Below, piece by piece: positions 1 to 64,000 of a stretch of DNA of 64,000 nt; position 1 is the first letter of the stretch, and every line of letters starts with the position of its first letter. The translations under genes were made by a program, and so were the position numbers. The notes beneath the pieces are model-generated. The model searched no databases, was not told where the DNA came from, and was given only the letters and a program-made list of their open reading frames with translations. The DNA comes from an uncultured Dysgonomonas sp. (GTDB taxonomy: Bacteria; Bacteroidota; Bacteroidia; Bacteroidales; Dysgonomonadaceae), in contig NZ_LT599032.1 in NCBI RefSeq assembly GCF_900079725.1, forward strand, positions 1,296,871 to 1,360,870, written 5' to 3'.

Positions 1-1913
1 TAATCGTCAGAAACTTCTTTCAGCTTCGATACATTTGTCAGTAAAATAGACTGATAAGAAATAGCCACAGGAATAATGTGATTCAAAGCCAAATCTCCGA
101 GCACACGTGACTCTATCTGAATTTTCTTAGTATAAGTTTCCCATTTCACTTCGTTACGGGCATGCAGTTCTACCTCCGAAAGGATACCTGTAAATGTTTT
201 GATACTTTGTTTCGATGTATACGCATCATAGATCACGGGAACACTGGTTTCGCAATCCAACTTACGTTTCTTAGCTTCAGCCTTCCACTCATCACTATAA
301 CCATTTCCATTGAAACGGATAGGGCGTGATTCTTTGATGTATTTCTTCAACACTTCATACAAAGCTTCTTCTTTCGACTTACCTTTAGCTATAAGACCGT
401 CCACTTCTTCTTTAAACAGTCGGAGTTGTTCAGCAACAGATGCATTCAAAGCTGTCATAGCAGAAGCACAGTTTGCAGATGAACCTACCGCACGGAATTC
501 GAAACGGTTACCTGTAAAGGCAAACGGAGATGTACGGTTACGGTCGGTATTATCAAGAAGGATTTCAGGTATCTGACCTACACCAAGACTGATCTGCTTC
601 TTACTATCAACTACAATCGCGTCTTTTACTGCGCTCTTCTCAAATTTATCAAGTATATCGCTTACCTGTGAGCCAAGGAAAACAGATATGATAGCCGGAG
701 GTGCTTCGTTAGCTCCCAAACGGTGAGCATTTGTAGCAGAAGATATAGATGCTTTGAGCAATCCGTTATTCTTATGCACTGCCGCAAGAATATTCGCTAC
801 AAAAGTGATGAAGCGCAGGTTTTCCACCTGATCTTTACCTGGAGAAAGCAGATTGATACCTGTATCGGTACTTAGCGACCAGTTATTATGCTTACCCGAA
901 CCATTGATTCCCTTGAACGGTTTTTCGTGGAACAATATACGGAAGGCATGTTTGCGAGCCACTTTGTCCATTACGGACATCACCAGCAAGTTATGATCTA
1001 CAGCCAAATTACATTCTTCATATATAGGAGCCAACTCAAACTGGTTAGGTGCAACCTCGTTGTGGCGAGTCTTTACAGGAATACCCAAAGCATAAGCCTC
1101 ATACTCCAACTCCTCCATAAAGCGTTGTACACGCTCAGGTATAGAACCGAAATAGTGGTCTTCCAGCTGTTGGTTCTTAGCACTCTCGTGACTCATCAAT
1201 GTTCTTCCTGTCAGAGCCAGGTCAGGGCGAGCCATGAAAAGGTCTTCATCTACAAGGAAGTATTCTTGTTCCCAACCCAGATTGGATTGTATTTTCTTTA
1301 CGTCTTTATTAAAATAGTGAACTACTTCGGTCGCAGCCTTATCTACTGCCGCCAGCGCTTTCAACAACGGAGTTTTATAGTCGAGAGCCTCACCTGTATA
1401 AGAGATAAATATAGTAGGGATACACAATGTATTGCCAACAATAAATGCAGGAGAAGACGGATCCCATGCAGAGTATCCTCGAGCTTCGAATGTATTGCGA
1501 AGACCTCCCGACGGGAAGCTGGATGCATCCGGTTCCTGCTGCGCAAGAAGTTTACCTTCAAATTCTTCGATCAAACCACCCTGTCCGTCATGCTCTACGA
1601 AAGCATCATGCTTTTCGGCAGTTCCGTCTGTCAACGGATGAAACCAGTGAGTATAGTGAGTCACACCGTTTTCCAAAGCCCACATACGCATACCTGCAGC
1701 TACGTGCTCAGCAAGGTTACGATTTACAGATCCTCCTTTATCGATAGCATTATTCAGCGCTTTGAAAGTTTCTTTCGAAAGGTATTTGGTCATAGCTTTA
1801 CGATTGAAAACTTTCTCTCCATAATATTCCGATGTCTTCTTTCCGGGCTTTTCCACTTCTACCGGTTTTCTTTCCGAGGCCATCGCTACTGCTCTAAAAC
1901 GTAACTTTGTCAT
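1..1913 (-). CDS. glnN: Glutamine synthetase type III (GSIII), C-terminus cut by window edge
   Basis: It makes glutamine from glutamate, ammonia and ATP in the cytoplasm. The ATG at 1911-1913 opens a frame starting MTKLRFRAVAMASERKP that stays open to the window edge (about 637 of the roughly 730 residues usual for GSIII), so the C-terminus is missing. GSIII-type stretches are readable: FPSGGLRNTFEARGY, the active-site segment NEVAPNQFELAPIYEE, NGSGKHNNWS, and TNAHRLGANEAPPAIIS followed by DRNRTSPFAFTGNRFEFR. It starts 35 bases after the dapL stop, so it is probably transcribed with dapF-dapL. I see no promoter in that gap. The family is certain from sequence; the co-transcription is inferred. 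Confidence 0.96.
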   Translation of the reverse strand, partial: MTKLRFRAVAMASERKPVEVEKPGKKTSEYYGEKVFNRKAMTKYLSKETFKALNNAIDKGGSVNRNLAEHVAAGMRMWALENGVTHYTHWFHPLTDGTAEKHDAFVEHDGQGGLIEEFEGKLLAQQEPDASSFPSGGLRNTFEARGYSAWDPSSPAFIVGNTLCIPTIFISYTGEALDYKTPLLKALAAVDKAATEVVHYFNKDVKKIQSNLGWEQEYFLVDEDLFMARPDLALTGRTLMSHESAKNQQLEDHYFGSIPERVQRFMEELEYEAYALGIPVKTRHNEVAPNQFELAPIYEECNLAVDHNLLVMSVMDKVARKHAFRILFHEKPFKGINGSGKHNNWSLSTDTGINLLSPGKDQVENLRFITFVANILAAVHKNNGLLKASISSATNAHRLGANEAPPAIISVFLGSQVSDILDKFEKSAVKDAIVVDSKKQISLGVGQIPEILLDNTDRNRTSPFAFTGNRFEFRAVGSSANCASAMTALNASVAEQLRLFKEEVDGLIAKGKSKEEALYEVLKKYIKESRPIRFNGNGYSDEWKAEAKKRKLDCETSVPVIYDAYTSKQSIKTFTGILSEVELHARNEVKWETYTKKIQIESRVLGDLALNHIIPVAISYQSILLTNVSKLKEVSDD

Positions 1914-1948
1914 AAACTTATTTTTATTGAGTTATATATGATTTGATT

Positions 1949-3181
1949 TTAAATAGAAATCTTTTTGAGACGGCTCACCGCCTCTTTCGTATTCTCTAAT
2001 GTACCGAATGCCGTCAATCGCAGATAACCCTCTCCACTTGGGCCGAAACCAACACCGGGAGTACCTACTACATTCAACTCATTGAGCAGATAGTCGAAAA
2101 ATCCCCAGGACGTAATACCGTTCGGGGTTTTCACCCATATGTAAGGAGAATTTACTCCTCCATAAACTTTCAACCCTTGCTCGCTAAGCCCTTCGCGAAT
2201 TATCTTAGCATTATTCAGGTAATAATCGATCGTCTCCTTCACCTGCTTTTTACCCTCTACGGAATAACAGGCTTCGGCAGCACGTTGTATAATATATGGC
2301 ACACCATTAAACTTAGTAGTATGCCGTCTGTTCCACAATTTATTCAATGACACCTTTTCACCTGTTTTAGTATACCCCATCAGCGCTTTAGGCACGACAG
2401 TGTATGCACAGCGCGTACCTGTAAATCCGGCAGTTTTGGAAAAGCTGCGAAACTCGATAGCCACTTCCTTAGCACCTTCTATTTCGTAAATACTGTGAGG
2501 TACGTCACTTTCGGTTATGAAAGCTTCATAAGCACTATCGAATAGGATAAGCGCTTTATTGTTTAAAGCATAATCTACCCACACTTTCAGTTGATCCTTT
2601 GTCAGTGTAGTACCTGTCGGATTATTAGGATAGCATAGATATATAATGTCTACTTTTTCGGTTGGTAGAGAAGGTACAAAATCATTTTCTGCAGTGCAAG
2701 GAAGATATACAACCTTGCTCCATTTTCCATTCTCCTGCAAATCACCCGCACGACCAGCCATCACATTGGTATCCACATAAACCGGATATACAGGATCGGT
2801 AATGGCTACAATATTATCAAGTCCGAGAATATCTCCTATATTACCTGTATCACTTTTAGAACCATCACTGACAAATACTTCGTCTACAGAAATATCCAGT
2901 CCGCGCGCCTTATAATCATTTTCTACAATTGTATTTACAAGGAAGTCATAACCCTGCTCCGGCCCATATCCCCTGAATGTCGCGGCATCGGACATCTCGT
3001 CCACAGCTTTATGCATTGCTTCTATCGAAGCCTGCGGTAGAGGTTTTGTTACATCTCCGATACCTAGACGGATAATAGTTGCGTCGGGGTGTGCAGTTTT
3101 AAATTCGTTTACTTTGCGTGCAATATCCGAGAACAGGTAGCTTCCCGGGAGCTTTGTATAATTTTCGTTTACTAAAATCAT
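1949..3181 (-). CDS. dapL: LL-diaminopimelate aminotransferase
   Basis: A PLP-dependent class I aminotransferase that converts tetrahydrodipicolinate directly to LL-diaminopimelate, the short lysine/peptidoglycan route. The 410-residue protein begins [20 protein letters not shown], as DapL proteins do. An upstream TTG would add 31 residues unlike the family, so I chose the ATG at 3181. Visible motifs are CYPNNPTGT (about 183-191), LFDSAYEAF (213-221) and the PLP-lysine segment [12 protein letters not shown] with Lys249. The preceding gene, dapF, uses the LL-diaminopimelate product. The two genes lie about 100 bases apart on the same strand, which supports one lysine/cell-wall transcription unit. 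Confidence 0.95.
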
Positions 3182-3283
3182 CTTTCTAATTTGATAATGA
3201 GATAATATGCCAATGCAGGGCATACAATCAATCCGTTCCTTTTTTAATTTATTAATCAATTTCCATATTGGCAAATTGGCACA

Positions 3284-4126
3284 TCAGCCAATTAATTCAC
3301 CTTCGAATACAGTAACAGCTTCACCTGTCATATACACATGGTTATTAAGGGCATCCCACTCTATTTTGAGATCACCACCCAGTAAATGTATCGTTATATC
3401 CCTATCGCAATGATTATTCAATACAGCAGCCACAGCAGCTGCACATGCTCCGGTTCCGCAAGCTAAAGTCTCCCCGGCTCCACGCTCCCACACACGCATA
3501 TTTAATGTATTGCGATCTACCACTTCGATAAATTCCGTATTTGTCTTGCGCGGGAAGATAGGATTCTTCTCGAATTTAGGGCCTAATACAGGTAAGTCCA
3601 AATCTTTAATTCCTTTCATAAATATCACTGCGTGTGGATTCCCCATCGACACACACGATATTTTCCATATCTTACCGTCTATATCCAGAGGGTATTCCAA
3701 CACAGGTTCTTCTGCTACCTGTACAGGAATTAAAGTAGGAGCAAGTATAGGTTCACCCATATCCACTGTCACTTTACGTGCAATAGCATCCCCATCTTTT
3801 AATGTAATATATTTCACACCGGCTTTGGTCTCCAGCGTTATTTCTTTTTTATCGGTCAGTCCATTGTCATACACATATTTACCTACACAGCGCGAAGCAT
3901 TACCGCACATTTCAGCTTCCGAACCATCGGAATTGAACATCTGCATTCTAAAGTCGCATGTATCTGAGGGCAATATCAGCACTAATCCATCGGAACCAAT
4001 ACCAAAGTGACGGTTACTCAAGCGGACTGCCAACTCAGAAGGATTCTCTATTTGCTGAGTAAATCCATTCATATAAATATAGTCATTGCCGGCACCCTGC
4101 ATTTTGGTAAATTTCAATTTCTTCAT
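3284..4126 (-). CDS. dapF: Diaminopimelate epimerase
   Basis: Cofactor-free racemase that interconverts LL- and meso-diaminopimelate for lysine and peptidoglycan. The protein has 280 residues, normal for DapF. Both catalytic cysteines are present, Cys74 in MCGNASR and Cys223 in LACGTGACAAA, and the N-terminal KMQGAGNDYIY is typical. It is the first gene of the apparent dapF-dapL-glnN unit. The ATG at 4126 is the only start that gives the family N-terminus. Confidence 0.96.
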   Translation of the reverse strand: MKKLKFTKMQGAGNDYIYMNGFTQQIENPSELAVRLSNRHFGIGSDGLVLILPSDTCDFRMQMFNSDGSEAEMCGNASRCVGKYVYDNGLTDKKEITLETKAGVKYITLKDGDAIARKVTVDMGEPILAPTLIPVQVAEEPVLEYPLDIDGKIWKISCVSMGNPHAVIFMKGIKDLDLPVLGPKFEKNPIFPRKTNTEFIEVVDRNTLNMRVWERGAGETLACGTGACAAAVAAVLNNHCDRDITIHLLGGDLKIEWDALNNHVYMTGEAVTVFEGELIG

Positions 4127-4616
4127 CCTCTATTCCGTCCTCTTTTTGAGTGTTATATTATTTCTATTTTCAAGACGCAAATTTCGTACAAATTATTCGA
4201 TTTCGCAAGAATTTTGTATCATTTTTTCATTTTTAATAAAATAAAAAATCTTTTTGACTTGTTAATTTTCAAAATAACAATCATAAAGACAGAACGCAAG
4301 ACCAAATGATTTACAAATGTCACACCTTTCTTCAATTAGACACCTTTAATCCATATTTTCACTATTTATTTGAGCAAAATATTTCTTTTAAACACCTTAT
4401 AATATCCAACATCGAAAACCCCTTACACAAACTCCATGTTTCAGGGCGAAATATCAAGAAAAGATTTCCTATTCCATATAAAATACCCATCTTTGTGTTT
4501 TCAAAGTCCAGATTGTAGATTTTGAAAAAATAATAACCTAAAACAACGTGTAGCCTGCACCTTTTACAGAACGCTCAGACTACCACATTAATTATCGGAT
4601 AATAGCGGATAGACTC
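4127..4616. other. AT-rich divergent intergenic region
   Basis: About 490 bases between the divergent dapF and GT87 genes. It is very AT-rich. Small open frames here have no recognisable content. Besides the candidate dapF promoter there is a weak -7-like CATCTTTG at about 4490-4497 facing the glycosyltransferase. I see no repeat or RNA structure. Confidence 0.4.
4178..4209 (-). promoter_or_regulatory. Candidate promoter for dapF
   Basis: Read on the minus strand, a -7-like GAAATTTG (one mismatch to TAnnTTTG) lies 20 bases from a TTG-type -33 element (CTTG). It sits about 50 bases upstream of the dapF ATG. The match is imperfect, so this is tentative. Confidence 0.35.
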
Positions 4617-5824
4617 ATGAGCTCTATTGTTAAATTTTTCAGAAAGCCTGTGTTTTCTGACAAGAGATTTCTCCTATTCATATGGATACTCTTACCTGTT
4701 ATCGGCGCACTAAAAGCAAGCCGAATCCACAATAACTATCGGATATTCAAGGGGGTATTCTACCACACCATAGAGCAAACCAACCTCTACACATCATACC
4801 CTGCCGAGCATCATGATGTAAATCATTACGGCCCTCTTTTCAGCATGGTCATAGCTCCTTTTGCCCTCCTACCGGATAGACTCGGTATATTATTCTGGGA
4901 TATAGCGATGAGCCTTTGCCTATTCGTAGCAATCTACTATCTGAATATACCCTGGAAAAAGAAATATTTATTCTATTACATCATTGCAATCCAACTATAT
5001 GTTTGCGTAATGAACAGCCAGACCAACGGACTGATAGCCGCACTCATCATCGGGAGTCTTATATGCATACGCAAAGAAAAAGACATATGGGCGGCATGCT
5101 TTATCGTATTCGGAACATTTATAAAACTTTACGGGATCGTAGGGCTCAGTTTCTTCTTTTTTTCGAAACACAAAGGAAAACTTATAGGATACATGATTAT
5201 GTGGGCCGCTATATTCTTCGTTCTGCCAATGACTATTTCATCTCCTGAATTTATTGTACAAAGCTATCAGGACTGGTACCTCTGCCTTGTAGATAAAAAC
5301 ATTGAGAATATCACCAATTTTTCTCAAGATATTTCAGCAATCGGGCTGATAAGACGGGTTTTCAATATCCTTGATGCATCCGCATTATACATCATAGCTC
5401 CGGGACTCATGCTATTTGCCATACAATACATCAAGCCGGAACGCTACAGACAATCAACATACCAGTTAGGGATATTAGCATCTACATTATTTTTGTCCTG
5501 CTTTTCAGTACCGGCTCCGAGTCGGAAACATACATCATAGCCATGACCGCGCTTGCCATCTGGTACAGTATACAGAAGTACCCGAACAGCAAATGGGTCA
5601 TCGGATTATTATTATTCACCATATTCTGGACATGGATAACCTCGTCTCATATATTCCCTAAAAGCATACACACCGGAGTTTTCAAACGATACTCCCTAAA
5701 AGTTATACCAAATTTAGCCGTATGGCTTATACTCGTATATCAATTAGTCACATCACGGGGCATAATAAAACAATTCGATCCGAACGATTACACCAAAGAA
5801 GAAAGAATAAAAGAAAGTATATAA
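4617..5824 (+). pseudogene. GT87/DUF2029-type membrane glycosyltransferase, frameshifted
   Basis: A multi-spanning membrane protein resembling family 87 polyprenyl-phosphate-dependent mannosyltransferases (DUF2029). These usually move a sugar onto an envelope glycan or glycolipid; the substrate here is unknown. Frame one (4617-5540) runs through many hydrophobic helices and a conserved-looking HYGPLFSMVIAPFALLP segment near residue 65, then ends out of character in PAPSRKHTS. The expected continuation, FSTGSESETYIIAMTALAIWY, is present in another frame from about 5504 and ends at 5824. One extra T in the T4 run at 5502-5505 would restore a single frame of about 402 residues. It may be a sequencing error, a pseudogene or a slippage site. 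It is convergent with asnB and shares its terminator. Confidence 0.75.
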
Positions 5825-5827
5825 AAG

Positions 5828-5859
5828 AAAAGCAGAGAAATGTATGTTTCTCTGCTTTT
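5828..5859. terminator. Bidirectional terminator between GT87 gene and asnB
   Basis: A perfect 13-bp stem (5828-5840 with 5847-5859) closes a 6-base loop. The arms start with A4 and end with T4, so it can work for both convergent genes. Confidence 0.85.
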
Positions 5860-5881
5860 ATATTTTTATGTACCGCAATAT

Positions 5882-7549
5882 TTACTCATAAGCCTCGGAA
5901 TGCACAGCTTTTACTGCGCGACCAGACGGGTCTACCCTATTCTTAAACGAAGCATCCCACTCCAAAGCCGTAGCCGTGCTACATGCTACAGATGGCACCG
6001 ACGGTACTGTATGAGCTGCAGACGCCGAAGGAAAATGCTCTTCGAACATTGTACGATACCAATACTCCTCTTTCGACATTGGCGGATTGATAGGAAAACG
6101 CTCTGCAGCATGTTCCATTTGACGATCACTTACTTTTTTGTCCGCAACCTCGCGCAATGTATCTATCCAGTTATACCCTACACCATCGGAAAATTGCTCT
6201 TTTTGCCGCCATGCAACACTGGCTGGCAAATAATCTTCAAAAGCCTTCCGGAGTATATGCTTTTCTATTTTTCCATTACCACACATTTTATCCTGAGGGT
6301 TCAGGCGCATAGCCACATCCATAAATTCCTTATCCAAAAAAGGCACACGCCCTTCTACCCCCCATGCCGCCAATGATTTGTTTGCACGCAAACAATCGTA
6401 TAAATGAAGCCTGTCCAGCTTACGAACCGTCTCTTCATGCAATGCCTTTGCATCCGGCGCCTTATGAAAATAAAGGTAACCACCGAAAAGCTCATCCGAA
6501 CCTTCGCCTGATAACACCATTTTCACTCCCATAGACTTTATAAAACGAGCCAATAAATACATCGGAGTAGATGCCCGTACCGTTGTCACATCATATGTCT
6601 CGATATGATAAATCACATCACTCAGCGCATCTATAGCCTCCTCTACCGTAAAATTAATTTCATGATGAACTGTACCTATATACTCCGCCACCTTACGGGC
6701 AGCAATCAAATCCGGAGCATCCTTAAGCCCTACAGCAAAAGAATGAAGCTGTGGCCACCATGCCTCCGTTTTATTATCATCCTCTATACGTCGTGCCGCA
6801 TAACGCTTTGCCACTGCCGATATAATAGACGAATCCAGTCCACCGGAAAGCAAGACCCCATAAGGAACATCGGACATCAACTGGCGATGCACAGCCGCCT
6901 CCAAAGATATTCTCAATTCTTCAACATCCGATTTATTATCTTTCACGTTATCATACTCCATCCAGTCGCGCTTATACCACTGCTTAAGAGCGGTACCATC
7001 TCCACTAAAGATATAATGCCCGGGCAAAAATTCCTGAATATTAGGACAAACGCCCTCCAGCGCTTTCAACTCACTGGCTACATAAAATTGCCCGTAATCA
7101 TCATACCCCATATATAAAGGGATAATACCCATATGATCGCGACCGATCAATATAAGATCTTTTTCGACATCATAGAGGGCAAATGCAAATATACCGTTCA
7201 GATCCTCGAACAAATCCGCTCCTTTATCTTTATACAGAGCAAGGATTACTTCACAATCGGAATGAGTAAGAAACTCATAATCAGAATACCGGTTTCTTAT
7301 CTCTTTATGATTATATATTTCGCCATTAACAGCTAATACCAGTTTTTTATCTTTACTATACAGGGGTTGCTTCCCCGAATCAACACCCACAATGGAAAGC
7401 CTTTCATGAGCGAGGATAGATTTACTACCACAATACACCCCCGACCAATCGGGACCACGATGACGAATCTTCTTTGCCATGCGAAGCACCTGGCCACGAA
7501 GCACATCTATATTTTGGGTTAAATCAAATACACCTACAAATCCACACAT
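5882..7549 (-). CDS. asnB: Asparagine synthase B, glutamine-hydrolysing
   Basis: It makes asparagine from aspartate, ATP and glutamine in the cytoplasm. The 555 residues match the length of enterobacterial AsnB. The N-terminal glutaminase domain has nucleophile Cys2 (MCGFVGVF), RHRGPDWSG near residue 31 and NGEIYNH near 75. The synthetase domain carries the pyrophosphate loop GVLLSGGLDSSI and the SGEGSDELFGGY segment. Cys2 at the very N-terminus fixes the start. A full promoter lies 50-80 bases upstream. Confidence 0.96.
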   Translation of the reverse strand: MCGFVGVFDLTQNIDVLRGQVLRMAKKIRHRGPDWSGVYCGSKSILAHERLSIVGVDSGKQPLYSKDKKLVLAVNGEIYNHKEIRNRYSDYEFLTHSDCEVILALYKDKGADLFEDLNGIFAFALYDVEKDLILIGRDHMGIIPLYMGYDDYGQFYVASELKALEGVCPNIQEFLPGHYIFSGDGTALKQWYKRDWMEYDNVKDNKSDVEELRISLEAAVHRQLMSDVPYGVLLSGGLDSSIISAVAKRYAARRIEDDNKTEAWWPQLHSFAVGLKDAPDLIAARKVAEYIGTVHHEINFTVEEAIDALSDVIYHIETYDVTTVRASTPMYLLARFIKSMGVKMVLSGEGSDELFGGYLYFHKAPDAKALHEETVRKLDRLHLYDCLRANKSLAAWGVEGRVPFLDKEFMDVAMRLNPQDKMCGNGKIEKHILRKAFEDYLPASVAWRQKEQFSDGVGYNWIDTLREVADKKVSDRQMEHAAERFPINPPMSKEEYWYRTMFEEHFPSASAAHTVPSVPSVACSTATALEWDASFKNRVDPSGRAVKAVHSEAYE

Positions 7550-7598
7550 ATATTTATAATTATTTTTTTAGTTAGTTTTATATTTTGCCACAGTTCGG

Positions 7599-7629
7599 CA
7601 AATTTATATCATTTTATTCTCAATTCAAA
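7599..7629 (-). promoter_or_regulatory. Promoter of asnB (Bacteroidetes housekeeping type)
   Basis: On the minus strand a -33 TTTG (7626-7629) and a -7 TAAATTTG (7599-7606) are separated by 19 bases, a full match to the Bacteroidetes sigma-70 consensus. Transcription would start near 7592, giving a leader of about 43 bases. Confidence 0.75.
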
Positions 7630-7768
7630 ATATAAAACATAATTATAACACATTTTGTTTATATTTTATTTCAAATTGTCAATACGCAATAAAAATATAA
7701 CAAATTCGTTACAATCACTCATACACACCATTTAACTATGATAAATTCATTCAAGAAAAAATTATATA

Positions 7769-7776
7769 TATCTTTG
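7769..7776 (+). promoter_or_regulatory. Candidate -7 element for the 7809 lipoprotein gene
   Basis: TATCTTTG matches TAnnTTTG exactly and lies 33 bases before the ATG at 7809. No TTTG is found at the right distance upstream. Confidence 0.5.
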
Positions 7777-7808
7777 CAGAAACATTTTACAAAACAAACC
7801 TTTGACAG

Positions 7809-8333
7809 ATGAACAAAAATAACATCTACCTCACACTGCTCATCATTATCACCAGCATCTGCTTTTATTCATGCGGTGATGATTACGAACCCAAACCTTC
7901 TGCATCGTTAGACGGCGAATGGCTCAATGAGAAACGCGTACTAAAATCCAACGACCCTACTGTGGATGAACGCGTTAACAGTATGTTTGTAAGAGATGCA
8001 GAACTACTGGAGATAAGAAGAGTTTTCGATGTAGATGAAAATAATCCGAACATGGGGGCTATATCCACATTAGCCATAAACCCACAAAACGGCACCTATG
8101 CAAGAAATAGGAAAAGCTCATACACAGCAAAAGGCGACAGTATATTTATCGTAGACGGGATATTAGGTTACATGTCGGGTACGAATATGATAACAGGCCG
8201 AAAACTTACCACCATATCCAAAGTAGACAAACAGGCAATCAAAGCCATTATAACCGAAATAGGCGGTGATATAAACATACCGATGCTGGACGACATAGAA
8301 GGCACCCTCACGATTATAGATAATAAGGAATAA
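7809..8333 (+). CDS. Hypothetical lipoprotein
   Basis: A 174-residue protein that I do not recognise. Its N-terminus is a hydrophobic signal peptide ending in a lipobox (FYSC, Cys22) followed by GDD, so it is probably a lipoprotein facing the periplasm or surface. The mature part has short alternating segments (LDGEW, SIFIVDGI, EGTLTIID) suggestive of a small beta-rich fold, which is inference only. It stands alone with its own -7 element and no related neighbours. Confidence 0.8.
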   Translation: MNKNNIYLTLLIIITSICFYSCGDDYEPKPSASLDGEWLNEKRVLKSNDPTVDERVNSMFVRDAELLEIRRVFDVDENNPNMGAISTLAINPQNGTYARNRKSSYTAKGDSIFIVDGILGYMSGTNMITGRKLTTISKVDKQAIKAIITEIGGDINIPMLDDIEGTLTIIDNKE

Positions 8334-8348
8334 TATCGCATAAAAAAA

Positions 8349-8380
8349 TTTGAATATTTCACAATATTTCATTACTTTTG
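8349..8380 (+). promoter_or_regulatory. Promoter of rplU-rpmA
   Basis: TTTG (8349-8352), a 20-base spacer and TACTTTTG (8373-8380) match the Bacteroidetes promoter consensus fully. Transcription should start near 8387, leaving a leader of about 75 bases before rplU. Confidence 0.75.
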
Positions 8381-8386
8381 TCACCC

Positions 8387-8461
8387 GATTGCTAATAGGC
8401 TAACAAGAAACCTGTGTAAACCGGTTCGCCTCAGGCATATAACCTGTAAATATAAAAACAG
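8387..8461 (+). promoter_or_regulatory. Possible structured leader of rplU
   Basis: The short 5' leader holds CCTG (8411-8414), CAGG (8432-8435) and a second CCTG (8443-8446). CAGG can pair with either CCTG, giving two exclusive small hairpins, and AACCTGTxTAAA-like text occurs twice. This could be an autoregulatory leader for L21, but the stems are short and I know no matching family. Confidence 0.3.
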
Positions 8462-8773
8462 ATGTACGTTATCGTAGATATTCAGGGACAACAAATGAAG
8501 GTTGAAGTAGACCAAAAGTTGTTCGTTCACAGAATCAACGCAGAAAATGGCTCTAAAGTAGAGTTCGAAAAAGTATTATTAGTTGACAAAGATGGTGCTG
8601 TAACTGTAGGTGCTCCTACTGTAGAAGGCGCTAAAGTGGTAGTAGAAGTAATATCTCAGGCAAAAGGAGACAAAGTGCTTATATTCCACAAGAAAAGAAG
8701 AAAAGGATACCGTAAATTGAACGGTCACCGTCAACAATTTTCAGAAGTTGTAGTTAAAGAAATTATTGCTTAA
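8462..8773 (+). CDS. rplU: 50S ribosomal protein L21
   Basis: A 103-residue ribosomal protein of the large subunit, normal length. It has the L21 opening [18 protein letters not shown] and the basic C-terminal segment [16 protein letters not shown] that contacts 23S rRNA. It is followed after 19 bases by rpmA, the usual pairing. Expression should come from the promoter at 8349-8380. Confidence 0.98.
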
Positions 8774-8792
8774 TCAGTAAAAACAGAAGAAA

Positions 8793-9056
8793 ATGGCACA
8801 CAAGAAAGGTGTAGGTAGTTCGAAAAACGGCCGTGAATCGGAAAGTAAACGATTAGGCGTTAAAGCATTCGGCGGAGAAATAGTAAAAGCCGGAAACATT
8901 ATAGTTCGTCAGAGAGGTACAACTCATCACCCTGGTGAAAATGTAGGTATCGGAAAAGATCATACTTTGTTTGCATTAACAGACGGAGTAGTATCATTCC
9001 GTAAAAAGAAAAACGATAGATCTTATGTTTCTGTACTTCCTAAGGCAGAAGCTTAA
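8793..9056 (+). CDS. rpmA: 50S ribosomal protein L27
   Basis: An 87-residue large-subunit protein whose N-terminal tail reaches the peptidyl-transferase centre. It starts [20 protein letters not shown] directly; there is no cleavable Firmicutes-type extension. [20 protein letters not shown] is characteristic. It is the second gene of the rplU-rpmA operon and is closed by a strong terminator at 9082. Confidence 0.98.
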
Positions 9057-9081
9057 AATATAGTTTAAACGGTATAAAGAG

Positions 9082-9111
9082 AGCAGATTGATTATTCAGT
9101 CTGCTTTTTTT
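9082..9111 (+). terminator. Terminator of rplU-rpmA
   Basis: A 10-bp stem with one G-U pair (AGCAGATTGA with TCAGTCTGCT) and a 4-base loop is followed by seven T residues. Confidence 0.85.
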
Positions 9112-9201
9112 ATTTAGAGTATCGTGCATAAATGCAAAGAATTACCATCTTCTACTCATAAGTAAGTAGTTTTGCCTATAAATTTCATTATTTTTCGGTA
9201 T

Positions 9202-9232
9202 TGCCCCACTCCGATATATCCTGTTTCTTTGC
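9202..9232 (+). promoter_or_regulatory. Candidate promoter of the flavodoxin gene
   Basis: TTG (9202-9204), 20 bases, then TTTCTTTG (9225-9232), one mismatch to TAnnTTTG. It lies 28 bases before the flavodoxin ATG. Confidence 0.45.
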
Positions 9233-9259
9233 ATTACTAAATTATAATTCATTTACAAT

Positions 9260-9760
9260 ATGTCTAAGATTGGAATATATTACGGCTCTACAACCGGAAA
9301 CACACAAGATGTTGCAGAAGAAATTGCAAAAAAACTAAATGTAGATAAAGCTGATTTACACGACGTATCTAAAGCGGATACGAACTATGCGGCTTATGAC
9401 GTTCTTTTGTTCGGATCACCTACATTAGGTCTTGGAGATTTGCAAGACGACTGGGAATACTATATCGACAAGGTGAAAGCCACTGACCTGAGTGGTAAGA
9501 AAGTTGCTCTTTTTGGTTGCGGTGATTCTTCATCATATAGCGATACATTCGGAGATGCAGTAGGTAAAATATATGAAGCGATAAAAGACAAAGGCTGCGA
9601 ATTTATCGGGCAGGTAAGCACAGAAGGTTACACTTACGACAGTTCGGAAGCTGTAGTAAACGGCCAGTTTGTAGGCCTATTAATAGACAATGATAACGAA
9701 TCGAGCCTGACAGACCAACGTATTGCGCTCTGGACTGAAGATTTGAAAAAGGTAATTTAA
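9260..9760 (+). CDS. fldA: Flavodoxin (long-chain type)
   Basis: A 166-residue FMN electron carrier in the cytoplasm. The FMN phosphate loop is GSTTGNTQDVAEEIA (about 9-23). The isoalloxazine-binding loops SPTLGLGDLQDDW and FGCGDSSSYSDTFGDA are present. Long-chain flavodoxins replace ferredoxin as partners of pyruvate:ferredoxin oxidoreductase, and nifJ lies in this window at 22-25.6 kb, so that role is plausible. The next gene, DUF2023, starts 15 bases downstream, a common Bacteroidetes pairing. Confidence 0.95.
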   Translation: MSKIGIYYGSTTGNTQDVAEEIAKKLNVDKADLHDVSKADTNYAAYDVLLFGSPTLGLGDLQDDWEYYIDKVKATDLSGKKVALFGCGDSSSYSDTFGDAVGKIYEAIKDKGCEFIGQVSTEGYTYDSSEAVVNGQFVGLLIDNDNESSLTDQRIALWTEDLKKVI

Positions 9761-9775
9761 TAAACCAACCGATTT

Positions 9776-10123
9776 ATGCGTGTTTTCTACCATCTCATTT
9801 ACGAATACAAGAAAGGTGTCCGCGACCTGATGCTATGCACCCTGACCGCAGATACAGAAGAAAAAGTAATCTGGAAATTGGAGAAAAACGGAATCAGTTA
9901 CAAAATACAACGATTAAAAAATGGCAATATAAATGTGTTCTTCGGAAAAGACGAATGTTTGAATGTGGCAAACAGGATTTGTGGCGATAAGCCGTTGAAC
10001 CTGCTGACTCCCGAAGAAGATTTTATACTTGGCATATTACTCGGATACAGTATCAGCGAACAATGTAACCGATACTGTAAAAAGCAAAAAGAAAAGGAAA
10101 AGAACATACTTTGTTTAGCATAA
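9776..10123 (+). CDS. DUF2023 family protein
   Basis: A 115-residue protein of unknown function, recognised as DUF2023 from its opening (VFYHLIYEYKKGVRDLMLCT), NINVFFGKDECL, the block LTPEEDFILGILLGY and a C-terminal cysteine pair (QCNRYCKK). It follows the flavodoxin gene after 15 bases, so the two are co-transcribed. A link to flavodoxin or to low-iron electron transfer is inferred from neighbourhood only. A terminator follows at 10159. Confidence 0.8.
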   Translation: MRVFYHLIYEYKKGVRDLMLCTLTADTEEKVIWKLEKNGISYKIQRLKNGNINVFFGKDECLNVANRICGDKPLNLLTPEEDFILGILLGYSISEQCNRYCKKQKEKEKNILCLA

Positions 10124-10158
10124 CTTTTCTATTGATAGTTTTTTTAGTTGATCTTAGG

Positions 10159-10193
10159 TTCCCGCAGACGAGATGTCAGCGGGAATTTTTTTT
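10159..10193 (+). terminator. Terminator after flavodoxin-DUF2023
   Basis: TTCCCGC pairs with GCGGGAA, and an inner GAC/GTC extends the stem. It is followed by a run of eight T residues. Confidence 0.85.
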
Positions 10194-10337
10194 ATCTTAT
10201 TTCTAATATTTTATCTATAGGCAGGAGCTACTAACCTTTAGCTTATAGCTATTAGTTCTTTGAATTATTGATGGCCCCCTCCATTGACTACACTTCGTTC
10301 TGTCGAACGTTGTTTCTCCCCAAAGGGAGACTACAGA

Positions 10338-10508
10338 GAGGGTAAAAAGTAATAGGTAGAAAAGTGTTACCTTTGTTACCTTTTTAATTGGAAAGCTAAC
10401 AATGAAAAACATTGCAAAAGTGTCAACGTTGTCAGGTTTTTGAAAAAGTAACAAAAACACAGTTCTTAATTATTCATTCTTAATTTTTAATTGTCTCCGT
10501 TACTTTTT
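10338..10508. repeat. Dispersed intergenic repeat, copy 1
   Basis: In the 611-base gap before pdxH, 10338-10384 (ending GTTACCTTTGTTACC) closely matches 48138-48185. The 39 bases at 10414-10452 match 48546-48584 with one difference. The A/T-rich stretch at 10467-10508 resembles 48597-48641. The upstream part (10240-10330) also resembles 47920-47970. No gene is credible here; open frames are translations of the repeat. Confidence 0.75.
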
Positions 10509-10734
10509 AACCATACATAGTTAATGGATACAAAATACGCAAGATAAAAATAATGGAAAAGCTGTCAGATGTGTCAGGTTTTAACTAAATTTAGTCAATA
10601 AATGTAAACATGGCAATGGATTAGACTTTGTGTCTTCGCATCTTTACGAGAGAATTATTGTTGACTGTTTCCTGTAAAAAGTGTCACCTTTGTCAACTTT
10701 TAAGTATTTTTGATGATCAATAAATACCGATAGA

Positions 10735-11373
10735 ATGACTGATTTATTCAATATACGCAGAGACTTTACCCTAAAAACACTGGAAGAAAAGGAAGTTACA
10801 CTCGACCCGATTAGCATGTTCGAACGCTGGTTTAATGAGGCCGTAGCTGCCGAAGCATTAGAACCTAACGCCATGAATCTTGCTACAGCAACAAATGACG
10901 GCAAGCCATCTTCCCGTATTGTTTTGCTAAAGCAAATAAAACCGGAAGGCTTTGTATTTTTTACCAATTACGATAGTAAGAAGGCAATACAAATAGCTGA
11001 GAATAACCATTGCGCCCTTAACTTTGTATGGCATGAACTGGAAAGACAAGTGAGGATTGAAGGTATTGTAGAAAAAATACCGGAAGCTGATTCCGACTCA
11101 TATTTCGAAGTGCGCCCTGCCAAAAGTAAATTGGGGGCATGGGCATCGCCTCAAAGCCGGGTAATACCTGACAGACAACATCTGGAGCAACTTATGGTTG
11201 ACTTCGAAGCCCGTTTTGCAGGGAAAGAGATAAGCCGTCCCGAAAACTGGGGAGGATACATCGTTAAGCCAAATCTCATTGAATTCTGGCAGGGACGCAA
11301 AAGCCGCCTGCACGACCGGATACAATATACAAGGGTAGACGGGGATTGGAAGATCGAGCGTTTAGCTCCATAA
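10735..11373 (+). CDS. pdxH: Pyridoxine/pyridoxamine 5'-phosphate oxidase
   Basis: An FMN enzyme that forms pyridoxal 5'-phosphate, the cofactor used by DapL and HisC in this window. Its 212 residues and the segments PNAMNLATATNDGKPSSRIVL, FFTNYDSKKAIQI, WASPQSRVI and the C-terminal GRKSRLHDRI...WKIERLAP are PdxH signatures. It is a single gene with repeats upstream and a shared terminator downstream. I found no consensus promoter. Confidence 0.96.
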   Translation: MTDLFNIRRDFTLKTLEEKEVTLDPISMFERWFNEAVAAEALEPNAMNLATATNDGKPSSRIVLLKQIKPEGFVFFTNYDSKKAIQIAENNHCALNFVWHELERQVRIEGIVEKIPEADSDSYFEVRPAKSKLGAWASPQSRVIPDRQHLEQLMVDFEARFAGKEISRPENWGGYIVKPNLIEFWQGRKSRLHDRIQYTRVDGDWKIERLAP

Positions 11374-11379
11374 AGCATA

Positions 11380-11412
11380 AAGGAGACAAATACAGAAATT
11401 ATTTATCTCCTT
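11380..11412. terminator. Bidirectional terminator between pdxH and the DUF4349 gene
   Basis: AAGGAGA pairs with TCTCCTT. After one mismatch AAATA pairs with TATTT around a 7-base loop. It sits between convergent genes. Confidence 0.65.
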
Positions 11413-11422
11413 CATACTATAA

Positions 11423-12445
11423 TTATTTCTGCTTATTCCTTTTCCTTATCTTCAGAAAGATAAATACACCAATAGCAGAAACAATGATGAGTGGCCAGAC
11501 ATATACCAGCATAAGAAATATAGCGCTGATAATAGACCAACCGCCAGCCAATGCATCTAACAATTTGGATCCAAAACCCTGGGTGTACTCCTTAACTGCG
11601 GTTTTGCGAAGTATCTTCTCAGAATACTCTATTCTGTCCTGATACATGCTTATACTTATAGTGCTGTATGCAATCTGCTCATTAGTCATATATTCGGAGA
11701 TCACTTTCCTGTCAGCATCTTCGAGGCTTGCATCCAAAGCATCTTCGGCAACCATTACATCATCGAGTTTACGTCCGGTTGTACTGATCGCATTAGATAT
11801 ACGCTTTTGCCTCTTAGCCAGGCGAATCTGCGCTAATTGATCGGACATCAGCTTAACAGTAACGTCCTGTGCATCTACCGTGCGGTAATCTACTAAAACG
11901 GCCAAAGGAGCTATCTGACGCAATACTGAATCGAGCAATAATGCAGGAACTTTCAATTCGATGGTCGCAATAAGATTACACGAATAGTTGACTATTGAGG
12001 AATCCTTTGAAATATTGACAGTCTCCGAATACAAGTTATCGTTATTAATGGCAGATTTAATAATAAAGCCTCTGTTTTTTAGTGCTATATCCTCTATCTT
12101 CTGCGTAGCAGAAACAACTTCTCTCACTTTGAATTTTGTAGAGGCAGTACGAACAAACTTATGTATACCATCATCGTAGGTAGCAACGGCAGCCGAAGAG
12201 GTAATAAAGTTAGGAATAATCTGTGGCGGAGTGAATTTGAGTGTAGTAGCAGGAGCTTTCTCTTTCTTTACCACTTCATATGCTTCGTCGAGAGCTTGAT
12301 CTGCACTGCTTTTTTCATCTTCTACAGCAGTCATTGACATCTCATAAGATTGTTCAGACAGATTACTCTTATTACTGTTGCCACAGGACAACATGCCAGA
12401 AAATCCTATGATAGCTATTATAAAAAGATTAGTTATGTTTTTCAT
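11423..12445 (-). CDS. DUF4349 domain lipoprotein
   Basis: A 340-residue envelope protein. The signal peptide ends in a lipobox (MLSC, Cys21). A DUF4349-like body follows (ATQKIEDIALKNRGFIIKS near 110, a coiled-coil-like stretch near 205-250), and a single transmembrane helix near 300-330 precedes a basic tail. It may therefore be held by both lipid and helix. The function is unknown; related proteins are annotated only as putative lipoproteins. It is transcribed alone, convergent with pdxH. Confidence 0.75.
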   Translation of the reverse strand: MKNITNLFIIAIIGFSGMLSCGNSNKSNLSEQSYEMSMTAVEDEKSSADQALDEAYEVVKKEKAPATTLKFTPPQIIPNFITSSAAVATYDDGIHKFVRTASTKFKVREVVSATQKIEDIALKNRGFIIKSAINNDNLYSETVNISKDSSIVNYSCNLIATIELKVPALLLDSVLRQIAPLAVLVDYRTVDAQDVTVKLMSDQLAQIRLAKRQKRISNAISTTGRKLDDVMVAEDALDASLEDADRKVISEYMTNEQIAYSTISISMYQDRIEYSEKILRKTAVKEYTQGFGSKLLDALAGGWSIISAIFLMLVYVWPLIIVSAIGVFIFLKIRKRNKQK

Positions 12446-12551
12446 GATATAAATGTTTAAATTCGTGTTTTAGTTAATAGATGACTATAAATGGTTAATT
12501 CCATAAACATCTTGATAAATTATTTGTTTTAAACAGCGAAAAAAGTAAGAT

Positions 12552-13049
12552 ATGCCAGCTATGAAAATAGAGAAAACAAACGCGGTTAGATTACTGGACA
12601 AAGAAAAAATAGAGTATAAACTTATTCCTTACGAAGTCGACGAATCGGATCTGAGCGCCATACATGTAGCCGAACAATTGAACGAACCGGTAGAACAATT
12701 ATTCAAAACTCTGGTATTGAAAGGAGACAAATCGGGTTATTTTGTCTGCATTATTCCGGGAAACGGAGAACTGGACCTGAAAATAGCAGCAAAGGTATCC
12801 GGTAACAAGAGTTGTGATATGATACCGATGAAAGATCTGCTGAATGTTACAGGATATATAAGAGGCGCATGCTCCCCGATAGGAATGAAAAAGAAATTTC
12901 CTACATATATAGATATTTCATGCAAAGAGCATAACTTTATCTATATAAGTGCAGGAAAAAGAGGTCTGCAGATCCAGATAAGACCGGACGATTTAATCCA
13001 AGTAGTTGACATAAAGACAGAAAAAATAGCCGAATGCAATATTGCATAG
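12552..13049 (+). CDS. ybaK: Cys-tRNA(Pro)/Cys-tRNA(Cys) deacylase, YbaK/EbsC type
   Basis: A trans-editing enzyme that removes cysteine mischarged onto tRNA(Pro). The 165 residues follow the YbaK pattern: KTNAVRLLDKEKIEY, the conserved lysine in LFKTLVLKGD (Lys52), and GYIRGACSPIGMKKKFPTYID near 100-120. The true start may be the second Met (residue 4, 12561), which gives the more usual N-terminus. It is a single gene; nothing nearby suggests an operon. Confidence 0.9.
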   Translation: MPAMKIEKTNAVRLLDKEKIEYKLIPYEVDESDLSAIHVAEQLNEPVEQLFKTLVLKGDKSGYFVCIIPGNGELDLKIAAKVSGNKSCDMIPMKDLLNVTGYIRGACSPIGMKKKFPTYIDISCKEHNFIYISAGKRGLQIQIRPDDLIQVVDIKTEKIAECNIA

Positions 13050-13166
13050 ACAACCAACTGAAATTCAAGCACTCATATTCTCCTAAAAAATAATAATATG
13101 TTTAGTGACATGATTTTTTTTAACATCTTTATCATCCAAAAAGGGGAATATAAAAATAAATACGCA

Positions 13167-13174
13167 TACCTTTG
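13167..13174 (+). promoter_or_regulatory. Candidate -7 element of the oxidoreductase operon
   Basis: TACCTTTG is an exact -7 match 62 bases before the first gene. No clear -33 element is seen. Confidence 0.5.
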
Positions 13175-13236
13175 CGTTAGGATCTTATGAAAATTCCCTA
13201 GCGGAAAAGTAATGCTAAAATAATTATTATAAGGAA

Positions 13237-13467
13237 ATGGCCAAAATCAAAGGAACAGTCGTAGTTAATGAAGAACGCTGCAAAGGCTGTAATCTATGTG
13301 TAGTTTCATGCCCTTGCGATGTTTTGGAACTTCAGCCCCGAAACGTAAATCAGAAAGGATACCACTACGTTTTCATGAAAAATCCCGAAGCTTGTATCGG
13401 TTGTGCCAATTGTGGTTATGTATGTCCTGATGGATGTCTCACTATTTACAAGAAAAAATTTGAGTAG
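13237..13467 (+). CDS. korD: 2-oxoacid:ferredoxin oxidoreductase, delta (ferredoxin-like) subunit
   Basis: A 76-residue protein with two 4Fe-4S motifs, CKGCNLCVVSCPCDV and CIGCANCGYVCPDGC. It passes electrons from the catalytic subunits to ferredoxin. It is the first of four genes (delta, alpha, beta, gamma) that form a complete heterotetrameric 2-oxoacid oxidoreductase. In Bacteroidales this set is annotated either as 2-oxoglutarate (Kor) or branched-chain 2-oxoacid (Vor) oxidoreductase. Sequence alone does not decide the substrate. Confidence 0.88.
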   Translation: MAKIKGTVVVNEERCKGCNLCVVSCPCDVLELQPRNVNQKGYHYVFMKNPEACIGCANCGYVCPDGCLTIYKKKFE

Positions 13468-13629
13468 TATAACGAATTACCTGTCTGTCCTGTAAGGGCA
13501 GCCATTTGTAAGTAACAGATAATATATAATGATACATTTTCAAAACGTAACTTACTATTGCCTTTTTACTTACCAAAATAACAAATAGGTCTGTGACCTT
13601 AATTCGTTTTTTTAATCAATCAAAAGCTT

Positions 13630-14712
13630 ATGTCAGAAGAAATATTTTTAATGAAAGGTAACGAAGCCATAGCTCATGCTGCAATCAGATACGGTGCTGA
13701 TGGCTACTTCGGATACCCAATAACTCCTCAATCGGAAATAATGGAAACATTAATGGCCGAGGCTCCCTGGAAAACGACAGGAATGGTTGTACTTCAGGCT
13801 GAAAGTGAAACAGCATCTATCAATATGGTATACGGTGGTGCAGGCTGTGGAAAAGCAGTTATGACCTCGTCTTCCAGTCCCGGAATGAGCCTTATGCTCG
13901 AAGGGGTGTCATATATCGCCGCAGGCGAACTGCCTTGCTTGCTGGTAAACGTAATGCGCGGAGGACCGGGATTAGGTACCATACAGCCGTCGCAGGCCGA
14001 TTACTTTCAGGCTGTAAAAGGAGGAGGACACGGAGATTATAAATTAATCACACTCGCTCCCAGTTCGGTACAAGAAATGGCAGATTTTGTCACCTTGGGA
14101 TTCGATCTCGCTTTTAAATATCAAACTCCGGCAATGATACTTACCGATGGAGTTATCGGTCAAATGATGGAAAAAGTCAAACTTCCTGCATACACGCGCA
14201 GGAGAACAGATGCCGAAATCAGAGAACAATGTCCATGGGCAACATTGGGCAGGCTACCGGGAAAGAAACCTACGATAATAACCACTCTCGAACTGGATTC
14301 GAATAAGATGGAGGTAAACAATCTCCGCCTTCAGGCAAAGTATCGGAAAATTGAAAAAGAACTATCTCTGCACCAGGAAATCAATTGTGAAGATGCCGAC
14401 TACATATTGGTAGCATTCGGTTCTGCAGCACGTATATGCCAAAAAGCAATGGATCTGGCACGTGCACAGGGTATAAAAGTAGGACTTATCCGCCCTATCA
14501 CGCTTTGGCCGTTCCCTTCAAAAGAAATAGACAAATACGCATCCAAAATAAAAGGAATACTTACAGTAGAGATGAATGCCGGCCAAATGGTAGAAGACGT
14601 TCGTCTGGCTGTAAGCGGAAAAGTAAAAGTAGAACATTATGGTCGTCTGGGAGGTATTGTACCTACTCCAAGCGAAGTGGTAGATGCTCTGCAACGTAAG
14701 TTTGACTGCTAA
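13630..14712 (+). CDS. korA: 2-oxoacid:ferredoxin oxidoreductase, alpha subunit
   Basis: A 360-residue subunit that forms the TPP-enzyme core with beta. It has the pyrimidine-domain opening GNEAIAHAAIRYGADGYFGYPITPQSEI and the segments AESETASINMVYGGAGCGKA and SSSSPGMSLMLEG. The C-terminal transketolase-like part (YILVAFGSAARIC, GLIRPITLWPFP) is intact. It lies 162 bases after the delta gene, with a small hairpin in between (AGGTC-TGT-GACCT at about 13587), and 35 bases before beta. Confidence 0.93.
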   Translation: MSEEIFLMKGNEAIAHAAIRYGADGYFGYPITPQSEIMETLMAEAPWKTTGMVVLQAESETASINMVYGGAGCGKAVMTSSSSPGMSLMLEGVSYIAAGELPCLLVNVMRGGPGLGTIQPSQADYFQAVKGGGHGDYKLITLAPSSVQEMADFVTLGFDLAFKYQTPAMILTDGVIGQMMEKVKLPAYTRRRTDAEIREQCPWATLGRLPGKKPTIITTLELDSNKMEVNNLRLQAKYRKIEKELSLHQEINCEDADYILVAFGSAARICQKAMDLARAQGIKVGLIRPITLWPFPSKEIDKYASKIKGILTVEMNAGQMVEDVRLAVSGKVKVEHYGRLGGIVPTPSEVVDALQRKFDC

Positions 14713-14747
14713 AAACAGTGATTTTGTATAATTAAAGTTTTAAGATT

Positions 14748-15506
14748 ATGAGTACAAATATTATAGATCCGGCTAATCTCGTATATGCAAAACCTGCATT
14801 AATGAACGATGTCGAGATGCATTATTGCCCCGGCTGTTCACACGGGGTTGTACATAAATTGATTGCCGAAGTGGTGGAAGAAATGGGAATTATGGATAAG
14901 ACCATCGCTATTGCACCTGTAGGCTGTGCCGTCTTTGCATACAACTATTTGGATGTAGACTGGCAGGAAGCTGCTCATGGACGTGCTCCGGCAGTTGCTA
15001 CCGCAGTCAAACGCCTTAATCCTGAAAAAATGGTATTCACATATCAGGGAGACGGTGACCTTGCGGCCATTGGTACAGCTGAAACGATACATGCTGCGAA
15101 CAGGGGCGAGAATATTGCCATCATCTTCATTAACAATGGCATATACGGCATGACAGGAGGACAGATGGCTCCAACTACCCTTCTGGATATGAAAACTGCC
15201 ACGACTCCTAACGGACGTGATGTGTATGAAAATGGTTACCCTCTCAAGATAACCGATTTGTTGGCACAATTGCCGGGCGTATGCCTTGCAACCCGCCAGA
15301 GCGTACATACAGCAGCAACCGTAAAAAAGGCAAAGCGCATGATTCGCAAAGCGTTTGAGAATTCTATGGAGAATAAAGGGACATCTATTGTCGAAATAGT
15401 ATCAACTTGTAGTTCTGGATGGAAAATGACACCCCAGGCTTCAAATGACTGGATGGTAGAAAATATGTTCCCGGTTTACCCAATGGGAGACTTAAAAAAT
15501 ATCTAA
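14748..15506 (+). CDS. korB: 2-oxoacid:ferredoxin oxidoreductase, beta (TPP-binding) subunit
   Basis: A 252-residue subunit that binds thiamine diphosphate. CPGCSHG (27-33) and a later Cys60 are typical cluster or active-site residues. The TPP motif runs from GDGDLAAIG (101-109) to NNGIYGMTGGQ (129-139). The alpha and gamma genes flank it at short spacing (35 and 10 bases). With the 2-oxoglutarate assignment it would make succinyl-CoA, feeding the methylmalonyl-CoA genes at 48.9-51.6 kb; that link is inferred. Confidence 0.94.
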   Translation: MSTNIIDPANLVYAKPALMNDVEMHYCPGCSHGVVHKLIAEVVEEMGIMDKTIAIAPVGCAVFAYNYLDVDWQEAAHGRAPAVATAVKRLNPEKMVFTYQGDGDLAAIGTAETIHAANRGENIAIIFINNGIYGMTGGQMAPTTLLDMKTATTPNGRDVYENGYPLKITDLLAQLPGVCLATRQSVHTAATVKKAKRMIRKAFENSMENKGTSIVEIVSTCSSGWKMTPQASNDWMVENMFPVYPMGDLKNI

Positions 15507-15516
15507 AAGAGAAAGC

Positions 15517-16071
15517 ATGACACAAGAAGTAATAATAGCAGGTTTCGGAGGACAGGGAGTACTGTCGATGGGTAAAATATTGGCTTATTCGGGTCTGATG
15601 GAAGACAAGGAAGTTTCATGGTTTCCATCATATGGGCCGGAACAACGTGGTGGTACTGCTAACGTAACAGTTATACTAAGCGATAATGCCATCAGTTCGC
15701 CTATTGTAAATGAATATGATATAGCAATTATACTCAACCAGCCTTCACTCGATAAGTTCGAGCCTAATGTAAAACCAGGAGGAATATTGATATATGACCC
15801 TAGCGGATTTCAACATCCGCCAACAAGGAAAGATATATATATTTACAAAATAGAGGCAATAGATACAGCTACATTGATGCAGAATACAAAGGCATTTAAT
15901 ATGATAGTGCTGGGTGGCCTTCTTAAAGTATCTCCGATGGTGCAACTCGATAATGTGATGCTGGGATTGAAAAAATCACTGCCTGAACGTCATCATAAGC
16001 TATTACCGATGAATGAACAAGCTATTTTGAAAGGAATGGAAATAATACAAGAAGTGCAGAAACCTAGTTGA
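15517..16071 (+). CDS. korC: 2-oxoacid:ferredoxin oxidoreductase, gamma subunit
   Basis: A 184-residue subunit completing the heterotetramer. It has the gamma-family opening IIAGFGGQGVLSMGKILAYSG and the segment SWFPSYGPEQRGGTANV (about 33-49). It is the last gene of the operon, 10 bases after beta, and is closed by a strong hairpin at 16101. Confidence 0.94.
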   Translation: MTQEVIIAGFGGQGVLSMGKILAYSGLMEDKEVSWFPSYGPEQRGGTANVTVILSDNAISSPIVNEYDIAIILNQPSLDKFEPNVKPGGILIYDPSGFQHPPTRKDIYIYKIEAIDTATLMQNTKAFNMIVLGGLLKVSPMVQLDNVMLGLKKSLPERHHKLLPMNEQAILKGMEIIQEVQKPS

Positions 16072-16100
16072 TAGGGTGCGAAAATAAAGAATACATAATC

Positions 16101-16130
16101 AATCCCCTGAGCTAATTCTCAGGGGATTTT
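16101..16130 (+). terminator. Terminator of the oxidoreductase operon
   Basis: A perfect 11-bp stem (AATCCCCTGAG with CTCAGGGGATT) with a 6-base loop, running into T residues. Confidence 0.85.
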
Positions 16131-16141
16131 CACTTTTATAT

Positions 16142-16181
16142 AAAAAGAAGAAGCCTTATAGATATTTCTACAAGGCTTCTT
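16142..16181 (-). terminator. Terminator of the gld operon
   Basis: AAGAAGCCTT pairs with AAGGCTTCTT with a mismatch and four more inner pairs. On the minus strand it ends in five T residues just past gldN. Confidence 0.8.
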
Positions 16182-16199
16182 ATATAATACTAATTCCTC

Positions 16200-17060
16200 T
16201 TATCGTCTTCTTTCCGCAGCATAAAATTTAGACTGGATATAATCCAATTCATTCTCTATACGCTTACGCTCATTTATCAGGTCCTTCATTTCAGGAAAGT
16301 GAGCAGACAATTGTCTCATTCCCACCTGATATATACAACCTCTATACCATCTGTTACGGATAATATCAAACATAGAAGCATTCGTCAGAACAGGAGTTAC
16401 ATTAGCTACTCCTACCGGTGATACCGCTCTTGCCAAATATACACTCACATCATCGAAGCGAACCCAGAATAATGGGAAATATTTGCCTTTTTCGAACAGT
16501 ACCGGACAAATATGTGTCACTCGCACATCGCCTTTGGATGTCTTGGCATCGAAATACCATCTCTCTTTTACCAGATAGTGAGTTATCTTATCCGACGGAA
16601 TATCTTCCCTTTTCACATTTAAAGTCTTATCACTAGCCTCAGTGAATGGAACAGCAGCTTCCTCCAGAGTTTCTTTTCCAGTGAGCATCGCACCCAATTC
16701 CGGTTGAGCTTCGTATTTATATCCGTTTATTGTATTTGTACTCAAAAGGTTTACTAACAATGAGAACAGGTTGGTTCTCTGCTCTGTAGATGTCTGAGGA
16801 TAAAAGAATGTTTCATTGCCTTCCACATCACTAATCTGACGGTAAATCTCACGCGACCAGATTGAGGAAGAATAATCATTCATTGAATTTTCCATAACTG
16901 CTAATTCTCTTGTAGAGATATCAGTAGCCATATCCTCTGATGTAGAAGTTACAACTGATACTTCATCTAAGATCCTAGGTCTGTTATTTGCGCAGTTTTG
17001 TGCGAAAAGCGAACCTGTTATCAGTAATCCGCCAAACATTAATGAAATGATAGATTTCAT
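16200..17060 (-). CDS. gldN: Type IX secretion / gliding protein GldN (PorN)
   Basis: A 286-residue periplasmic protein with a cleavable signal peptide (ends near SLFAQ, residue 21). In the type IX secretion system PorN binds PorK to form the large ring under the outer membrane. GldN-type text includes KERWYFDAKTSKGDVRVTHICPV and FDIIRNRWYRGCIYQVGMRQL. It is the last gene of gldK-L-M-N, 21 bases after gldM. The length is somewhat below Flavobacterium GldN but normal for PorN-like proteins. Confidence 0.88.
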   Translation of the reverse strand: MKSIISLMFGGLLITGSLFAQNCANNRPRILDEVSVVTSTSEDMATDISTRELAVMENSMNDYSSSIWSREIYRQISDVEGNETFFYPQTSTEQRTNLFSLLVNLLSTNTINGYKYEAQPELGAMLTGKETLEEAAVPFTEASDKTLNVKREDIPSDKITHYLVKERWYFDAKTSKGDVRVTHICPVLFEKGKYFPLFWVRFDDVSVYLARAVSPVGVANVTPVLTNASMFDIIRNRWYRGCIYQVGMRQLSAHFPEMKDLINERKRIENELDYIQSKFYAAERRR

Positions 17061-17081
17061 AATATGCTATTTTTGTGTTAA

Positions 17082-18653
17082 TTAATTGATCGTTACTTGC
17101 ATTGGGTTTGTTTCCTGTTCAACCCCATCAGGACCTTTTACCTTGATGTCGCCGATGAAGAAACGTGTCCCTCTATTCATTTTTCTTATTTGTTCTATCT
17201 GACGTTGAGAGAAATTAGCACCATTCGATAATTCCGGTGTAGTATTTCCCATTGCATCAAACGAATATGTTCTGAAACTTAATACTGTAAATTGAATATC
17301 AAGAATACCATCATCTATTGAAGCCTTAATCCCCGGGGAATTTAGTATCAAGGCTCTGGACAGAGCACCTTTTCTAAACTTCCTCTGGTTACCATTAGCA
17401 TCTTTATAATCAATATATGCCAACGCCGGTGGTAATGGACGTATCCTGAATTCTTTTCTTGCTACAGTTTGAGTCGCTCCATTCACTCTCGCTGATACGG
17501 TAATTACAAATTTTTGCCCTATTTTAGATGGAGAAGGCGAAGCTACCCAAATTCCATTGCCTAATGCACTCAAAGTTCCGCCATCTACAGCTGTCGCCGA
17601 AACTTCACTTATAGGGACACCGGGAACAGATATACTAATCTGATTAGGAATACCTGAATAAAGTACATCCATCAGCAAAGGTGCAACTGTAGCCATCGGC
17701 TCCATAACAGTATATTCCTGAGTAAATTCCCGTTTCAATGGGAATCCGCTCCGGTCCAGCATTTCTATGAATCCATTGAAAGTCTGCTTTCCTGTACCTG
17801 TAGCGGCAAATTCATATAAACCGTTTTTATCTTCCGGCAACTCTTTGCCATTGACAACGATACGCGGACGCTGGGTTGTATCGACCGCGGCCATGATAAT
17901 CTGTGCCGAATATGTTGTCCCGCGCATTACCATGCTAGATTGAGGAACGACAAAAGCACTCAATTGATTGACCCGCATGTCTTTTATATCAATATCCTGA
18001 ATCAAATTATTCAGAACTTCTCCTTCCGCCTGCTTCACATTCACCTGCAACTCTGATAAAAAAGTTATAGCGGCAATACTTGGCATTCTATCGAAAGAAG
18101 CCTGTAACCAGCTTTTCCCGTCTTTCTTAGCCCTTTCATTTGGCTGAGTAGAAAGGGTCTTACTGACCACATCTTTTTTTGTATTATCAGATATCAGGGT
18201 TAATATGCTTTCTCTGTATTCATCCAACGCTTTCTTCAGTTTATTTCCCTGTCCGCCGACGGGAGAAATCATTACTTCGGATGAGGCATCAAGATTGTCT
18301 TTCGATTTCAGGTTATTAATATCGGCATTTGCCCCGTCACTCTTCTTTGCTATTTCCTGTTTTAGATATTGGATATAATTGAAAAGTGAATCGGTTTTGC
18401 GCCTTACATCTCGTGATATATCAAATCCTACCTGCGTTTTTTCCCTATTATTAGCATATGCCTGATCTATATCTGCATAAATTTGTTTATTCCGTGCAGC
18501 TGTAACCTCTATATTTTCCTGAAGATTATCATTTACCAATACGAATCCATCGAGTACTTCTGTCGATACATTTAAAGCGAGCATAGCAATAAAAACCAGA
18601 TACATCAGATTTATCATCTTCTGCCGCGTCATTTGCCCTCTACTTAATGCCAT
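17082..18653 (-). CDS. gldM: Type IX secretion / gliding motor protein GldM (PorM)
   Basis: A 523-residue inner-membrane motor protein that crosses the periplasm and couples the GldL motor to the PorK/N ring. The N-terminus MALSRGQMTRQKMINLMYLV is typical, with one transmembrane helix at about 13-30. A helical region (about 40-220) and then beta-rich domains follow (for example GLYEFAATGTGKQTFNGFIEM and the C-terminal FFIGDIKVKGPDGVEQETN). Length and layout match the family. It lies 47 bases after gldL and 21 before gldN. Confidence 0.93.
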   Translation of the reverse strand: MALSRGQMTRQKMINLMYLVFIAMLALNVSTEVLDGFVLVNDNLQENIEVTAARNKQIYADIDQAYANNREKTQVGFDISRDVRRKTDSLFNYIQYLKQEIAKKSDGANADINNLKSKDNLDASSEVMISPVGGQGNKLKKALDEYRESILTLISDNTKKDVVSKTLSTQPNERAKKDGKSWLQASFDRMPSIAAITFLSELQVNVKQAEGEVLNNLIQDIDIKDMRVNQLSAFVVPQSSMVMRGTTYSAQIIMAAVDTTQRPRIVVNGKELPEDKNGLYEFAATGTGKQTFNGFIEMLDRSGFPLKREFTQEYTVMEPMATVAPLLMDVLYSGIPNQISISVPGVPISEVSATAVDGGTLSALGNGIWVASPSPSKIGQKFVITVSARVNGATQTVARKEFRIRPLPPALAYIDYKDANGNQRKFRKGALSRALILNSPGIKASIDDGILDIQFTVLSFRTYSFDAMGNTTPELSNGANFSQRQIEQIRKMNRGTRFFIGDIKVKGPDGVEQETNPMQVTIN

Positions 18654-18700
18654 CAGTTATCTTCTTTTTAATTTTCAAATTTAAGCCTAACGACCTTTAC

Positions 18701-19645
18701 TTAAAAATTAGTTGGGTTCATATTGTTATTATTTGTTGTCATAGCCTGTAATAAACGAGCATATACGTTATTCAACGCTTCTATATGCTTAGTCATTTTT
18801 GCAGATTCTTCCCTGAACATATAACTATCGCCAATAGCTCCGTCATATAAACCTTTCATACGGATCAAGCTATCGTTTATATATCTGATGGCCGACATTT
18901 GCTCTGTTATAGTCTGTAGCTGTGTATTGAATACATCATTCAGTCCACTTACATTTTGATTTAATGTCGCTAAGTTATCTACAAAACCTTGAGTTTCGGT
19001 AACGTGCTTATAAGCTCCCAACAGTTTCTGAGATGCTTCATTCAACGATTGTATAGTAGTAGAAAATTCTTCCAGATTTTGAGCAGTATCATTCAAACTC
19101 TGAGCATATTCAGGTGTTATATTTTTTGCTGAAGCATTCGTACCACCTGACGCACCCGAAGAATATGTTCCCGTTGACGCTGTCTGATTTACTCCGGCAT
19201 TAGCACCACCTCCGGTACTACCGGCAGATATCGCCCCTGAGCCTGAAAAACTTCCTCCGGAGATACTTCCACCTCCACCACCTGCAACAACAACTACCGA
19301 ACCAGAACCTTCGACTTTACCTTTACCTGATTCTGTCCTTACAGCAGCTGCTGCCTGAGGAGTTACAACTGTACCGCTCGTAACACTACTGCCAATAATC
19401 ACTCCTGCATTAGATACAGTTTCTGTTGCCGGAGTGGGGGAGATATAATCGAATGCTGAGATAAAGAAAACTACGGCCTCGGTAATCATCCCCGCCATTA
19501 ATATATAATCGGCAAAAGGAAGATGAATTATCTTAAACATAGCTCCAATAATAACTACTGCAGCACCCCAGCTATATAAATAGTTGAATATTATCTGACC
19601 TTTTCGGCTGGATATAAAATGTTTAACGCTTTCCTTCTTCGTCAT
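18701..19645 (-). CDS. gldL: Type IX secretion / gliding motor protein GldL (PorL)
   Basis: A 314-residue inner-membrane protein, the proton-driven motor partner of GldM. Two transmembrane helices occupy about 17-41 and 45-66. The second contains Glu56 (MAGMITEAVVFF), the acidic residue expected for proton use. Residues about 75-172 form a low-complexity Gly/Ser/Ala/Thr linker with a run of five glycines, longer than I expect for the family. A helical cytoplasmic domain (about 175-305) follows. The gene sits between gldK (55 bases) and gldM (47 bases). Confidence 0.92.
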   Translation of the reverse strand: MTKKESVKHFISSRKGQIIFNYLYSWGAAVVIIGAMFKIIHLPFADYILMAGMITEAVVFFISAFDYISPTPATETVSNAGVIIGSSVTSGTVVTPQAAAAVRTESGKGKVEGSGSVVVVAGGGGGSISGGSFSGSGAISAGSTGGGANAGVNQTASTGTYSSGASGGTNASAKNITPEYAQSLNDTAQNLEEFSTTIQSLNEASQKLLGAYKHVTETQGFVDNLATLNQNVSGLNDVFNTQLQTITEQMSAIRYINDSLIRMKGLYDGAIGDSYMFREESAKMTKHIEALNNVYARLLQAMTTNNNNMNPTNF

Positions 19646-19700
19646 TTTGCTTAACTATATGTAATGTTATATAAGTATAAACTTATATTTAACGGATTTA

Positions 19701-21878
19701 TTATCTAAATCTTCCCTTTTCATCAACACCCCACGATCTCACACACCTGAAACCGATGAATGAACGACCCTTATCCTGGAACTCAACGGATCTGTCTCCC
19801 GAACGTACTGTTGCATCTTTCCACGAGCCACCTTTTACGATTTTACGTTTAAGGATAGCAGGATCAGCCAATACTGCTCTATAGCTGAAATCAGGATTAG
19901 CCTCATCAGCCATACGGTCTACAGACTCAGTAAATGTTGTAGTGGTCCACTCTGCTACATTTCCGGCCATATCATACAAACCGAAACGGTTAGGCAAGAA
20001 CGTTGCCACAGGAGACACCAAATCTTTTAAGTCTTTAGATGCCCTGAAATTAGCATGAGCCAAACCATCTGTTGTATGGGTTTGGTCCGAATACCATGGA
20101 TATTCCAGTTCGGAACGTCCGTTTCTGGCAGCAAACTCCCACTCTGCTTCTGTAGGCAATCTATAACCTTCAAAACCTGTCTGACTACACTTACCGTCTG
20201 CAATATAACGATCGGTGCGCCATGCGCAGTATGCATCGGCAGCTTCCCAGGATACACCAACCACAGGGAAATTATCATAGGCCTTAGTTGTAAAATAGCT
20301 TTCTACATAACGCTCGCTTTTTGCATTTGCGAAGTCCGTCATCCAGCTCATTACATCAGGGTATATATTTACGATATAAGTATTCGTAAAATCGATCCGG
20401 TCACCGTGAGACATCCTTGACAATGTTTCGCGAACAATATCCCCTCTCGAATTCACATATGCAGTATCTTTAGTAATAGCGATAGCAGTAGCTTCACCTG
20501 CACGCATTTTACCGAGGAAAGCATAATAACTCTTTGAGTCGAACCAATCATATTTATAATTCATTGCCGAAACAAGCAATCCACCTTTATCTGCACCAAA
20601 AGGATTCCCTCCTACTACACTGTTAATAGCAGCAGCTTCCCTGCTTGTCGGGTTTTTCCACGGAATTGGTTTAGTCCAGTTCAAACGTTGTCCTACGGAA
20701 GTGAAAGAATTATCACTTGGTCGCACCAATACTTTATATGTAGGATCTCCTGCATAAGCCGGATCAGCCAAACGCTCTCTGATAATGGAATCACGTACCC
20801 AGTAAACAAATTCACGATATTGTTTGTTCGTCACTTCTGTTTCATCCATCCAGAAAGGACTTACAGCAACCAATTTGCGTGGAACCGAGTCGCCCCAAAG
20901 CGGGTCTACACCGGTACCCATCTCTATGTTACCACCGGGTACAAGTACCATCTTATCACAACCCCGTGCTATATTATATGGCATAACTAAACGCGTTTCA
21001 ATGGCCGGATCAATATATTTCGGCTCTCCGAATTTATATGTTACCCCCATTGTAGCCTGAGCAATACCATTATTACTCATATCACCTTGTTGTCCATCAA
21101 ATTTATCACTAATAATAACTCCTCTACCTTCAGCAAAGATTTGAAACTTTCTGGTTAAGTTAAAACCTAAATTCAGACCTAAGCTACCGCCAAAGAATGT
21201 ATTATTGAGTGTACCCATATGCGCAAAACGTTGATACCAACCCACACCGGCAAATGGTGACACTTCAAATCTACGATTTGGCTGATATCCTTTTAATAGA
21301 TTCAACAAATTCAACGAGATATCTCCCGTTGCACTAAAATAACGCATATGCTGCATATAGTAATTTTGGTTTTCGGCACCAAATTTACCTCCTCTTGCCG
21401 GATGATATACAGGCACTCCTGTACCATCTACAGCACTATATTCATAATCAACGCCTTCTACCCAACCCATATAATCCCATTGCGGGTCTTTAGATAGGCG
21501 CATAAAATCCTCCCCATTAGCTCCATCTTTCCACCAGCGGGTGTAAGTCCCGTTCCAACCGTCATTGAAACCATGAAGACTACCGCCCGAAAGCTGCAAG
21601 CGTAGGGTTATTATATTACTCATTCGTCGCCCGATTGTCAATGTAGGCGCGAAAGTTACTCTCTTATCCAGGCCTATACGATTGCCCGGTACTCCATTAT
21701 CATCTTCTCCGAAATAAACCTGCCCTCCGGCTCCTATGGAAATAAACCAAACAGGGTCTTTCTGTAAATATTCATTCCGCGTCGGGACGGAATATTGCTC
21801 AGATTGGTTTGTCTGTGCGAAGGAAACTATTGATACACAAATCAATAGTAGTGAAGTTAGTAAAGTCTTTTTGTTCAT
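19701..21878 (-). CDS. gldK: GldK/PorK-type secretion protein fused to an N-terminal outer-membrane beta-barrel
   Basis: A 725-residue protein, much longer than usual GldK/PorK (about 450-490). Residues 308-725 are the GldK part, a formylglycine-generating-enzyme-like fold: MVLVPGGNIEMGTG, FWMDETEVTNKQYREFV, GYRLPTEAEWEFAARNG, FGLYDMAGNVAEWT, GGSWKDATVRSGDRS and GFRCVRSW. Before it, residues about 40-284 look like an OmpA-type barrel: alternating strands such as WFISIGAGGQVYFGEDD, ITLRLQLSGG and a final ATMGVTYKFG. The N-terminus is an ordinary signal peptide ending in SFAQ, with no good lipobox, although GldK/PorK are normally lipoproteins. The barrel may replace the lipid anchor. It heads the operon, with a -7 element at 21919. 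Confidence 0.9.
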   Translation of the reverse strand: MNKKTLLTSLLLICVSIVSFAQTNQSEQYSVPTRNEYLQKDPVWFISIGAGGQVYFGEDDNGVPGNRIGLDKRVTFAPTLTIGRRMSNIITLRLQLSGGSLHGFNDGWNGTYTRWWKDGANGEDFMRLSKDPQWDYMGWVEGVDYEYSAVDGTGVPVYHPARGGKFGAENQNYYMQHMRYFSATGDISLNLLNLLKGYQPNRRFEVSPFAGVGWYQRFAHMGTLNNTFFGGSLGLNLGFNLTRKFQIFAEGRGVIISDKFDGQQGDMSNNGIAQATMGVTYKFGEPKYIDPAIETRLVMPYNIARGCDKMVLVPGGNIEMGTGVDPLWGDSVPRKLVAVSPFWMDETEVTNKQYREFVYWVRDSIIRERLADPAYAGDPTYKVLVRPSDNSFTSVGQRLNWTKPIPWKNPTSREAAAINSVVGGNPFGADKGGLLVSAMNYKYDWFDSKSYYAFLGKMRAGEATAIAITKDTAYVNSRGDIVRETLSRMSHGDRIDFTNTYIVNIYPDVMSWMTDFANAKSERYVESYFTTKAYDNFPVVGVSWEAADAYCAWRTDRYIADGKCSQTGFEGYRLPTEAEWEFAARNGRSELEYPWYSDQTHTTDGLAHANFRASKDLKDLVSPVATFLPNRFGLYDMAGNVAEWTTTTFTESVDRMADEANPDFSYRAVLADPAILKRKIVKGGSWKDATVRSGDRSVEFQDKGRSFIGFRCVRSWGVDEKGRFR

Positions 21879-21918
21879 ATGTTTTGTATCAGTTATAATA
21901 ACTATATATCAGGTTTGG

Positions 21919-21926
21919 CAAAGATA
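21919..21926 (-). promoter_or_regulatory. Candidate -7 element of the gld operon
   Basis: On the minus strand TATCTTTG matches the -7 consensus exactly, 41 bases before gldK. No TTTG is found at -33. Confidence 0.5.
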
Positions 21927-22013
21927 ATACATATTTTTTAATTTAGAATTCTTTTATATATTAAATTGATATTCTTTATTTTTAATAAACATGTATATAT
22001 AAGGCTTTTAACG

Positions 22014-22046
22014 AAAAAAGAGGGCCAGTCATAATGACTGGCCCTC
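22014..22046 (-). terminator. Terminator of nifJ
   Basis: A perfect 12-bp GC-rich stem (GAGGGCCAGTCA with its complement) around a 3-base loop. It is followed on the minus strand by six T residues, separating nifJ from the gld operon. Confidence 0.9.
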
Positions 22047-22079
22047 CAAATGTTATTATATATTAATGGCTAATAAGCA

Positions 22080-25000
22080 TTAATTTTGAAGCTCAGATGT
22101 TTCATCGAATTTTTCAAATGTTGCAGCAGCAAGACGTTGATAACCTTTGTAACGCCACATCGCATTATCCTGAGCAGCTTTATAAAGATCTGATGCTTCT
22201 GTCGGATTTGATTTCTGAAGAGAAGTATAACGAACCTCACTACCCAGATATTCCTGGAACTTAGACCAATCCGGCTCTTTACTATCCATAGTAAACGGAT
22301 TTTTTCCTTCTTCTTCCAACAGTGGATTGTAACGCCACAAGTGCCAGTATCCGCAAGCAACCGCTGCTTTTTCTTCATCTTGTGCATGTCCCATCCCTTT
22401 ACGCAATCCGTGGCTGATACAAGGTGAATATGCGATAACCAATGATGGACCTTTGTATTCTTCAGCTTCTTTAATTGCTTTCAGACATTGTCCCTGATTA
22501 GCACCCATTGCTACCTGAGCAACATATACATATCCATAGGTAGTTGCAATCATACCAAGGTCTTTCTTACGGATTTTCTTGCCTGCAGCAGCAAATTTAG
22601 CAACAGCAGCTACCGGAGTAGATTTTGAAGACTGACCTCCTGTATTAGAGTAAACCTCTGTATCGAGCACAAGAATATTTACATCTTCACCCGAAGCAAT
22701 CACATGGTCAAGGCCACCGAAACCTATATCATAAGCCCAACCGTCACCTCCAAAGATCCAGATAGAGCGTTTGATTATGTATTGTTTCAATGAATAGATT
22801 TCTTTACAAATATCACAACCGGCAGCCATGCCTGCTTCAACGACTTTCAATATTTGTGGTTGAAGTTCTTTGGTCTTCTCTGCCTCCAGCTTATTATCGA
22901 TCCAAGACTGGAACAGGTCTTTTGTTTCCTGTTTTGTGTCTGCTTTGTCGATAGCCTGTTGCATCAACTTTTCTATTCTATCGCGCATGGTAATATTAGC
23001 CAAAGCATAACCCAATCCAAACTCTGCATTATCTTCGAACAATGAATTAGCCCATGCCGGACCTTTACCCTCTTCATTCTTACGATAAGGAGTTGAAGGA
23101 GCCGAACCACCATAGATAGAAGTACAACCTGTGGCATTGGCAATCAACATACGGTCTCCAAACAATTGAGTAACAAGTTTGATATATGGAGTTTCACCAC
23201 AACCGGAACATGCTCCGGAGAACTCGAATAATGGAGTTGCAAACTGAGAGTTTTTCACATTCAGTTTAGTATCCACAAGGTGAGCCTTGCTGGTTACATT
23301 CTTTATCATGAAATCCCAGTTATTTTGTTCAGGGAATTGTGTACCTATTTCAACCATCTTAAGGGCTGAGTTACCTTTTTTGCCCGGACAGATATCTGCA
23401 CAGTTTCCACAACCCAGACAGTCTAACACGTCTACCTGAATACGGAATCCCATTCCATCAAATTGTTTACCTTGTGCCTTAAGTAATTCTACTCCTTCCG
23501 GAACTCTAGACTGCTCTGTTGCATCTAGTACAAATGGACGGATAGTAGCATGAGGACACACATAAGCACACTGGTTACACTGTATACAGTTCTCAGCTTC
23601 CCAAACAGGAACGAAAGCTGCCACTCCGCGTTTTTCGTATTCGGTTGTACCATGATCCCATGTACCATCTTCACGGCCTACGAATACAGATACAGGAAGA
23701 TCATAACCACGCTGAGCATTCACAGGACGTACCACTTTTTTGATAAATTCAGGTGCATCATCCTCTACAGGTTTACCAACTACTATATTAGCCCATTCAG
23801 CAGGCACTTCTACTTTTTCTACTTCAATACCACGGTCTACCGCAGCATAGTTCTTCTTAATTACATCTTCTCCTTTACGTCCGTATGACTTAACGATGAA
23901 TTTCTTCATCTGCTCTACAGCTAAATCGTAAGGAATCACATTCGAAATTTTGAAGAATGCAGATTGAAGGATTGTATTTGTACGACCACCAAGACCAATT
24001 TCTGTCGCAATCTTAGTTGCATTAATAATATAGAAATTGATATTATTTACAGCCAGATATTTCTTCACATTATCAGGAAGATAGTTTCCTACATCTTCTT
24101 TATCCCATACTGAGTTAAGAAGGAATGTACCGTTTTTCTTCAAACCTTTGGTTACATCATAAAGATGAAGGTAAGCAGGAACGTGACATGCTACAAAGTT
24201 TGGTGTATTAACCAAATATGTGGAACGGATAGGATTGTCACCGAAACGAAGGTGAGAAGCTGTAAAACCTCCCGACTTCTTAGAGTCATATGCAAAATAT
24301 GCCTGACAATATTTATCTGTATTATCACCAATAATTTTTACCGTATTCTTATTTGCACCCACTGTACCATCAGAACCTAGTCCGTAGAATTTAGCTTCGT
24401 ATGCAGACTCATCTACCGAAACTTCTTCTTTCATCGGAAGAGATTTAAATGTCACGTCGTCCACAATACCGATTGTGAAATCGTTCTTCGGCATAGCCAT
24501 TGCCAGATTTTCATAAACTGACATTATCTGAGCCGGAGTAGTATCTTTAGACGAAAGGCCATAGATACCGCCAACGATAGTCGGAGCATCTTCTTTTCCG
24601 TAGAAACAATCTTTTGTATCCATATACAATGGTTGACCCGGAGCTCCCGGTTCTTTTGTACGGTCAAGCACAGCAATCCTTGTAGCTGTTTTTGGTATAG
24701 CTGCCAAAAATGCTTCAGCCTTGAACGGACGATACAAGTGAACAGCAACAAGGCCTACTTTTTCACCTTTAGCATTCAGATAGTCTACAGTTTCTTTGAT
24801 AGCTTCGGTTACTGATCCCATTGCTATAATTACGCGATCTGCATCTTCTGCTCCGTAATAATCAAACAAGCCATACTTGCGGCCTGTTATCTTTGTTATT
24901 TCAGCAAGATACTTTTCTACTATCGCAGGTACTGCATCATAAAATTTATTAGCAGCTTCACGGGATTGGAAATAAATATCATCGTTCTGAGCTGTACCAC

Positions 25001-25652
25001 GGGTTACAGGGTTTTCAGGATTCAACGCTCTTTCACGGAATTCTTTCAATGCTTTCTGGTCAATCAGAGGAATCAGATCGTTCTGATCCATCTCTTCTAC
25101 TTTCTGTATTTCGTGAGAAGTACGGAAACCATCGAAAATATTCATAAATGGGATACGTGCTTCAAGCGTTGCCAGATGAGGAACTGCTGAAAGGTCCATA
25201 ACTTCCTGCACCGAACCTGAGAAGAACATCGCAAAGCCTGTCTGACGTGCAGCCATAACATCCTGATGGTCTCCAAAGATAGAAAGAGCCTGAGCTGCTA
25301 ATGCACGTGCCGAAACGTGGAATACGCTCGGAAGAAGCTCTCCTGCAATCTTATACATATTAGGGATCATCAACAACAAACCTTGTGAGGCGGTATATGT
25401 AGTTGTCAATGCACCTGCTTGTAGTGAACCGTGCAATGCACCTGCTGCACCAGCCTCAGATTGCATTTCTTGTACTTTTAGTATTTCGCCGAAGATATTT
25501 TTGCGTCCGGCAGCCGCCCATTCATCAACATACTCTGCCATTGTTGACGATGGTGTGATAGGATAGATCGAAGCTACTTCGCTGAACATATATGAAATAT
25601 GCGCTGCAGCCTGATTACCATCACAAGTCAGGAATTTTTTTTGTTTAGCCAT
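22080..25652 (-). CDS. nifJ: Pyruvate:ferredoxin (flavodoxin) oxidoreductase
   Basis: A 1190-residue single-chain enzyme that splits pyruvate with CoA to acetyl-CoA and CO2 and reduces ferredoxin or flavodoxin. The domains are complete: pyrimidine domain (1-250, YPITPSSTMAEYVDEWA), transketolase-like domain (to about 410), an EKR-type linker, and two 4Fe-4S motifs (CIQCNQCAYVCP at 689-700, CLGCGNCADICP at 745-756). The proximal-cluster cysteines (CSGCGE near 815) are followed by the TPP motif GGDGWAYDIGFGG and NTGGQSSKSTP. It is a single gene with its own terminator. The flavodoxin gene at 9260 could be its acceptor. Confidence 0.97.
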   Translation of the reverse strand: MAKQKKFLTCDGNQAAAHISYMFSEVASIYPITPSSTMAEYVDEWAAAGRKNIFGEILKVQEMQSEAGAAGALHGSLQAGALTTTYTASQGLLLMIPNMYKIAGELLPSVFHVSARALAAQALSIFGDHQDVMAARQTGFAMFFSGSVQEVMDLSAVPHLATLEARIPFMNIFDGFRTSHEIQKVEEMDQNDLIPLIDQKALKEFRERALNPENPVTRGTAQNDDIYFQSREAANKFYDAVPAIVEKYLAEITKITGRKYGLFDYYGAEDADRVIIAMGSVTEAIKETVDYLNAKGEKVGLVAVHLYRPFKAEAFLAAIPKTATRIAVLDRTKEPGAPGQPLYMDTKDCFYGKEDAPTIVGGIYGLSSKDTTPAQIMSVYENLAMAMPKNDFTIGIVDDVTFKSLPMKEEVSVDESAYEAKFYGLGSDGTVGANKNTVKIIGDNTDKYCQAYFAYDSKKSGGFTASHLRFGDNPIRSTYLVNTPNFVACHVPAYLHLYDVTKGLKKNGTFLLNSVWDKEDVGNYLPDNVKKYLAVNNINFYIINATKIATEIGLGGRTNTILQSAFFKISNVIPYDLAVEQMKKFIVKSYGRKGEDVIKKNYAAVDRGIEVEKVEVPAEWANIVVGKPVEDDAPEFIKKVVRPVNAQRGYDLPVSVFVGREDGTWDHGTTEYEKRGVAAFVPVWEAENCIQCNQCAYVCPHATIRPFVLDATEQSRVPEGVELLKAQGKQFDGMGFRIQVDVLDCLGCGNCADICPGKKGNSALKMVEIGTQFPEQNNWDFMIKNVTSKAHLVDTKLNVKNSQFATPLFEFSGACSGCGETPYIKLVTQLFGDRMLIANATGCTSIYGGSAPSTPYRKNEEGKGPAWANSLFEDNAEFGLGYALANITMRDRIEKLMQQAIDKADTKQETKDLFQSWIDNKLEAEKTKELQPQILKVVEAGMAAGCDICKEIYSLKQYIIKRSIWIFGGDGWAYDIGFGGLDHVIASGEDVNILVLDTEVYSNTGGQSSKSTPVAAVAKFAAAGKKIRKKDLGMIATTYGYVYVAQVAMGANQGQCLKAIKEAEEYKGPSLVIAYSPCISHGLRKGMGHAQDEEKAAVACGYWHLWRYNPLLEEEGKNPFTMDSKEPDWSKFQEYLGSEVRYTSLQKSNPTEASDLYKAAQDNAMWRYKGYQRLAAATFEKFDETSELQN

Positions 25653-25837
25653 ACCTTTTGTAATAGTTGATTATCTTATTTAGTTTACTTTATAATTCGC
25701 CGATTTGATTTAAGGCCTCAGGCCTTTTTATTGCTCATATTTCTATAAAAACGATTGTTTGCCTTAATAGAACAGCGTCATATCAGACCCTCATCATTCC
25801 TTATAAAAACCTATATTCGATCAAACCGTTATCATTT

Positions 25838-27028
25838 TCAATATAAAAAGCCGAAGAGCCAAAGAGGAATGATATTCTTGTCACCGGCATCGAGATTGCC
25901 TATAGCATAGAATATATCGGACTTATTCTTACCTCTGCTTTTTTGTCCTTCTATCTTAAATTTATATACCTTCCCTTCACTTTCCACTACAAACATTCCG
26001 CTTTTTGCACCTTTCTTGAGTTTACTATCGCTGTGATGTATCTGATTATAGAAAAAGGTTTCCCGCAGGGCCTGATCCTGTATTTGGGACATCTTAAGAG
26101 GAAATATAAGGTTGGTATTGTGCATATATACCAAATCCGGTTTCTTTGGAAACTCTTCCCCTTCTCTGTACAGCATATTAATAAGACGCGCGCTACGCAA
26201 ATACTCCATGTAGTTGGTAACTGTCGCTCTTGAAATTTCACAATCCAAACTCAACTGGCTTATATTCGGTTTATCGGGTGCCGACTGAGCTAATAAGTAT
26301 AATAATTTCCTCAATTTAGGGAGATAACTCAATTCTATCTGCTTAATAGACATTACATCTACCTCGAGCATCATATTTACTGTTTTCAGCAAATTTTCTG
26401 AAAAGTTCCTTTTCTCAAGATAAAACGGATAATAGCCATGATGCATATAAGACCAGAAATTGTCGAGAGGTCTTATCCTTGTACAGATTTCCTCTGCTAT
26501 CCTTTCATGATCTGTCAGAATCTCATCGAGAGTGTATGCTGAGAAATCTTTTTCGAACTGAATATTAAGGAATTCTCTATACGAAAATCCTCGCAGATTA
26601 TATACATTTACAATAGGTGAAAGTCCTTCATCTTCGTGAAGTTTCATTACAGTAGAACCGGTGAACACAATCTTCAACTGGGGATAAAGTTCGTAGCATT
26701 CTTTGAGTTCCCTTGCCCAATCAGGATATTTATAAACCTGATCCAGTAATAAGGTTTTACCTCCACGTTCTACAAACTCACGTGCAAAACTGGTTATAGA
26801 CCTAATAGTAAAATAAAACTGGTTGAGATTTATGTAGAGGCAATCTCTCCTGTTTATGTCGAAAAACTCTTTTGCATATTGAAGTAAGAATGTAGTTTTC
26901 CCGACCCCTCTGGTACCTTTTATCCCGATCAATCGCTGAGACCAGTCAATCTGCTTCATCAACAATCTGGGGATAACACTGTCAAGGTGTTCTACTAAAT
27001 ATCTATGTGTACGAAAGAATGATTCCAC
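25838..27028 (-). CDS. AAA-type ATPase (AAA_14 family, DUF4143-like C-terminus)
   Basis: A 396-residue ATPase of the broad family of lone ATP-binding proteins common in Bacteroidetes; the role is unknown. The P-loop is GTRGVGKTTFLLQ (about 38-50), a Walker B-like KTLLLDQVYKYPDW lies near 95, and sensor-like KIVFTGSTVMKL near 120. A winged-helix-like stretch (NISQLSLDCEISRATVTNYMEYL) sits near 260 and a nuclease-like DUF4143 tail follows. An in-frame stop lies four codons upstream, and no ATG occurs before residue 24, so GTG at 27028 is the likely start. It has its own strong promoter. Confidence 0.85.
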   Translation of the reverse strand: MESFFRTHRYLVEHLDSVIPRLLMKQIDWSQRLIGIKGTRGVGKTTFLLQYAKEFFDINRRDCLYINLNQFYFTIRSITSFAREFVERGGKTLLLDQVYKYPDWARELKECYELYPQLKIVFTGSTVMKLHEDEGLSPIVNVYNLRGFSYREFLNIQFEKDFSAYTLDEILTDHERIAEEICTRIRPLDNFWSYMHHGYYPFYLEKRNFSENLLKTVNMMLEVDVMSIKQIELSYLPKLRKLLYLLAQSAPDKPNISQLSLDCEISRATVTNYMEYLRSARLINMLYREGEEFPKKPDLVYMHNTNLIFPLKMSQIQDQALRETFFYNQIHHSDSKLKKGAKSGMFVVESEGKVYKFKIEGQKSRGKNKSDIFYAIGNLDAGDKNIIPLWLFGFLY

Positions 27029-27176
27029 TCTGTAATCTTAATAATCTAAATTAAAATCTGACGAAGGTACTTTTTTTTTGCGTCATTGCAAAGTCTACAT
27101 AGCAATTTTAATCATTTTTTATCAAAAAACAATGGAGGTCTGCTAAAAAACAGTCGTAACTAACAATAAGCGAGTA

Positions 27177-27208
27177 CAAAGGTAATATTATAAAGATAAT
27201 TTATCAAA
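27177..27208 (-). promoter_or_regulatory. Promoter of the AAA ATPase gene
   Basis: On the minus strand TTTG (27205-27208), 20 bases, then TACCTTTG (27177-27184): a full consensus match. The leader would be about 140 bases, longer than is typical here. Confidence 0.7.
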
Positions 27209-27246
27209 CATAGAAGACATGTATAGCAAATAGCAGACTTAGAATC

Positions 27247-28053
27247 CTATTTGTAATACTTTTGGTAGATATTACGGTACTCTTTAGAATCTTTGATTTG
27301 CTTTATCCATGTATTGAGTGAATCCAAGAGCACAGGGGATTTTTCACTTACAGCCCACGCTTCAATATGCGTAAAACCTATTAATGTGGAATAGTCTATC
27401 TCGGGCAAAGACTGGGCTACTTTTTCTGCACTTTTCTCATCACAAACTGCATAATCTATATCCTTAGATGCTACCAGCATAGCTAATTGTTCGGCCCCAT
27501 AAACAGGGTCTTCCTCTATATAGATCGTATCTCCTATCTCGTGCGACAAATTTCTTATACGCAGTATGGCAGGCGAATTGAGAGGAACATACAGGGTCTT
27601 TTTAGCCAGAGCAAGGTGGCTCCGCAAAGGCTCCACACCTTCATTAAATTCTTGCTTCCGCTGTATCAGCACCTGTCTGTTTTGCGCAACAGGTTCAGTA
27701 AACACAAGAGTACCCCGCAACTCGGAGGTAACCGGAATATTGCGAGCCATAACATCATATTTTCCCTGTTTAAGTCCTTCAATACTTTTATCAAGGCTAG
27801 CTTCTAATAAGATCTCTATTTTCAAGGGAATACGCTCTTTCATCAGCTGAATCAAGTCATAATTAAACCCTGAAATAGTATCTCCGGAAACAAAGTATCC
27901 GACAGAGTTATAATCTGTAACAATATGCAATACTCCGCCCTTTTTTATCTGAGCAAAGTCCTTGGGCTGCCCACTCTTCCTGAATACAAAAAACGAAATG
28001 ATTATTAGCACTATAAATAATACAACAGATACAAGGATTTTCTTCTTTGCCAT
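27247..28053 (-). CDS. Membrane-anchored solute-binding protein (SBP family 3-like)
   Basis: A 268-residue protein with an N-terminal transmembrane anchor (about 6-24) and a periplasmic amino-acid-binding-type domain: GVLHIVTDYNSVGYFV, GFNYDLIQLMKERIPL, LKQGKYDVMARNIPVTSE and FTEPVAQNRQVLIQRK. The fold is that of family 3 solute-binding proteins and the N-terminal half of MltF, but no lytic domain and no ABC permease is nearby. It follows the porin gene after 7 bases, so the pair is co-transcribed. A joint role in uptake or sensing of a small solute is inferred. Confidence 0.8.
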   Translation of the reverse strand: MAKKKILVSVVLFIVLIIISFFVFRKSGQPKDFAQIKKGGVLHIVTDYNSVGYFVSGDTISGFNYDLIQLMKERIPLKIEILLEASLDKSIEGLKQGKYDVMARNIPVTSELRGTLVFTEPVAQNRQVLIQRKQEFNEGVEPLRSHLALAKKTLYVPLNSPAILRIRNLSHEIGDTIYIEEDPVYGAEQLAMLVASKDIDYAVCDEKSAEKVAQSLPEIDYSTLIGFTHIEAWAVSEKSPVLLDSLNTWIKQIKDSKEYRNIYQKYYK

Positions 28054-28060
28054 GGTGTAA

Positions 28061-30148
28061 TCAATTATTGAACCGCCACGAAATACCTAGTTTTAACATC
28101 CGGGGATTTACCGGATAACGATAGAGTGTAAATGATTCTCCATTCCCCATTCCATTGGTCAGATTATACATCATAATATAGAAACGGGTAAATTTCAAGT
28201 GTAAGTTTATATATGCCGTTGTTATCGGAAAATTACCAATCTTCTCCTCCCGTTGATTATAAAACTGCATGGTGAGCGGCTCATAACCGGGAGCATAATA
28301 TTCTGTAAAGAAATGTCCATCAACACCCATTTGTAGGGTCAATACCTTTGCTATCTTAGTCATCAGGTAAATATTAGAATATATACTGAGCTGGGGCAGA
28401 GGGATCACATTCTCATTTCCGGACTTCTGGTATACAATCTGATTATCCCAATGAAAGATTCCGGCTTTCAGCTCCTGATCTAACCGTAAAGAAACAACCT
28501 GAACACTACCGGATTCTTGTGCCGTTATTTTTTTTTCATTATAGTATATGTAATTCTTTATATTTTCCACCCCCCCGCTAATACGTGTTTTGGAAAAAGA
28601 TAATTCCGGAAAGTTAATTTCCCCTCCGACATATACCCTGTTGGTATTACTAAAGTTGGTATTTTCACTGTTCCAATTCCAATACTTGGAAGAAAAATTC
28701 TTTTGAAAAAAACTAGGACTTATACTTTTTATATACCCATTTGCTTTTGCCGAAACCTGCTTACCGAAAATATTCAGCATGGTGGTAATTTCCCCTTCGA
28801 GTTTATAATCCTTCCCATCCAGAATATTAAATTCTGCCGAGGCTTTATATCTCAGATATTTTCCTTTTTCTTTTGACAAAACACCGCCAATAGTCAATGC
28901 ATTTTCGCTATACCTGTCATGCAAGCCTGGCAATCCTCCCGGCATTGAATATTTACGCATATCGTATTCGGCAAAGGCAGTCAGCCCGAACTTAGTCCAT
29001 TTACGGAAACCTTCATTCATGGCCAACGCAAATGTATTCTTAAATGAATAATACGACATAAAGTCATTTACATTACTCATATATTTAGGCTCCAAATCAA
29101 CACTTTCTCCGTCTATATTATTATAATAATGATATAAGGTATCCATCCCTGCATAATCGGACAGAAAACGACGTTTCTGATCTGTATAATGAGTTGTGAA
29201 TATCACACTGGCCGGAGAAATATAATCTGCTTTCTTGCGCCAGGCTTTGGTCGTATCATTTACCATGTATTCCTCTTCGTCATTGCCCAGATCGTAGCGA
29301 TTGGTCACATAGAGATGCTTACCCCGCATCTTATTCCATGTACTCTGCATTCTCACGGGAATGTCGAGAGAATTGCCTCTGAATTGTGTCTGTACTATTT
29401 CATCCGAATTAGGATTGGTAATATATAAAGGATTGGTGATACCGCCATTTTCTATATTGTTGAAATTATTATTTGACAGAAAGGCATGCATCTTATATTT
29501 ATCGCCTATATAGCTAGCATAAAAATCATAATTCATCTGCTTATTAGACAGCGAAGTATAATTTCCCCGCGAATATATATAGTCGAAATCGAAGCCAACG
29601 TTCAGTTTCTTACCCAGATTCATGGAAATCTCCGTCTGCAAACGCTGTTCAGCGCTCTGCCCTCCGCCTCCTGTCTGATAGCGGACATTAGAATACGGTA
29701 CTTTTGTATTGAGATAATATTTATCCTGCGGATCTTTACGCCAATAGTGCATGGCATCGAGAAATACAAAACGGGAGGATTCCGGGCGATCAAAAAATAT
29801 CATCGATTGTGCCGGAGAACCGACATTCCCCAGATACCCCACATTAACATCGAGACCATCAACCAGCATACTCTGATGAAAATTAACGATAGCGGTATCC
29901 ATCGGTAAGAAAATGCGCTCTCCCAGACGAGGAGAAATCTTCCATCCATATATAGGGGGTACTTCGACCTTGGCAGTATCTACCGTCGTACCCGTTACCG
30001 GAAAGTTATCCGGAACCGGTGCTACCGAATCCGTTTGTTGCTTTTGAACGGTGGGAGTAGTCCGATTGGGTCTACGCCTGCTATCCTGAGCATTCAGCAC
30101 GGAAAATATGGCAAAAAATAGAAATGCTGTCAGTATATATTTTTTCAT
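28061..30148 (-). CDS. Putative porin (Porin_10-like outer-membrane protein)
   Basis: A 695-residue outer-membrane protein. I chose the ATG at 30148, which starts a clean signal peptide (MKKYILTAFLFFAIFSVLNAQ); an upstream GTG would add six residues before it. After a Pro/Thr/Gln-rich segment comes a long series of alternating strands rich in Tyr, Asn and aromatic pairs, ending in the outer-membrane-type LKLGISWRFNN. It resembles the putative porin family of Bacteroidetes. The substrate is unknown. It is co-transcribed with the binding protein 7 bases downstream. Confidence 0.83.
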   Translation of the reverse strand: MKKYILTAFLFFAIFSVLNAQDSRRRPNRTTPTVQKQQTDSVAPVPDNFPVTGTTVDTAKVEVPPIYGWKISPRLGERIFLPMDTAIVNFHQSMLVDGLDVNVGYLGNVGSPAQSMIFFDRPESSRFVFLDAMHYWRKDPQDKYYLNTKVPYSNVRYQTGGGGQSAEQRLQTEISMNLGKKLNVGFDFDYIYSRGNYTSLSNKQMNYDFYASYIGDKYKMHAFLSNNNFNNIENGGITNPLYITNPNSDEIVQTQFRGNSLDIPVRMQSTWNKMRGKHLYVTNRYDLGNDEEEYMVNDTTKAWRKKADYISPASVIFTTHYTDQKRRFLSDYAGMDTLYHYYNNIDGESVDLEPKYMSNVNDFMSYYSFKNTFALAMNEGFRKWTKFGLTAFAEYDMRKYSMPGGLPGLHDRYSENALTIGGVLSKEKGKYLRYKASAEFNILDGKDYKLEGEITTMLNIFGKQVSAKANGYIKSISPSFFQKNFSSKYWNWNSENTNFSNTNRVYVGGEINFPELSFSKTRISGGVENIKNYIYYNEKKITAQESGSVQVVSLRLDQELKAGIFHWDNQIVYQKSGNENVIPLPQLSIYSNIYLMTKIAKVLTLQMGVDGHFFTEYYAPGYEPLTMQFYNQREEKIGNFPITTAYINLHLKFTRFYIMMYNLTNGMGNGESFTLYRYPVNPRMLKLGISWRFNN

Positions 30149-30244
30149 CGGTGCAAACTTACACAAAAAATGAAAAATTAGAAGTTAATGTTTCTATAAA
30201 AACAGAGATTAGCATTTATTTATTGTATCAAAATAACCAAAGAG

Positions 30245-31360
30245 TCAGATTACTCCTTTAGTAGATGGAAGTTCGTAGTTGAAAATATCTCGTTTCTTTG
30301 CCATCTTAACAGCACGGGCAAAAGCCTTAAATATACCTTCTATTTTGTGATGTTCGTTTGCTCCTTCCGCTTTTATATTCAGATTCATCCTCGCAGAGTC
30401 GCTCAACGATTTAAAGAAATGCAGGAACATCTCAGTAGGCATATCCCCCACCCTCTCGCGATGAAACTCGGTATCCCATACAAGCCACGGACGTCCTCCG
30501 AAATCAAGAGCTACAGAACACAGGCAATCGTCCATCGGCAAGTAATATCCATAGCGCTCTATTCCCCGTTTATCTCCAAAAGCTTTATAAATTGCTTCCC
30601 CCAGGGCTATCGCAGTGTCCTCTATCGTATGGTGTTCATCCACATTGAGGTCGCCTTTTACTTTTATGGTCAAATCCATACCCGAATGCTTGCCTATCTG
30701 ATCGAGCATATGGTCAAAGAATCCAAGACCGGTAGTAATATTGCAAATACCTTTTCCATCGAGATTCAAGGCAATATAAATATCTGTTTCTTTAGTCGTA
30801 CGTTTTATTTCGGCTTTTCGTTCTCCGGCAAAGAGGAATTCACTGATAATATCCCAGTCTGTAGTCTGCAATACACAAGCATCTTTCAATTCCTCGGGAA
30901 CTTCCATATCGTCGCGAAGAAAAATTGCTTTTGCCCTGAGATTCTTTGCCAGTTCTACGTCGGTAAGACGGTCACCGATTACGAATGAATGTGCCAGATC
31001 ATATTCTTCATTCATATACTTACCCAATAGTCCTGTACGGGGTTTCCGGGTAGGCGCATTATCTTCAGGGAAGCTGCGGTCGATAAGTATATCGTCGAAA
31101 GTAATCCCTTCACCCTGCAATGTTTTCAGCATCAGATTATGTGCCGGCCAGAATGTATCTTCGGGAAACGATGAAGTCCCCAGTCCATCCTGATTAGTTA
31201 CCATCACAAATTCGAAATCCAGATTTTTACGGATAAAGTAAAGGTTACGGATAACTTTAGGATAGAACTCCAGTTTTTCAAGGCTATCCAGTTGATAATC
31301 TACCGGTGGCTCTATCACAATTGTTCCGTCACGATCTATAAATAATGCTCTTTTCTTCAT
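30245..31360 (-). CDS. hisB: Bifunctional histidinol-phosphatase / imidazoleglycerol-phosphate dehydratase
   Basis: It catalyses two histidine steps, dehydration of imidazole-glycerol phosphate and dephosphorylation of histidinol phosphate. The N-terminal HAD phosphatase (1-170) shows [20 protein letters not shown] and [12 protein letters not shown]. The IGPD domain (about 185-371) has [34 protein letters not shown] and [15 protein letters not shown] with paired manganese-binding histidines. The 371 residues fit the fused form. It is the last his gene, 1 base after hisC. Confidence 0.96.
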
Positions 31361-31361
31361 T

Positions 31362-32390
31362 TCAAATATTTCTCAAAGTCTCTATCAATTTCTTATTTTC
31401 CTCATCTGTACCCACTGTAATACGCAGACAACCCGCACAGAGAGATACCGAATTACGATTGCGCACAATCACGCCTTTATCGGCCAGTTGCTTATATAAA
31501 CTGTTGGCATCGCCAACATTTACCAGTATAAAATTGGAATCGGTAGGATATACTTTTTGTACAAAAGATAGTTTTAGCAATTCCTCATTCAGATAGTCGC
31601 GTCCTTTGAGTAAGGTTTGAATCCATTCTTTCCTTAACTCCAGTTTATCCAGTTCGCCGTTCACAAAGTTCTGTGTGAGGATATTTACATTGTACGGATA
31701 TTTTACCTTATTGAATAGTTTGATAATTTCCGGTGATGCAAAAGCCATTCCTAAACGGACAGCGGCTAATCCCCATGCTTTGGAAAATGTTTGCAAAACT
31801 ATCAGATTCGGGTATTTTTGCAAATCATTCAGCCATGTTTTTTCAGCTGCAAAATCTATGTAGGCTTCATCGACGATTACAATACCGGAAAAAGAATCCA
31901 ACACTTTTTCTATTTCTTTTCTGTTCAGCAGATTTCCTGTCGGATTATTCGGAGAGCAAAGGAATATCAATTTTGTATTTTCATCTGTCTTTTCCAGCAA
32001 TGTACCGGCTTCAAGATCAAAATTGCTGTCCAGTAATACTTTGCGATATTCCACATCGTTTACATCGGCACACACCTGATACATACCGTATGTAGGATCA
32101 ATAGCCACAATATTATCGATACGGGGCTCGCAAAATATACGAATGACAAGGTCTATGGGTTCATCACTCCCATTGCCCAAGAAAATCTTCTCCGGCTGAA
32201 TATCTTTTATTTTCGATATTTTTTCTTTCAGTGCCCATTGCAATGGGTCGGGATAACGGTTGTACTTATCGTTTAATGGATTTTCATTTGCATCCAGAAA
32301 TACGGAAGCCTCCCCTTTAAACTCGTCACGGGCCGAAGAATAGGCCTTCATATTCCATACATTCTTGCGGACTAATTGTTGCAGATTCAT
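31362..32390 (-). CDS. hisC: Histidinol-phosphate aminotransferase
   Basis: A PLP enzyme of 342 residues that transaminates imidazole-acetol phosphate to histidinol phosphate. [10 protein letters not shown] (31-40), [11 protein letters not shown] (71-81), CSPNNPTGN (145-153) and the PLP lysine in [14 protein letters not shown] (Lys204) are all present. It directly precedes hisB. A gap of 108 bases, holding an imperfect 12-bp inverted repeat (32420-32457), separates it from the DJ-1 gene upstream. Confidence 0.95.
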
Positions 32391-32498
32391 TGTTTATTCA
32401 ATTATCATTTAAAATCAATGCCCTTTGCACAAATCAAAAGCTTAGCACAAAGGACATTAAAACTATTTATCTTCGATCAGCCTGCAAAAGCTGACTAT

Positions 32499-33077
32499 TT
32501 ATAGCTCTACCCTTACTCCCAGCAATTTATAAAACTCCCTTAATATAGCAGGATGTCCCGGCCATGCAGGGGAAGTTGTCAGATTACCGTCTGTAATAGC
32601 TTCCGTTGCCGGAATATCTTTATAATTACCTCCGGCCAGTGTAACTTCCGGACCTACGGCGACATAACATGTCAATGTACGTCCTTTTACCACATTGGCG
32701 GCTGTCAGTATCTGAATGCCGTGACAAATAGCAGCTACAGGCAAATTCTTTTCGAAGAAATAGCGTGTGTATTCTATCACCTTAGGGTCGAGACGAATAT
32801 ATTCAGGTGCACGCCCACCTGTGATATAAAGCCCGGCATAATCTTCCAGTTTCACACTATCGAAACTCTTTGTCAGTGTAAAATTGTGACCTCTCAATTC
32901 CACATATGTCTGGAAACCTACAAAATCGTGTATTGCTGTTGCTACCTGATCCCCGGCTTTCTTTCCCGGACATACCACATCGACATGAAAGCCAATGCTG
33001 CAAAGAGCCTGATAAGGCACCATCAACTCGTAATCTTCGACAAAATCACCTGCCAGCATCAATATTCTTTTACCCAT
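32499..33077 (-). CDS. DJ-1/PfpI family protein (class I glutamine amidotransferase-like)
   Basis: A 192-residue DJ-1/PfpI protein. The nucleophile-elbow cysteine is in AAICHGIQIL (Cys about 117) and the partner glutamate is in DFVEDYEL near residue 14. Relatives include proteases, chaperones and glyoxalase/deglycase-like enzymes, so the activity cannot be assigned. It sits inside the his gene cluster on the same strand, between the GNAT-cupin gene and hisC, with gaps of about 100 bases on both sides. Confidence 0.85.
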   Translation of the reverse strand: MGKRILMLAGDFVEDYELMVPYQALCSIGFHVDVVCPGKKAGDQVATAIHDFVGFQTYVELRGHNFTLTKSFDSVKLEDYAGLYITGGRAPEYIRLDPKVIEYTRYFFEKNLPVAAICHGIQILTAANVVKGRTLTCYVAVGPEVTLAGGNYKDIPATEAITDGNLTTSPAWPGHPAILREFYKLLGVRVEL

Positions 33078-33174
33078 AATACAATAGATTTAGAAATTCG
33101 ACAATTAATAAACTAGCCTAAATATAAGGATAATTGTTAAAATCGAACAGGTTCCTATAGTAAAAAATAATTAA

Positions 33175-34062
33175 TCAGACCTTTTCGTATGTCGTTACCA
33201 CAAATATGATCAACGGCTCATCACCGGTATTGATGATAGAATGGTAATTATCATCTCCCTGTATGGATGTCACATTTCCTTTTTTCAGGTTAAATTTCCT
33301 TGTTATTTTATCCTGCCCTTCACGTTCTATATATTCTCCTTCGCCATGTACAAGCACATACAGTTCCTGTTCTTTTTTGGTTCCATGCTCATGAAACCCC
33401 GCCTGATCACCCTTATTCAGAAGAACCATATATGTACCGATACGATTGTTTACCAACTCTCCTTTTTCAAAGACAGAGAGCATATATACCACACCATTCC
33501 CGCCGTACATAGGGTCACGCTTTTCTACATCGATCACACCACGCTGCGGCTTACCAAAAGGAGTAAGTGTAATGTCGATATATTTCGAAACTTCGTCAAT
33601 TACCTGTTGTTTTTCTTTTTCCATTTTTATTTGCTTTTCCATTTCGAAGTGAGGAATACCCACCTCTGTAAATTCATCTCCTATTATTTTATAATCATAT
33701 TTCCGATAAAAATCCACAGCGACCTTGCGGGCATGCAGCACGATTTTTTCAAATCCTTCCCTCTCGGCCACATATTCGGCAAAAGAGAGCATACTCGTAC
33801 CGAGTCCGCTTTTTTGTACGTCTGTGTCTACGGCCATTTGCCGCATTTTAACTACTTTATCATCAATGCGGGTAAGGATACAGCAGGCGACCATCTTTTG
33901 AGTCTCGGACAGAACAAGCCCAAGAAGAATATCATCCCTGTCCTTTAAGATGTCGCCCTCTGTAAATATCAGACCTAAAGGCTCCCGCAATATTTTAGTG
34001 CGAAGAGTGAGCATTTCTCGGTAGTCTGCACTCTCGTATTTTATAATTTGTGGATATATCAT
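33175..34062 (-). CDS. GNAT acetyltransferase fused to a cupin domain
   Basis: A 295-residue two-domain protein. Residues about 5-143 are a GNAT N-acetyltransferase, with the acetyl-CoA loop region MRQMAVDTDVQKSGLGTSML and the ending ARKVAVDFYRKYDYKIIGDEF. Residues about 185-293 are a cupin with metal-type histidines in GFHEHGTKKEQELYVLVHGEG (HEH 224-226) and a later His in DDNYHSIIN. A Lys/Glu-rich linker joins them. Both domains occur separately in many genomes; I do not recognise this fusion. It lies within the his cluster, 7 bases downstream of the acyltransferase. Confidence 0.82.
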   Translation of the reverse strand: MIYPQIIKYESADYREMLTLRTKILREPLGLIFTEGDILKDRDDILLGLVLSETQKMVACCILTRIDDKVVKMRQMAVDTDVQKSGLGTSMLSFAEYVAEREGFEKIVLHARKVAVDFYRKYDYKIIGDEFTEVGIPHFEMEKQIKMEKEKQQVIDEVSKYIDITLTPFGKPQRGVIDVEKRDPMYGGNGVVYMLSVFEKGELVNNRIGTYMVLLNKGDQAGFHEHGTKKEQELYVLVHGEGEYIEREGQDKITRKFNLKKGNVTSIQGDDNYHSIINTGDEPLIIFVVTTYEKV

Positions 34063-34069
34063 CTCTTTT

Positions 34070-34980
34070 TTAATTTGTTAAGCCAAACATATACTTTCTA
34101 ATGAATGATACTTTATTTAACTTTGGCAAAACATACAAAAATAATACTATAAAACTAAAAGAGAGCACATAATACTCTATATCATTATTTGCCAACGCCT
34201 TAGATAGCAACACAGGTAACATATGCCATAAATATATTGACATTGAGTTAATTCCCACCCATGTTAAAAATTTATTCTGATAATTATTTTGTAAATGACT
34301 GATTGCAAAATAAGCTAAAGAAATATTGAGTAATAGAAAGCAAAGGGGAATGAAAGAGCTTTTGGGATAAGAAAACAAGAACAAGTATCCTACAATAGAC
34401 AGCAAGAGAATAGCCTTATTCAAAAAGCTATCTTTCAATTCTCTTTTTCTTAAAATAACTCCTAAAGTAAAAAATAAGATATAATATGGTCGAATACTCA
34501 AATTTAGAATATCATAATATGTATTTTCAAACAAATCAAATTTAGATATTAATTTAGTTATTATATATATACTAATAGATAGTACAATCATAAATTTAAA
34601 CGACCCATTCAATTTAAAAAAGCTCCAATATACTAATATACAAAACAAATAAGATAAGATAAAATAAACCACAAATGATAATATATATAAGCTAAATATC
34701 CATCTTGTAAATAAAGTATTAGATTATAAACAATTAGAGCGATTATAAAAGGAATAATAATACGAAACAAATATTTATGAATCAAAGCACTAAAAGACAA
34801 TTCTTTAATCTTAGAATAATTAAATAAATATCCAGAGACACAAAAAAACAAAGGCATATGAAAACTATATATCACATATCTAACAATGTTTTTATCAATT
34901 GTCCCTTGCAAAATATGTCCTAAAACAACCAATAATATCAAAAAGCCCTTTAAACTATCAATTTGTTGAATTCTAGTCAT
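34070..34980 (-). pseudogene. Acyltransferase 3 family membrane protein, frameshifted by a 5-bp tandem duplication
   Basis: An integral membrane O-acyltransferase of the acyltransferase-3 family. The N-terminal opening is IQQIDSLKGFLILLVVLGHI, and SFHMPLFFCVSGYLF follows. The first frame (ATG 34980) stops after 115 residues at 34633. The rest continues in another frame to 34070 (SMSIYLWHMLPVLL near the end). At the break the 5-base unit TAAGA occurs twice (34650-34659, plus strand); removing one copy joins the frames into HLWFILSYLFCILVYWS. The gene is far more AT-rich than its neighbours. Its ATG overlaps the hisD stop (ATGA). It may be a recent insertion, now inactive or slippage-switched. 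Confidence 0.78.
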
Positions 34981-36254
34981 TCTTTCAACCGTAATGTTAC
35001 AGCATTTTTATGCGCATATAACTCCTCATTCTCCGCCATTACTTCTATTGCCGGACCAAGATTACGGATACCGTCTTTTGTGATTTTCTGGAAAGTGATT
35101 TTCTTGACAAAGCTATCCAGGTTTACACCGCTGTAAGCTGTTGCATAACCGTTGGTAGGCAAAGTATGATTCGTTCCCGAAGCATAATCTCCCGCACTTT
35201 CGGGCGTATAATGTCCGAGAAAGACCGAACCTGCATTAATGACCTCATCCGCAATATCCATATAATCGGATGTTTCTATAATCAGATGCTCCGGCGCGTA
35301 TTGATTCGTCATATCTATTATTTCATTGTTGTCTTTTAACAGAATAAGTTTACTATTCTGCAAAGCCTTTTCCGCTATTTCACGGCGGGGTAATTCAACC
35401 AATTGCAGTTCTATTTCCTGCAATACATCCGCAATAAACTGTTCGCTGGTAGTAGTCAGTATCACCTGACTGTCAGCCCCGTGTTCTGCCTGAGATAATA
35501 AATCCGCCGCCACAAATGCCGGGTTTGCCGTATCATCAGCTATTACCTGCACTTCCGATGGTCCGGCAGGCATATCTATTGCCACATCGCAAAGGCTTAC
35601 AAGCTGCTTAGCCGCCATTACATACTGGTTGCCGGGCCCGAATATCTTATATACTTTGGGGACAGTCTCCGTACCATAGGCCATGGCTCCGATGGCCTGT
35701 ATCCCCCCTATCTTGAATATCTTATCTACTCCGGCTTCCTGTGCGGCAAAAAGTATTGCCGGATGTATTTTACCTTCTTTATTCGGTGGAGAACAAAGTA
35801 CGATTTCTTTACAACCTGCAATTTTTGCCGGAACGGCAAGCATAAGTACTGTGGAAAACAAGGGTGCTGTCCCTCCCGGAATATATAAGCCGACCTTTTC
35901 TATAGCTACAGCTTTCTGCCAGCATGTAACACCCTGAGTAGTCTCGATTATCTTACTTTCGAAAATCTGGCTACGGTGAAAAGCCTCTATATTTCTTTTT
36001 GCTAAACGAATAGCCGCTCTCAATTCTTCAGAAACCAAAGATTCGGAAGCCTCTATTTCTTCGCGGGTTACTGTTAACGAAGAAAGTTTCACTTTATCAA
36101 ACCTTTCTTCATATTCAAGAATAGCCTTATCTCCTCTCCCCCTTATATCGGCAAGCACCGCACTCACTGTATTATTCAACGAAGATGTATCAAATTGAGG
36201 GCGAACCAATATAGAAGCCCACTCCAAACGTTCCGGATATCTTATTATCTGCAT
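34977..36254 (-). CDS. hisD: Histidinol dehydrogenase
   Basis: A zinc enzyme of 425 residues that oxidises histidinol to histidine with NAD in two steps. Typical segments are IPGGTAPLFSTVLML, GPGNQYVMAAKQ, DMPAGPSEVQVIADD, SQAEHGADSQVILTT and NQYAPEHLIIETSD, carrying the conserved Glu/His and metal-ligand positions. The start MQIIRYPERLEWAS is normal for Bacteroidales HisD. It lies 4 bases after the GNAT gene and overlaps the next gene by 4 bases, so these genes form one transcript with hisG. Confidence 0.96.
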   Translation of the reverse strand: MQIIRYPERLEWASILVRPQFDTSSLNNTVSAVLADIRGRGDKAILEYEERFDKVKLSSLTVTREEIEASESLVSEELRAAIRLAKRNIEAFHRSQIFESKIIETTQGVTCWQKAVAIEKVGLYIPGGTAPLFSTVLMLAVPAKIAGCKEIVLCSPPNKEGKIHPAILFAAQEAGVDKIFKIGGIQAIGAMAYGTETVPKVYKIFGPGNQYVMAAKQLVSLCDVAIDMPAGPSEVQVIADDTANPAFVAADLLSQAEHGADSQVILTTTSEQFIADVLQEIELQLVELPRREIAEKALQNSKLILLKDNNEIIDMTNQYAPEHLIIETSDYMDIADEVINAGSVFLGHYTPESAGDYASGTNHTLPTNGYATAYSGVNLDSFVKKITFQKITKDGIRNLGPAIEVMAENEELYAHKNAVTLRLKE

Positions 36255-36258
36255 TTGT

Positions 36259-36786
36259 CTAACCTTTGTATTCTTTTTTCAATAAACTATATACTGCAAT
36301 ATCAGTAAATACATTATCAACGAGCAATTCACCATCTCGCTCAATCCCCTCAAGCTGAAAGCCGAGCTTTTCAGGTATCCGTCTGCTTTTGTGGTTGTTT
36401 ACTGCTACTTTTATCTGTATGCGGTTTATATCCATTTCGGTAAAAGCACATTGAAGCAATTTTCTGACAGAATGTACCATAATACCTTTTCCCTGCGCAT
36501 ATTGTGACAGCCAGTAGCCTATCTCGATCTTTTTATTGGTTGAATCAGTATCTTTAAAGCCGACTAAACCTACAAATTGTTCCTGAAAATAAATGGTAAA
36601 CTGCTTATCTGCTGTCTGCAAAACATGATTTACAAAGCTGGCGGTATCTTCCACTTCTTTCGTAGTATCCACAAAGGGCAGCCACTCGCGCATATATTCA
36701 CGTTCGTCATTCAACGTATTGAAAATCTTAAAAATGTCATCTACTGACAACGGATATAAAACTATATCGTCCGAAACCTGTATCAT
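36259..36786 (-). CDS. RimJ/RimL-type GNAT acetyltransferase
   Basis: A 175-residue N-acetyltransferase of the RimL/SpeG branch: a variable N-terminus, then IEIGYWLSQYAQGKGIMVHSVRKLLQ (Q/RxxGxG-type acetyl-CoA loop, about 91-110) and NRIQIKVAVNNHKSRRIPEKLGFQLEG. Its substrate is unknown; relatives acetylate ribosomal proteins or small amines. It starts inside the hisG stop (ATGA overlap) and ends 4 bases before hisD, so it is translationally tied to the his operon. Confidence 0.88.
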   Translation of the reverse strand: MIQVSDDIVLYPLSVDDIFKIFNTLNDEREYMREWLPFVDTTKEVEDTASFVNHVLQTADKQFTIYFQEQFVGLVGFKDTDSTNKKIEIGYWLSQYAQGKGIMVHSVRKLLQCAFTEMDINRIQIKVAVNNHKSRRIPEKLGFQLEGIERDGELLVDNVFTDIAVYSLLKKEYKG

Positions 36787-37637
36787 AATATCATTTTTTC
36801 GATTGGTAACACTAATATTCCTTCTGCACCTAAGGATTTCAGTTTACTAATCACTTCCCAGAAACGCTTATCTTCCACTACTGATTGCACCGAGCACCAG
36901 CCTTTTGTTGCCAGTGGAGTTACAGTAGGACTACGCATCCCGGGGAGAATATCTATAATTTCCTCCAGTTTATCTTCAGGCGCATTCAAAAGTACATATT
37001 TTTTATCAGTCGCAGTTTGTACAGCTTCAATTCTGAATATCAATTCGTCAAGGATATCCTTCTTTTCTTGCGAAAGATTCTTTGTTGCTATTAACAAGGC
37101 TTCAGATTGCATAACGACTTCTACTTCTTTCAACCGGTTACTGACAAGCGTACCTCCAGAGCTGACAATGTCGAAAATTGCATCCGACAATCCGATACTC
37201 GGTGAAATCTCTACAGAACCTGTAATAATATGTATATCGGAATTAATACCCCGCTCTTTCATATATTTATTCAGGATAAAAGGATATGAAGTCGCTATTT
37301 TCTTTCCCTCGAACCATTTTACACCTTCATAATTTTCATCTTTAGGAATGGCCAAAGACAGGCGGCATTTACTAAAACCCAGCCGTTTAATAACTTCTGC
37401 GTCCTCATTTTTTTCCACGTATTCATTCTCTCCTACCACTCCTATGTCGGCAACTCCCGTTGCTACGGCCTGAGGAATATCATCATCGCGCAGGAAAAGT
37501 ATTTCGACAGGAAACCCTTTTGCCGGGACAAGTAGCGTGCGCTTAATATTGTTCAGTTTTACACCTGCTTCCTGTAGAAGCTCCATCGTTTCTTCAAATA
37601 ACCGGCCTTTCGATTGTACTGCAATTCTTAATACCAT
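36783..37637 (-). CDS. hisG: ATP phosphoribosyltransferase (long form)
   Basis: First enzyme of histidine synthesis, joining ATP and PRPP; usually feedback-inhibited by histidine. The 284 residues and the C-terminal regulatory part (about 210-284, MRSPTVTPLATKGWCSVQSVV) mark the long, HisZ-independent form. I start at the ATG 37637 (MVLRIAVQSKGRLFEETMEL); an upstream TTG would add ten unlikely residues. Substrate motifs include GVADIGVVGENEY and ISPSIGLSDAIFDIVSSGGTL. It is the first structural gene after the his attenuator. Confidence 0.95.
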   Translation of the reverse strand: MVLRIAVQSKGRLFEETMELLQEAGVKLNNIKRTLLVPAKGFPVEILFLRDDDIPQAVATGVADIGVVGENEYVEKNEDAEVIKRLGFSKCRLSLAIPKDENYEGVKWFEGKKIATSYPFILNKYMKERGINSDIHIITGSVEISPSIGLSDAIFDIVSSGGTLVSNRLKEVEVVMQSEALLIATKNLSQEKKDILDELIFRIEAVQTATDKKYVLLNAPEDKLEEIIDILPGMRSPTVTPLATKGWCSVQSVVEDKRFWEVISKLKSLGAEGILVLPIEKMIL

Positions 37638-37712
37638 AATATATATTTCAAGATTTAATAATTTCAAGATTTAAAGATTGTAAGTAGACAACCAATATCT
37701 GTAAACTGAAAA

Positions 37713-37747
37713 CAAAAAAAGAGCCTACCCTTATCAGGTAAGCTCTT
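37713..37747 (-). terminator. his operon attenuator (leader terminator)
   Basis: On the minus strand AAGAGCTTACC pairs with GGTAGGCTCTT (one G-U pair, 7-base loop), followed by seven T residues. It lies between the leader peptide and hisG. The CTTACC in its 5' arm (plus 37737-37742) is complementary to GGTAAG near the leader stop (plus 37784-37789), which can form an antiterminator when ribosomes stall on the histidine codons. Confidence 0.85.
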
Positions 37748-37770
37748 ACTATATCTTTGCTATCATCACA

Positions 37771-37833
37771 TCAATATATGTTACTTACCAATGGCAGTAA
37801 TATAAAATGATGATGATGTGCTTTATTGTACAT
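37771..37833 (-). CDS. hisL: Histidine operon leader peptide
   Basis: A 20-codon open frame reading MYNKAHHHHFILLPLVSNIY. Four consecutive CAT histidine codons (residues 6-9) are the hallmark of a his attenuator leader. It starts about 14 bases after the predicted transcription start and ends 24 bases before the terminator stem. Scarce charged tRNA-His would stall the ribosome on the CAT run, leaving the downstream GGTAAG free to pair with the terminator's 5' arm and so letting transcription reach hisG. The peptide itself probably has no other function. Confidence 0.88.
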   Translation of the reverse strand: MYNKAHHHHFILLPLVSNIY

Positions 37834-37853
37834 AATTATAATCTTTACAAAAA

Positions 37854-37884
37854 CAAAAGTATATATTTTTTACAATAAAACAAA
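37854..37884 (-). promoter_or_regulatory. Promoter of the his operon
   Basis: On the minus strand TTTG (37881-37884), 19 bases, then TACTTTTG (37854-37861): a full Bacteroidetes consensus. Transcription should start near 37847, just before the leader peptide. Confidence 0.8.
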
Positions 37885-37896
37885 CTTTATGTCAAA

Positions 37897-38379
37897 TTAT
37901 TTTCGTTGTCCTTGTCGATGCGGGTTTGCTTTTCTGCGCTCTTCGATCTTTTTCAGCATATGCTCTTTGAATTTCATATCGACCGCCCGATATTTCTCAA
38001 TCTTCTGAGCAGATAATACCTCTCCAAATTTTTTGTAATATTCTATCTGAAGCTCAGCCTCCCGTTTTTCCGATTCCAAATTCAATTTGGTTATACGTTG
38101 GTAATCTTCTTCTGTTTTGTTAGGCTTCTCATTCAACGCACGGGTTTCCCTGCGTGCATCCCTGTTTACTGCAAACTTTCTGGACATAAACTCCGACTCC
38201 AAGGGGATAAAAACCTTGGCTTCGGCATCTGTCAGCTCCAACTCTTTTATCAGGAAAGCTGCTTTTTCTTTCTTTATAGTTTCTATATCAAAACCGCCTC
38301 GCTTCAGACCCTGACCTTTTATTGAGAGTGTCGTAAACACTGCAAGAATCAATAAGACCAGAATACTTCTAAACTTCAT
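37897..38379 (-). CDS. Spy/CpxP-like periplasmic helical protein
   Basis: A 160-residue secreted protein with a signal peptide ending near LSIKGQG (about 22). The mature part is almost all charged helix (IETIKKEKAAFLIKELELTDAEAKVFIPLESEF, then KTEEDYQRITKLNLESEKREAELQIEYYKKFGEVLSAQKIEKYRAVD). This is the pattern of Spy-like periplasmic proteins encoded beside ECF sigma factors in Bacteroidetes. A chaperone or stress-sensing role is inferred. It is the last gene of the TPR-sigma-anti-sigma set. Confidence 0.72.
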   Translation of the reverse strand: MKFRSILVLLILAVFTTLSIKGQGLKRGGFDIETIKKEKAAFLIKELELTDAEAKVFIPLESEFMSRKFAVNRDARRETRALNEKPNKTEEDYQRITKLNLESEKREAELQIEYYKKFGEVLSAQKIEKYRAVDMKFKEHMLKKIEERRKANPHRQGQRK

Positions 38380-38400
38380 ATAAACATCGTTTTTTTTGGT

Positions 38401-38739
38401 TTAATTACTATACATCACATCCCTGTATTTAGCTCTTGCCACTTCATCCTCAAGAAACAAATAATAATCTTCTTCTTCTGAAGAGGAAGCCATAGCAGAA
38501 GCTACAACAGGCTCAGGTTCGGCTATCGTTTTTTGATTCAGTATTCCCGTTGAAAATATGACTCCACAAAATACGGCTGCCGCTGCTGTCCAAGGCAACA
38601 CCTTTTTCCACAACGGGACAATCTTCCTTTTTTCTATTTCTTTTTCAGGAAGTTTACCCATTATTTCAGCATTAAAATTCTCGAAATAATTATCGGGAAC
38701 CTTAAATGGACTCTTCTTTTTGTCAAAATTATCCAACAT
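38401..38739 (-). CDS. Small single-pass membrane protein, probable anti-sigma factor
   Basis: A 112-residue protein with a soluble N-terminus containing FKVPDNYFENFNAEIMGKLPE, one transmembrane helix at about 47-67 and a short acidic periplasmic tail (SSSEEEDYYLFLEDE). The FxVPxxYFE opening is common in Bacteroidetes proteins encoded right after ECF sigma genes, and this one lies 57 bases downstream of such a gene. The anti-sigma role is inferred from context and topology; I see no zinc-binding HxxxCxxC motif. Confidence 0.65.
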   Translation of the reverse strand: MLDNFDKKKSPFKVPDNYFENFNAEIMGKLPEKEIEKRKIVPLWKKVLPWTAAAAVFCGVIFSTGILNQKTIAEPEPVVASAMASSSEEEDYYLFLEDEVARAKYRDVMYSN

Positions 38740-38796
38740 AACTACTATTCTTTAATAACTCCATCTATACTATAGACTGTAAATAGATAAAAAGGT

Positions 38797-39348
38797 TTAA
38801 TCGTCAGTAGATAAAAAATCTTCAATTTTTTTCACTGCATGATGATATGATGCTTTCAGAGCACCAACCGAGGTTTCCAGTATATCCGACATATCTTCAT
38901 ACTTCATTTCATCGAAATACTTCATGTTAAAAACGATACGTTGTTTTTCAGGAAGTGTCAATATCGCTTTCTGCAATTTAAGTTGCGCTTCGTCTCCATC
39001 AAAATATTCATCACCTTCGAGGCGCGAGATAAGAAATGTATCTGCATCGTCCATCGATATATTGTTTTGCGCTCGTTGTTTATTCAAAAATGTAATTGCT
39101 TCGTTTATCGCTATACGATAGAGCCAGGTCGACAGTTTGGAATCTCCTCTGAAATTCTCGATGCTGGTCCACACTTTAATAAGAGTATTCTGAAGGACAT
39201 CATTAGCATCGTCATGACTAAGCACTATTTTACGAATCTGCCAATAAAGCACCTCACTAAACTCTTTTACAAGTTCAGAAAAGGCAACCTGCTGGGTTTT
39301 GGGATCATGCAGCCTTTCTACTAAGTTATTCTCTGTATCCTGTAACAT
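38797..39348 (-). CDS. ECF-type RNA polymerase sigma factor
   Basis: A 183-residue group 4 sigma factor. Region 2 (about 25-95) has DDANDVLQNTLIKVWTSIENFRGDSKLSTWLYRIAINEA. Region 4 (about 125-180) has LPEKQRIVFNMKYFDEMKYEDMSDILETSVGALKASYHHAVKKIE, the -35-binding helix-turn-helix. The targets are unknown; the downstream membrane and Spy-like genes suggest an envelope-stress circuit. It lies 18 bases after the TPR gene. Confidence 0.92.
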   Translation of the reverse strand: MLQDTENNLVERLHDPKTQQVAFSELVKEFSEVLYWQIRKIVLSHDDANDVLQNTLIKVWTSIENFRGDSKLSTWLYRIAINEAITFLNKQRAQNNISMDDADTFLISRLEGDEYFDGDEAQLKLQKAILTLPEKQRIVFNMKYFDEMKYEDMSDILETSVGALKASYHHAVKKIEDFLSTDD

Positions 39349-39366
39349 TTATTTCAAAATCCTTAT

Positions 39367-40413
39367 TTATTGACCGCTATCTTCCAGATCGGAGTCATCT
39401 CCGAAATAGGCATCATCTTCCATTCCGCCCTGTCCGTTTTCGAACCACTCGATAAAGTTATCAACATTTGTCTTATTATTCTCCCACCATTTAAGTGATT
39501 CGGGAAAATATGCAACACTCACATAGCGACAATAGGTATCGAAATGTCCCGATCCCAAGATTTCCTCATAAGTAGGCACAAAGAAATACCATAAAAGACC
39601 ATTCTGAGAATCGTTTTGCATCTGAGCCAATGTGAAAAATATCAATTTAGATGATTCTACAAAAAACGTATATTGGGAAATATCGTCTGTCGCTCCTGTT
39701 TTATGTTTTTGTATAGCATCATAAAGGTATCGTCTGTCTACTCCGTCTTCGGGCGATAATTTCTCCGAACCGGAATCTATTTTTGCTGAGACTATATCAA
39801 ACATCTCTCCGAATGCATCTTTCGAGCGTTCTGTATTAGGTTCGAGTAACAAGAAGAAATGAAAGGCATAGAAACTTTGCACCCATCGCCCCAAATCATT
39901 CAGTGCATAGGCATAAAGCAAAAATGCGCTGGAATGAGTGGCATCTATTTCAATCGCTTTGCGCAAATGCTGAACAGCCATACGATTGTCCTTATTATTG
40001 AAGTAGCACAAACCCAGATTGAAATGCAGCAAATATTCATCGCCACATTTCTCTAATGCCTCATTAAGGGTCCTAAGAGCATCTCCCATTTTATCCTGAT
40101 TGGCTAGTGCCGTACCTTTTACAATATATGCATCCATCAATAAAGGCTGAAAATTAGCCGTAATTACTTTTGTACTGTTGCGAATGGCTTTATCATAATC
40201 TTTGAGTTGCAAGTATGATAATGACATCTCGTAAACAGCAGACATTGATGTCGGATTCACTTTCAGCGCTTCTTCATAACAGGCTATTGCCTCTTTATAA
40301 CGTCCTTTATCATGCAATGCCACACCCTGCCTTATTAATTTTTCGGAAGATGGTTGTGAATATATTGTTAAAGTTGTGAATAATAAGAATAATATAATTA
40401 AGCCGTTTCTCAT
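39367..40413 (-). CDS. TPR-repeat secreted protein
   Basis: A 348-residue protein starting at the ATG 40413, which opens a clear signal peptide (MRNGLIILFLLFTTLTIYSQ); an upstream alternative start adds ten residues. At least four tetratricopeptide repeats span about 20-190 (GVALHDKGRYKEAIACYEEALKVNP, and DEYLLHFNLGLCYFNNKDNRMAVQHLRKAIE). The C-terminus is acidic. TPR proteins scaffold other proteins; the partner is unknown. It heads the sigma-factor set, 28 bases from an exact -7 element. Confidence 0.85.
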   Translation of the reverse strand: MRNGLIILFLLFTTLTIYSQPSSEKLIRQGVALHDKGRYKEAIACYEEALKVNPTSMSAVYEMSLSYLQLKDYDKAIRNSTKVITANFQPLLMDAYIVKGTALANQDKMGDALRTLNEALEKCGDEYLLHFNLGLCYFNNKDNRMAVQHLRKAIEIDATHSSAFLLYAYALNDLGRWVQSFYAFHFFLLLEPNTERSKDAFGEMFDIVSAKIDSGSEKLSPEDGVDRRYLYDAIQKHKTGATDDISQYTFFVESSKLIFFTLAQMQNDSQNGLLWYFFVPTYEEILGSGHFDTYCRYVSVAYFPESLKWWENNKTNVDNFIEWFENGQGGMEDDAYFGDDSDLEDSGQ

Positions 40414-40440
40414 GCAATAAATATTTACTTTTAAAAAATA

Positions 40441-40448
40441 CAAAAGTA
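40441..40448 (-). promoter_or_regulatory. Candidate -7 element of the TPR-sigma operon
   Basis: On the minus strand TACTTTTG is an exact match 28 bases before the TPR start. No -33 TTTG is at the right spacing. Confidence 0.5.
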
Positions 40449-40557
40449 AGAAAATACTCTATAAATGCATTCTCTGTTCAGATTCTTTGACATTTTAAAG
40501 AGAAAATGGTTTAAACCGAGATAATAAAATGAGCTCTATAGATGATTTATTGTCTTG

Positions 40558-41120
40558 TTTTAATGTTGGATTCTTTTCGACATAATTACCGTCTTTGTTT
40601 ATTTCTGGATACTTGGCTCAATTCTGCCGCGCCCTCCCGGGCTTGCCCTCACTTTTGGCATCGCCCAAAAGTAAGCAAAAGGCTAGCGCTAAGTTCCTCG
40701 GCGACCCACAATCGGCTTGCCGGCTGAAAGGGACGAACGGGCTATCGCCCCGTCCCTTTCCACCCCGCCTGCACCGTGTGGGTACCCCGCCTGCGGAACT
40801 AATGCGCGTCCGCTGGCGCCTTAGTGGAGCGAAGCCCTTTGAACTCAAATAAGACAACCTCTTGTCGTCGCATTGCGACCACGGCCTCGTCCCGCAGGCG
40901 GGTACCCAATCCGTAAAGCGGAGGTGTAGAGCAAAATAGGGCAGCTGCTATACCCGGTCGATAATCCGGCTAAAGATGACTCCGTATTATTTTGCTCCAC
41001 CGAAGCTACGGCTTTGGGTCGCCGAGGGATGTAGCCTTGATTTTTTGGTTCGTTTTGCATCAAGGCAAAATGAACGTTCAGACGAAACGGAGTGAAGTCG
41101 AAAAGAATCCAACATTAAAA
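40558..41120. repeat. GC-rich nested palindromic element with 24-bp perfect terminal inverted repeats
   Basis: The ends 40558-40581 and 41097-41120 are exact 24-base inverted copies. Inside are further arms: 40696-40708 with 41015-41027 (13 bases exact) and 40780-40797 with 40890-40907 (one inserted base). Local hairpins also occur, for example a 9-bp stem at about 40727-40759 and ACTTTTGG/CCAAAAGT near 40650. The interior is strikingly GC-rich against AT-rich flanks. Short open frames inside look like chance. It resembles a miniature inverted-repeat element or a large folding RNA/DNA hairpin. Confidence 0.8.
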
Positions 41121-41459
41121 TGTATCATTAAATCTATTGATTATATATAATTAAGCAGAATTTCTATCTTATTTTTCTATCAATGATAAATAGAATCTCT
41201 CACAATAGCCCTATATCACATTTCAATATGTCTTATTTATCAAAACAAACAATTACAAATTTCCACACATAAAGCCTTAAAACACAAAATTATCACAAAA
41301 CAACACCCCACTAAAAACATAAAGACAAACATCAGATCTGTCGAATTTTAGAATTAGCCTAAATAGGAATGTCATATAAAAGACGCCATATCATAGAATA
41401 TTTTTATTATTTTTGTTAGTTCAGGGAAATTAAAAAATTAACTAAAAACTTCAATTATA
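41121..41459. other. AT-rich region upstream of aconitase
   Basis: About 340 bases of A/T-rich sequence between the palindromic element and the aconitase gene. Only an exact -7 element (TATTTTTG, 41408-41415) is seen, 45 bases before the ATG. Confidence 0.45.
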
Positions 41460-43724
41460 ATGAAAAGTACCACTTTTGATATAGATATGATTCGCAAATT
41501 TTACGAATCTTACCCATCAAAGGTTGAAGAGGCTAAAAGCAAACTAAAACGCCCTTTGACACTGTCCGAAAAAATTCTTTATGCACATTTATCAACAGAT
41601 GAACCTATTAAAGATTTTGTGCGCGCAACGGATTATGTCAACTTTTCGCCCGACAGGGTTGCCATGCAGGACGCTACTGCACAAATGGCCTTGTTGCAAT
41701 TGATGAATTCGGGACGTACCAAGGTGGCTGTCCCATCGACAGTACACTGCGACCACCTGATACAGGCATACAAATCGGCAAAAGAAGACCTGAATACTGC
41801 CGAGGTTACAAACAAAGAGGTCTTTGACTTTCTGACCAACGTATCCAATAAATTCGGAATCGGTTTCTGGAAACCCGGTGCAGGCATCATCCATCAAGTA
41901 GTACTCGAAAACTATGCTTTCCCCGGCGGAATGATGATCGGGACAGACTCACATACGCCAAATGCCGGAGGACTAGGTATGGTAGCCATAGGCGTAGGTG
42001 GTGCCGATGCGGTAGATGTAATGGCGGGAATGCCCTGGGAACTGAAAATGCCGAAAATCATAGGGGTTAAGCTGACCGGAAAATTATCGGGTTGGGCTTC
42101 ACCAAAAGATGTCATACTAAAACTAGCAGGTATACTTACTGTAAAAGGGGGAACAAATGCTATTATCGAATATTTTGGCGAAGGCACTGCGTCATTATCT
42201 GCTACAGGCAAGGGTACTATCTGTAACATGGGTGCGGAAGTAGGTGCAACAACATCCATTTTCCCGTATGACAAAAAATCGTCTGAATACCTGAAAGCTA
42301 CCTTCCGTAGTGACGTGGCAGAACTGGCCGATAAGATAATGGAACATCTGCAACCTGATGCAGAGATAGCAAATAATCCGCAAAAATATTTTGACCAGAT
42401 AATCGAAATAGATTTATCAACTCTCGAACCATATGTAAACGGACCTTTTACACCCGATGCGGCACACCCTATTTCTCAATTTGCCAATGCGGTAAAAGAA
42501 AACGGTTATCCCAGGCAGATGGAAGTGGGTCTAATCGGCTCATGTACAAACTCGTCATACGAAGACATGTCGCGTGCGGCATCGATCGTCGCTGATGCCA
42601 AAAAGAAAAATATAAAAGTAAAAGCCCAATTTATAATCAATCCCGGTTCGGAACAAGTACGCTATACTGCCGAAAGAGATGGCATATTACCTATCTTTGA
42701 AGAAGCTGGGGCGACTATTATGGCAAATGCCTGCGGGCCTTGCATCGGACAATGGAAAAGGGAGTCGGATAACCCGGAACGTCCCAATTCAATCGTAACA
42801 TCGTTTAACCGCAACTTTGCCAAACGAAACGACGGCAATCCGAACACCCATGCCTTTGTTACATCACCGGAAATTGTGGCTGCACTAAGCATTGCCGGAG
42901 ATTTATGTTTCAATCCGATGACAGACACATTAGTGAATGAAAAAGGGGAGCATGTAAAATTGCAAGAACCTCAGGGATATGAATTACCGCCGAACGGATA
43001 TAAGAAAGATGATGAGGGATTTATAGCTCCGGCAGCAGATGGTTCAAAAATCGAAGTAAAAATAGCTCCTGACTCACAACGCCTGCAAGAACTGAAACCG
43101 TTTCCTGCGTGGAACGGGAAAGATATTATCGCTCAGCCGCTATTAATAAAAGCAAAAGGCAAATGTACCACCGACCACATTTCGATGGCCGGACCATGGC
43201 TTCGTTTCCGCGGACATCTGGATAATATATCCGATAATATGCTGATAGGGGCCGTCAATGCATTCAATGATAAAACAAACGCTGTTCTGGATGTGGAAAC
43301 CGGCGAATATATCGCTGTTCCTAAACTTGCCCGGAAATTCAAAGCCGAAGGACTGGGCTCCGTCGTAGTAGCTGAAGAAAACTACGGAGAAGGCTCATCT
43401 CGCGAACATGCAGCAATGGAGCCCCGGTTCCTGAATGTAAAAGCCATACTCGTCAAGTCTTTTGCCCGCATACATGAAACCAACCTAAAAAAACAAGGTA
43501 TGCTTGCCCTTACCTTTATCGATAAGAATGATTATGATAAGGTACGTGAAGATGATAAAATAAGCATACAAGGACTAACCGATTTCAGACCGGGAAAGAA
43601 CCTTACCGTCGAACTCACCCATAAAAACGGTGAAAAAGAATCGTTCGGGGTAGCCCACACCTATAACGATACGCAGATAGAATGGTTTAAGGCTGGCAGT
43701 GCCCTGAATTATATGAAACAATAA
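41460..43724 (+). CDS. acn: Aconitate hydratase
   Basis: A 754-residue 4Fe-4S enzyme that isomerises citrate to isocitrate. Active-site and cluster segments are present: [56 protein letters not shown] and [13 protein letters not shown] (three cluster cysteines). The swivel domain has [19 protein letters not shown] and [17 protein letters not shown]. The length fits the mitochondrial-like aconitase of Bacteroidetes. It heads a run with citrate synthase two genes on; no isocitrate dehydrogenase is in this window. Confidence 0.96.
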
Positions 43725-43738
43725 TAACCGGAGTCTGC

Positions 43739-44332
43739 ATGATTTTCAATATACTTCTTTTTCCCGGTTTTGAAACACTCGATGTATTCGGGCCTGTGGA
43801 AATATTCGGTAAGGTTGAAGGTAGTACAATCAGATATTATTCTGAAACCGGAGGCCTTATATGCAATGCAGATAATATTAAGATCAAAACCAACCCGGTA
43901 GAATTATTAATACCGGAAGAAACGAATATACTGCTTATTCCCGGAGGAATGGGTACACGAAAGGAAATAGAAAATCCTGTCTTTATAGAGAAGATAAGGA
44001 CATTAGCCATTGCTAGTCAATATACCCTTACTGTTTGCACGGGTAGTGCATTATTAGCTAAAACCGGTTTACTGGATGGCAGAAGTGCGACATCAAACAA
44101 ACGTGCTTTCGAGTGGGTGGAAAGTGCTTCTTCTCAAGTAAACTGGATAAAACGGGCACGCTGGGTGAAAGACGGCAAGTATTATACCTCATCGGGTGTC
44201 AGCGCCGGAATGGATATGGCTTTAGGATTTATTCGTGATATGCTGGGGACAGAAGAAGCCCGGAAGATAGCTTTCAGAATAGAATATAATTGGCAGGAAG
44301 ATGAAAGTGCCGACAACTTTTGCAATCAGTAA
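43739..44332 (+). CDS. DJ-1/PfpI family protein
   Basis: A 197-residue DJ-1/PfpI protein of the branch that includes isonitrile hydratase and AraC-regulator-linked amidotransferase-like proteins. It has FPGFETLDVFGPVEIF (conserved Asp/Glu near 15-22), ILLIPGGMGTR, and the nucleophile elbow LTVCTGSALLAKTGLLDGR (Cys about 101). The late YYTSSGVSAGMDMALGFI segment is typical. The substrate is unknown. It follows aconitase by 14 bases and the GNAT gene starts 5 bases on, so it is co-transcribed. Confidence 0.86.
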   Translation: MIFNILLFPGFETLDVFGPVEIFGKVEGSTIRYYSETGGLICNADNIKIKTNPVELLIPEETNILLIPGGMGTRKEIENPVFIEKIRTLAIASQYTLTVCTGSALLAKTGLLDGRSATSNKRAFEWVESASSQVNWIKRARWVKDGKYYTSSGVSAGMDMALGFIRDMLGTEEARKIAFRIEYNWQEDESADNFCNQ

Positions 44333-44337
44333 ATTAA

Positions 44338-44778
44338 ATGAATATAGATATACAGCCCATAAAGGAATCAGACTTTGAAGAGTTAATTACCCTCTTTCTG
44401 GAATTTGCCACCTTTGAAAAATTACCCGAAAAGATGACTAATTCCGTCGGACAGATGCTGAAAGAAAAGGATTATTTTCACGGCTTTGTTGCCAGGGATG
44501 TGGATGGCTCCATTATCGGGTATGCGACTTACTTCTTCGCTTATTATACATGGACAGGCAAATCCTTGTACATGGATGACTTATATGTCAGGCAAACATA
44601 CAGAGGAAAGGGCATAGGTACACTCCTTATCAACAAAGTGATTACTTATGCAAAAGAAGAACGATGCAATGGCCTGCGCTGGCAGGTTTCGGAATGAAAC
44701 CATCCGGCGATAAAGTTTTATAAGAGTCTGGGCGCAACAATTAATGAAGTGGAAAGAAATTGTGACCTATTATTTTAA
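44338..44778 (+). pseudogene. GNAT acetyltransferase interrupted by an in-frame UGA
   Basis: A GNAT N-acetyltransferase: residues 1-119 carry MDDLYVRQTYRGKGIGTLLIN, the acetyl-CoA loop. Translation then meets TGA at 44695-44697. The same frame continues without interruption as NHPAIKFYKSLGATINEVE...LLF to the TAA at 44776, which is exactly the normal C-terminal strand of such proteins. Relatives have Trp just after QVS(E/N), so TGG to TGA is the simplest change. It may be a nonsense mutation, a sequencing error or, less likely, recoding. Without readthrough the last 26 residues are lost. Confidence 0.8.
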
Positions 44779-44822
44779 GTCATAATTCGAATTCAAAATA
44801 TAAATCATATAAAAAACATACT

Positions 44823-46184
44823 ATGGAGAGATTACTGGATAAGGAAATAGTGGATAAAATATCGGCAACAGTGGGCGTAACGAGTAACTTCGACCCCGAA
44901 CTGTTCCAAAAAATGAATGTAAAACGCGGCCTTCGCAACGAAGACCATACCGGTGTAGTTGTAGGACTTACCAAAGTAGGCGACGTTGTGGGATATGAAC
45001 GCAGCGAAGACGGCAAGCTGACGCCTATCCCCGGCAAACTTATATACAGGGGAATCAGCCTCGAAGACATAGTCAGGGGTGCCCAGAAAGAAAACAGGCT
45101 GGGATTTGAAGAGGTAGTCTATCTTATCCTTTCGGGCAATATGCCGAACAAGGAAGAACTGAAAGAATTTTCGGAACTGATGAGTTGCATTATGGACCTG
45201 AAACCGAAAATTGTAATGCACATACTCGACCTCGTAGGAAATGATATTATGAATTATCTTTCCCGTTGTGTACTCGAATTATATACATTCGACGACAAGC
45301 CCGACGAAACCACCCCTGAGAACCTGATACGCCAATCTCTGAACCTTGTTGCCACTTTCCCGACCATCATCGCCTATGCACACAATGCATTAAGGCACAG
45401 CAATGGCAAGTCTCTCCACATCAGACATCCGCAAGCAAACCTGTCGCTTGCCGAAAACTTTCTGTATATGATGAAAGGGCACCACTATACACAATTGGAT
45501 GTGAAAATTCTCGACCTTGCGCTCATGGTACATGCCGACCACGGGGGAGGTAATAATTCTACTTTTACGGTACGTGTGACCAGTTCGACAGGTACTGATA
45601 CCTATTCGGCCATCGCTGCGGGTATAGGCTCTCTGAAAGGGCCTCTGCATGGAGGAGCAAACCTGAAAGTCATCGATATGATGAAAAATATTAAGACCAA
45701 TGTGAAAGACTGGACAAGTGTTGAAGAAGTAGATTCCTATCTGCTGAAGATATTGAACAAAGAAGCTTATGACAAGACAGGCCTTATATATGGTATAGGG
45801 CATGCTATATATACAATATCCGACCCACGTACCATGCTGCTCAAAGAAATGGCCCGCGACCTTGCCATAGAGAAAGGACGGGAAGAAGAATATAACTTCT
45901 ACAAGCTGCTGGAAGAAAGAGCTATCCTCAACTTTATGGAGAAAAAAGGTAAGAATGTCAACAAGCAGGTATGTGCCAATGTGGACTTCTATTCGGGTTT
46001 CGTATACGATATGATAGGTCTGCCTCAGGAAATATACACCCCATTGTTTGCAATGGCGCGTATAGTGGGCTGGTGTGCACACCGTATCGAAGAACTCAAC
46101 TTCAAGCAAAAGCGTATTATCCGCCCTGCATACAAGAATGCCGCCGACATAAAAGAATATATACCTATTGCCGATAGAAAATGA
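44823..46184 (+). CDS. gltA: Citrate synthase
   Basis: A 453-residue enzyme condensing acetyl-CoA and oxaloacetate. It has IPGKLIYRGISLEDIVRGAQ, the active-site region VHADHGGGNNSTFTVRVTSST, GPLHGGANLKVIDMM, GIGHAIYTISDPRT and NVDFYSGFVYDMIGLP. The key catalytic His and Asp positions appear intact. The fold is that of the citrate/2-methylcitrate synthase group; grouping with aconitase favours citrate. The DUF423 gene overlaps its stop by 4 bases. Confidence 0.94.
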   Translation: MERLLDKEIVDKISATVGVTSNFDPELFQKMNVKRGLRNEDHTGVVVGLTKVGDVVGYERSEDGKLTPIPGKLIYRGISLEDIVRGAQKENRLGFEEVVYLILSGNMPNKEELKEFSELMSCIMDLKPKIVMHILDLVGNDIMNYLSRCVLELYTFDDKPDETTPENLIRQSLNLVATFPTIIAYAHNALRHSNGKSLHIRHPQANLSLAENFLYMMKGHHYTQLDVKILDLALMVHADHGGGNNSTFTVRVTSSTGTDTYSAIAAGIGSLKGPLHGGANLKVIDMMKNIKTNVKDWTSVEEVDSYLLKILNKEAYDKTGLIYGIGHAIYTISDPRTMLLKEMARDLAIEKGREEEYNFYKLLEERAILNFMEKKGKNVNKQVCANVDFYSGFVYDMIGLPQEIYTPLFAMARIVGWCAHRIEELNFKQKRIIRPAYKNAADIKEYIPIADRK

Positions 46185-46570
46185 AACAAACAGTATTAAT
46201 TATTGCTGCTATATATGGAATGCTCTCGGTGATATTGGGAGCATTCGGTGCACATGCACTTAAAGACATACTCACACCTGAAAAGCTGATCAGCTTCGAA
46301 ACCGGCGTGCGTTATCAGATGTACCACGCCATTGTATTGCTAGCCATAGGGCTGACACAGCCATTCGTATCACCATTAGAAAAATGGGCTGCTATCTGCA
46401 TGATAGTAGGTGTGGTCTTGTTTTCATTCAGCATCTATTTTCTATCCTTTGCCGAACATTGGGGGATAAATCTGCGTTTCTTAGGGCCAATAACTCCTCT
46501 GGGAGGATTGTTTCTCATTACAGGATGGCTGTTATTGATCCTGTTTTTTATTAAAAATAAAATTTTCTGA
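46181..46570 (+). CDS. DUF423 family membrane protein
   Basis: A 129-residue protein with four hydrophobic helices. It matches DUF423: MLSVILGAFGAHALKDILTPE, ETGVRYQMYHAIVLLAIGL, FLGPITPLGGLFLITGW. The function is unknown. Its ATG overlaps the citrate synthase stop (ATGA), so it is translated with it. Confidence 0.9.
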   Translation: MKQTVLIIAAIYGMLSVILGAFGAHALKDILTPEKLISFETGVRYQMYHAIVLLAIGLTQPFVSPLEKWAAICMIVGVVLFSFSIYFLSFAEHWGINLRFLGPITPLGGLFLITGWLLLILFFIKNKIF

Positions 46571-46650
46571 TTTTTTTCCATTTTGATGTAACCAAATTAA
46601 AAAAGGATGCGTCATACCTATAAATAATCATTTCAAAAAAGAATATTAAG

Positions 46651-47367
46651 ATGAAAACACTATTGTACACAATCGGTATTACGCTATTAGTTTTAAGCGC
46701 CCAATCCTGTTCATTCAATTCAGTGAGAGGAAATGGAAACATAACAGAGAATGAAGTCAATATCTCAGATTATAAGGAGATAGAATTTAGTGGAGGCTCA
46801 AGCATTGTATATGAACAAAAACCTGATGCCGCGCCATATCTAAGGATAGAAACAGACGAAAACATTTTCCCTTTGTTAATTGTAGAATCCAATAACGGCA
46901 TTCTTTCTATCAAAAATAAAGAAAATGTGAGTCCTACTAAATATAATATCTATACCAATTCGACAGCCTTGGCCCGGGTAAGTGCCAGCGGTTCTATTAA
47001 ACTCCATATCAAAGGTAAACTGGAAACTACCGATCTAGTATTGTCTGTTTCGGGTAGTGCGAATATCCTCGGTGACAGCATTGTAGCACAAAGCGTAGTT
47101 ACAAAAGTCTCCGGCTCAGGCGATATCACAATGACCGGTAAAACCACCAAGATGGAAAGCAGTATATCCGGAAGTGGAAAAACCAACACCATGAATATGA
47201 TAGCCGACACTGTAACCTGTTCCGTATCAGGCAGTGGTAATTTCTCCGTATATGCCGAAAAGTTGCTGACCGTGAGAGTATCGGGTAGTGGTAACGTAGA
47301 GTACAGAGGAAATGCTCAGGTAGACCAGGCCATATCAGGCTCAGGAAAGGTTGTCAAAGTACAGTAA
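46651..47367 (+). CDS. DUF2807 (GIN-domain) lipoprotein
   Basis: A 238-residue protein with a signal peptide and lipobox (AQSC, Cys20). The rest is the GIN/DUF2807 beta-helix: after FNSVRGNGNITENEVNIS it repeats short rungs with SGSG or SVSGSGN motifs (about 108-236), for example TKVSGSGDITMTG and VRVSGSGNVEYRG. Proteins of this family are head-domain-like envelope proteins of unknown role, sometimes called putative adhesins. It is probably a single gene with a strong terminator. Confidence 0.88.
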   Translation: MKTLLYTIGITLLVLSAQSCSFNSVRGNGNITENEVNISDYKEIEFSGGSSIVYEQKPDAAPYLRIETDENIFPLLIVESNNGILSIKNKENVSPTKYNIYTNSTALARVSASGSIKLHIKGKLETTDLVLSVSGSANILGDSIVAQSVVTKVSGSGDITMTGKTTKMESSISGSGKTNTMNMIADTVTCSVSGSGNFSVYAEKLLTVRVSGSGNVEYRGNAQVDQAISGSGKVVKVQ

Positions 47368-47384
47368 TAATATCTCTCAAAATA

Positions 47385-47428
47385 AAAAGGCCGTGAAAAA
47401 CAAATGATTTCACGGCCTTTTGTTTTTT
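47385..47428. terminator. Terminator after the DUF2807 gene
   Basis: AAAAGGCCGTGAAA pairs with TTTCACGGCCTTTT, followed by a T run on the plus strand. The A run on the other side lets it also serve the convergent gene at 47438. Confidence 0.85.
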
Positions 47429-47437
47429 TAGGAGGCT

Positions 47438-47713
47438 TCACATTCCTATCTGAGTCTTGATGTAATGATTCGCATCATCTTCTGTTAAAAAGTACAATAA
47501 GCCTTTAAACTCAAACGGGAACTTATCGACAGGCATCGGAAATGATCTTGACTCTCTCTTCTCCATCACGAAGTTTTCATGAGTAGTCGGTGCCTGCTGC
47601 TTCTCATCAGCATTACTTATCCGAAATACCTTTACTGACAATCTTTTGGGGTCTACTCTGTATAAAATATCCCCAACTCTTAAAGTTCCTTTTAATCTCA
47701 TAGCTGCCTTCAC
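47438..47713 (-). CDS. Hypothetical small protein
   Basis: A 91-residue soluble protein that I do not recognise. It has no signal peptide or membrane segment. Text such as RVGDILYRVDPKRLSVKVFRIS and FEFKGLLYFLTEDDANHYIKTQI suggests a compact alpha/beta domain. The start could be Met5 (MRLKGTLRVGD) instead of Met1. An exact -7 element (TACGTTTG on the minus strand, 47808-47815) lies 95 bases upstream. It is convergent with the DUF2807 gene and has no linked neighbour. Confidence 0.65.
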   Translation of the reverse strand: MKAAMRLKGTLRVGDILYRVDPKRLSVKVFRISNADEKQQAPTTHENFVMEKRESRSFPMPVDKFPFEFKGLLYFLTEDDANHYIKTQIGM

Positions 47714-47961
47714 TTTAAAAGATGAAACATAAGTGGTGTATTAATTACAAGGAATAAGGTATATAAATTGTTCACCCAAAGCGTCAATTTAACACTATAT
47801 TTTAATGCAAACGTATTTATTTAAATATATTTTCACAGTTTCACCGTCCATTTAGAATAGAATATAACAGGCGTCATCGAATATTCCCAAGAGAACTTTA
47901 TCTATGTATATAGCCGAAAGCTATTGGGTTCTTTGAAAGATTGATCGGCTCCCTAAATCCG

Positions 47962-48118
47962 CCAAGGGGACAGGGTTGTTAAGTTCTATTTTTTTATACT
48001 CTCTGTGTCATGTTGAACGGAGTGAAACATCTCGTTTCTCAGGGTCGAGATCCTTCGTTCCACTCAGGATGACAGCAGGAAATAACAGAACAAAGTAGAG
48101 AACTTAACAGCCCTGCCC
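47962..48118. repeat. Palindromic intergenic repeat
   Basis: The 20 bases at 47968-47987 and 48099-48118 are inverted copies with two differences. Nested inside, 48006-48074 forms a second palindrome, bounded by TGTCAT and ATGACA and carrying ACATCTCG/CGAGAT-type arms. The inner text resembles a short palindrome widespread in bacterial intergenic DNA. No coding content. Confidence 0.65.
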
Positions 48119-48137
48119 AAGGGGGGGGACTTACAAT

Positions 48138-48641
48138 GAGGGCAAAAAAGAATAAGTAGAAAAAGTGTAACCTTTGTTACCTTTTGAAAAAGGGTACAAG
48201 TAGACGAGGTACAAGATCTGAGTTGTTGACTGTAAAAGGTGTAACCTTTGTTACTTTTTACAAGTCGTAAGTTATATGAGATACGAGTAGACAAGATACA
48301 AGTTGTTAGCTGTTCACTGACGAGAAGCCTCGCTTTACCCTGCAAGACAAGCTAATTATTAATTTTTCATTATTAATTATTTTCAGTGTTATTTTTGTTA
48401 CCTTTTGACAAGTAATAAGTATTGAGCAATAAGTATAAAGGAGTCCTAATCATTGACTGTTTACTGCTAACTGTTTACTGTCTACTATAAACGATGTTAG
48501 CTTTATTACCTTTTTGGGACAGAAAAAGTAACAATAAAAAATGCAGCAAAAGTGTCAACTTTGTCAGGTTTTTGAAAAAGTAACCAGAGAAAGCATTATT
48601 AATCATTCATCTTTAACTTTTAATTGTTTCCGTTACTTTTC
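48138..48641. repeat. Dispersed intergenic repeats, copy 2
   Basis: Within the 1.2-kb gap before mce, 48138-48185 and 48546-48584 match the 10.4-kb region. 48161-48320 is an inverted copy, about 90% identical by eye, of 59290-59460. The unit GTGTAACCTTTGTTAC occurs twice here. Open frames in this stretch are translations of the repeat. Confidence 0.75.
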
Positions 48642-48865
48642 TTACCTTTTTAAGAAAAGGAATCAGAACTAAAAAGAATAAATACAGCTGAAAAGCATGG
48701 ATTTTTATCATTCAATAACAACAAACTTCCCGAAAAAAAATGATACTTTAATGTTAAAAAACAAACATTTAGAAAACGAAAAACACATATTGCACACTTT
48801 CTGTCATACTGTGCAAAAACAAAGTTTTTTTACAATTTTAATTTCGTTGTCTTATAATTTAATAG

Positions 48866-48873
48866 TACCTTTG
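48866..48873 (+). promoter_or_regulatory. Candidate -7 element of the methylmalonyl-CoA operon
   Basis: TACCTTTG, an exact -7 match, lies 38 bases before mce. The -33 region is not convincing. Confidence 0.55.
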
Positions 48874-48911
48874 CGCGGAACTAAATAATAACTTTTTATT
48901 CAGATAAAATC

Positions 48912-49325
48912 ATGGATATTTCACACATTGAACATTTAGGTATTGCTGTAAAAAGCATCGAAGAACAACTACCTTATTACGAGGGTGTTTTAGGTCTAAA
49001 ATGTTATAACATTGAAGTTGTAGAAGACCAAAAAGTAAAAACTGCATTCTTCAAAGTGGGACAAACGAAAATTGAGCTTCTGGAGCCAACTAGCCCTGAT
49101 AGCACAATTGCTAAATTCATTGAGAAAAAAGGAGAAGGCATCCACCATATCGCATTCAGCGTAGCAGACGGAGTAGCTAACGCTCTTTCCGAAATGGAAT
49201 CGAAAGGTGTACAGTTGATAGACAAAGCTCCTCGCGGTGGTGCAGAAGGCTTGAGTATAGCTTTCTTACACCCGAAATCAACAGGAAGTGTCCTCACCGA
49301 ACTATGTGAACATCCAACCAAATAA
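48912..49325 (+). CDS. mce: Methylmalonyl-CoA epimerase
   Basis: A 137-residue vicinal-oxygen-chelate enzyme that interconverts the (R) and (S) forms of methylmalonyl-CoA. It has the metal-ligand pattern ISHIEHLGIAVKSIEE (His near 7), KIELLEP (Glu), GEGIHHIAFSVADG (His) and GSVLTELCEHP (Glu). The carboxyltransferase gene follows after 88 bases. The step lies between methylmalonyl-CoA mutase (not in this window) and decarboxylation to propionyl-CoA. Confidence 0.95.
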   Translation: MDISHIEHLGIAVKSIEEQLPYYEGVLGLKCYNIEVVEDQKVKTAFFKVGQTKIELLEPTSPDSTIAKFIEKKGEGIHHIAFSVADGVANALSEMESKGVQLIDKAPRGGAEGLSIAFLHPKSTGSVLTELCEHPTK

Positions 49326-49331
49326 AGTAAG

Positions 49332-49371
49332 AATGACTTTACTCACCAGATGATGATGTAAAGTCATTTTT
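49332..49371 (+). terminator. Hairpin between mce and mmdA
   Basis: AATGACTTTAC pairs with GTAAAGTCATT (11 bp, 15-base loop), followed by T5. It could partly terminate transcription after mce and lower mmdA expression, or protect the mce message. Confidence 0.6.
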
Positions 49372-49413
49372 ATGTTGAACAGATTAATTTATTAGAATCT
49401 AAAATATTAAAAC

Positions 49414-50964
49414 ATGAGCCAACTTGAAAAGGTAAAAGAGCTAATGGAACTTCGTGCTAAAGCCCGTCTGGGTGGAGGTCAAAAAAGAATCGACTCTCAG
49501 CACGATAAAGGCAAATACACAGCACGCGAACGTATAGCTATCCTCCTTGACGAAGGTAGTTTCGAAGAATTCGACATGTTCGTAGAACACCGCAGTACAA
49601 ACTTCGGAATGGACAAACAAAAATTCCTGGGAGACGGTGTTGTTACAGGTTGCGGTACTATCGACGGCCGTTTGGTTTATATTTTTGCACAGGACTTCAC
49701 TGTAATCGGTGGTTCATTGTCAGAAACTATGGCTTTGAAAATCTGCAAAGTAATGGATATGGCGATGAAAGTAGGTGCCCCTGTAATCGGAATCAACGAC
49801 TCGGGTGGCGCACGTATTCAAGAAGGTGTTAACGCTTTAGCGGGTTATGCTGAAATATTCCAACGTAACATCTTAGCATCCGGTGTTATCCCTCAGATTT
49901 CAGGTATCTTCGGACCTTGTGCCGGTGGTGCTGTATACTCTCCGGCTCTTACCGACTTTACGCTGATGACAGAAGGTACTTCTTATATGTTCCTTACCGG
50001 ACCTAAAGTGGTAAAAACTGTTACAGGTGAAGACGTAACTCAGGAAGAACTTGGAGGTGCAAGCGTACATACAACAAAATCGGGTGTTGCTCATTTCTCT
50101 GTAGCAAACGAAGACGATGGTCTTGCACTTATCCGTCATCTATATAGCTTCCTTCCTCAAAACAATATGGAAGAAGCTCCTCGCAGAGAATGTACCGACC
50201 CGATTGCCAGAATGGAAGATTCATTGAATGAAATCATTCCTGACAACCCGAACAAGCCTTACGATATGTTCGAGGTTATCGGTGCGGTAGTAGACAATGG
50301 AGAATTCCTTGAAGTACATGGTAATTATGCTAAAAACATCATTATTGGTTTTGCCCGTATGAACGGACAATCGGTAGGTGTGGTAGCAAACCAACCTAAA
50401 TATCTGGCTGGAGTGCTTGACATTAATGCATCACGCAAAGCTGCTCGTTTCGTGCGTTTCTGCGATGCTTTCAACATTCCGTTGGTAACATTGGTAGACG
50501 TTCCGGGATTCCTTCCGGGAACAGGACAGGAATACGGCGGCGTAATCACTCACGGAGCAAAACTGCTCTATGCTTACGGTGAAGCTACTGTACCTAAGGT
50601 AACTGTGACTCTTCGTAAATCTTATGGTGGCTCTCACATTGTGATGAGCTGTAAACAACTTCGCGGAGACATCAACTATGCATGGCCAACTGCCGAAATC
50701 GCAGTAATGGGTGCTGATGGTGCTGCTGAAGTATTGTATGCTAAAGATATCAAAGAGGCTGAAAACCCTGCTGAAGCACTTGCCGCGAAGAAAGCTGAAT
50801 ACAATAAACTATTCTGCAATCCTTTCAATGCTGCACGTTATGGATATATCGACGATGTTATCGAACCACGCAACACTCGTTTCCGTGTGATCCGTGCTTT
50901 GGAGCAGTTGAGAACCAAAAAGCAAGTTAATCCTGCTAAAAAGCATGATAACCTGCCTCTGTAA
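49414..50964 (+). CDS. mmdA: Methylmalonyl-CoA decarboxylase / propionyl-CoA carboxylase carboxyltransferase (alpha) subunit
   Basis: A 516-residue carboxyltransferase that moves the carboxyl group of methylmalonyl-CoA to biotin (or the reverse). Typical segments: [77 protein letters not shown] and [15 protein letters not shown]. The neighbours are mce, a 58-residue protein and the biotin carrier, the usual Bacteroidales set. With a membrane beta subunit the complex would pump sodium; without one, a carboxylase role is possible. Confidence 0.94.
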
Positions 50965-50984
50965 TCCTTCAAAATAATATAACA

Positions 50985-51161
50985 ATGAGCGATCAGAATA
51001 TATCAAAAGAAGTATTGGCGGCGATAGCACTGGCTATATATGACACACAGCATCAGCATGATATAGAAAGCAATGTGCTTACTATAAAACATGTATCGAA
51101 AGATTATTTGCCTTGGGCCGACAAAAGGGAGGCTATGCTTCAAATGCCAATAAGAAAATAA
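50985..51161 (+). CDS. Small protein of the methylmalonyl-CoA decarboxylase cluster
   Basis: A 58-residue open frame (MSDQNISKEVLAAIALAIYD...LQMPIRK) between mmdA (20 bases) and the biotin carrier (15 bases). Tight spacing on the same strand and the position where Bacteroidales clusters carry a small soluble protein make it a real gene. A conserved-looking patch is HDIESNVLTIKHVSKDYLPWADKREAM. It has no membrane helix, so it is not a classical OadG gamma subunit. The function is unknown, perhaps assembly or stability of the complex. Confidence 0.75.
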   Translation: MSDQNISKEVLAAIALAIYDTQHQHDIESNVLTIKHVSKDYLPWADKREAMLQMPIRK

Positions 51162-51176
51162 AATTCGGAAAACATC

Positions 51177-51626
51177 ATGAAACAATTCATATACAGAATC
51201 AACGGCCAGGAATATATCGTAGCCGTAAACAAAATGGAGGGTGACCTTGCAGAAGTAGCTGTAAACGGAACTAACTACAAGGTAGAGTTGGTAAACAGCG
51301 ACGAGGATGTAAACTTTGTTGCCCGTCCTGCTGCGAAAGCGGTACCAGCGCCAGCAGCAGCGCCAAAAGCAACAGCAGCTGCCCCAAGTGCAAACAAGCC
51401 TGCCGGAGGCGGTGCAGGTACAGTGAAATCACCACTACCGGGTATCGTTATCGGAGTTCAGGTAAATGTGGGCGATGAAGTGAAAAAAGGCCAGACAGTA
51501 GCTATGCTTGAAGCCATGAAAATGGAAAATGCTATACAGGCACCAGTAGATGGTAAAGTAACTGAAATATATGTCAACGCAGGTGACTCTGTGCTTGAAG
51601 GCGTAGCCTTATTGGCAATAGGATAA
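51177..51626 (+). CDS. mmdC: Biotin carboxyl carrier protein subunit
   Basis: A 149-residue carrier. The biotin-attachment motif is EAMKMEN with Lys115, in a biotinyl domain spanning about 80-149. An Ala/Pro-rich flexible linker (about 50-80) joins it to a small N-terminal domain (YRINGQEYIVAVNKMEG). It shuttles carboxyl groups from the MmdA subunit. In related clusters the next gene is the membrane decarboxylase beta subunit; here a strong terminator follows instead. Confidence 0.93.
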   Translation: MKQFIYRINGQEYIVAVNKMEGDLAEVAVNGTNYKVELVNSDEDVNFVARPAAKAVPAPAAAPKATAAAPSANKPAGGGAGTVKSPLPGIVIGVQVNVGDEVKKGQTVAMLEAMKMENAIQAPVDGKVTEIYVNAGDSVLEGVALLAIG

Positions 51627-51649
51627 AGAAAAATATCCCCAAATATGTA

Positions 51650-51690
51650 AAGAACACTGTATAATTTTATCTATACAGTGTTCTTGCTTT
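51650..51690. terminator. Terminator after the methylmalonyl-CoA cluster
   Basis: A perfect 14-bp stem (51650-51663 with 51672-51685) and an 8-base loop. It lies between the convergent carrier and LysR genes and could serve both. Confidence 0.85.
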
Positions 51691-52633
51691 ATGACCGGTC
51701 TCTATCCTGTAAAAGTAAGACTTGCTCTTTGACATCAATATTCATATGTTTGAGGAAAATATCCTGTAACAATGCAAGTTCTTTTTTATAAATTGTTTTT
51801 TTCCTCTGGGCAAAATACAGCGTATTTTCTATTGGAGTGAAACCTTCCCACACAAGTTGGATATTTCCTTCTTCCAACTGCTTACGGCATAAAAAATCCG
51901 GAATAACAGCAAAACCTTCCTTACCCGATATGCAACGTATAATCGAACTCATATTAGGTACAATATAGTTTGGCTTAAAATCGGGCCTTTTCTTGAAATT
52001 ATGCAACCAAAAATTGCGGAGATGTTCCATATCGCCTGTTGTTCCAAACCAGGCCTGTTTATTCAGCCAGTCTTCAGCAGTTTTGGTATTACGGGTATTC
52101 ACTGCCTCTGAGAATCCCGATACATCGCTCTTACTTCCGGCTATCAGTATCAGCCGCTCTTTGGAAAAAGGGGTGTACTGGATATTAAAGGTTTCATCTT
52201 TTTGCGGCGAAATCACAAAATCGAGCAGGCCTTTATCCAGATCATTCAGCATATCCTGATACACTCCAAACTTTGTAATAAGATTGAAAGGCAGTTTACT
52301 GATAAAAGGCTCGAGCACATACTGAAATGTTTCGAAACACATACCGATACTTACACTCGGCCTACCAGAATCTGCATTCCTGTAAAAATGCCCTTCGGCT
52401 TCCTCCAGTTTCTTCACGGCATCCACAATGGAATTATAGAGCATATTTCCGTATTCTGTCGGCAACATCTTACGTGTCCCCCTGTCGAATAGCTTATTTC
52501 CAATATGTGCTTCCAATGAATTCAGATGAAGACTGACTCCTGGCTGCGATATATAGAGCTTGTTGGCAGCCGAGGTTAATGAACCGGTTTCATATATTGC
52601 TTTAAATGTTCTGAACCATTCCAGATTTACCAT
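51689..52633 (-). CDS. LysR-type transcriptional regulator
   Basis: A 314-residue regulator. The N-terminal winged helix-turn-helix (1-60) reads FRTFKAIYETGSLTSAANKLYISQPGVSLHLNSLEAHIGNKLFDRG, a clear LysR signature. The effector domain (about 90-300) is of the periplasmic-binding type. It is divergent from the quinone-reductase gene at 52741, which it most likely controls. Palindromes in the 107-base gap are candidate operators. The ligand is unknown. Confidence 0.93.
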   Translation of the reverse strand: MVNLEWFRTFKAIYETGSLTSAANKLYISQPGVSLHLNSLEAHIGNKLFDRGTRKMLPTEYGNMLYNSIVDAVKKLEEAEGHFYRNADSGRPSVSIGMCFETFQYVLEPFISKLPFNLITKFGVYQDMLNDLDKGLLDFVISPQKDETFNIQYTPFSKERLILIAGSKSDVSGFSEAVNTRNTKTAEDWLNKQAWFGTTGDMEHLRNFWLHNFKKRPDFKPNYIVPNMSSIIRCISGKEGFAVIPDFLCRKQLEEGNIQLVWEGFTPIENTLYFAQRKKTIYKKELALLQDIFLKHMNIDVKEQVLLLQDRDRS

Positions 52634-52644
52634 AATATTTATTC

Positions 52645-52711
52645 ATCATAATTATGATACAAATATATAATTTATATTATTTTATTTATCGATAAAAAGG
52701 TTATAATTTTG
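52645..52711. promoter_or_regulatory. Divergent promoter/operator region lysR - mdaB
   Basis: It holds a 14-bp perfect palindrome (ATCATAATTATGAT, 52645-52658) containing a T-N11-A LysR-type core. It also holds an exact minus-strand -7 element for lysR (TATATTTG, 52660-52667), a 10-bp palindrome (TTATCGATAA, 52686-52695) and an exact plus-strand -7 element (TAATTTTG, 52704-52711) for mdaB. Confidence 0.6.
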
Positions 52712-52740
52712 TAGCAGAAAATTAAAAATGAAAAATAATT

Positions 52741-53337
52741 ATGAAAAAAATATTTGTAATAAATGGAGCGCCAAAGTTTGCTCATTCGGGTGGAGAATTT
52801 AACAAAACACTAACAGAGTGGACAGTAGATTACTTCAAAAATAATAAAGGTTATGAAGTAAAGACCACAGATATCAATGACAGTTATAAACCTGAAGAAG
52901 AGGTAGAAAAGTTTGTATGGGCAGATGTAATTATCTACCATACACCTATATGGTGGTTTCAGTTGCCTAACGATTTGAAAAAGTATATAGACGAGGTTTT
53001 TACCGCAGGTCACCAGAACGGTATCTATTTCAGTGACGGCAGGCGCTCTGCCAACCCTACGCGCAACTATGGCACAGGCGGGCTGTTACAGGGACGGAAA
53101 TATATGCTGACAACAACATGGAATGCTCCGGTTGAAGCATTTACCCTGGAGGATGAGTTCTTTAAACAACATAGCGTAGATAAAGGGGTGATGTTCGGCT
53201 ACCACAGGATGAATGCATTCGTAGGCTTAAATCCTCTTGATAGTTTTCATTTCTATGATGTAATGAAGAATCCAAATATCGAGCAGTCGGAAAAGAACTA
53301 CCGTGCACATCTGGAAAAAGTATCCAAAGAGCTATAA
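52741..53337 (+). CDS. mdaB: NAD(P)H-dependent quinone reductase, MdaB-like
   Basis: A 198-residue flavodoxin-fold flavoprotein. It shows INGAPKFAHSGGEFNKTLTEW at the FMN site, DVIIYHTPIWWFQLPNDLKKYIDEVF and YGTGGLLQGRKYMLTTTWNAP, as in MdaB (modulator of drug activity B). Two-electron reduction of quinones protects against redox stress. It is transcribed divergently from the LysR gene and closed by a strong hairpin. Confidence 0.9.
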   Translation: MKKIFVINGAPKFAHSGGEFNKTLTEWTVDYFKNNKGYEVKTTDINDSYKPEEEVEKFVWADVIIYHTPIWWFQLPNDLKKYIDEVFTAGHQNGIYFSDGRRSANPTRNYGTGGLLQGRKYMLTTTWNAPVEAFTLEDEFFKQHSVDKGVMFGYHRMNAFVGLNPLDSFHFYDVMKNPNIEQSEKNYRAHLEKVSKEL

Positions 53338-53354
53338 AATAGATCATTAAGAAG

Positions 53355-53393
53355 AATAAAGGCTCAGAATAATTTATCATCTGAGCCTTTATT
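53355..53393. terminator. Bidirectional terminator between mdaB and the GH13 lipoprotein gene
   Basis: AATAAAGGCTCAGA pairs with TCTGAGCCTTTATT (14 bp, 11-base loop) between convergent genes. Confidence 0.85.
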
Positions 53394-53410
53394 GTTTCTA
53401 TATTTTCATT

Positions 53411-54772
53411 TTAGCGGGTAAATACTCTGTACTCCCATGCTTTTAGAGTATTAGGTAATTTATCCACTTTCTTTCCTGTGAAATAGTCTACATAATTGTC
53501 CCTGTTCAAAGCGTCGTTACTCTGATAAGTAACGTTCTTAGCAGACAGGTTCAGCATTACCATTATCTCTTTTCCTGCCGCTTCACGCGAATAAATCAAA
53601 ATATCTTTGCTCGCCGAAGAGGTATAAAACCTGAGCTTACCACCTATCTCGCCTGCACGCAATGCCGGATGAGTATGTTTAAGTTCGTTCAGCTTTTTAT
53701 AGAACGCAGTGGTTGCATTGGCTGTCCACGACGGCACCATATCTTTCTCGAAGAAAGAAAGGCGCTTCTTCAAACCGACTTCCTGCCCTGTATAAATCAT
53801 TGGCATGCCATTCAGGGTATAAGTGAGCACGGCAAAAGTTTCCACTCCTTTTCCATAACGTTCAAACTCGGTACCATTCCATGAATTCTCGTCATGGTTA
53901 GTAAGAAAGTTCATTTTATAACCATCAGGACACATAAGAGTATCCAGTTTCTGAACGTATGCCTGAATATCTTCTGCGGTTTTGGTTCCTTTATTCACAT
54001 CAGCCATCATATGCATCAGTTCCCATGAATAATTCGCATCGAAAGCATGTTCCAGTAAGTCATAGTTTTCAGATTCGGCCAGCATAAATACAGGTTTGAT
54101 ACTATCTAATGCAGGGCGAACATCGTTCCAGAAATCAGTAGGTACTTCATGCGCCATATCGCAACGATAACCGTCGATATTGAAATCTGTCACCCAATAT
54201 TTCAACGCATCCGTCATAGCCGTACGCATATCCTTATTATCGTAATTCAACTCGTAAGTATCCGTCCAGTCATATGGACTTTTTGGATTTCCGGTCTCAT
54301 CCTTTACATACCAGTCGGGATGGTCAGAGAGCCATACATTATCACAACCTGTATGGTTGGCCACCCAGTCCAGTATCACCTTAAATCCGGCTTCGTGCGC
54401 TTTATCGACAAGCCGCTTGAAGTCCTCTTTTGTTCCGTACTCAGGATTTATTCCTTTATAGTCCTTTACTGCATAGTAACTACCCAGAGTACCTTTACGG
54501 TTCTTCTCGGATATCGGATGTATGGGCATAAACCAAAGCACATCCACACCAAGTTCTTTTAGCCGTGGCAGATGTTGCTCGAATGCAGCAAATGTGCCTT
54601 CTTTGGTATATTGTCTTACATTCACTTCGTAAATAACGGCATTGCGCGTCCAATCGGGATGTTGTACAGTACACTTTTCCTGTGGTTCATAAATTGCTGT
54701 CTGTGGCTTTTGTTTACATGAATAACTCATAAGGGTTATTAAAGCGACCACAAATAATAGTTTATTTCTCAT
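53411..54772 (-). CDS. GH13 alpha-amylase-family lipoprotein
   Basis: A 453-residue glycoside hydrolase, probably outer-membrane anchored: the signal peptide ends in a lipobox (SYSC, Cys19). The barrel motifs are in order: VDVLWFMPIHP, DWVANHTG (133-142), GYRCDMA with nucleophile Asp205, LAESEN with acid/base Glu233 and TNHDEN with Asp294. A short beta domain closes it. It should cut alpha-1,4-glucans or maltodextrins near the cell surface. It is the last gene of the cluster, 21 bases after the MFS gene. Confidence 0.92.
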   Translation of the reverse strand: MRNKLLFVVALITLMSYSCKQKPQTAIYEPQEKCTVQHPDWTRNAVIYEVNVRQYTKEGTFAAFEQHLPRLKELGVDVLWFMPIHPISEKNRKGTLGSYYAVKDYKGINPEYGTKEDFKRLVDKAHEAGFKVILDWVANHTGCDNVWLSDHPDWYVKDETGNPKSPYDWTDTYELNYDNKDMRTAMTDALKYWVTDFNIDGYRCDMAHEVPTDFWNDVRPALDSIKPVFMLAESENYDLLEHAFDANYSWELMHMMADVNKGTKTAEDIQAYVQKLDTLMCPDGYKMNFLTNHDENSWNGTEFERYGKGVETFAVLTYTLNGMPMIYTGQEVGLKKRLSFFEKDMVPSWTANATTAFYKKLNELKHTHPALRAGEIGGKLRFYTSSASKDILIYSREAAGKEIMVMLNLSAKNVTYQSNDALNRDNYVDYFTGKKVDKLPNTLKAWEYRVFTR

Positions 54773-54793
54773 AAATTATATTTTAAATGAATA

Positions 54794-56131
54794 TTACATT
54801 ATATTCTCCGGTTGTACTTCTGCATTCTTATCCTGCACAAATGCGACAGAGATTGCAGCCAGTAGCATGGATATACCAGCTACTACCAGCATAGAGACAG
54901 AACTTCCTCCCACAACATATTTCAATATCAACCCACCTGTTATACCCGCTACAATTTGCGGAATAGTTATAGTTGCATTGAATATTCCCATATATACACC
55001 CATTTTACTGGCAGGAAGCGCAGCCGACAGGATGGCATAAGGCATTGCCAATATAGCCGCCCAGGCAATCCCCACACCAAGCATAGATACCAGCAGCATA
55101 TATTTATCGTCGAAAATATACATCGAAGCCAGCCCTAACGCTCCCATAAGCAAAGCGAACGAATACACTTTCTTACGCCCCAGCTTATCGGCTATCCGAG
55201 CCATAAATATAGAAAATACTACTGCAAAGATACCGTATACCCCGCTCAGTACACCATTCCAGTTGCCGGCATCATTATAAGCCTGAGACAAAGGATCTGT
55301 CGTATGCCACACATTTTCGGCTATTCCTCCAATGGAATATACCCACATCAGGAACAGGGCAAACCAGGAGAAGAACTGCACAACAGCCAATTGAAGCATT
55401 GTCTTAGGTGTGCTTTTAAGAATCTCAATAAAAGACCGCTTCTGCTTTTCTTCCTCAGTGATATTATTGTATTCTTCGTATTCTTTCGGAGGATATTCCT
55501 TAACCCTGAAGCTTGTCCATAAAACTGTCAGCAATAGAGCCGTCCCCCCTATATAGAATGACCAGATTACCGATGGTGCTACTTTTTCTCCTATGGCAGG
55601 TATATTTTGTATACCAATCCATGTAAGGATAAAAGGCAGGAAAGAGCCTACAACCGCACCTACATTTGTCAGGAAACTCTGAGTAGAATAACCCAGATTC
55701 CGCTGTTTGTCATTTACCATATCACCTACCAGAGAACGGAAAGGCTGCATAGAAACATTAAAAGCACAATCCATGAACAATAACATAAATGCTCCGAAAA
55801 ATACAGGAGGCATAATAGCTGCAACGAATTCCGAATTAGGCATAAAAAACATAGCTATTGCCGAAACTATTGCTCCTCCGAGGATAAACGGAATACGCCG
55901 TCCCAATTTCGTCCATGTGCGGTCACTCGACATCCCTATTATCGGTTGCACAATCAAGCCTGCTATCGGAGCCGCAAGCCAGAATAAGGGTAAGTGATGA
56001 GGATCGGCTCCCAAGGCTGACAATATACGGCTCGTCTGCGAACTCTGTAATGAATATCCTATTTGTATGCCTAAAAATCCGAAGCTGAGGTTCCAGATCT
56101 GCCAAAAGGTAAGTGTTGGTTTTTGTTTCAT
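54794..56131 (-). CDS. MFS transporter, probable maltose/maltodextrin importer (SLC45-like)
   Basis: A 445-residue, 12-helix major-facilitator protein. It has the SLC45/glycoside-type opening LSFGFLGIQIGYSLQSSQTSRI and the loop DRTWTKLGRRIPFILGGA between helices 2 and 3. Polar mid-protein text (about 195-235) is the central loop. It should bring maltose or short maltodextrins across the inner membrane. It sits between the LacI regulator (22 bases) and the GH13 lipoprotein (21 bases), which supports that substrate. Confidence 0.88.
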   Translation of the reverse strand: MKQKPTLTFWQIWNLSFGFLGIQIGYSLQSSQTSRILSALGADPHHLPLFWLAAPIAGLIVQPIIGMSSDRTWTKLGRRIPFILGGAIVSAIAMFFMPNSEFVAAIMPPVFFGAFMLLFMDCAFNVSMQPFRSLVGDMVNDKQRNLGYSTQSFLTNVGAVVGSFLPFILTWIGIQNIPAIGEKVAPSVIWSFYIGGTALLLTVLWTSFRVKEYPPKEYEEYNNITEEEKQKRSFIEILKSTPKTMLQLAVVQFFSWFALFLMWVYSIGGIAENVWHTTDPLSQAYNDAGNWNGVLSGVYGIFAVVFSIFMARIADKLGRKKVYSFALLMGALGLASMYIFDDKYMLLVSMLGVGIAWAAILAMPYAILSAALPASKMGVYMGIFNATITIPQIVAGITGGLILKYVVGGSSVSMLVVAGISMLLAAISVAFVQDKNAEVQPENIM

Positions 56132-56153
56132 GGTATATTTTAGTATGTATTAA

Positions 56154-57188
56154 TCAATCTCCTCCTTCGGCAGGCAATTCCCGTGTGGTTTGCCTTGCTA
56201 TCAGAGAGGTCTTTATCAGTCTGTTTTTTCGCGATATATTTTCCGGGTTTTCTATTTTCTCCAGCATAAGCTGCATCGCTTCCTCCCCTACTTTTTTAGG
56301 ATGTTGATCCATAGTAGTAAGCATAGGATCGGTATCCTGCGATATATTGGAATTGGAAAAGCCAAAGATAGAAACCTCTTCCGGCACTTTCAATCCGAGC
56401 TTTTTTGTAGCCAGCAATATACCCGAAGCCGTATAATCGTTCATCGCCATAAATGCATCCGGTCTATTCGGTTCCTGTAATATCGCCATTGCTCTCTCAT
56501 AACCGAGCTGCTTGGTATCAGCTATACGCATCAGATTTTCATCTATCGGCAGATGGTATTTGCGCAATGCATCCAGATAGCCATTCTTCCTGTTCTTGGA
56601 TATTTCGAGGTGCAACGGGGCCGAGAAAAAGGCTATACGCTTACAGCCTGTCTTTATCATATATTCCACTGCGGTAAATGTTCCCGAATAATCATCTACT
56701 ACAACCTTATCCGAATCAATTCCCGTACAAATACGATCAAAAAAGATGACCGGGATATCATTATCTATCAATTCCTGAAAATGATCGTATTTCGTAGTCA
56801 TTTTCGATTGTGAAATCAACACTCCACATACACGGGCCTTGATAAGAGTCTGTACATTCCGTATTTCTTTCAGATAATCTTCCGACGACTGACACACAAT
56901 CACATGGTAATCCTTCTCCTCAGCAATAGTTTCCATACCGGATAATACCCCGGAAAAGAAATGGTTTGCCAGCTCAGGAACGATAACCCCGATAATATTG
57001 GTATGTTGTGTTCTCAGACTCAAAGCCAACGCATTTGGCTTGTATTTATACTTTTTAGCATAATCCTGCACCAATTTCCTGGTTTCGATACTTATATCAG
57101 GATTATCTTTCAAAGCCCTCGACACTGTCGAGGGCGATATATTCAAATCTTTAGCAATATCTTTAATTGTTAACGGCCCTTTTTTCAT
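56154..57188 (-). CDS. LacI-family transcriptional regulator, MalR-like
   Basis: A 344-residue regulator. I start at the ATG 57188 (MKKGPLTIKDIAKDLNISPS); an upstream TTG would add only three residues. The helix-turn-helix and hinge (1-60) read TIKDIAKDLNISPSTVSRALKDNPDIS and PNALALSLR, followed by a sugar-binding domain (INIIGVIVPE-like region through SIFGFSNSNIS). It lies between the SusA-like gene and the transporter. A LacI-type operator-like sequence lies upstream of malQ at 62342, a likely target. Relatives act as maltose-responsive activators or repressors. Confidence 0.92.
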   Translation of the reverse strand: MKKGPLTIKDIAKDLNISPSTVSRALKDNPDISIETRKLVQDYAKKYKYKPNALALSLRTQHTNIIGVIVPELANHFFSGVLSGMETIAEEKDYHVIVCQSSEDYLKEIRNVQTLIKARVCGVLISQSKMTTKYDHFQELIDNDIPVIFFDRICTGIDSDKVVVDDYSGTFTAVEYMIKTGCKRIAFFSAPLHLEISKNRKNGYLDALRKYHLPIDENLMRIADTKQLGYERAMAILQEPNRPDAFMAMNDYTASGILLATKKLGLKVPEEVSIFGFSNSNISQDTDPMLTTMDQHPKKVGEEAMQLMLEKIENPENISRKNRLIKTSLIARQTTRELPAEGGD

Positions 57189-57225
57189 GGTCTCCAAATT
57201 TTGAATTTACTTTGTATAAAAGTAA

Positions 57226-59542
<2,317 letters not shown>

Positions 59543-62221
59543 CTATTCCCTCCCCGATGAACCTACCATCGACTTAACCCTCCGGTTAAAATCTGTAGCT
59601 TCAAGTAATTCTTCCAGAGTAAGATGCATCCTGTATCGCCAATAGTGTTGCGATACGGCCGGAATATTTATGCGTTCATCTTCTGCAACCGGACGTTTCA
59701 GATTGTCGTCTATCGACAGCCAGTCCTGAAGCGGCAGGATAGCCAACATAGCAGGAGAATATAAGTGATTCCCTACAATCTGCGCACATAAATCAGACGT
59801 ACATTCTTCGGGAGCAGCACCCTGCTTCCACAATACCTGATTGTAATATTGCTGGGTCAACTGCCTGTCTTCTTTCCACCACAAACGGAGAGGTGACATA
59901 TCGTGGGTCGATGTTGTGCAAACACTCAGGTATGGCAAATGATGCAGGTCGTTGAATAATACCTCCCGTTCTTTTGGCATCCGTTCTATCTCAAGGCTCA
60001 ATATCTGAAGTTCGTTCATCACCGAAGGCACAGATTCGGGAACCATACCCAGATCTTCGCCGCATACCAGCATCGAGGTCGAAGAAATAAGAGTAGGTAG
60101 CTTCGTCATCGCCTGATCGCGCCAATACTGCGAATGGCGGCGATAGAAAAATTCATTATATAACCTGTTGAATGCATCTTTGGCTCCATCGTCCAGATCC
60201 CTGTACGAATAGTTGTACTGGGCGGTTATACGGGGATGAAACTTATAAGGCTCACGTTTATCCCTGACAAACAGCACTTCATTGCACAGGCTGTATAAAC
60301 CATCCCGGATATAATTGGATTTCTCATCATCCCTCCCGGTAAAATGTTCCTTAATCTTGGCTTGCGTATCGAATTCTTCTTTCAGTTCGAAACGCTGCCA
60401 TCCGGTAGGACGAAGGTATTTTTCAATAACCTCAGGCACATGACTACCAAATATATCAGCCAGGAAACTTTCGTGAATATAATGTTTCAGCATCCTGTCC
60501 TCATCGAACCAAAGACCGTAAGAACGGATTTCGTCGGCCGTAAGAGGAAGAGCCGGACTAAAATATCCCAACAATCCCTGAACGGATGACAAAGGTATTT
60601 CCCAGATGCGGAAAAATCCCAGAATATGATCGATACGGTAAGCATCGAAATAGTCTGCCATTTTGCGGAAGCGTTTCAGCCACCACCGGTAGCCATCCTT
60701 AGCCATTTCTTCCCAATTATATGTAGGAAATCCCCAGTTTTGTCCGAAAAACGAAAAATCATCAGGTGGCGCCCCCGTCTGTACATCCAGATTGAACAGA
60801 TGCGGCTCTACCCATGCTTCCACACTGTCGCGGCTGATACCGATAGGGATATCACCTTTGAGAACGACCTCATTCTGGTGTGCATATTCTTTAACATCTA
60901 CCAGTTGCTTGTGAAGCAAGTATTGTGTGAAACACGACAATTCGATACGATGTTTTGCATCTTTGTCTGTTTCGACCAGTTTAATAAGTTTCTTTTTATC
61001 AAAAGCACTGTTTGTCTTCCAGTTTCTGAAATTGGCGGTTTCATATTTATCCCGAAGATAAGAGAAGCAAGCGTACGGGAACAACCATTCTTCGTTCTGC
61101 TCATAAAAGGCCAGGTAGTCTTTGCTTTTTAATGTATTTGTGCCTGATTGGGTGAAAAGATCTTTTATATAACGCCATTTCAAAGCCAGAACTCTGTCAT
61201 AATCGACATTCTCCAGAGCGTTGAGTTCGCCTGCTTCTCTTTCGTATTCTTTATATAGATTTTCATCTTTCAATGGATATGCTTTCAGTCCCAGATAGAT
61301 GGGATGCAATGCATAAATGGAAATAGCATTGTAAGGGTACGAGTCTATCCAAGTGTATGTGATGGTAGTATCATTGATAGGCAGTACCTGTATTATTTTC
61401 TGTCCGGTCGCTACTGCCCAATCTATCATCTTTCTCAGGTCTGAGAACTCACCTATACCGAAACTGTCGTTCGAACGTAATGAAAATACAGGGATGGATA
61501 CACCCGCCGCTTTCCAGTTCAACCAGCCATAACGATAGGCGATGGATTCCACCTTAACCAAATCTTCTTTTGCCGGGGAGGAAGGCAATGGTGATAAGAC
61601 ACGGTTGAAACCTTCTTCCCAATGTACAATTTTCTTTGTGCTATTATCATAGATCGCAAGTTTGTATTCTAATGTAGTTTTTATCTGTGGCGCATTAATC
61701 GCTACCTGCCAACTCCCAAATCTTACCTGTGTAAGCTCCAGAGCATCTTCGGGCTTCCAATTTCCTAATGTCTCCGAGGCTCCGCAAAGTATCAGTTTCT
61801 GATTTTTCTTTACATTCACACAGGTAACATTAATAAGGATGGTCTTCTTGTAATATTTGACTTTAGCATTGTCTCCATGAGCAAAAAAACTTTCTGAGAA
61901 ACACGATGTGTAAAGGAATTTTTGTTGAGGTACACCCCGCCATACATCCTGCACCTCGAACCGTTTATCAGTATCGGTTCTTAACCAGTGGGGGCTACCC
62001 CATTCGTGTGCTATTATATCGTTTTGGTCTTTTACCAGATATTGGTATTCTATATCGGTGGCATCACCGGCTTCTATCTCCAGTTCCCATATGGATGGAG
62101 AGATATTCTTCATTTCCGCGGCTTTATCCTTCTCCCAATTACCTAAAGCAGGCACTGAACCGCAAACATATACGGTCTGTCCCCAATCGGTATGGTAATC
62201 TATTTGTAGTTTTAGTCTCAT
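59543..62221 (-). CDS. malQ: 4-alpha-glucanotransferase with tandem CBM20 starch-binding modules
   Basis: An 892-residue GH77 enzyme that transfers maltodextrin segments. Two CBM20-type modules come first (about 1-98, VYVCGSVPALGNWEKDKA; and about 127-212, LILCGASETLGNWKPEDA). The barrel follows (about 235-880), with FSLRSNDSFGIGEFSDL, nucleophile Asp531 in AYRIDHILGFFRIWEIP, acid/base Glu722 in LVCGEDLGMVP and TTSTHDMSPLRLWW. This long DPE2-like form acts on maltose and branched glycans. It has no signal peptide, so it is cytoplasmic. It is separated from the SusA-like gene by the repeat region. Confidence 0.93.
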   Translation of the reverse strand: MRLKLQIDYHTDWGQTVYVCGSVPALGNWEKDKAAEMKNISPSIWELEIEAGDATDIEYQYLVKDQNDIIAHEWGSPHWLRTDTDKRFEVQDVWRGVPQQKFLYTSCFSESFFAHGDNAKVKYYKKTILINVTCVNVKKNQKLILCGASETLGNWKPEDALELTQVRFGSWQVAINAPQIKTTLEYKLAIYDNSTKKIVHWEEGFNRVLSPLPSSPAKEDLVKVESIAYRYGWLNWKAAGVSIPVFSLRSNDSFGIGEFSDLRKMIDWAVATGQKIIQVLPINDTTITYTWIDSYPYNAISIYALHPIYLGLKAYPLKDENLYKEYEREAGELNALENVDYDRVLALKWRYIKDLFTQSGTNTLKSKDYLAFYEQNEEWLFPYACFSYLRDKYETANFRNWKTNSAFDKKKLIKLVETDKDAKHRIELSCFTQYLLHKQLVDVKEYAHQNEVVLKGDIPIGISRDSVEAWVEPHLFNLDVQTGAPPDDFSFFGQNWGFPTYNWEEMAKDGYRWWLKRFRKMADYFDAYRIDHILGFFRIWEIPLSSVQGLLGYFSPALPLTADEIRSYGLWFDEDRMLKHYIHESFLADIFGSHVPEVIEKYLRPTGWQRFELKEEFDTQAKIKEHFTGRDDEKSNYIRDGLYSLCNEVLFVRDKREPYKFHPRITAQYNYSYRDLDDGAKDAFNRLYNEFFYRRHSQYWRDQAMTKLPTLISSTSMLVCGEDLGMVPESVPSVMNELQILSLEIERMPKEREVLFNDLHHLPYLSVCTTSTHDMSPLRLWWKEDRQLTQQYYNQVLWKQGAAPEECTSDLCAQIVGNHLYSPAMLAILPLQDWLSIDDNLKRPVAEDERINIPAVSQHYWRYRMHLTLEELLEATDFNRRVKSMVGSSGRE

Positions 62222-62280
62222 GAATGATGCATTTTATGGTTTTTAGACTTATGCGTTTTTATGCATGGCTTTGTCCTAAA

Positions 62281-62288
62281 CAAATCTA
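62281..62288 (-). promoter_or_regulatory. Candidate -7 element of malQ
   Basis: On the minus strand TAGATTTG matches TAnnTTTG exactly, 60 bases before malQ. No -33 TTTG is seen, which fits a promoter needing an activator. Confidence 0.5.
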
Positions 62289-62341
62289 CATAATAATGAA
62301 TAAGAATATATTCGGTATCTTATTATTTTAGGCGAAATTAA

Positions 62342-62359
62342 CTTGCAAACGATTGCAAG
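62342..62359. promoter_or_regulatory. LacI-type operator between malQ and thrE
   Basis: CTTGCAA-ACGA-TTGCAAG is an 18-base near-palindrome centred on CG, the shape of LacI-family operators. It lies about 70-85 bases upstream of the malQ transcription start, a position suited to activation. The LacI regulator at 56154 is the natural candidate. Confidence 0.6.
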
Positions 62360-62434
62360 GAGTATACAAATAAGTTACAGTCGGCGATATACAAGTTGTT
62401 AACTGTTACCAGTAAACTCTTAACTGAAAATTTC

Positions 62435-62442
62435 TATCTTTG
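62435..62442 (+). promoter_or_regulatory. Candidate -7 element of the threonine/serine exporter genes
   Basis: TATCTTTG, an exact match, lies 20 bases before the ATG at 62463. Confidence 0.55.
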
Positions 62443-62462
62443 CATCAGAATTGTATATAACA

Positions 62463-63263
62463 ATGCCGGAATTTAGAAATATAAACGAAAAAGAAAAGAT
62501 ATCAGCACAGCGGTTTGCCGACCTTATACTCGACATAGGGACATTCCTGCTGGCATCAGGTGCACACTGCGGGCGTCTCAGTAGCAATATAGGAAGGCTG
62601 GCCTCGACCTGGGAATTCGATATAAACATGAGCCCTACCTTCAATGGGCTCACAGTCACAGTGAAAGACAAGAACGACCCGTCCAATTCCGTCACCTGCT
62701 ATAAAAACTCACCTCCACATAGTGTACATCTGGCTATACTGACAGCCGTATCGCACATGTCGTGGAAAGTACAGGAAGAGAACCTGCCCATTTCATACGT
62801 GGAAAAAGAGTTTGCCAAAATAAAAACCAAGCCTAACTACAAAGATATTGTGGTGGCCGTAGCCGTCGGATTTTCGTGTGGCGGGCTTTGCCTGTTCTCG
62901 GCAGGAGATGAGAAAAACGCTTTAGTAGCTTTCGTTGCCGCATTTATTGGCTATCTGGTAAGGGTTTTCTTTGCCAAGAAGAAATTCAATCCGATGATAT
63001 GTATATCTATCGCGGCTTTTATTACCACATTGATAGCAGGGCTCGGCAGATTATACGGATTCGGGGAGCATCCCGAAGCCGCGATGGCAACTGGAGTTTT
63101 ATACCTGATACCGGGTGTACCTCTGATAAATTGTGTCATAGACCTGATAGAAGGTTATTTGCCTTCGGCTCTGAACAGGGCTTTGTTCGGAGGATTTATC
63201 CTGCTTTGTATTGCAGCAGGTATGACCCTATGTATCACACTGTTGGGAATAGGTAATTTTTAA
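62463..63263 (+). CDS. Threonine/serine exporter family protein, N-terminal (ThrE/YjjP-like) subunit
   Basis: A 266-residue membrane protein matching the first half of ThrE-type exporters. A soluble N-terminus (FADLILDIGTFLLASGAHCGRLSSNI, about 15-40) is followed by five hydrophobic segments from about residue 130. It includes FSCGGLCLFSAG and LIPGVPLINCVIDLIEG. I use the ATG at 62463; a TTG four codons upstream is less likely. The companion half starts 15 bases downstream. The exported substrate (threonine/serine, or other small acids as for YjjPB) is not decided. Confidence 0.88.
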   Translation: MPEFRNINEKEKISAQRFADLILDIGTFLLASGAHCGRLSSNIGRLASTWEFDINMSPTFNGLTVTVKDKNDPSNSVTCYKNSPPHSVHLAILTAVSHMSWKVQEENLPISYVEKEFAKIKTKPNYKDIVVAVAVGFSCGGLCLFSAGDEKNALVAFVAAFIGYLVRVFFAKKKFNPMICISIAAFITTLIAGLGRLYGFGEHPEAAMATGVLYLIPGVPLINCVIDLIEGYLPSALNRALFGGFILLCIAAGMTLCITLLGIGNF

Positions 63264-63278
63264 TCAGAAAATTAGCAA

Positions 63279-63788
63279 ATGGAAGAACTGACAATCATAA
63301 ATATATTCCGCGACTTTATCATCGCTTTCCTCGTAGGCTTTTGTTGGGCAATACTATTCGGCTCACCGAAACGTCTGTTGTGGGTTGCCGGACTGCTTGG
63401 CGGTATGGGGCATGCCCTCCGTTTCATTCTCATACAGCTCGATTTCGGGATGATAACGGCTACATTAGCCGGTTCGGTACTGATAGGGTTGATCGGCATT
63501 TTCGCAGCGCACAGGGTAGACAGTCCGCCCGTAGTATTTACCATGCCGGCATGTATCACAATGATTCCGGGCATGTTTGCCTATAAAACGATGTTGGCGG
63601 GAATAAAGGTCACCGACCTCCCTACTGTGGAACAAAACCCGCATATACTGATAGAGATGTCGCACAACCTGATGCTTACCATGTCACTACTGTTTACATT
63701 GGCGATAGGCATATGTATAGGGGCCCTGCTTTTCCGTAAGTCGAGCGTGAAGAATATATCGTTTAAAGATGTGATAGGAAAGGGTTAA
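63279..63788 (+). CDS. Threonine/serine exporter family protein, C-terminal (ThrE_2/YjjB-like) subunit
   Basis: A 169-residue protein with four to five helices, matching the second half of ThrE. It has AFLVGFCWAILFGSPKRLLW, TATLAGSVLIGLIGIFAAHR and MPACITMIPGMFAYKTM, the last echoing the PGVP-type segment of the first half. Both proteins probably form one exporter. Its stop overlaps the end of the convergent permease gene by 3 bases, so no terminator fits between them. Confidence 0.88.
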   Translation: MEELTIINIFRDFIIAFLVGFCWAILFGSPKRLLWVAGLLGGMGHALRFILIQLDFGMITATLAGSVLIGLIGIFAAHRVDSPPVVFTMPACITMIPGMFAYKTMLAGIKVTDLPTVEQNPHILIEMSHNLMLTMSLLFTLAIGICIGALLFRKSSVKNISFKDVIGKG

Positions 63789-64000
63789 GAAAATGCCTTT
63801 TCCCGCTTGCTTTTCTGAATGGCTTTCACTATCCAGCGAGAAGCGAGAAATACAACTATCTGCGTAAAGATAATAAACACCCCTGATGGAACATCCAATA
63901 CCGCAGACAGAAACAAGCCTACAATACACCCAAAGAATCCGATCAGGATAGAAAGAATAATCATCTTCACAAAATTGGAAGTAAACAGGTTGGCTGTCAT
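63785..64000 (-). CDS. Metal ABC transporter permease (ZnuB/TroC type), C-terminal fragment
   Basis: The frame enters from beyond the window edge. The 71 visible residues (TANLFTSNFVKMIILSILIG, then DVPSGVFIIFTQIVVFLASRW) are the end of an ABC-3 family permease for zinc or manganese. The family has ALxTARLL-type text just before the visible part and the DxPSG motif near its last helix. Codon one shown here is an internal Met, not the start. It ends in a basic tail and meets the exporter gene tail to tail. Confidence 0.75.
   Translation of the reverse strand: MTANLFTSNFVKMIILSILIGFFGCIVGLFLSAVLDVPSGVFIIFTQIVVFLASRWIVKAIQKSKREKAFS

Follow-up and report, generated by a model that had tools for sequence, protein, structure and literature searches.

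A barrel-PorK fusion protein of Dysgonomonas that has lost the barrel-reactive cysteine, and a putative second ring set on one PorLM motor

In a 64,000-nucleotide stretch of Dysgonomonas DNA (the whole of which is the window referred to here), we found a single gene, K', that joins an outer-membrane barrel to the PorK/GldK domain of the type IX secretion system (T9SS). This barrel-PorK architecture is real and conserved, and apparently specific to the genus. Our strongest single result is that the cysteine through which canonical PorK is linked to barrels has been lost together with the gain of a fused barrel. The fusion, its spread, the lost lipobox and reactive cysteine, the remodelled subunit contacts, the single PorM and the gene order can all be read directly from the DNA, and the interpretation that we favour, with a probability of roughly 0.55, is that K' and a diverged PorN (N') would form a genus-specific ring or track, driven by PorLM and carrying peptide-linked OmpA-family barrels as passengers, beside the canonical PorK-PorN ring. 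The K' reading frame starts with ATG, encodes 725 residues and has no internal stops; its features, in window coordinates, are as follows.

19701..21878, minus strand: barrel-PorK fusion gene K', 725 aa (ORF translation with profile and structure-sequence matches)
21813..21878, minus strand: signal peptide, residues 1-22, without a lipobox (by eye; helix 3-22 in the AlphaFold2 model)
21030..21749, minus strand: predicted 8-stranded OmpA-family barrel, residues 44-283, with a long loop at 106-173 (AlphaFold2, Foldseek, hhalign)
20958..21029, minus strand: conserved linker, residues 284-307 (majority-residue share, mean 0.83 in 16 orthologues)
19704..20957, minus strand: PorK/GldK FGE-like domain, residues 308-725 (TIGR03525, P. 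gingivalis PorK, Foldseek)
20061..20063, minus strand: codon of Leu606, aligned with the barrel-reactive cysteine of canonical PorK (alignment)

The GldK profile TIGR03525 matched K' residues 308-714 with 376 bits (curated cut-off 350) over profile positions 35-406, and the solved P. gingivalis PorK matched residues 310-715 with an E value of about 2e-110. Profile positions 1-34 were unmatched and no lipobox could be seen by eye; C14, preceded by LLI, is the sole cysteine of the leader and is serine in one of 16 orthologues. Judged by its sequence, K' is a PorK-domain protein and not a PorK lipoprotein. A whole-protein AlphaFold2 model (23 sequences, mean pLDDT 62.6), in which the K half was poor, matched both PorK (1e-27) and OmpA (3e-7) in Foldseek. 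An earlier sequence-only reading had described a GldK fused to a barrel in one open reading frame, behind an ordinary signal peptide without a lipobox, and on both points it was right, the latter by inspection of the leader.

The region ahead of the PorK domain (residues 1-302) gave no meaningful Pfam match at E values up to 10, and its fold was therefore examined by modelling residues 23-306 separately (19 sequences, mean pLDDT 68.3). Eight long strands, at residues 44-56, 75-85, 90-105, 174-189, 204-219, 226-240, 245-257 and 269-283 in the full model, were placed alike in both models, whose overall confidence is modest, and were mostly predicted well. In Foldseek the barrel model matched OmpA (5e-8), Ail (1e-6) and NspA (5e-6), and also OmpX and OprF, all of which are 8-stranded barrels, and it is because of these matches that we take the predicted barrel to be closed, in keeping with the barrel that had been proposed here from the strand pattern. 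With a cleaved signal peptide and an even number of strands, the C-terminus of K', and hence the PorK domain, should be periplasmic.

The ancestry of the barrel was assessed by profile comparison. Alignment by hhalign with OmpA-family proteins of the same family and order gave a probability of 100 and an E value of 2e-56 over 229 columns, and a GGSLHGFNDG motif is common to the K' barrel and the long-loop barrels of that family. By strand number and homology the K' barrel belongs with the Bacteroidales OmpA-family barrels. A PorG fused to PorK was ruled out, as the PorG profiles NF052316 and PF19573 found no match (whole K' in NCBIfam, E up to 1; residues 1-302 in Pfam, E up to 10), hhalign against PorG was weak (probability 49, C-terminal half only) and an intact PorG lies elsewhere in the same genome (218.8 bits against a cut-off of 130). 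PorP/SprF was likewise rejected, with no Pfam match to PF11751 and an hhalign probability of 0.2. These comparisons make the barrel an OmpA-family one, neither PorP nor PorG.

The OmpA-family proteins that share this barrel differ from K' in having a C-terminal OmpA domain where K' has PorK: the peptidoglycan-binding domain PF00691 had no Pfam match in K', and scored above cut-off in three of four barrel relatives scanned and below it in the fourth. Among 61 genomes searched, the long-loop barrel was matched strongly (E up to 5e-45) only by the fusion, in 21 of them, and by stand-alone OmpA-family proteins in three that lack the fusion (G005, G029 and G036); at that E value the two never occurred in one genome. 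This distribution, together with the OmpA domain of the relatives, suggests that PorK took the place of the C-terminal OmpA domain in a barrel gene of this kind. In G005, a Dysgonomonas, the stand-alone barrel (L038 2959-4947) is followed by a weak OmpA domain and TPR-like repeats.

In November 2025, Liu et al. (PMC12635249) described disulfides that tie outer-membrane barrels covalently to the moving track. In that report the PorG and SprF barrels are disulfide-linked to GldK Cys343; the P. gingivalis counterpart, PorK Cys356, sits in an Arg-Gly-Cys-Phe loop at the membrane face, and export of type A substrates depends on the GldK cysteine. We aligned 22 canonical Dysgonomonas PorKs, ten from other genera, 19 fusions and P. 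gingivalis PorK, leaving out a truncated fusion (G012) and one with a deletion (G007). The barrel-reactive cysteine is present in all canonical sequences (22/22 from Dysgonomonas and 10/10 from other genera, 32/32 together) and in P. gingivalis PorK, whereas the position is leucine in 19/19 fusions, so that K' has no reactive cysteine in an RGCF-like loop; inspection by eye showed that the cysteine is absent from the G007 fusion as well. Cys307 was considered as a stand-in and discarded, since it is found in only 12 of 16 aligned orthologues. PorG is encoded in 24 of the 25 Dysgonomonas genomes, and each of the seven PorG tails examined carries two cysteines, as CxC or CxxC. On these sequences, canonical PorK has retained the disulfide system, K', with a barrel of its own, has lost it, and a peptide bond seems to have replaced the disulfide in K'.

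Like the PorG- and SprF-linked PorK/GldK of Liu et al. (PMC12635249), K' carries a barrel covalently on the PorK domain, and PorG too is 8-stranded; K' differs in the bond, which is peptide and not disulfide, in the barrel family and in a stoichiometry fixed at 1:1. Joining the two genes seems to achieve in Dysgonomonas what an inter-protein disulfide achieves in relatives. Gorasia et al. 2016 (PMC4980022) obtained a crosslink between PorG, itself 8-stranded, and Lys39 near the N-terminus of P. gingivalis PorK, so that the fusion point coincides with a place where a barrel already docks. The lipidated N-terminus of PorK is turned towards the membrane in the published ring (PMC12635249), an orientation that an N-terminal barrel would fit.

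The spread of the fusion was determined in the same 61 genomes. Of the 25 Dysgonomonas genomes 21 carry it, against none of the 36 other relatives. Nineteen copies are full length, that of G012 is cut by a contig end and that of G007 (L066 6975-9008; an incomplete genome) has an internal deletion that leaves residues 365-421 of K' unmatched. The four Dysgonomonas genomes without the fusion comprise two that are incomplete (G001, G003) and two that are near-complete (G005, G016). Wider sampling gave the same picture: among the matches listed, a 295-genome Bacteroidales sample held the fusion in its three Dysgonomonas only, the other GldK matches listed being in frames of at most 535 aa, and a 395-genome sample of the phylum held no other full-length fusion. 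Two candidates were rejected, one (G101, L210 3126-5159) being a lipoprotein PorK of 678 aa whose domain has large insertions and the other (G454) a long frame produced by a stretch reading N.

Relative to the nearest relative (G019), dN/dS was 0.044 for the barrel and 0.031 for the K part, against 0.026 for canonical PorK, dS being near or past saturation in more distant pairs; on these values K' is under purifying selection, strong on the K part. A promoter-like TAnnTTTG element, which we take to be the Bacteroidota -7 consensus, lies 44-59 bp 5' of the ATG in 21/21 fusion genes. Recurrence in 21 genomes (19 of them with full-length orthologues), the promoter-like element and purifying selection together argue that K' is not an assembly or frame error, which would have undone the sequence-only reading. 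The neighbouring features and the second K locus are listed below.

22019..22047, minus strand: terminator-like hairpin between the upstream gene and K' (hairpin search)
21919..21926, minus strand: promoter-like TAnnTTTG element (sequence match)
18701..19645, minus strand: porL/gldL (TIGR03513 above cut-off, PF22827)
17082..18653, minus strand: porM/gldM, the sole match in the genome (TIGR03517)
16200..17060, minus strand: porN', a diverged second PorN/GldN (PF19841 above cut-off; TIGR03523 82.7 bits, cut-off 85.9)
16148..16181, minus strand: terminator-like hairpin 3' of porN' (hairpin search)
C1:1226175-1229812 of the same genome (L037 4176-7813): canonical porP-porK-porN operon without porL and porM (profile searches)

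With hairpins upstream of K' and after porN', the four genes of the operon appear to be transcribed together. L, M and N' adjoin K' in this order in 20 of the 21 fusion-bearing genomes, and in the 21st (G012) the contig ends there. PorL (18701-19645) has a long Gly/Ser-rich stretch, at about residues 80-165 between its membrane and C-terminal parts, whose length varies in relatives.

The genome, a single contig of 5.22 Mb, encodes a second PorK. This canonical PorK is a lipoprotein, and its gene lies with porP about 88 kb from the fusion. Canonical loci have the order P-K-N without L or M in 22/22 Dysgonomonas cases (G001, G003 and G006 being outside the count), whereas in other genera K-L-M-N stand together in this order at 10/10 loci, with P in view at nine. 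N' has about 27% identity with canonical N. The only PorM match of the genome (TIGR03517) is the one in the fusion operon, and among the 20 further genomes with the fusion a single match above cut-off was obtained in 19 and none in G012, which is cut there. Dysgonomonas thus encodes K and N twice but the motor once, and it is beside the fusion that the motor genes are found; as the only PorM sits in the fusion operon, one PorLM would most likely serve both ring sets. These data do not support the earlier view of K' as the organism's ring protein, since the same genome also encodes a lipoprotein PorK of the canonical type, accompanied by PorP and PorN, and a PorG that is intact. No porP adjoins the fusion operon, as had been noted, but one does adjoin canonical porK, and this rules out K' as the lone PorK of a genome without porP. 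Compared with PorK/GldK of the T9SS PorKN ring and the GldJKN gliding track, K' shares an FGE-like domain above the GldK cut-off and adjoining L, M and N genes; it differs in its missing lipobox, N-terminal barrel, lost reactive cysteine and a deleted contact loop, and Dysgonomonas differs in having canonical PorK besides.

Both near-complete genomes without the fusion, G005 and G016, have L and M without K' and N', so that K'N' is dispensable there. In G016 this L-M pair is found a few genes downstream of the gene that precedes the fusion operon, presumably pyruvate:ferredoxin oxidoreductase; in the incomplete G003, L directly follows that gene, and in G005 L-M adjoins other genes of the fusion-operon neighbourhood. 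When canonical K, N and M are concatenated, the resulting tree requires two changes in the presence of the fusion, which we read as a gain at the base of the genus with losses in G005 and G016, although the forks there are weak. The PorK tree does not place the fusion clade safely, the clade having a long stem and the tree program flagging meeting long branches.

To compare assembly of K' subunits apart from canonical PorK and with it, thirty-four K-K contact positions were mapped from the residues listed in a structure paper (mBio 2025, PMC12421860; P. gingivalis PorKLMN co-expressed in E. coli), with a numbering offset of 23 to full length that was checked on cysteines. The K' consensus matches the canonical Dysgonomonas consensus at 9/34 of these, and the consensus of other genera matches it at 26/34. 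Outside the contacts K' agrees at 42% (insertion InsH) and 50% (rest) and other genera at 81% and 75%, so the contacts have diverged beyond background, although the whole K domain has diverged. All 19 fusions have a deletion of one contact loop, that with full-length positions 204, 205 and 207. Of the regions assigned to PorN docking (PMC12421860), VR1, VR3 and VR5 are shared with canonical PorK at 27, 27 and 29% in K', against 67, 64 and 43% between genera.

These comparisons bear on a mixed ring, in which K' would be a minority subunit of the canonical PorK-PorN ring, supplying a few built-in barrels much as PorG sits on few PorKs. The presence of one PorM only speaks for it, as do two statements in PMC12635249, namely that GldJ and GldK, both FGE-like, were modelled in one F. 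johnsoniae track and that GldK there is in large excess over its barrel partners. K' might co-assemble with canonical PorK, since its K domain has diverged everywhere and not at the contacts alone. We nevertheless consider this arrangement unlikely in view of the contact divergence and the deleted loop, and because PorN, too, has a second copy, N', which is missing where K' is missing. The diverged N' beside K' in 20/21, the absence of both from G005 and G016 and the remodelled contacts are better explained by an assembly reserved for K' and N'. The proposal that the barrel is built into the ring subunit stands as regards the OmpA-type barrel in PorK and the vanished lipobox, but not as regards the genome's only PorK, and the 'dozens of barrels' once envisaged would apply only if the K' ring were homogeneous.

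For the favoured K'N' assembly we propose the following sequence of events. K' would have arisen from PorK by replacement of the lipid anchor with an OmpA-family barrel, giving an outer-membrane passenger that is peptide-bonded where PorG or SprF is disulfide-bonded to canonical PorK. K' and N' would assemble together, apart from canonical PorK and PorN, to give a separate ring or short track beneath the outer membrane, and PorLM, powered by the proton motive force, would move this set. The barrels and their long surface loop would be dragged sideways in the membrane as hard-wired passengers, one per subunit, and might push secretion carriers or move surface structures, while the same motor would also drive the canonical PorK-PorN ring with PorG. 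Assembly, movement and passenger role are what we infer here, and the fuller version, in which two ring sets share one PorLM and one of them is a hard-wired conveyor with a barrel on each subunit, derived by exchange of an OmpA cell-wall anchor for a ring subunit, has in our estimation somewhat less than an even chance of being correct.

The published ring has an inner diameter of 380 and an outer diameter of 540 Å and most often 33 subunits (PMC12635249). By simple arithmetic from these values, barrels on such a ring would be 36-51 Å from their neighbours. The width of an 8-stranded barrel fits within this spacing. A pure K' ring would have a barrel on each subunit, unlike the GldK excess described above, and may be a static anchor rather than a set of passengers. 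As such an anchor, the barrel-held K'N' ring would be an immobile bearing or docking ring for motors or translocon; the high drag of so many barrels, and a cysteine loss that takes away mobile partners, point this way. We regard it as quite improbable, however, as K' heads the PorLM operon and keeps both a PorK domain and a PorN partner, the moving part in known systems. That K' forms no ring at all, being a periplasmic scaffold or adhesion protein retaining the FGE fold, accords with the long stem of the fusion clade, the lost contact loop and the dispensability of K'N' in G005 and G016, but we give it very little credence against a GldK match above cut-off, strong purifying selection on the K part and a K'-L-M-N' order conserved in 20/21.

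A literature search whose coverage excluded most subscription papers and preprints turned up no paper that deals, by its title or abstract, with a barrel fused to PorK or with a Dysgonomonas T9SS, and the accessible part of a T9SS phylogeny (PMC7323717) makes no mention of Dysgonomonas, fusion or paralogs. A natural fusion of a barrel to the same track protein, with that very cysteine lost, provides independent evolutionary support for covalent coupling, and offers a system with a fixed barrel-to-ring stoichiometry for testing force transmission by barrel movement. If the conveyor is real, it would have evolved in place of the disulfide coupling that other Bacteroidota use. The gene content also raises the question of one motor serving two diverged ring sets.

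Other T9SS components were also surveyed. Sov/SprA is present once per genome in 9/9 searched. Type A cargo matches number five in the genome under study, 4-7 in fusion-bearing genomes (n=5) and 2-14 in those without (n=4), so that neither an excess of cargo with the fusion nor any link to cargo number was seen. A third FGE-like gene (C1:128559-129401) was rejected as GldJ, scoring far below the GldJ and GldK cut-offs. Four genomes encode proteins of about 340-370 aa with the GldM C-terminal part only, below cut-off (G010:C10:433107, G015:C1:96445, G020:C380:4873 and G024:C58:54378), which could possibly be PorM-like arms without the motor part. In addition, two Bacteroidales genomes that belong to the same family each have a pair of GldK matches in a span of about 6 kb (G585:C84:8509-14647 and G657:C21:434637-440768), and these pairs would, by their sequences, be another case of doubled ring subunits.
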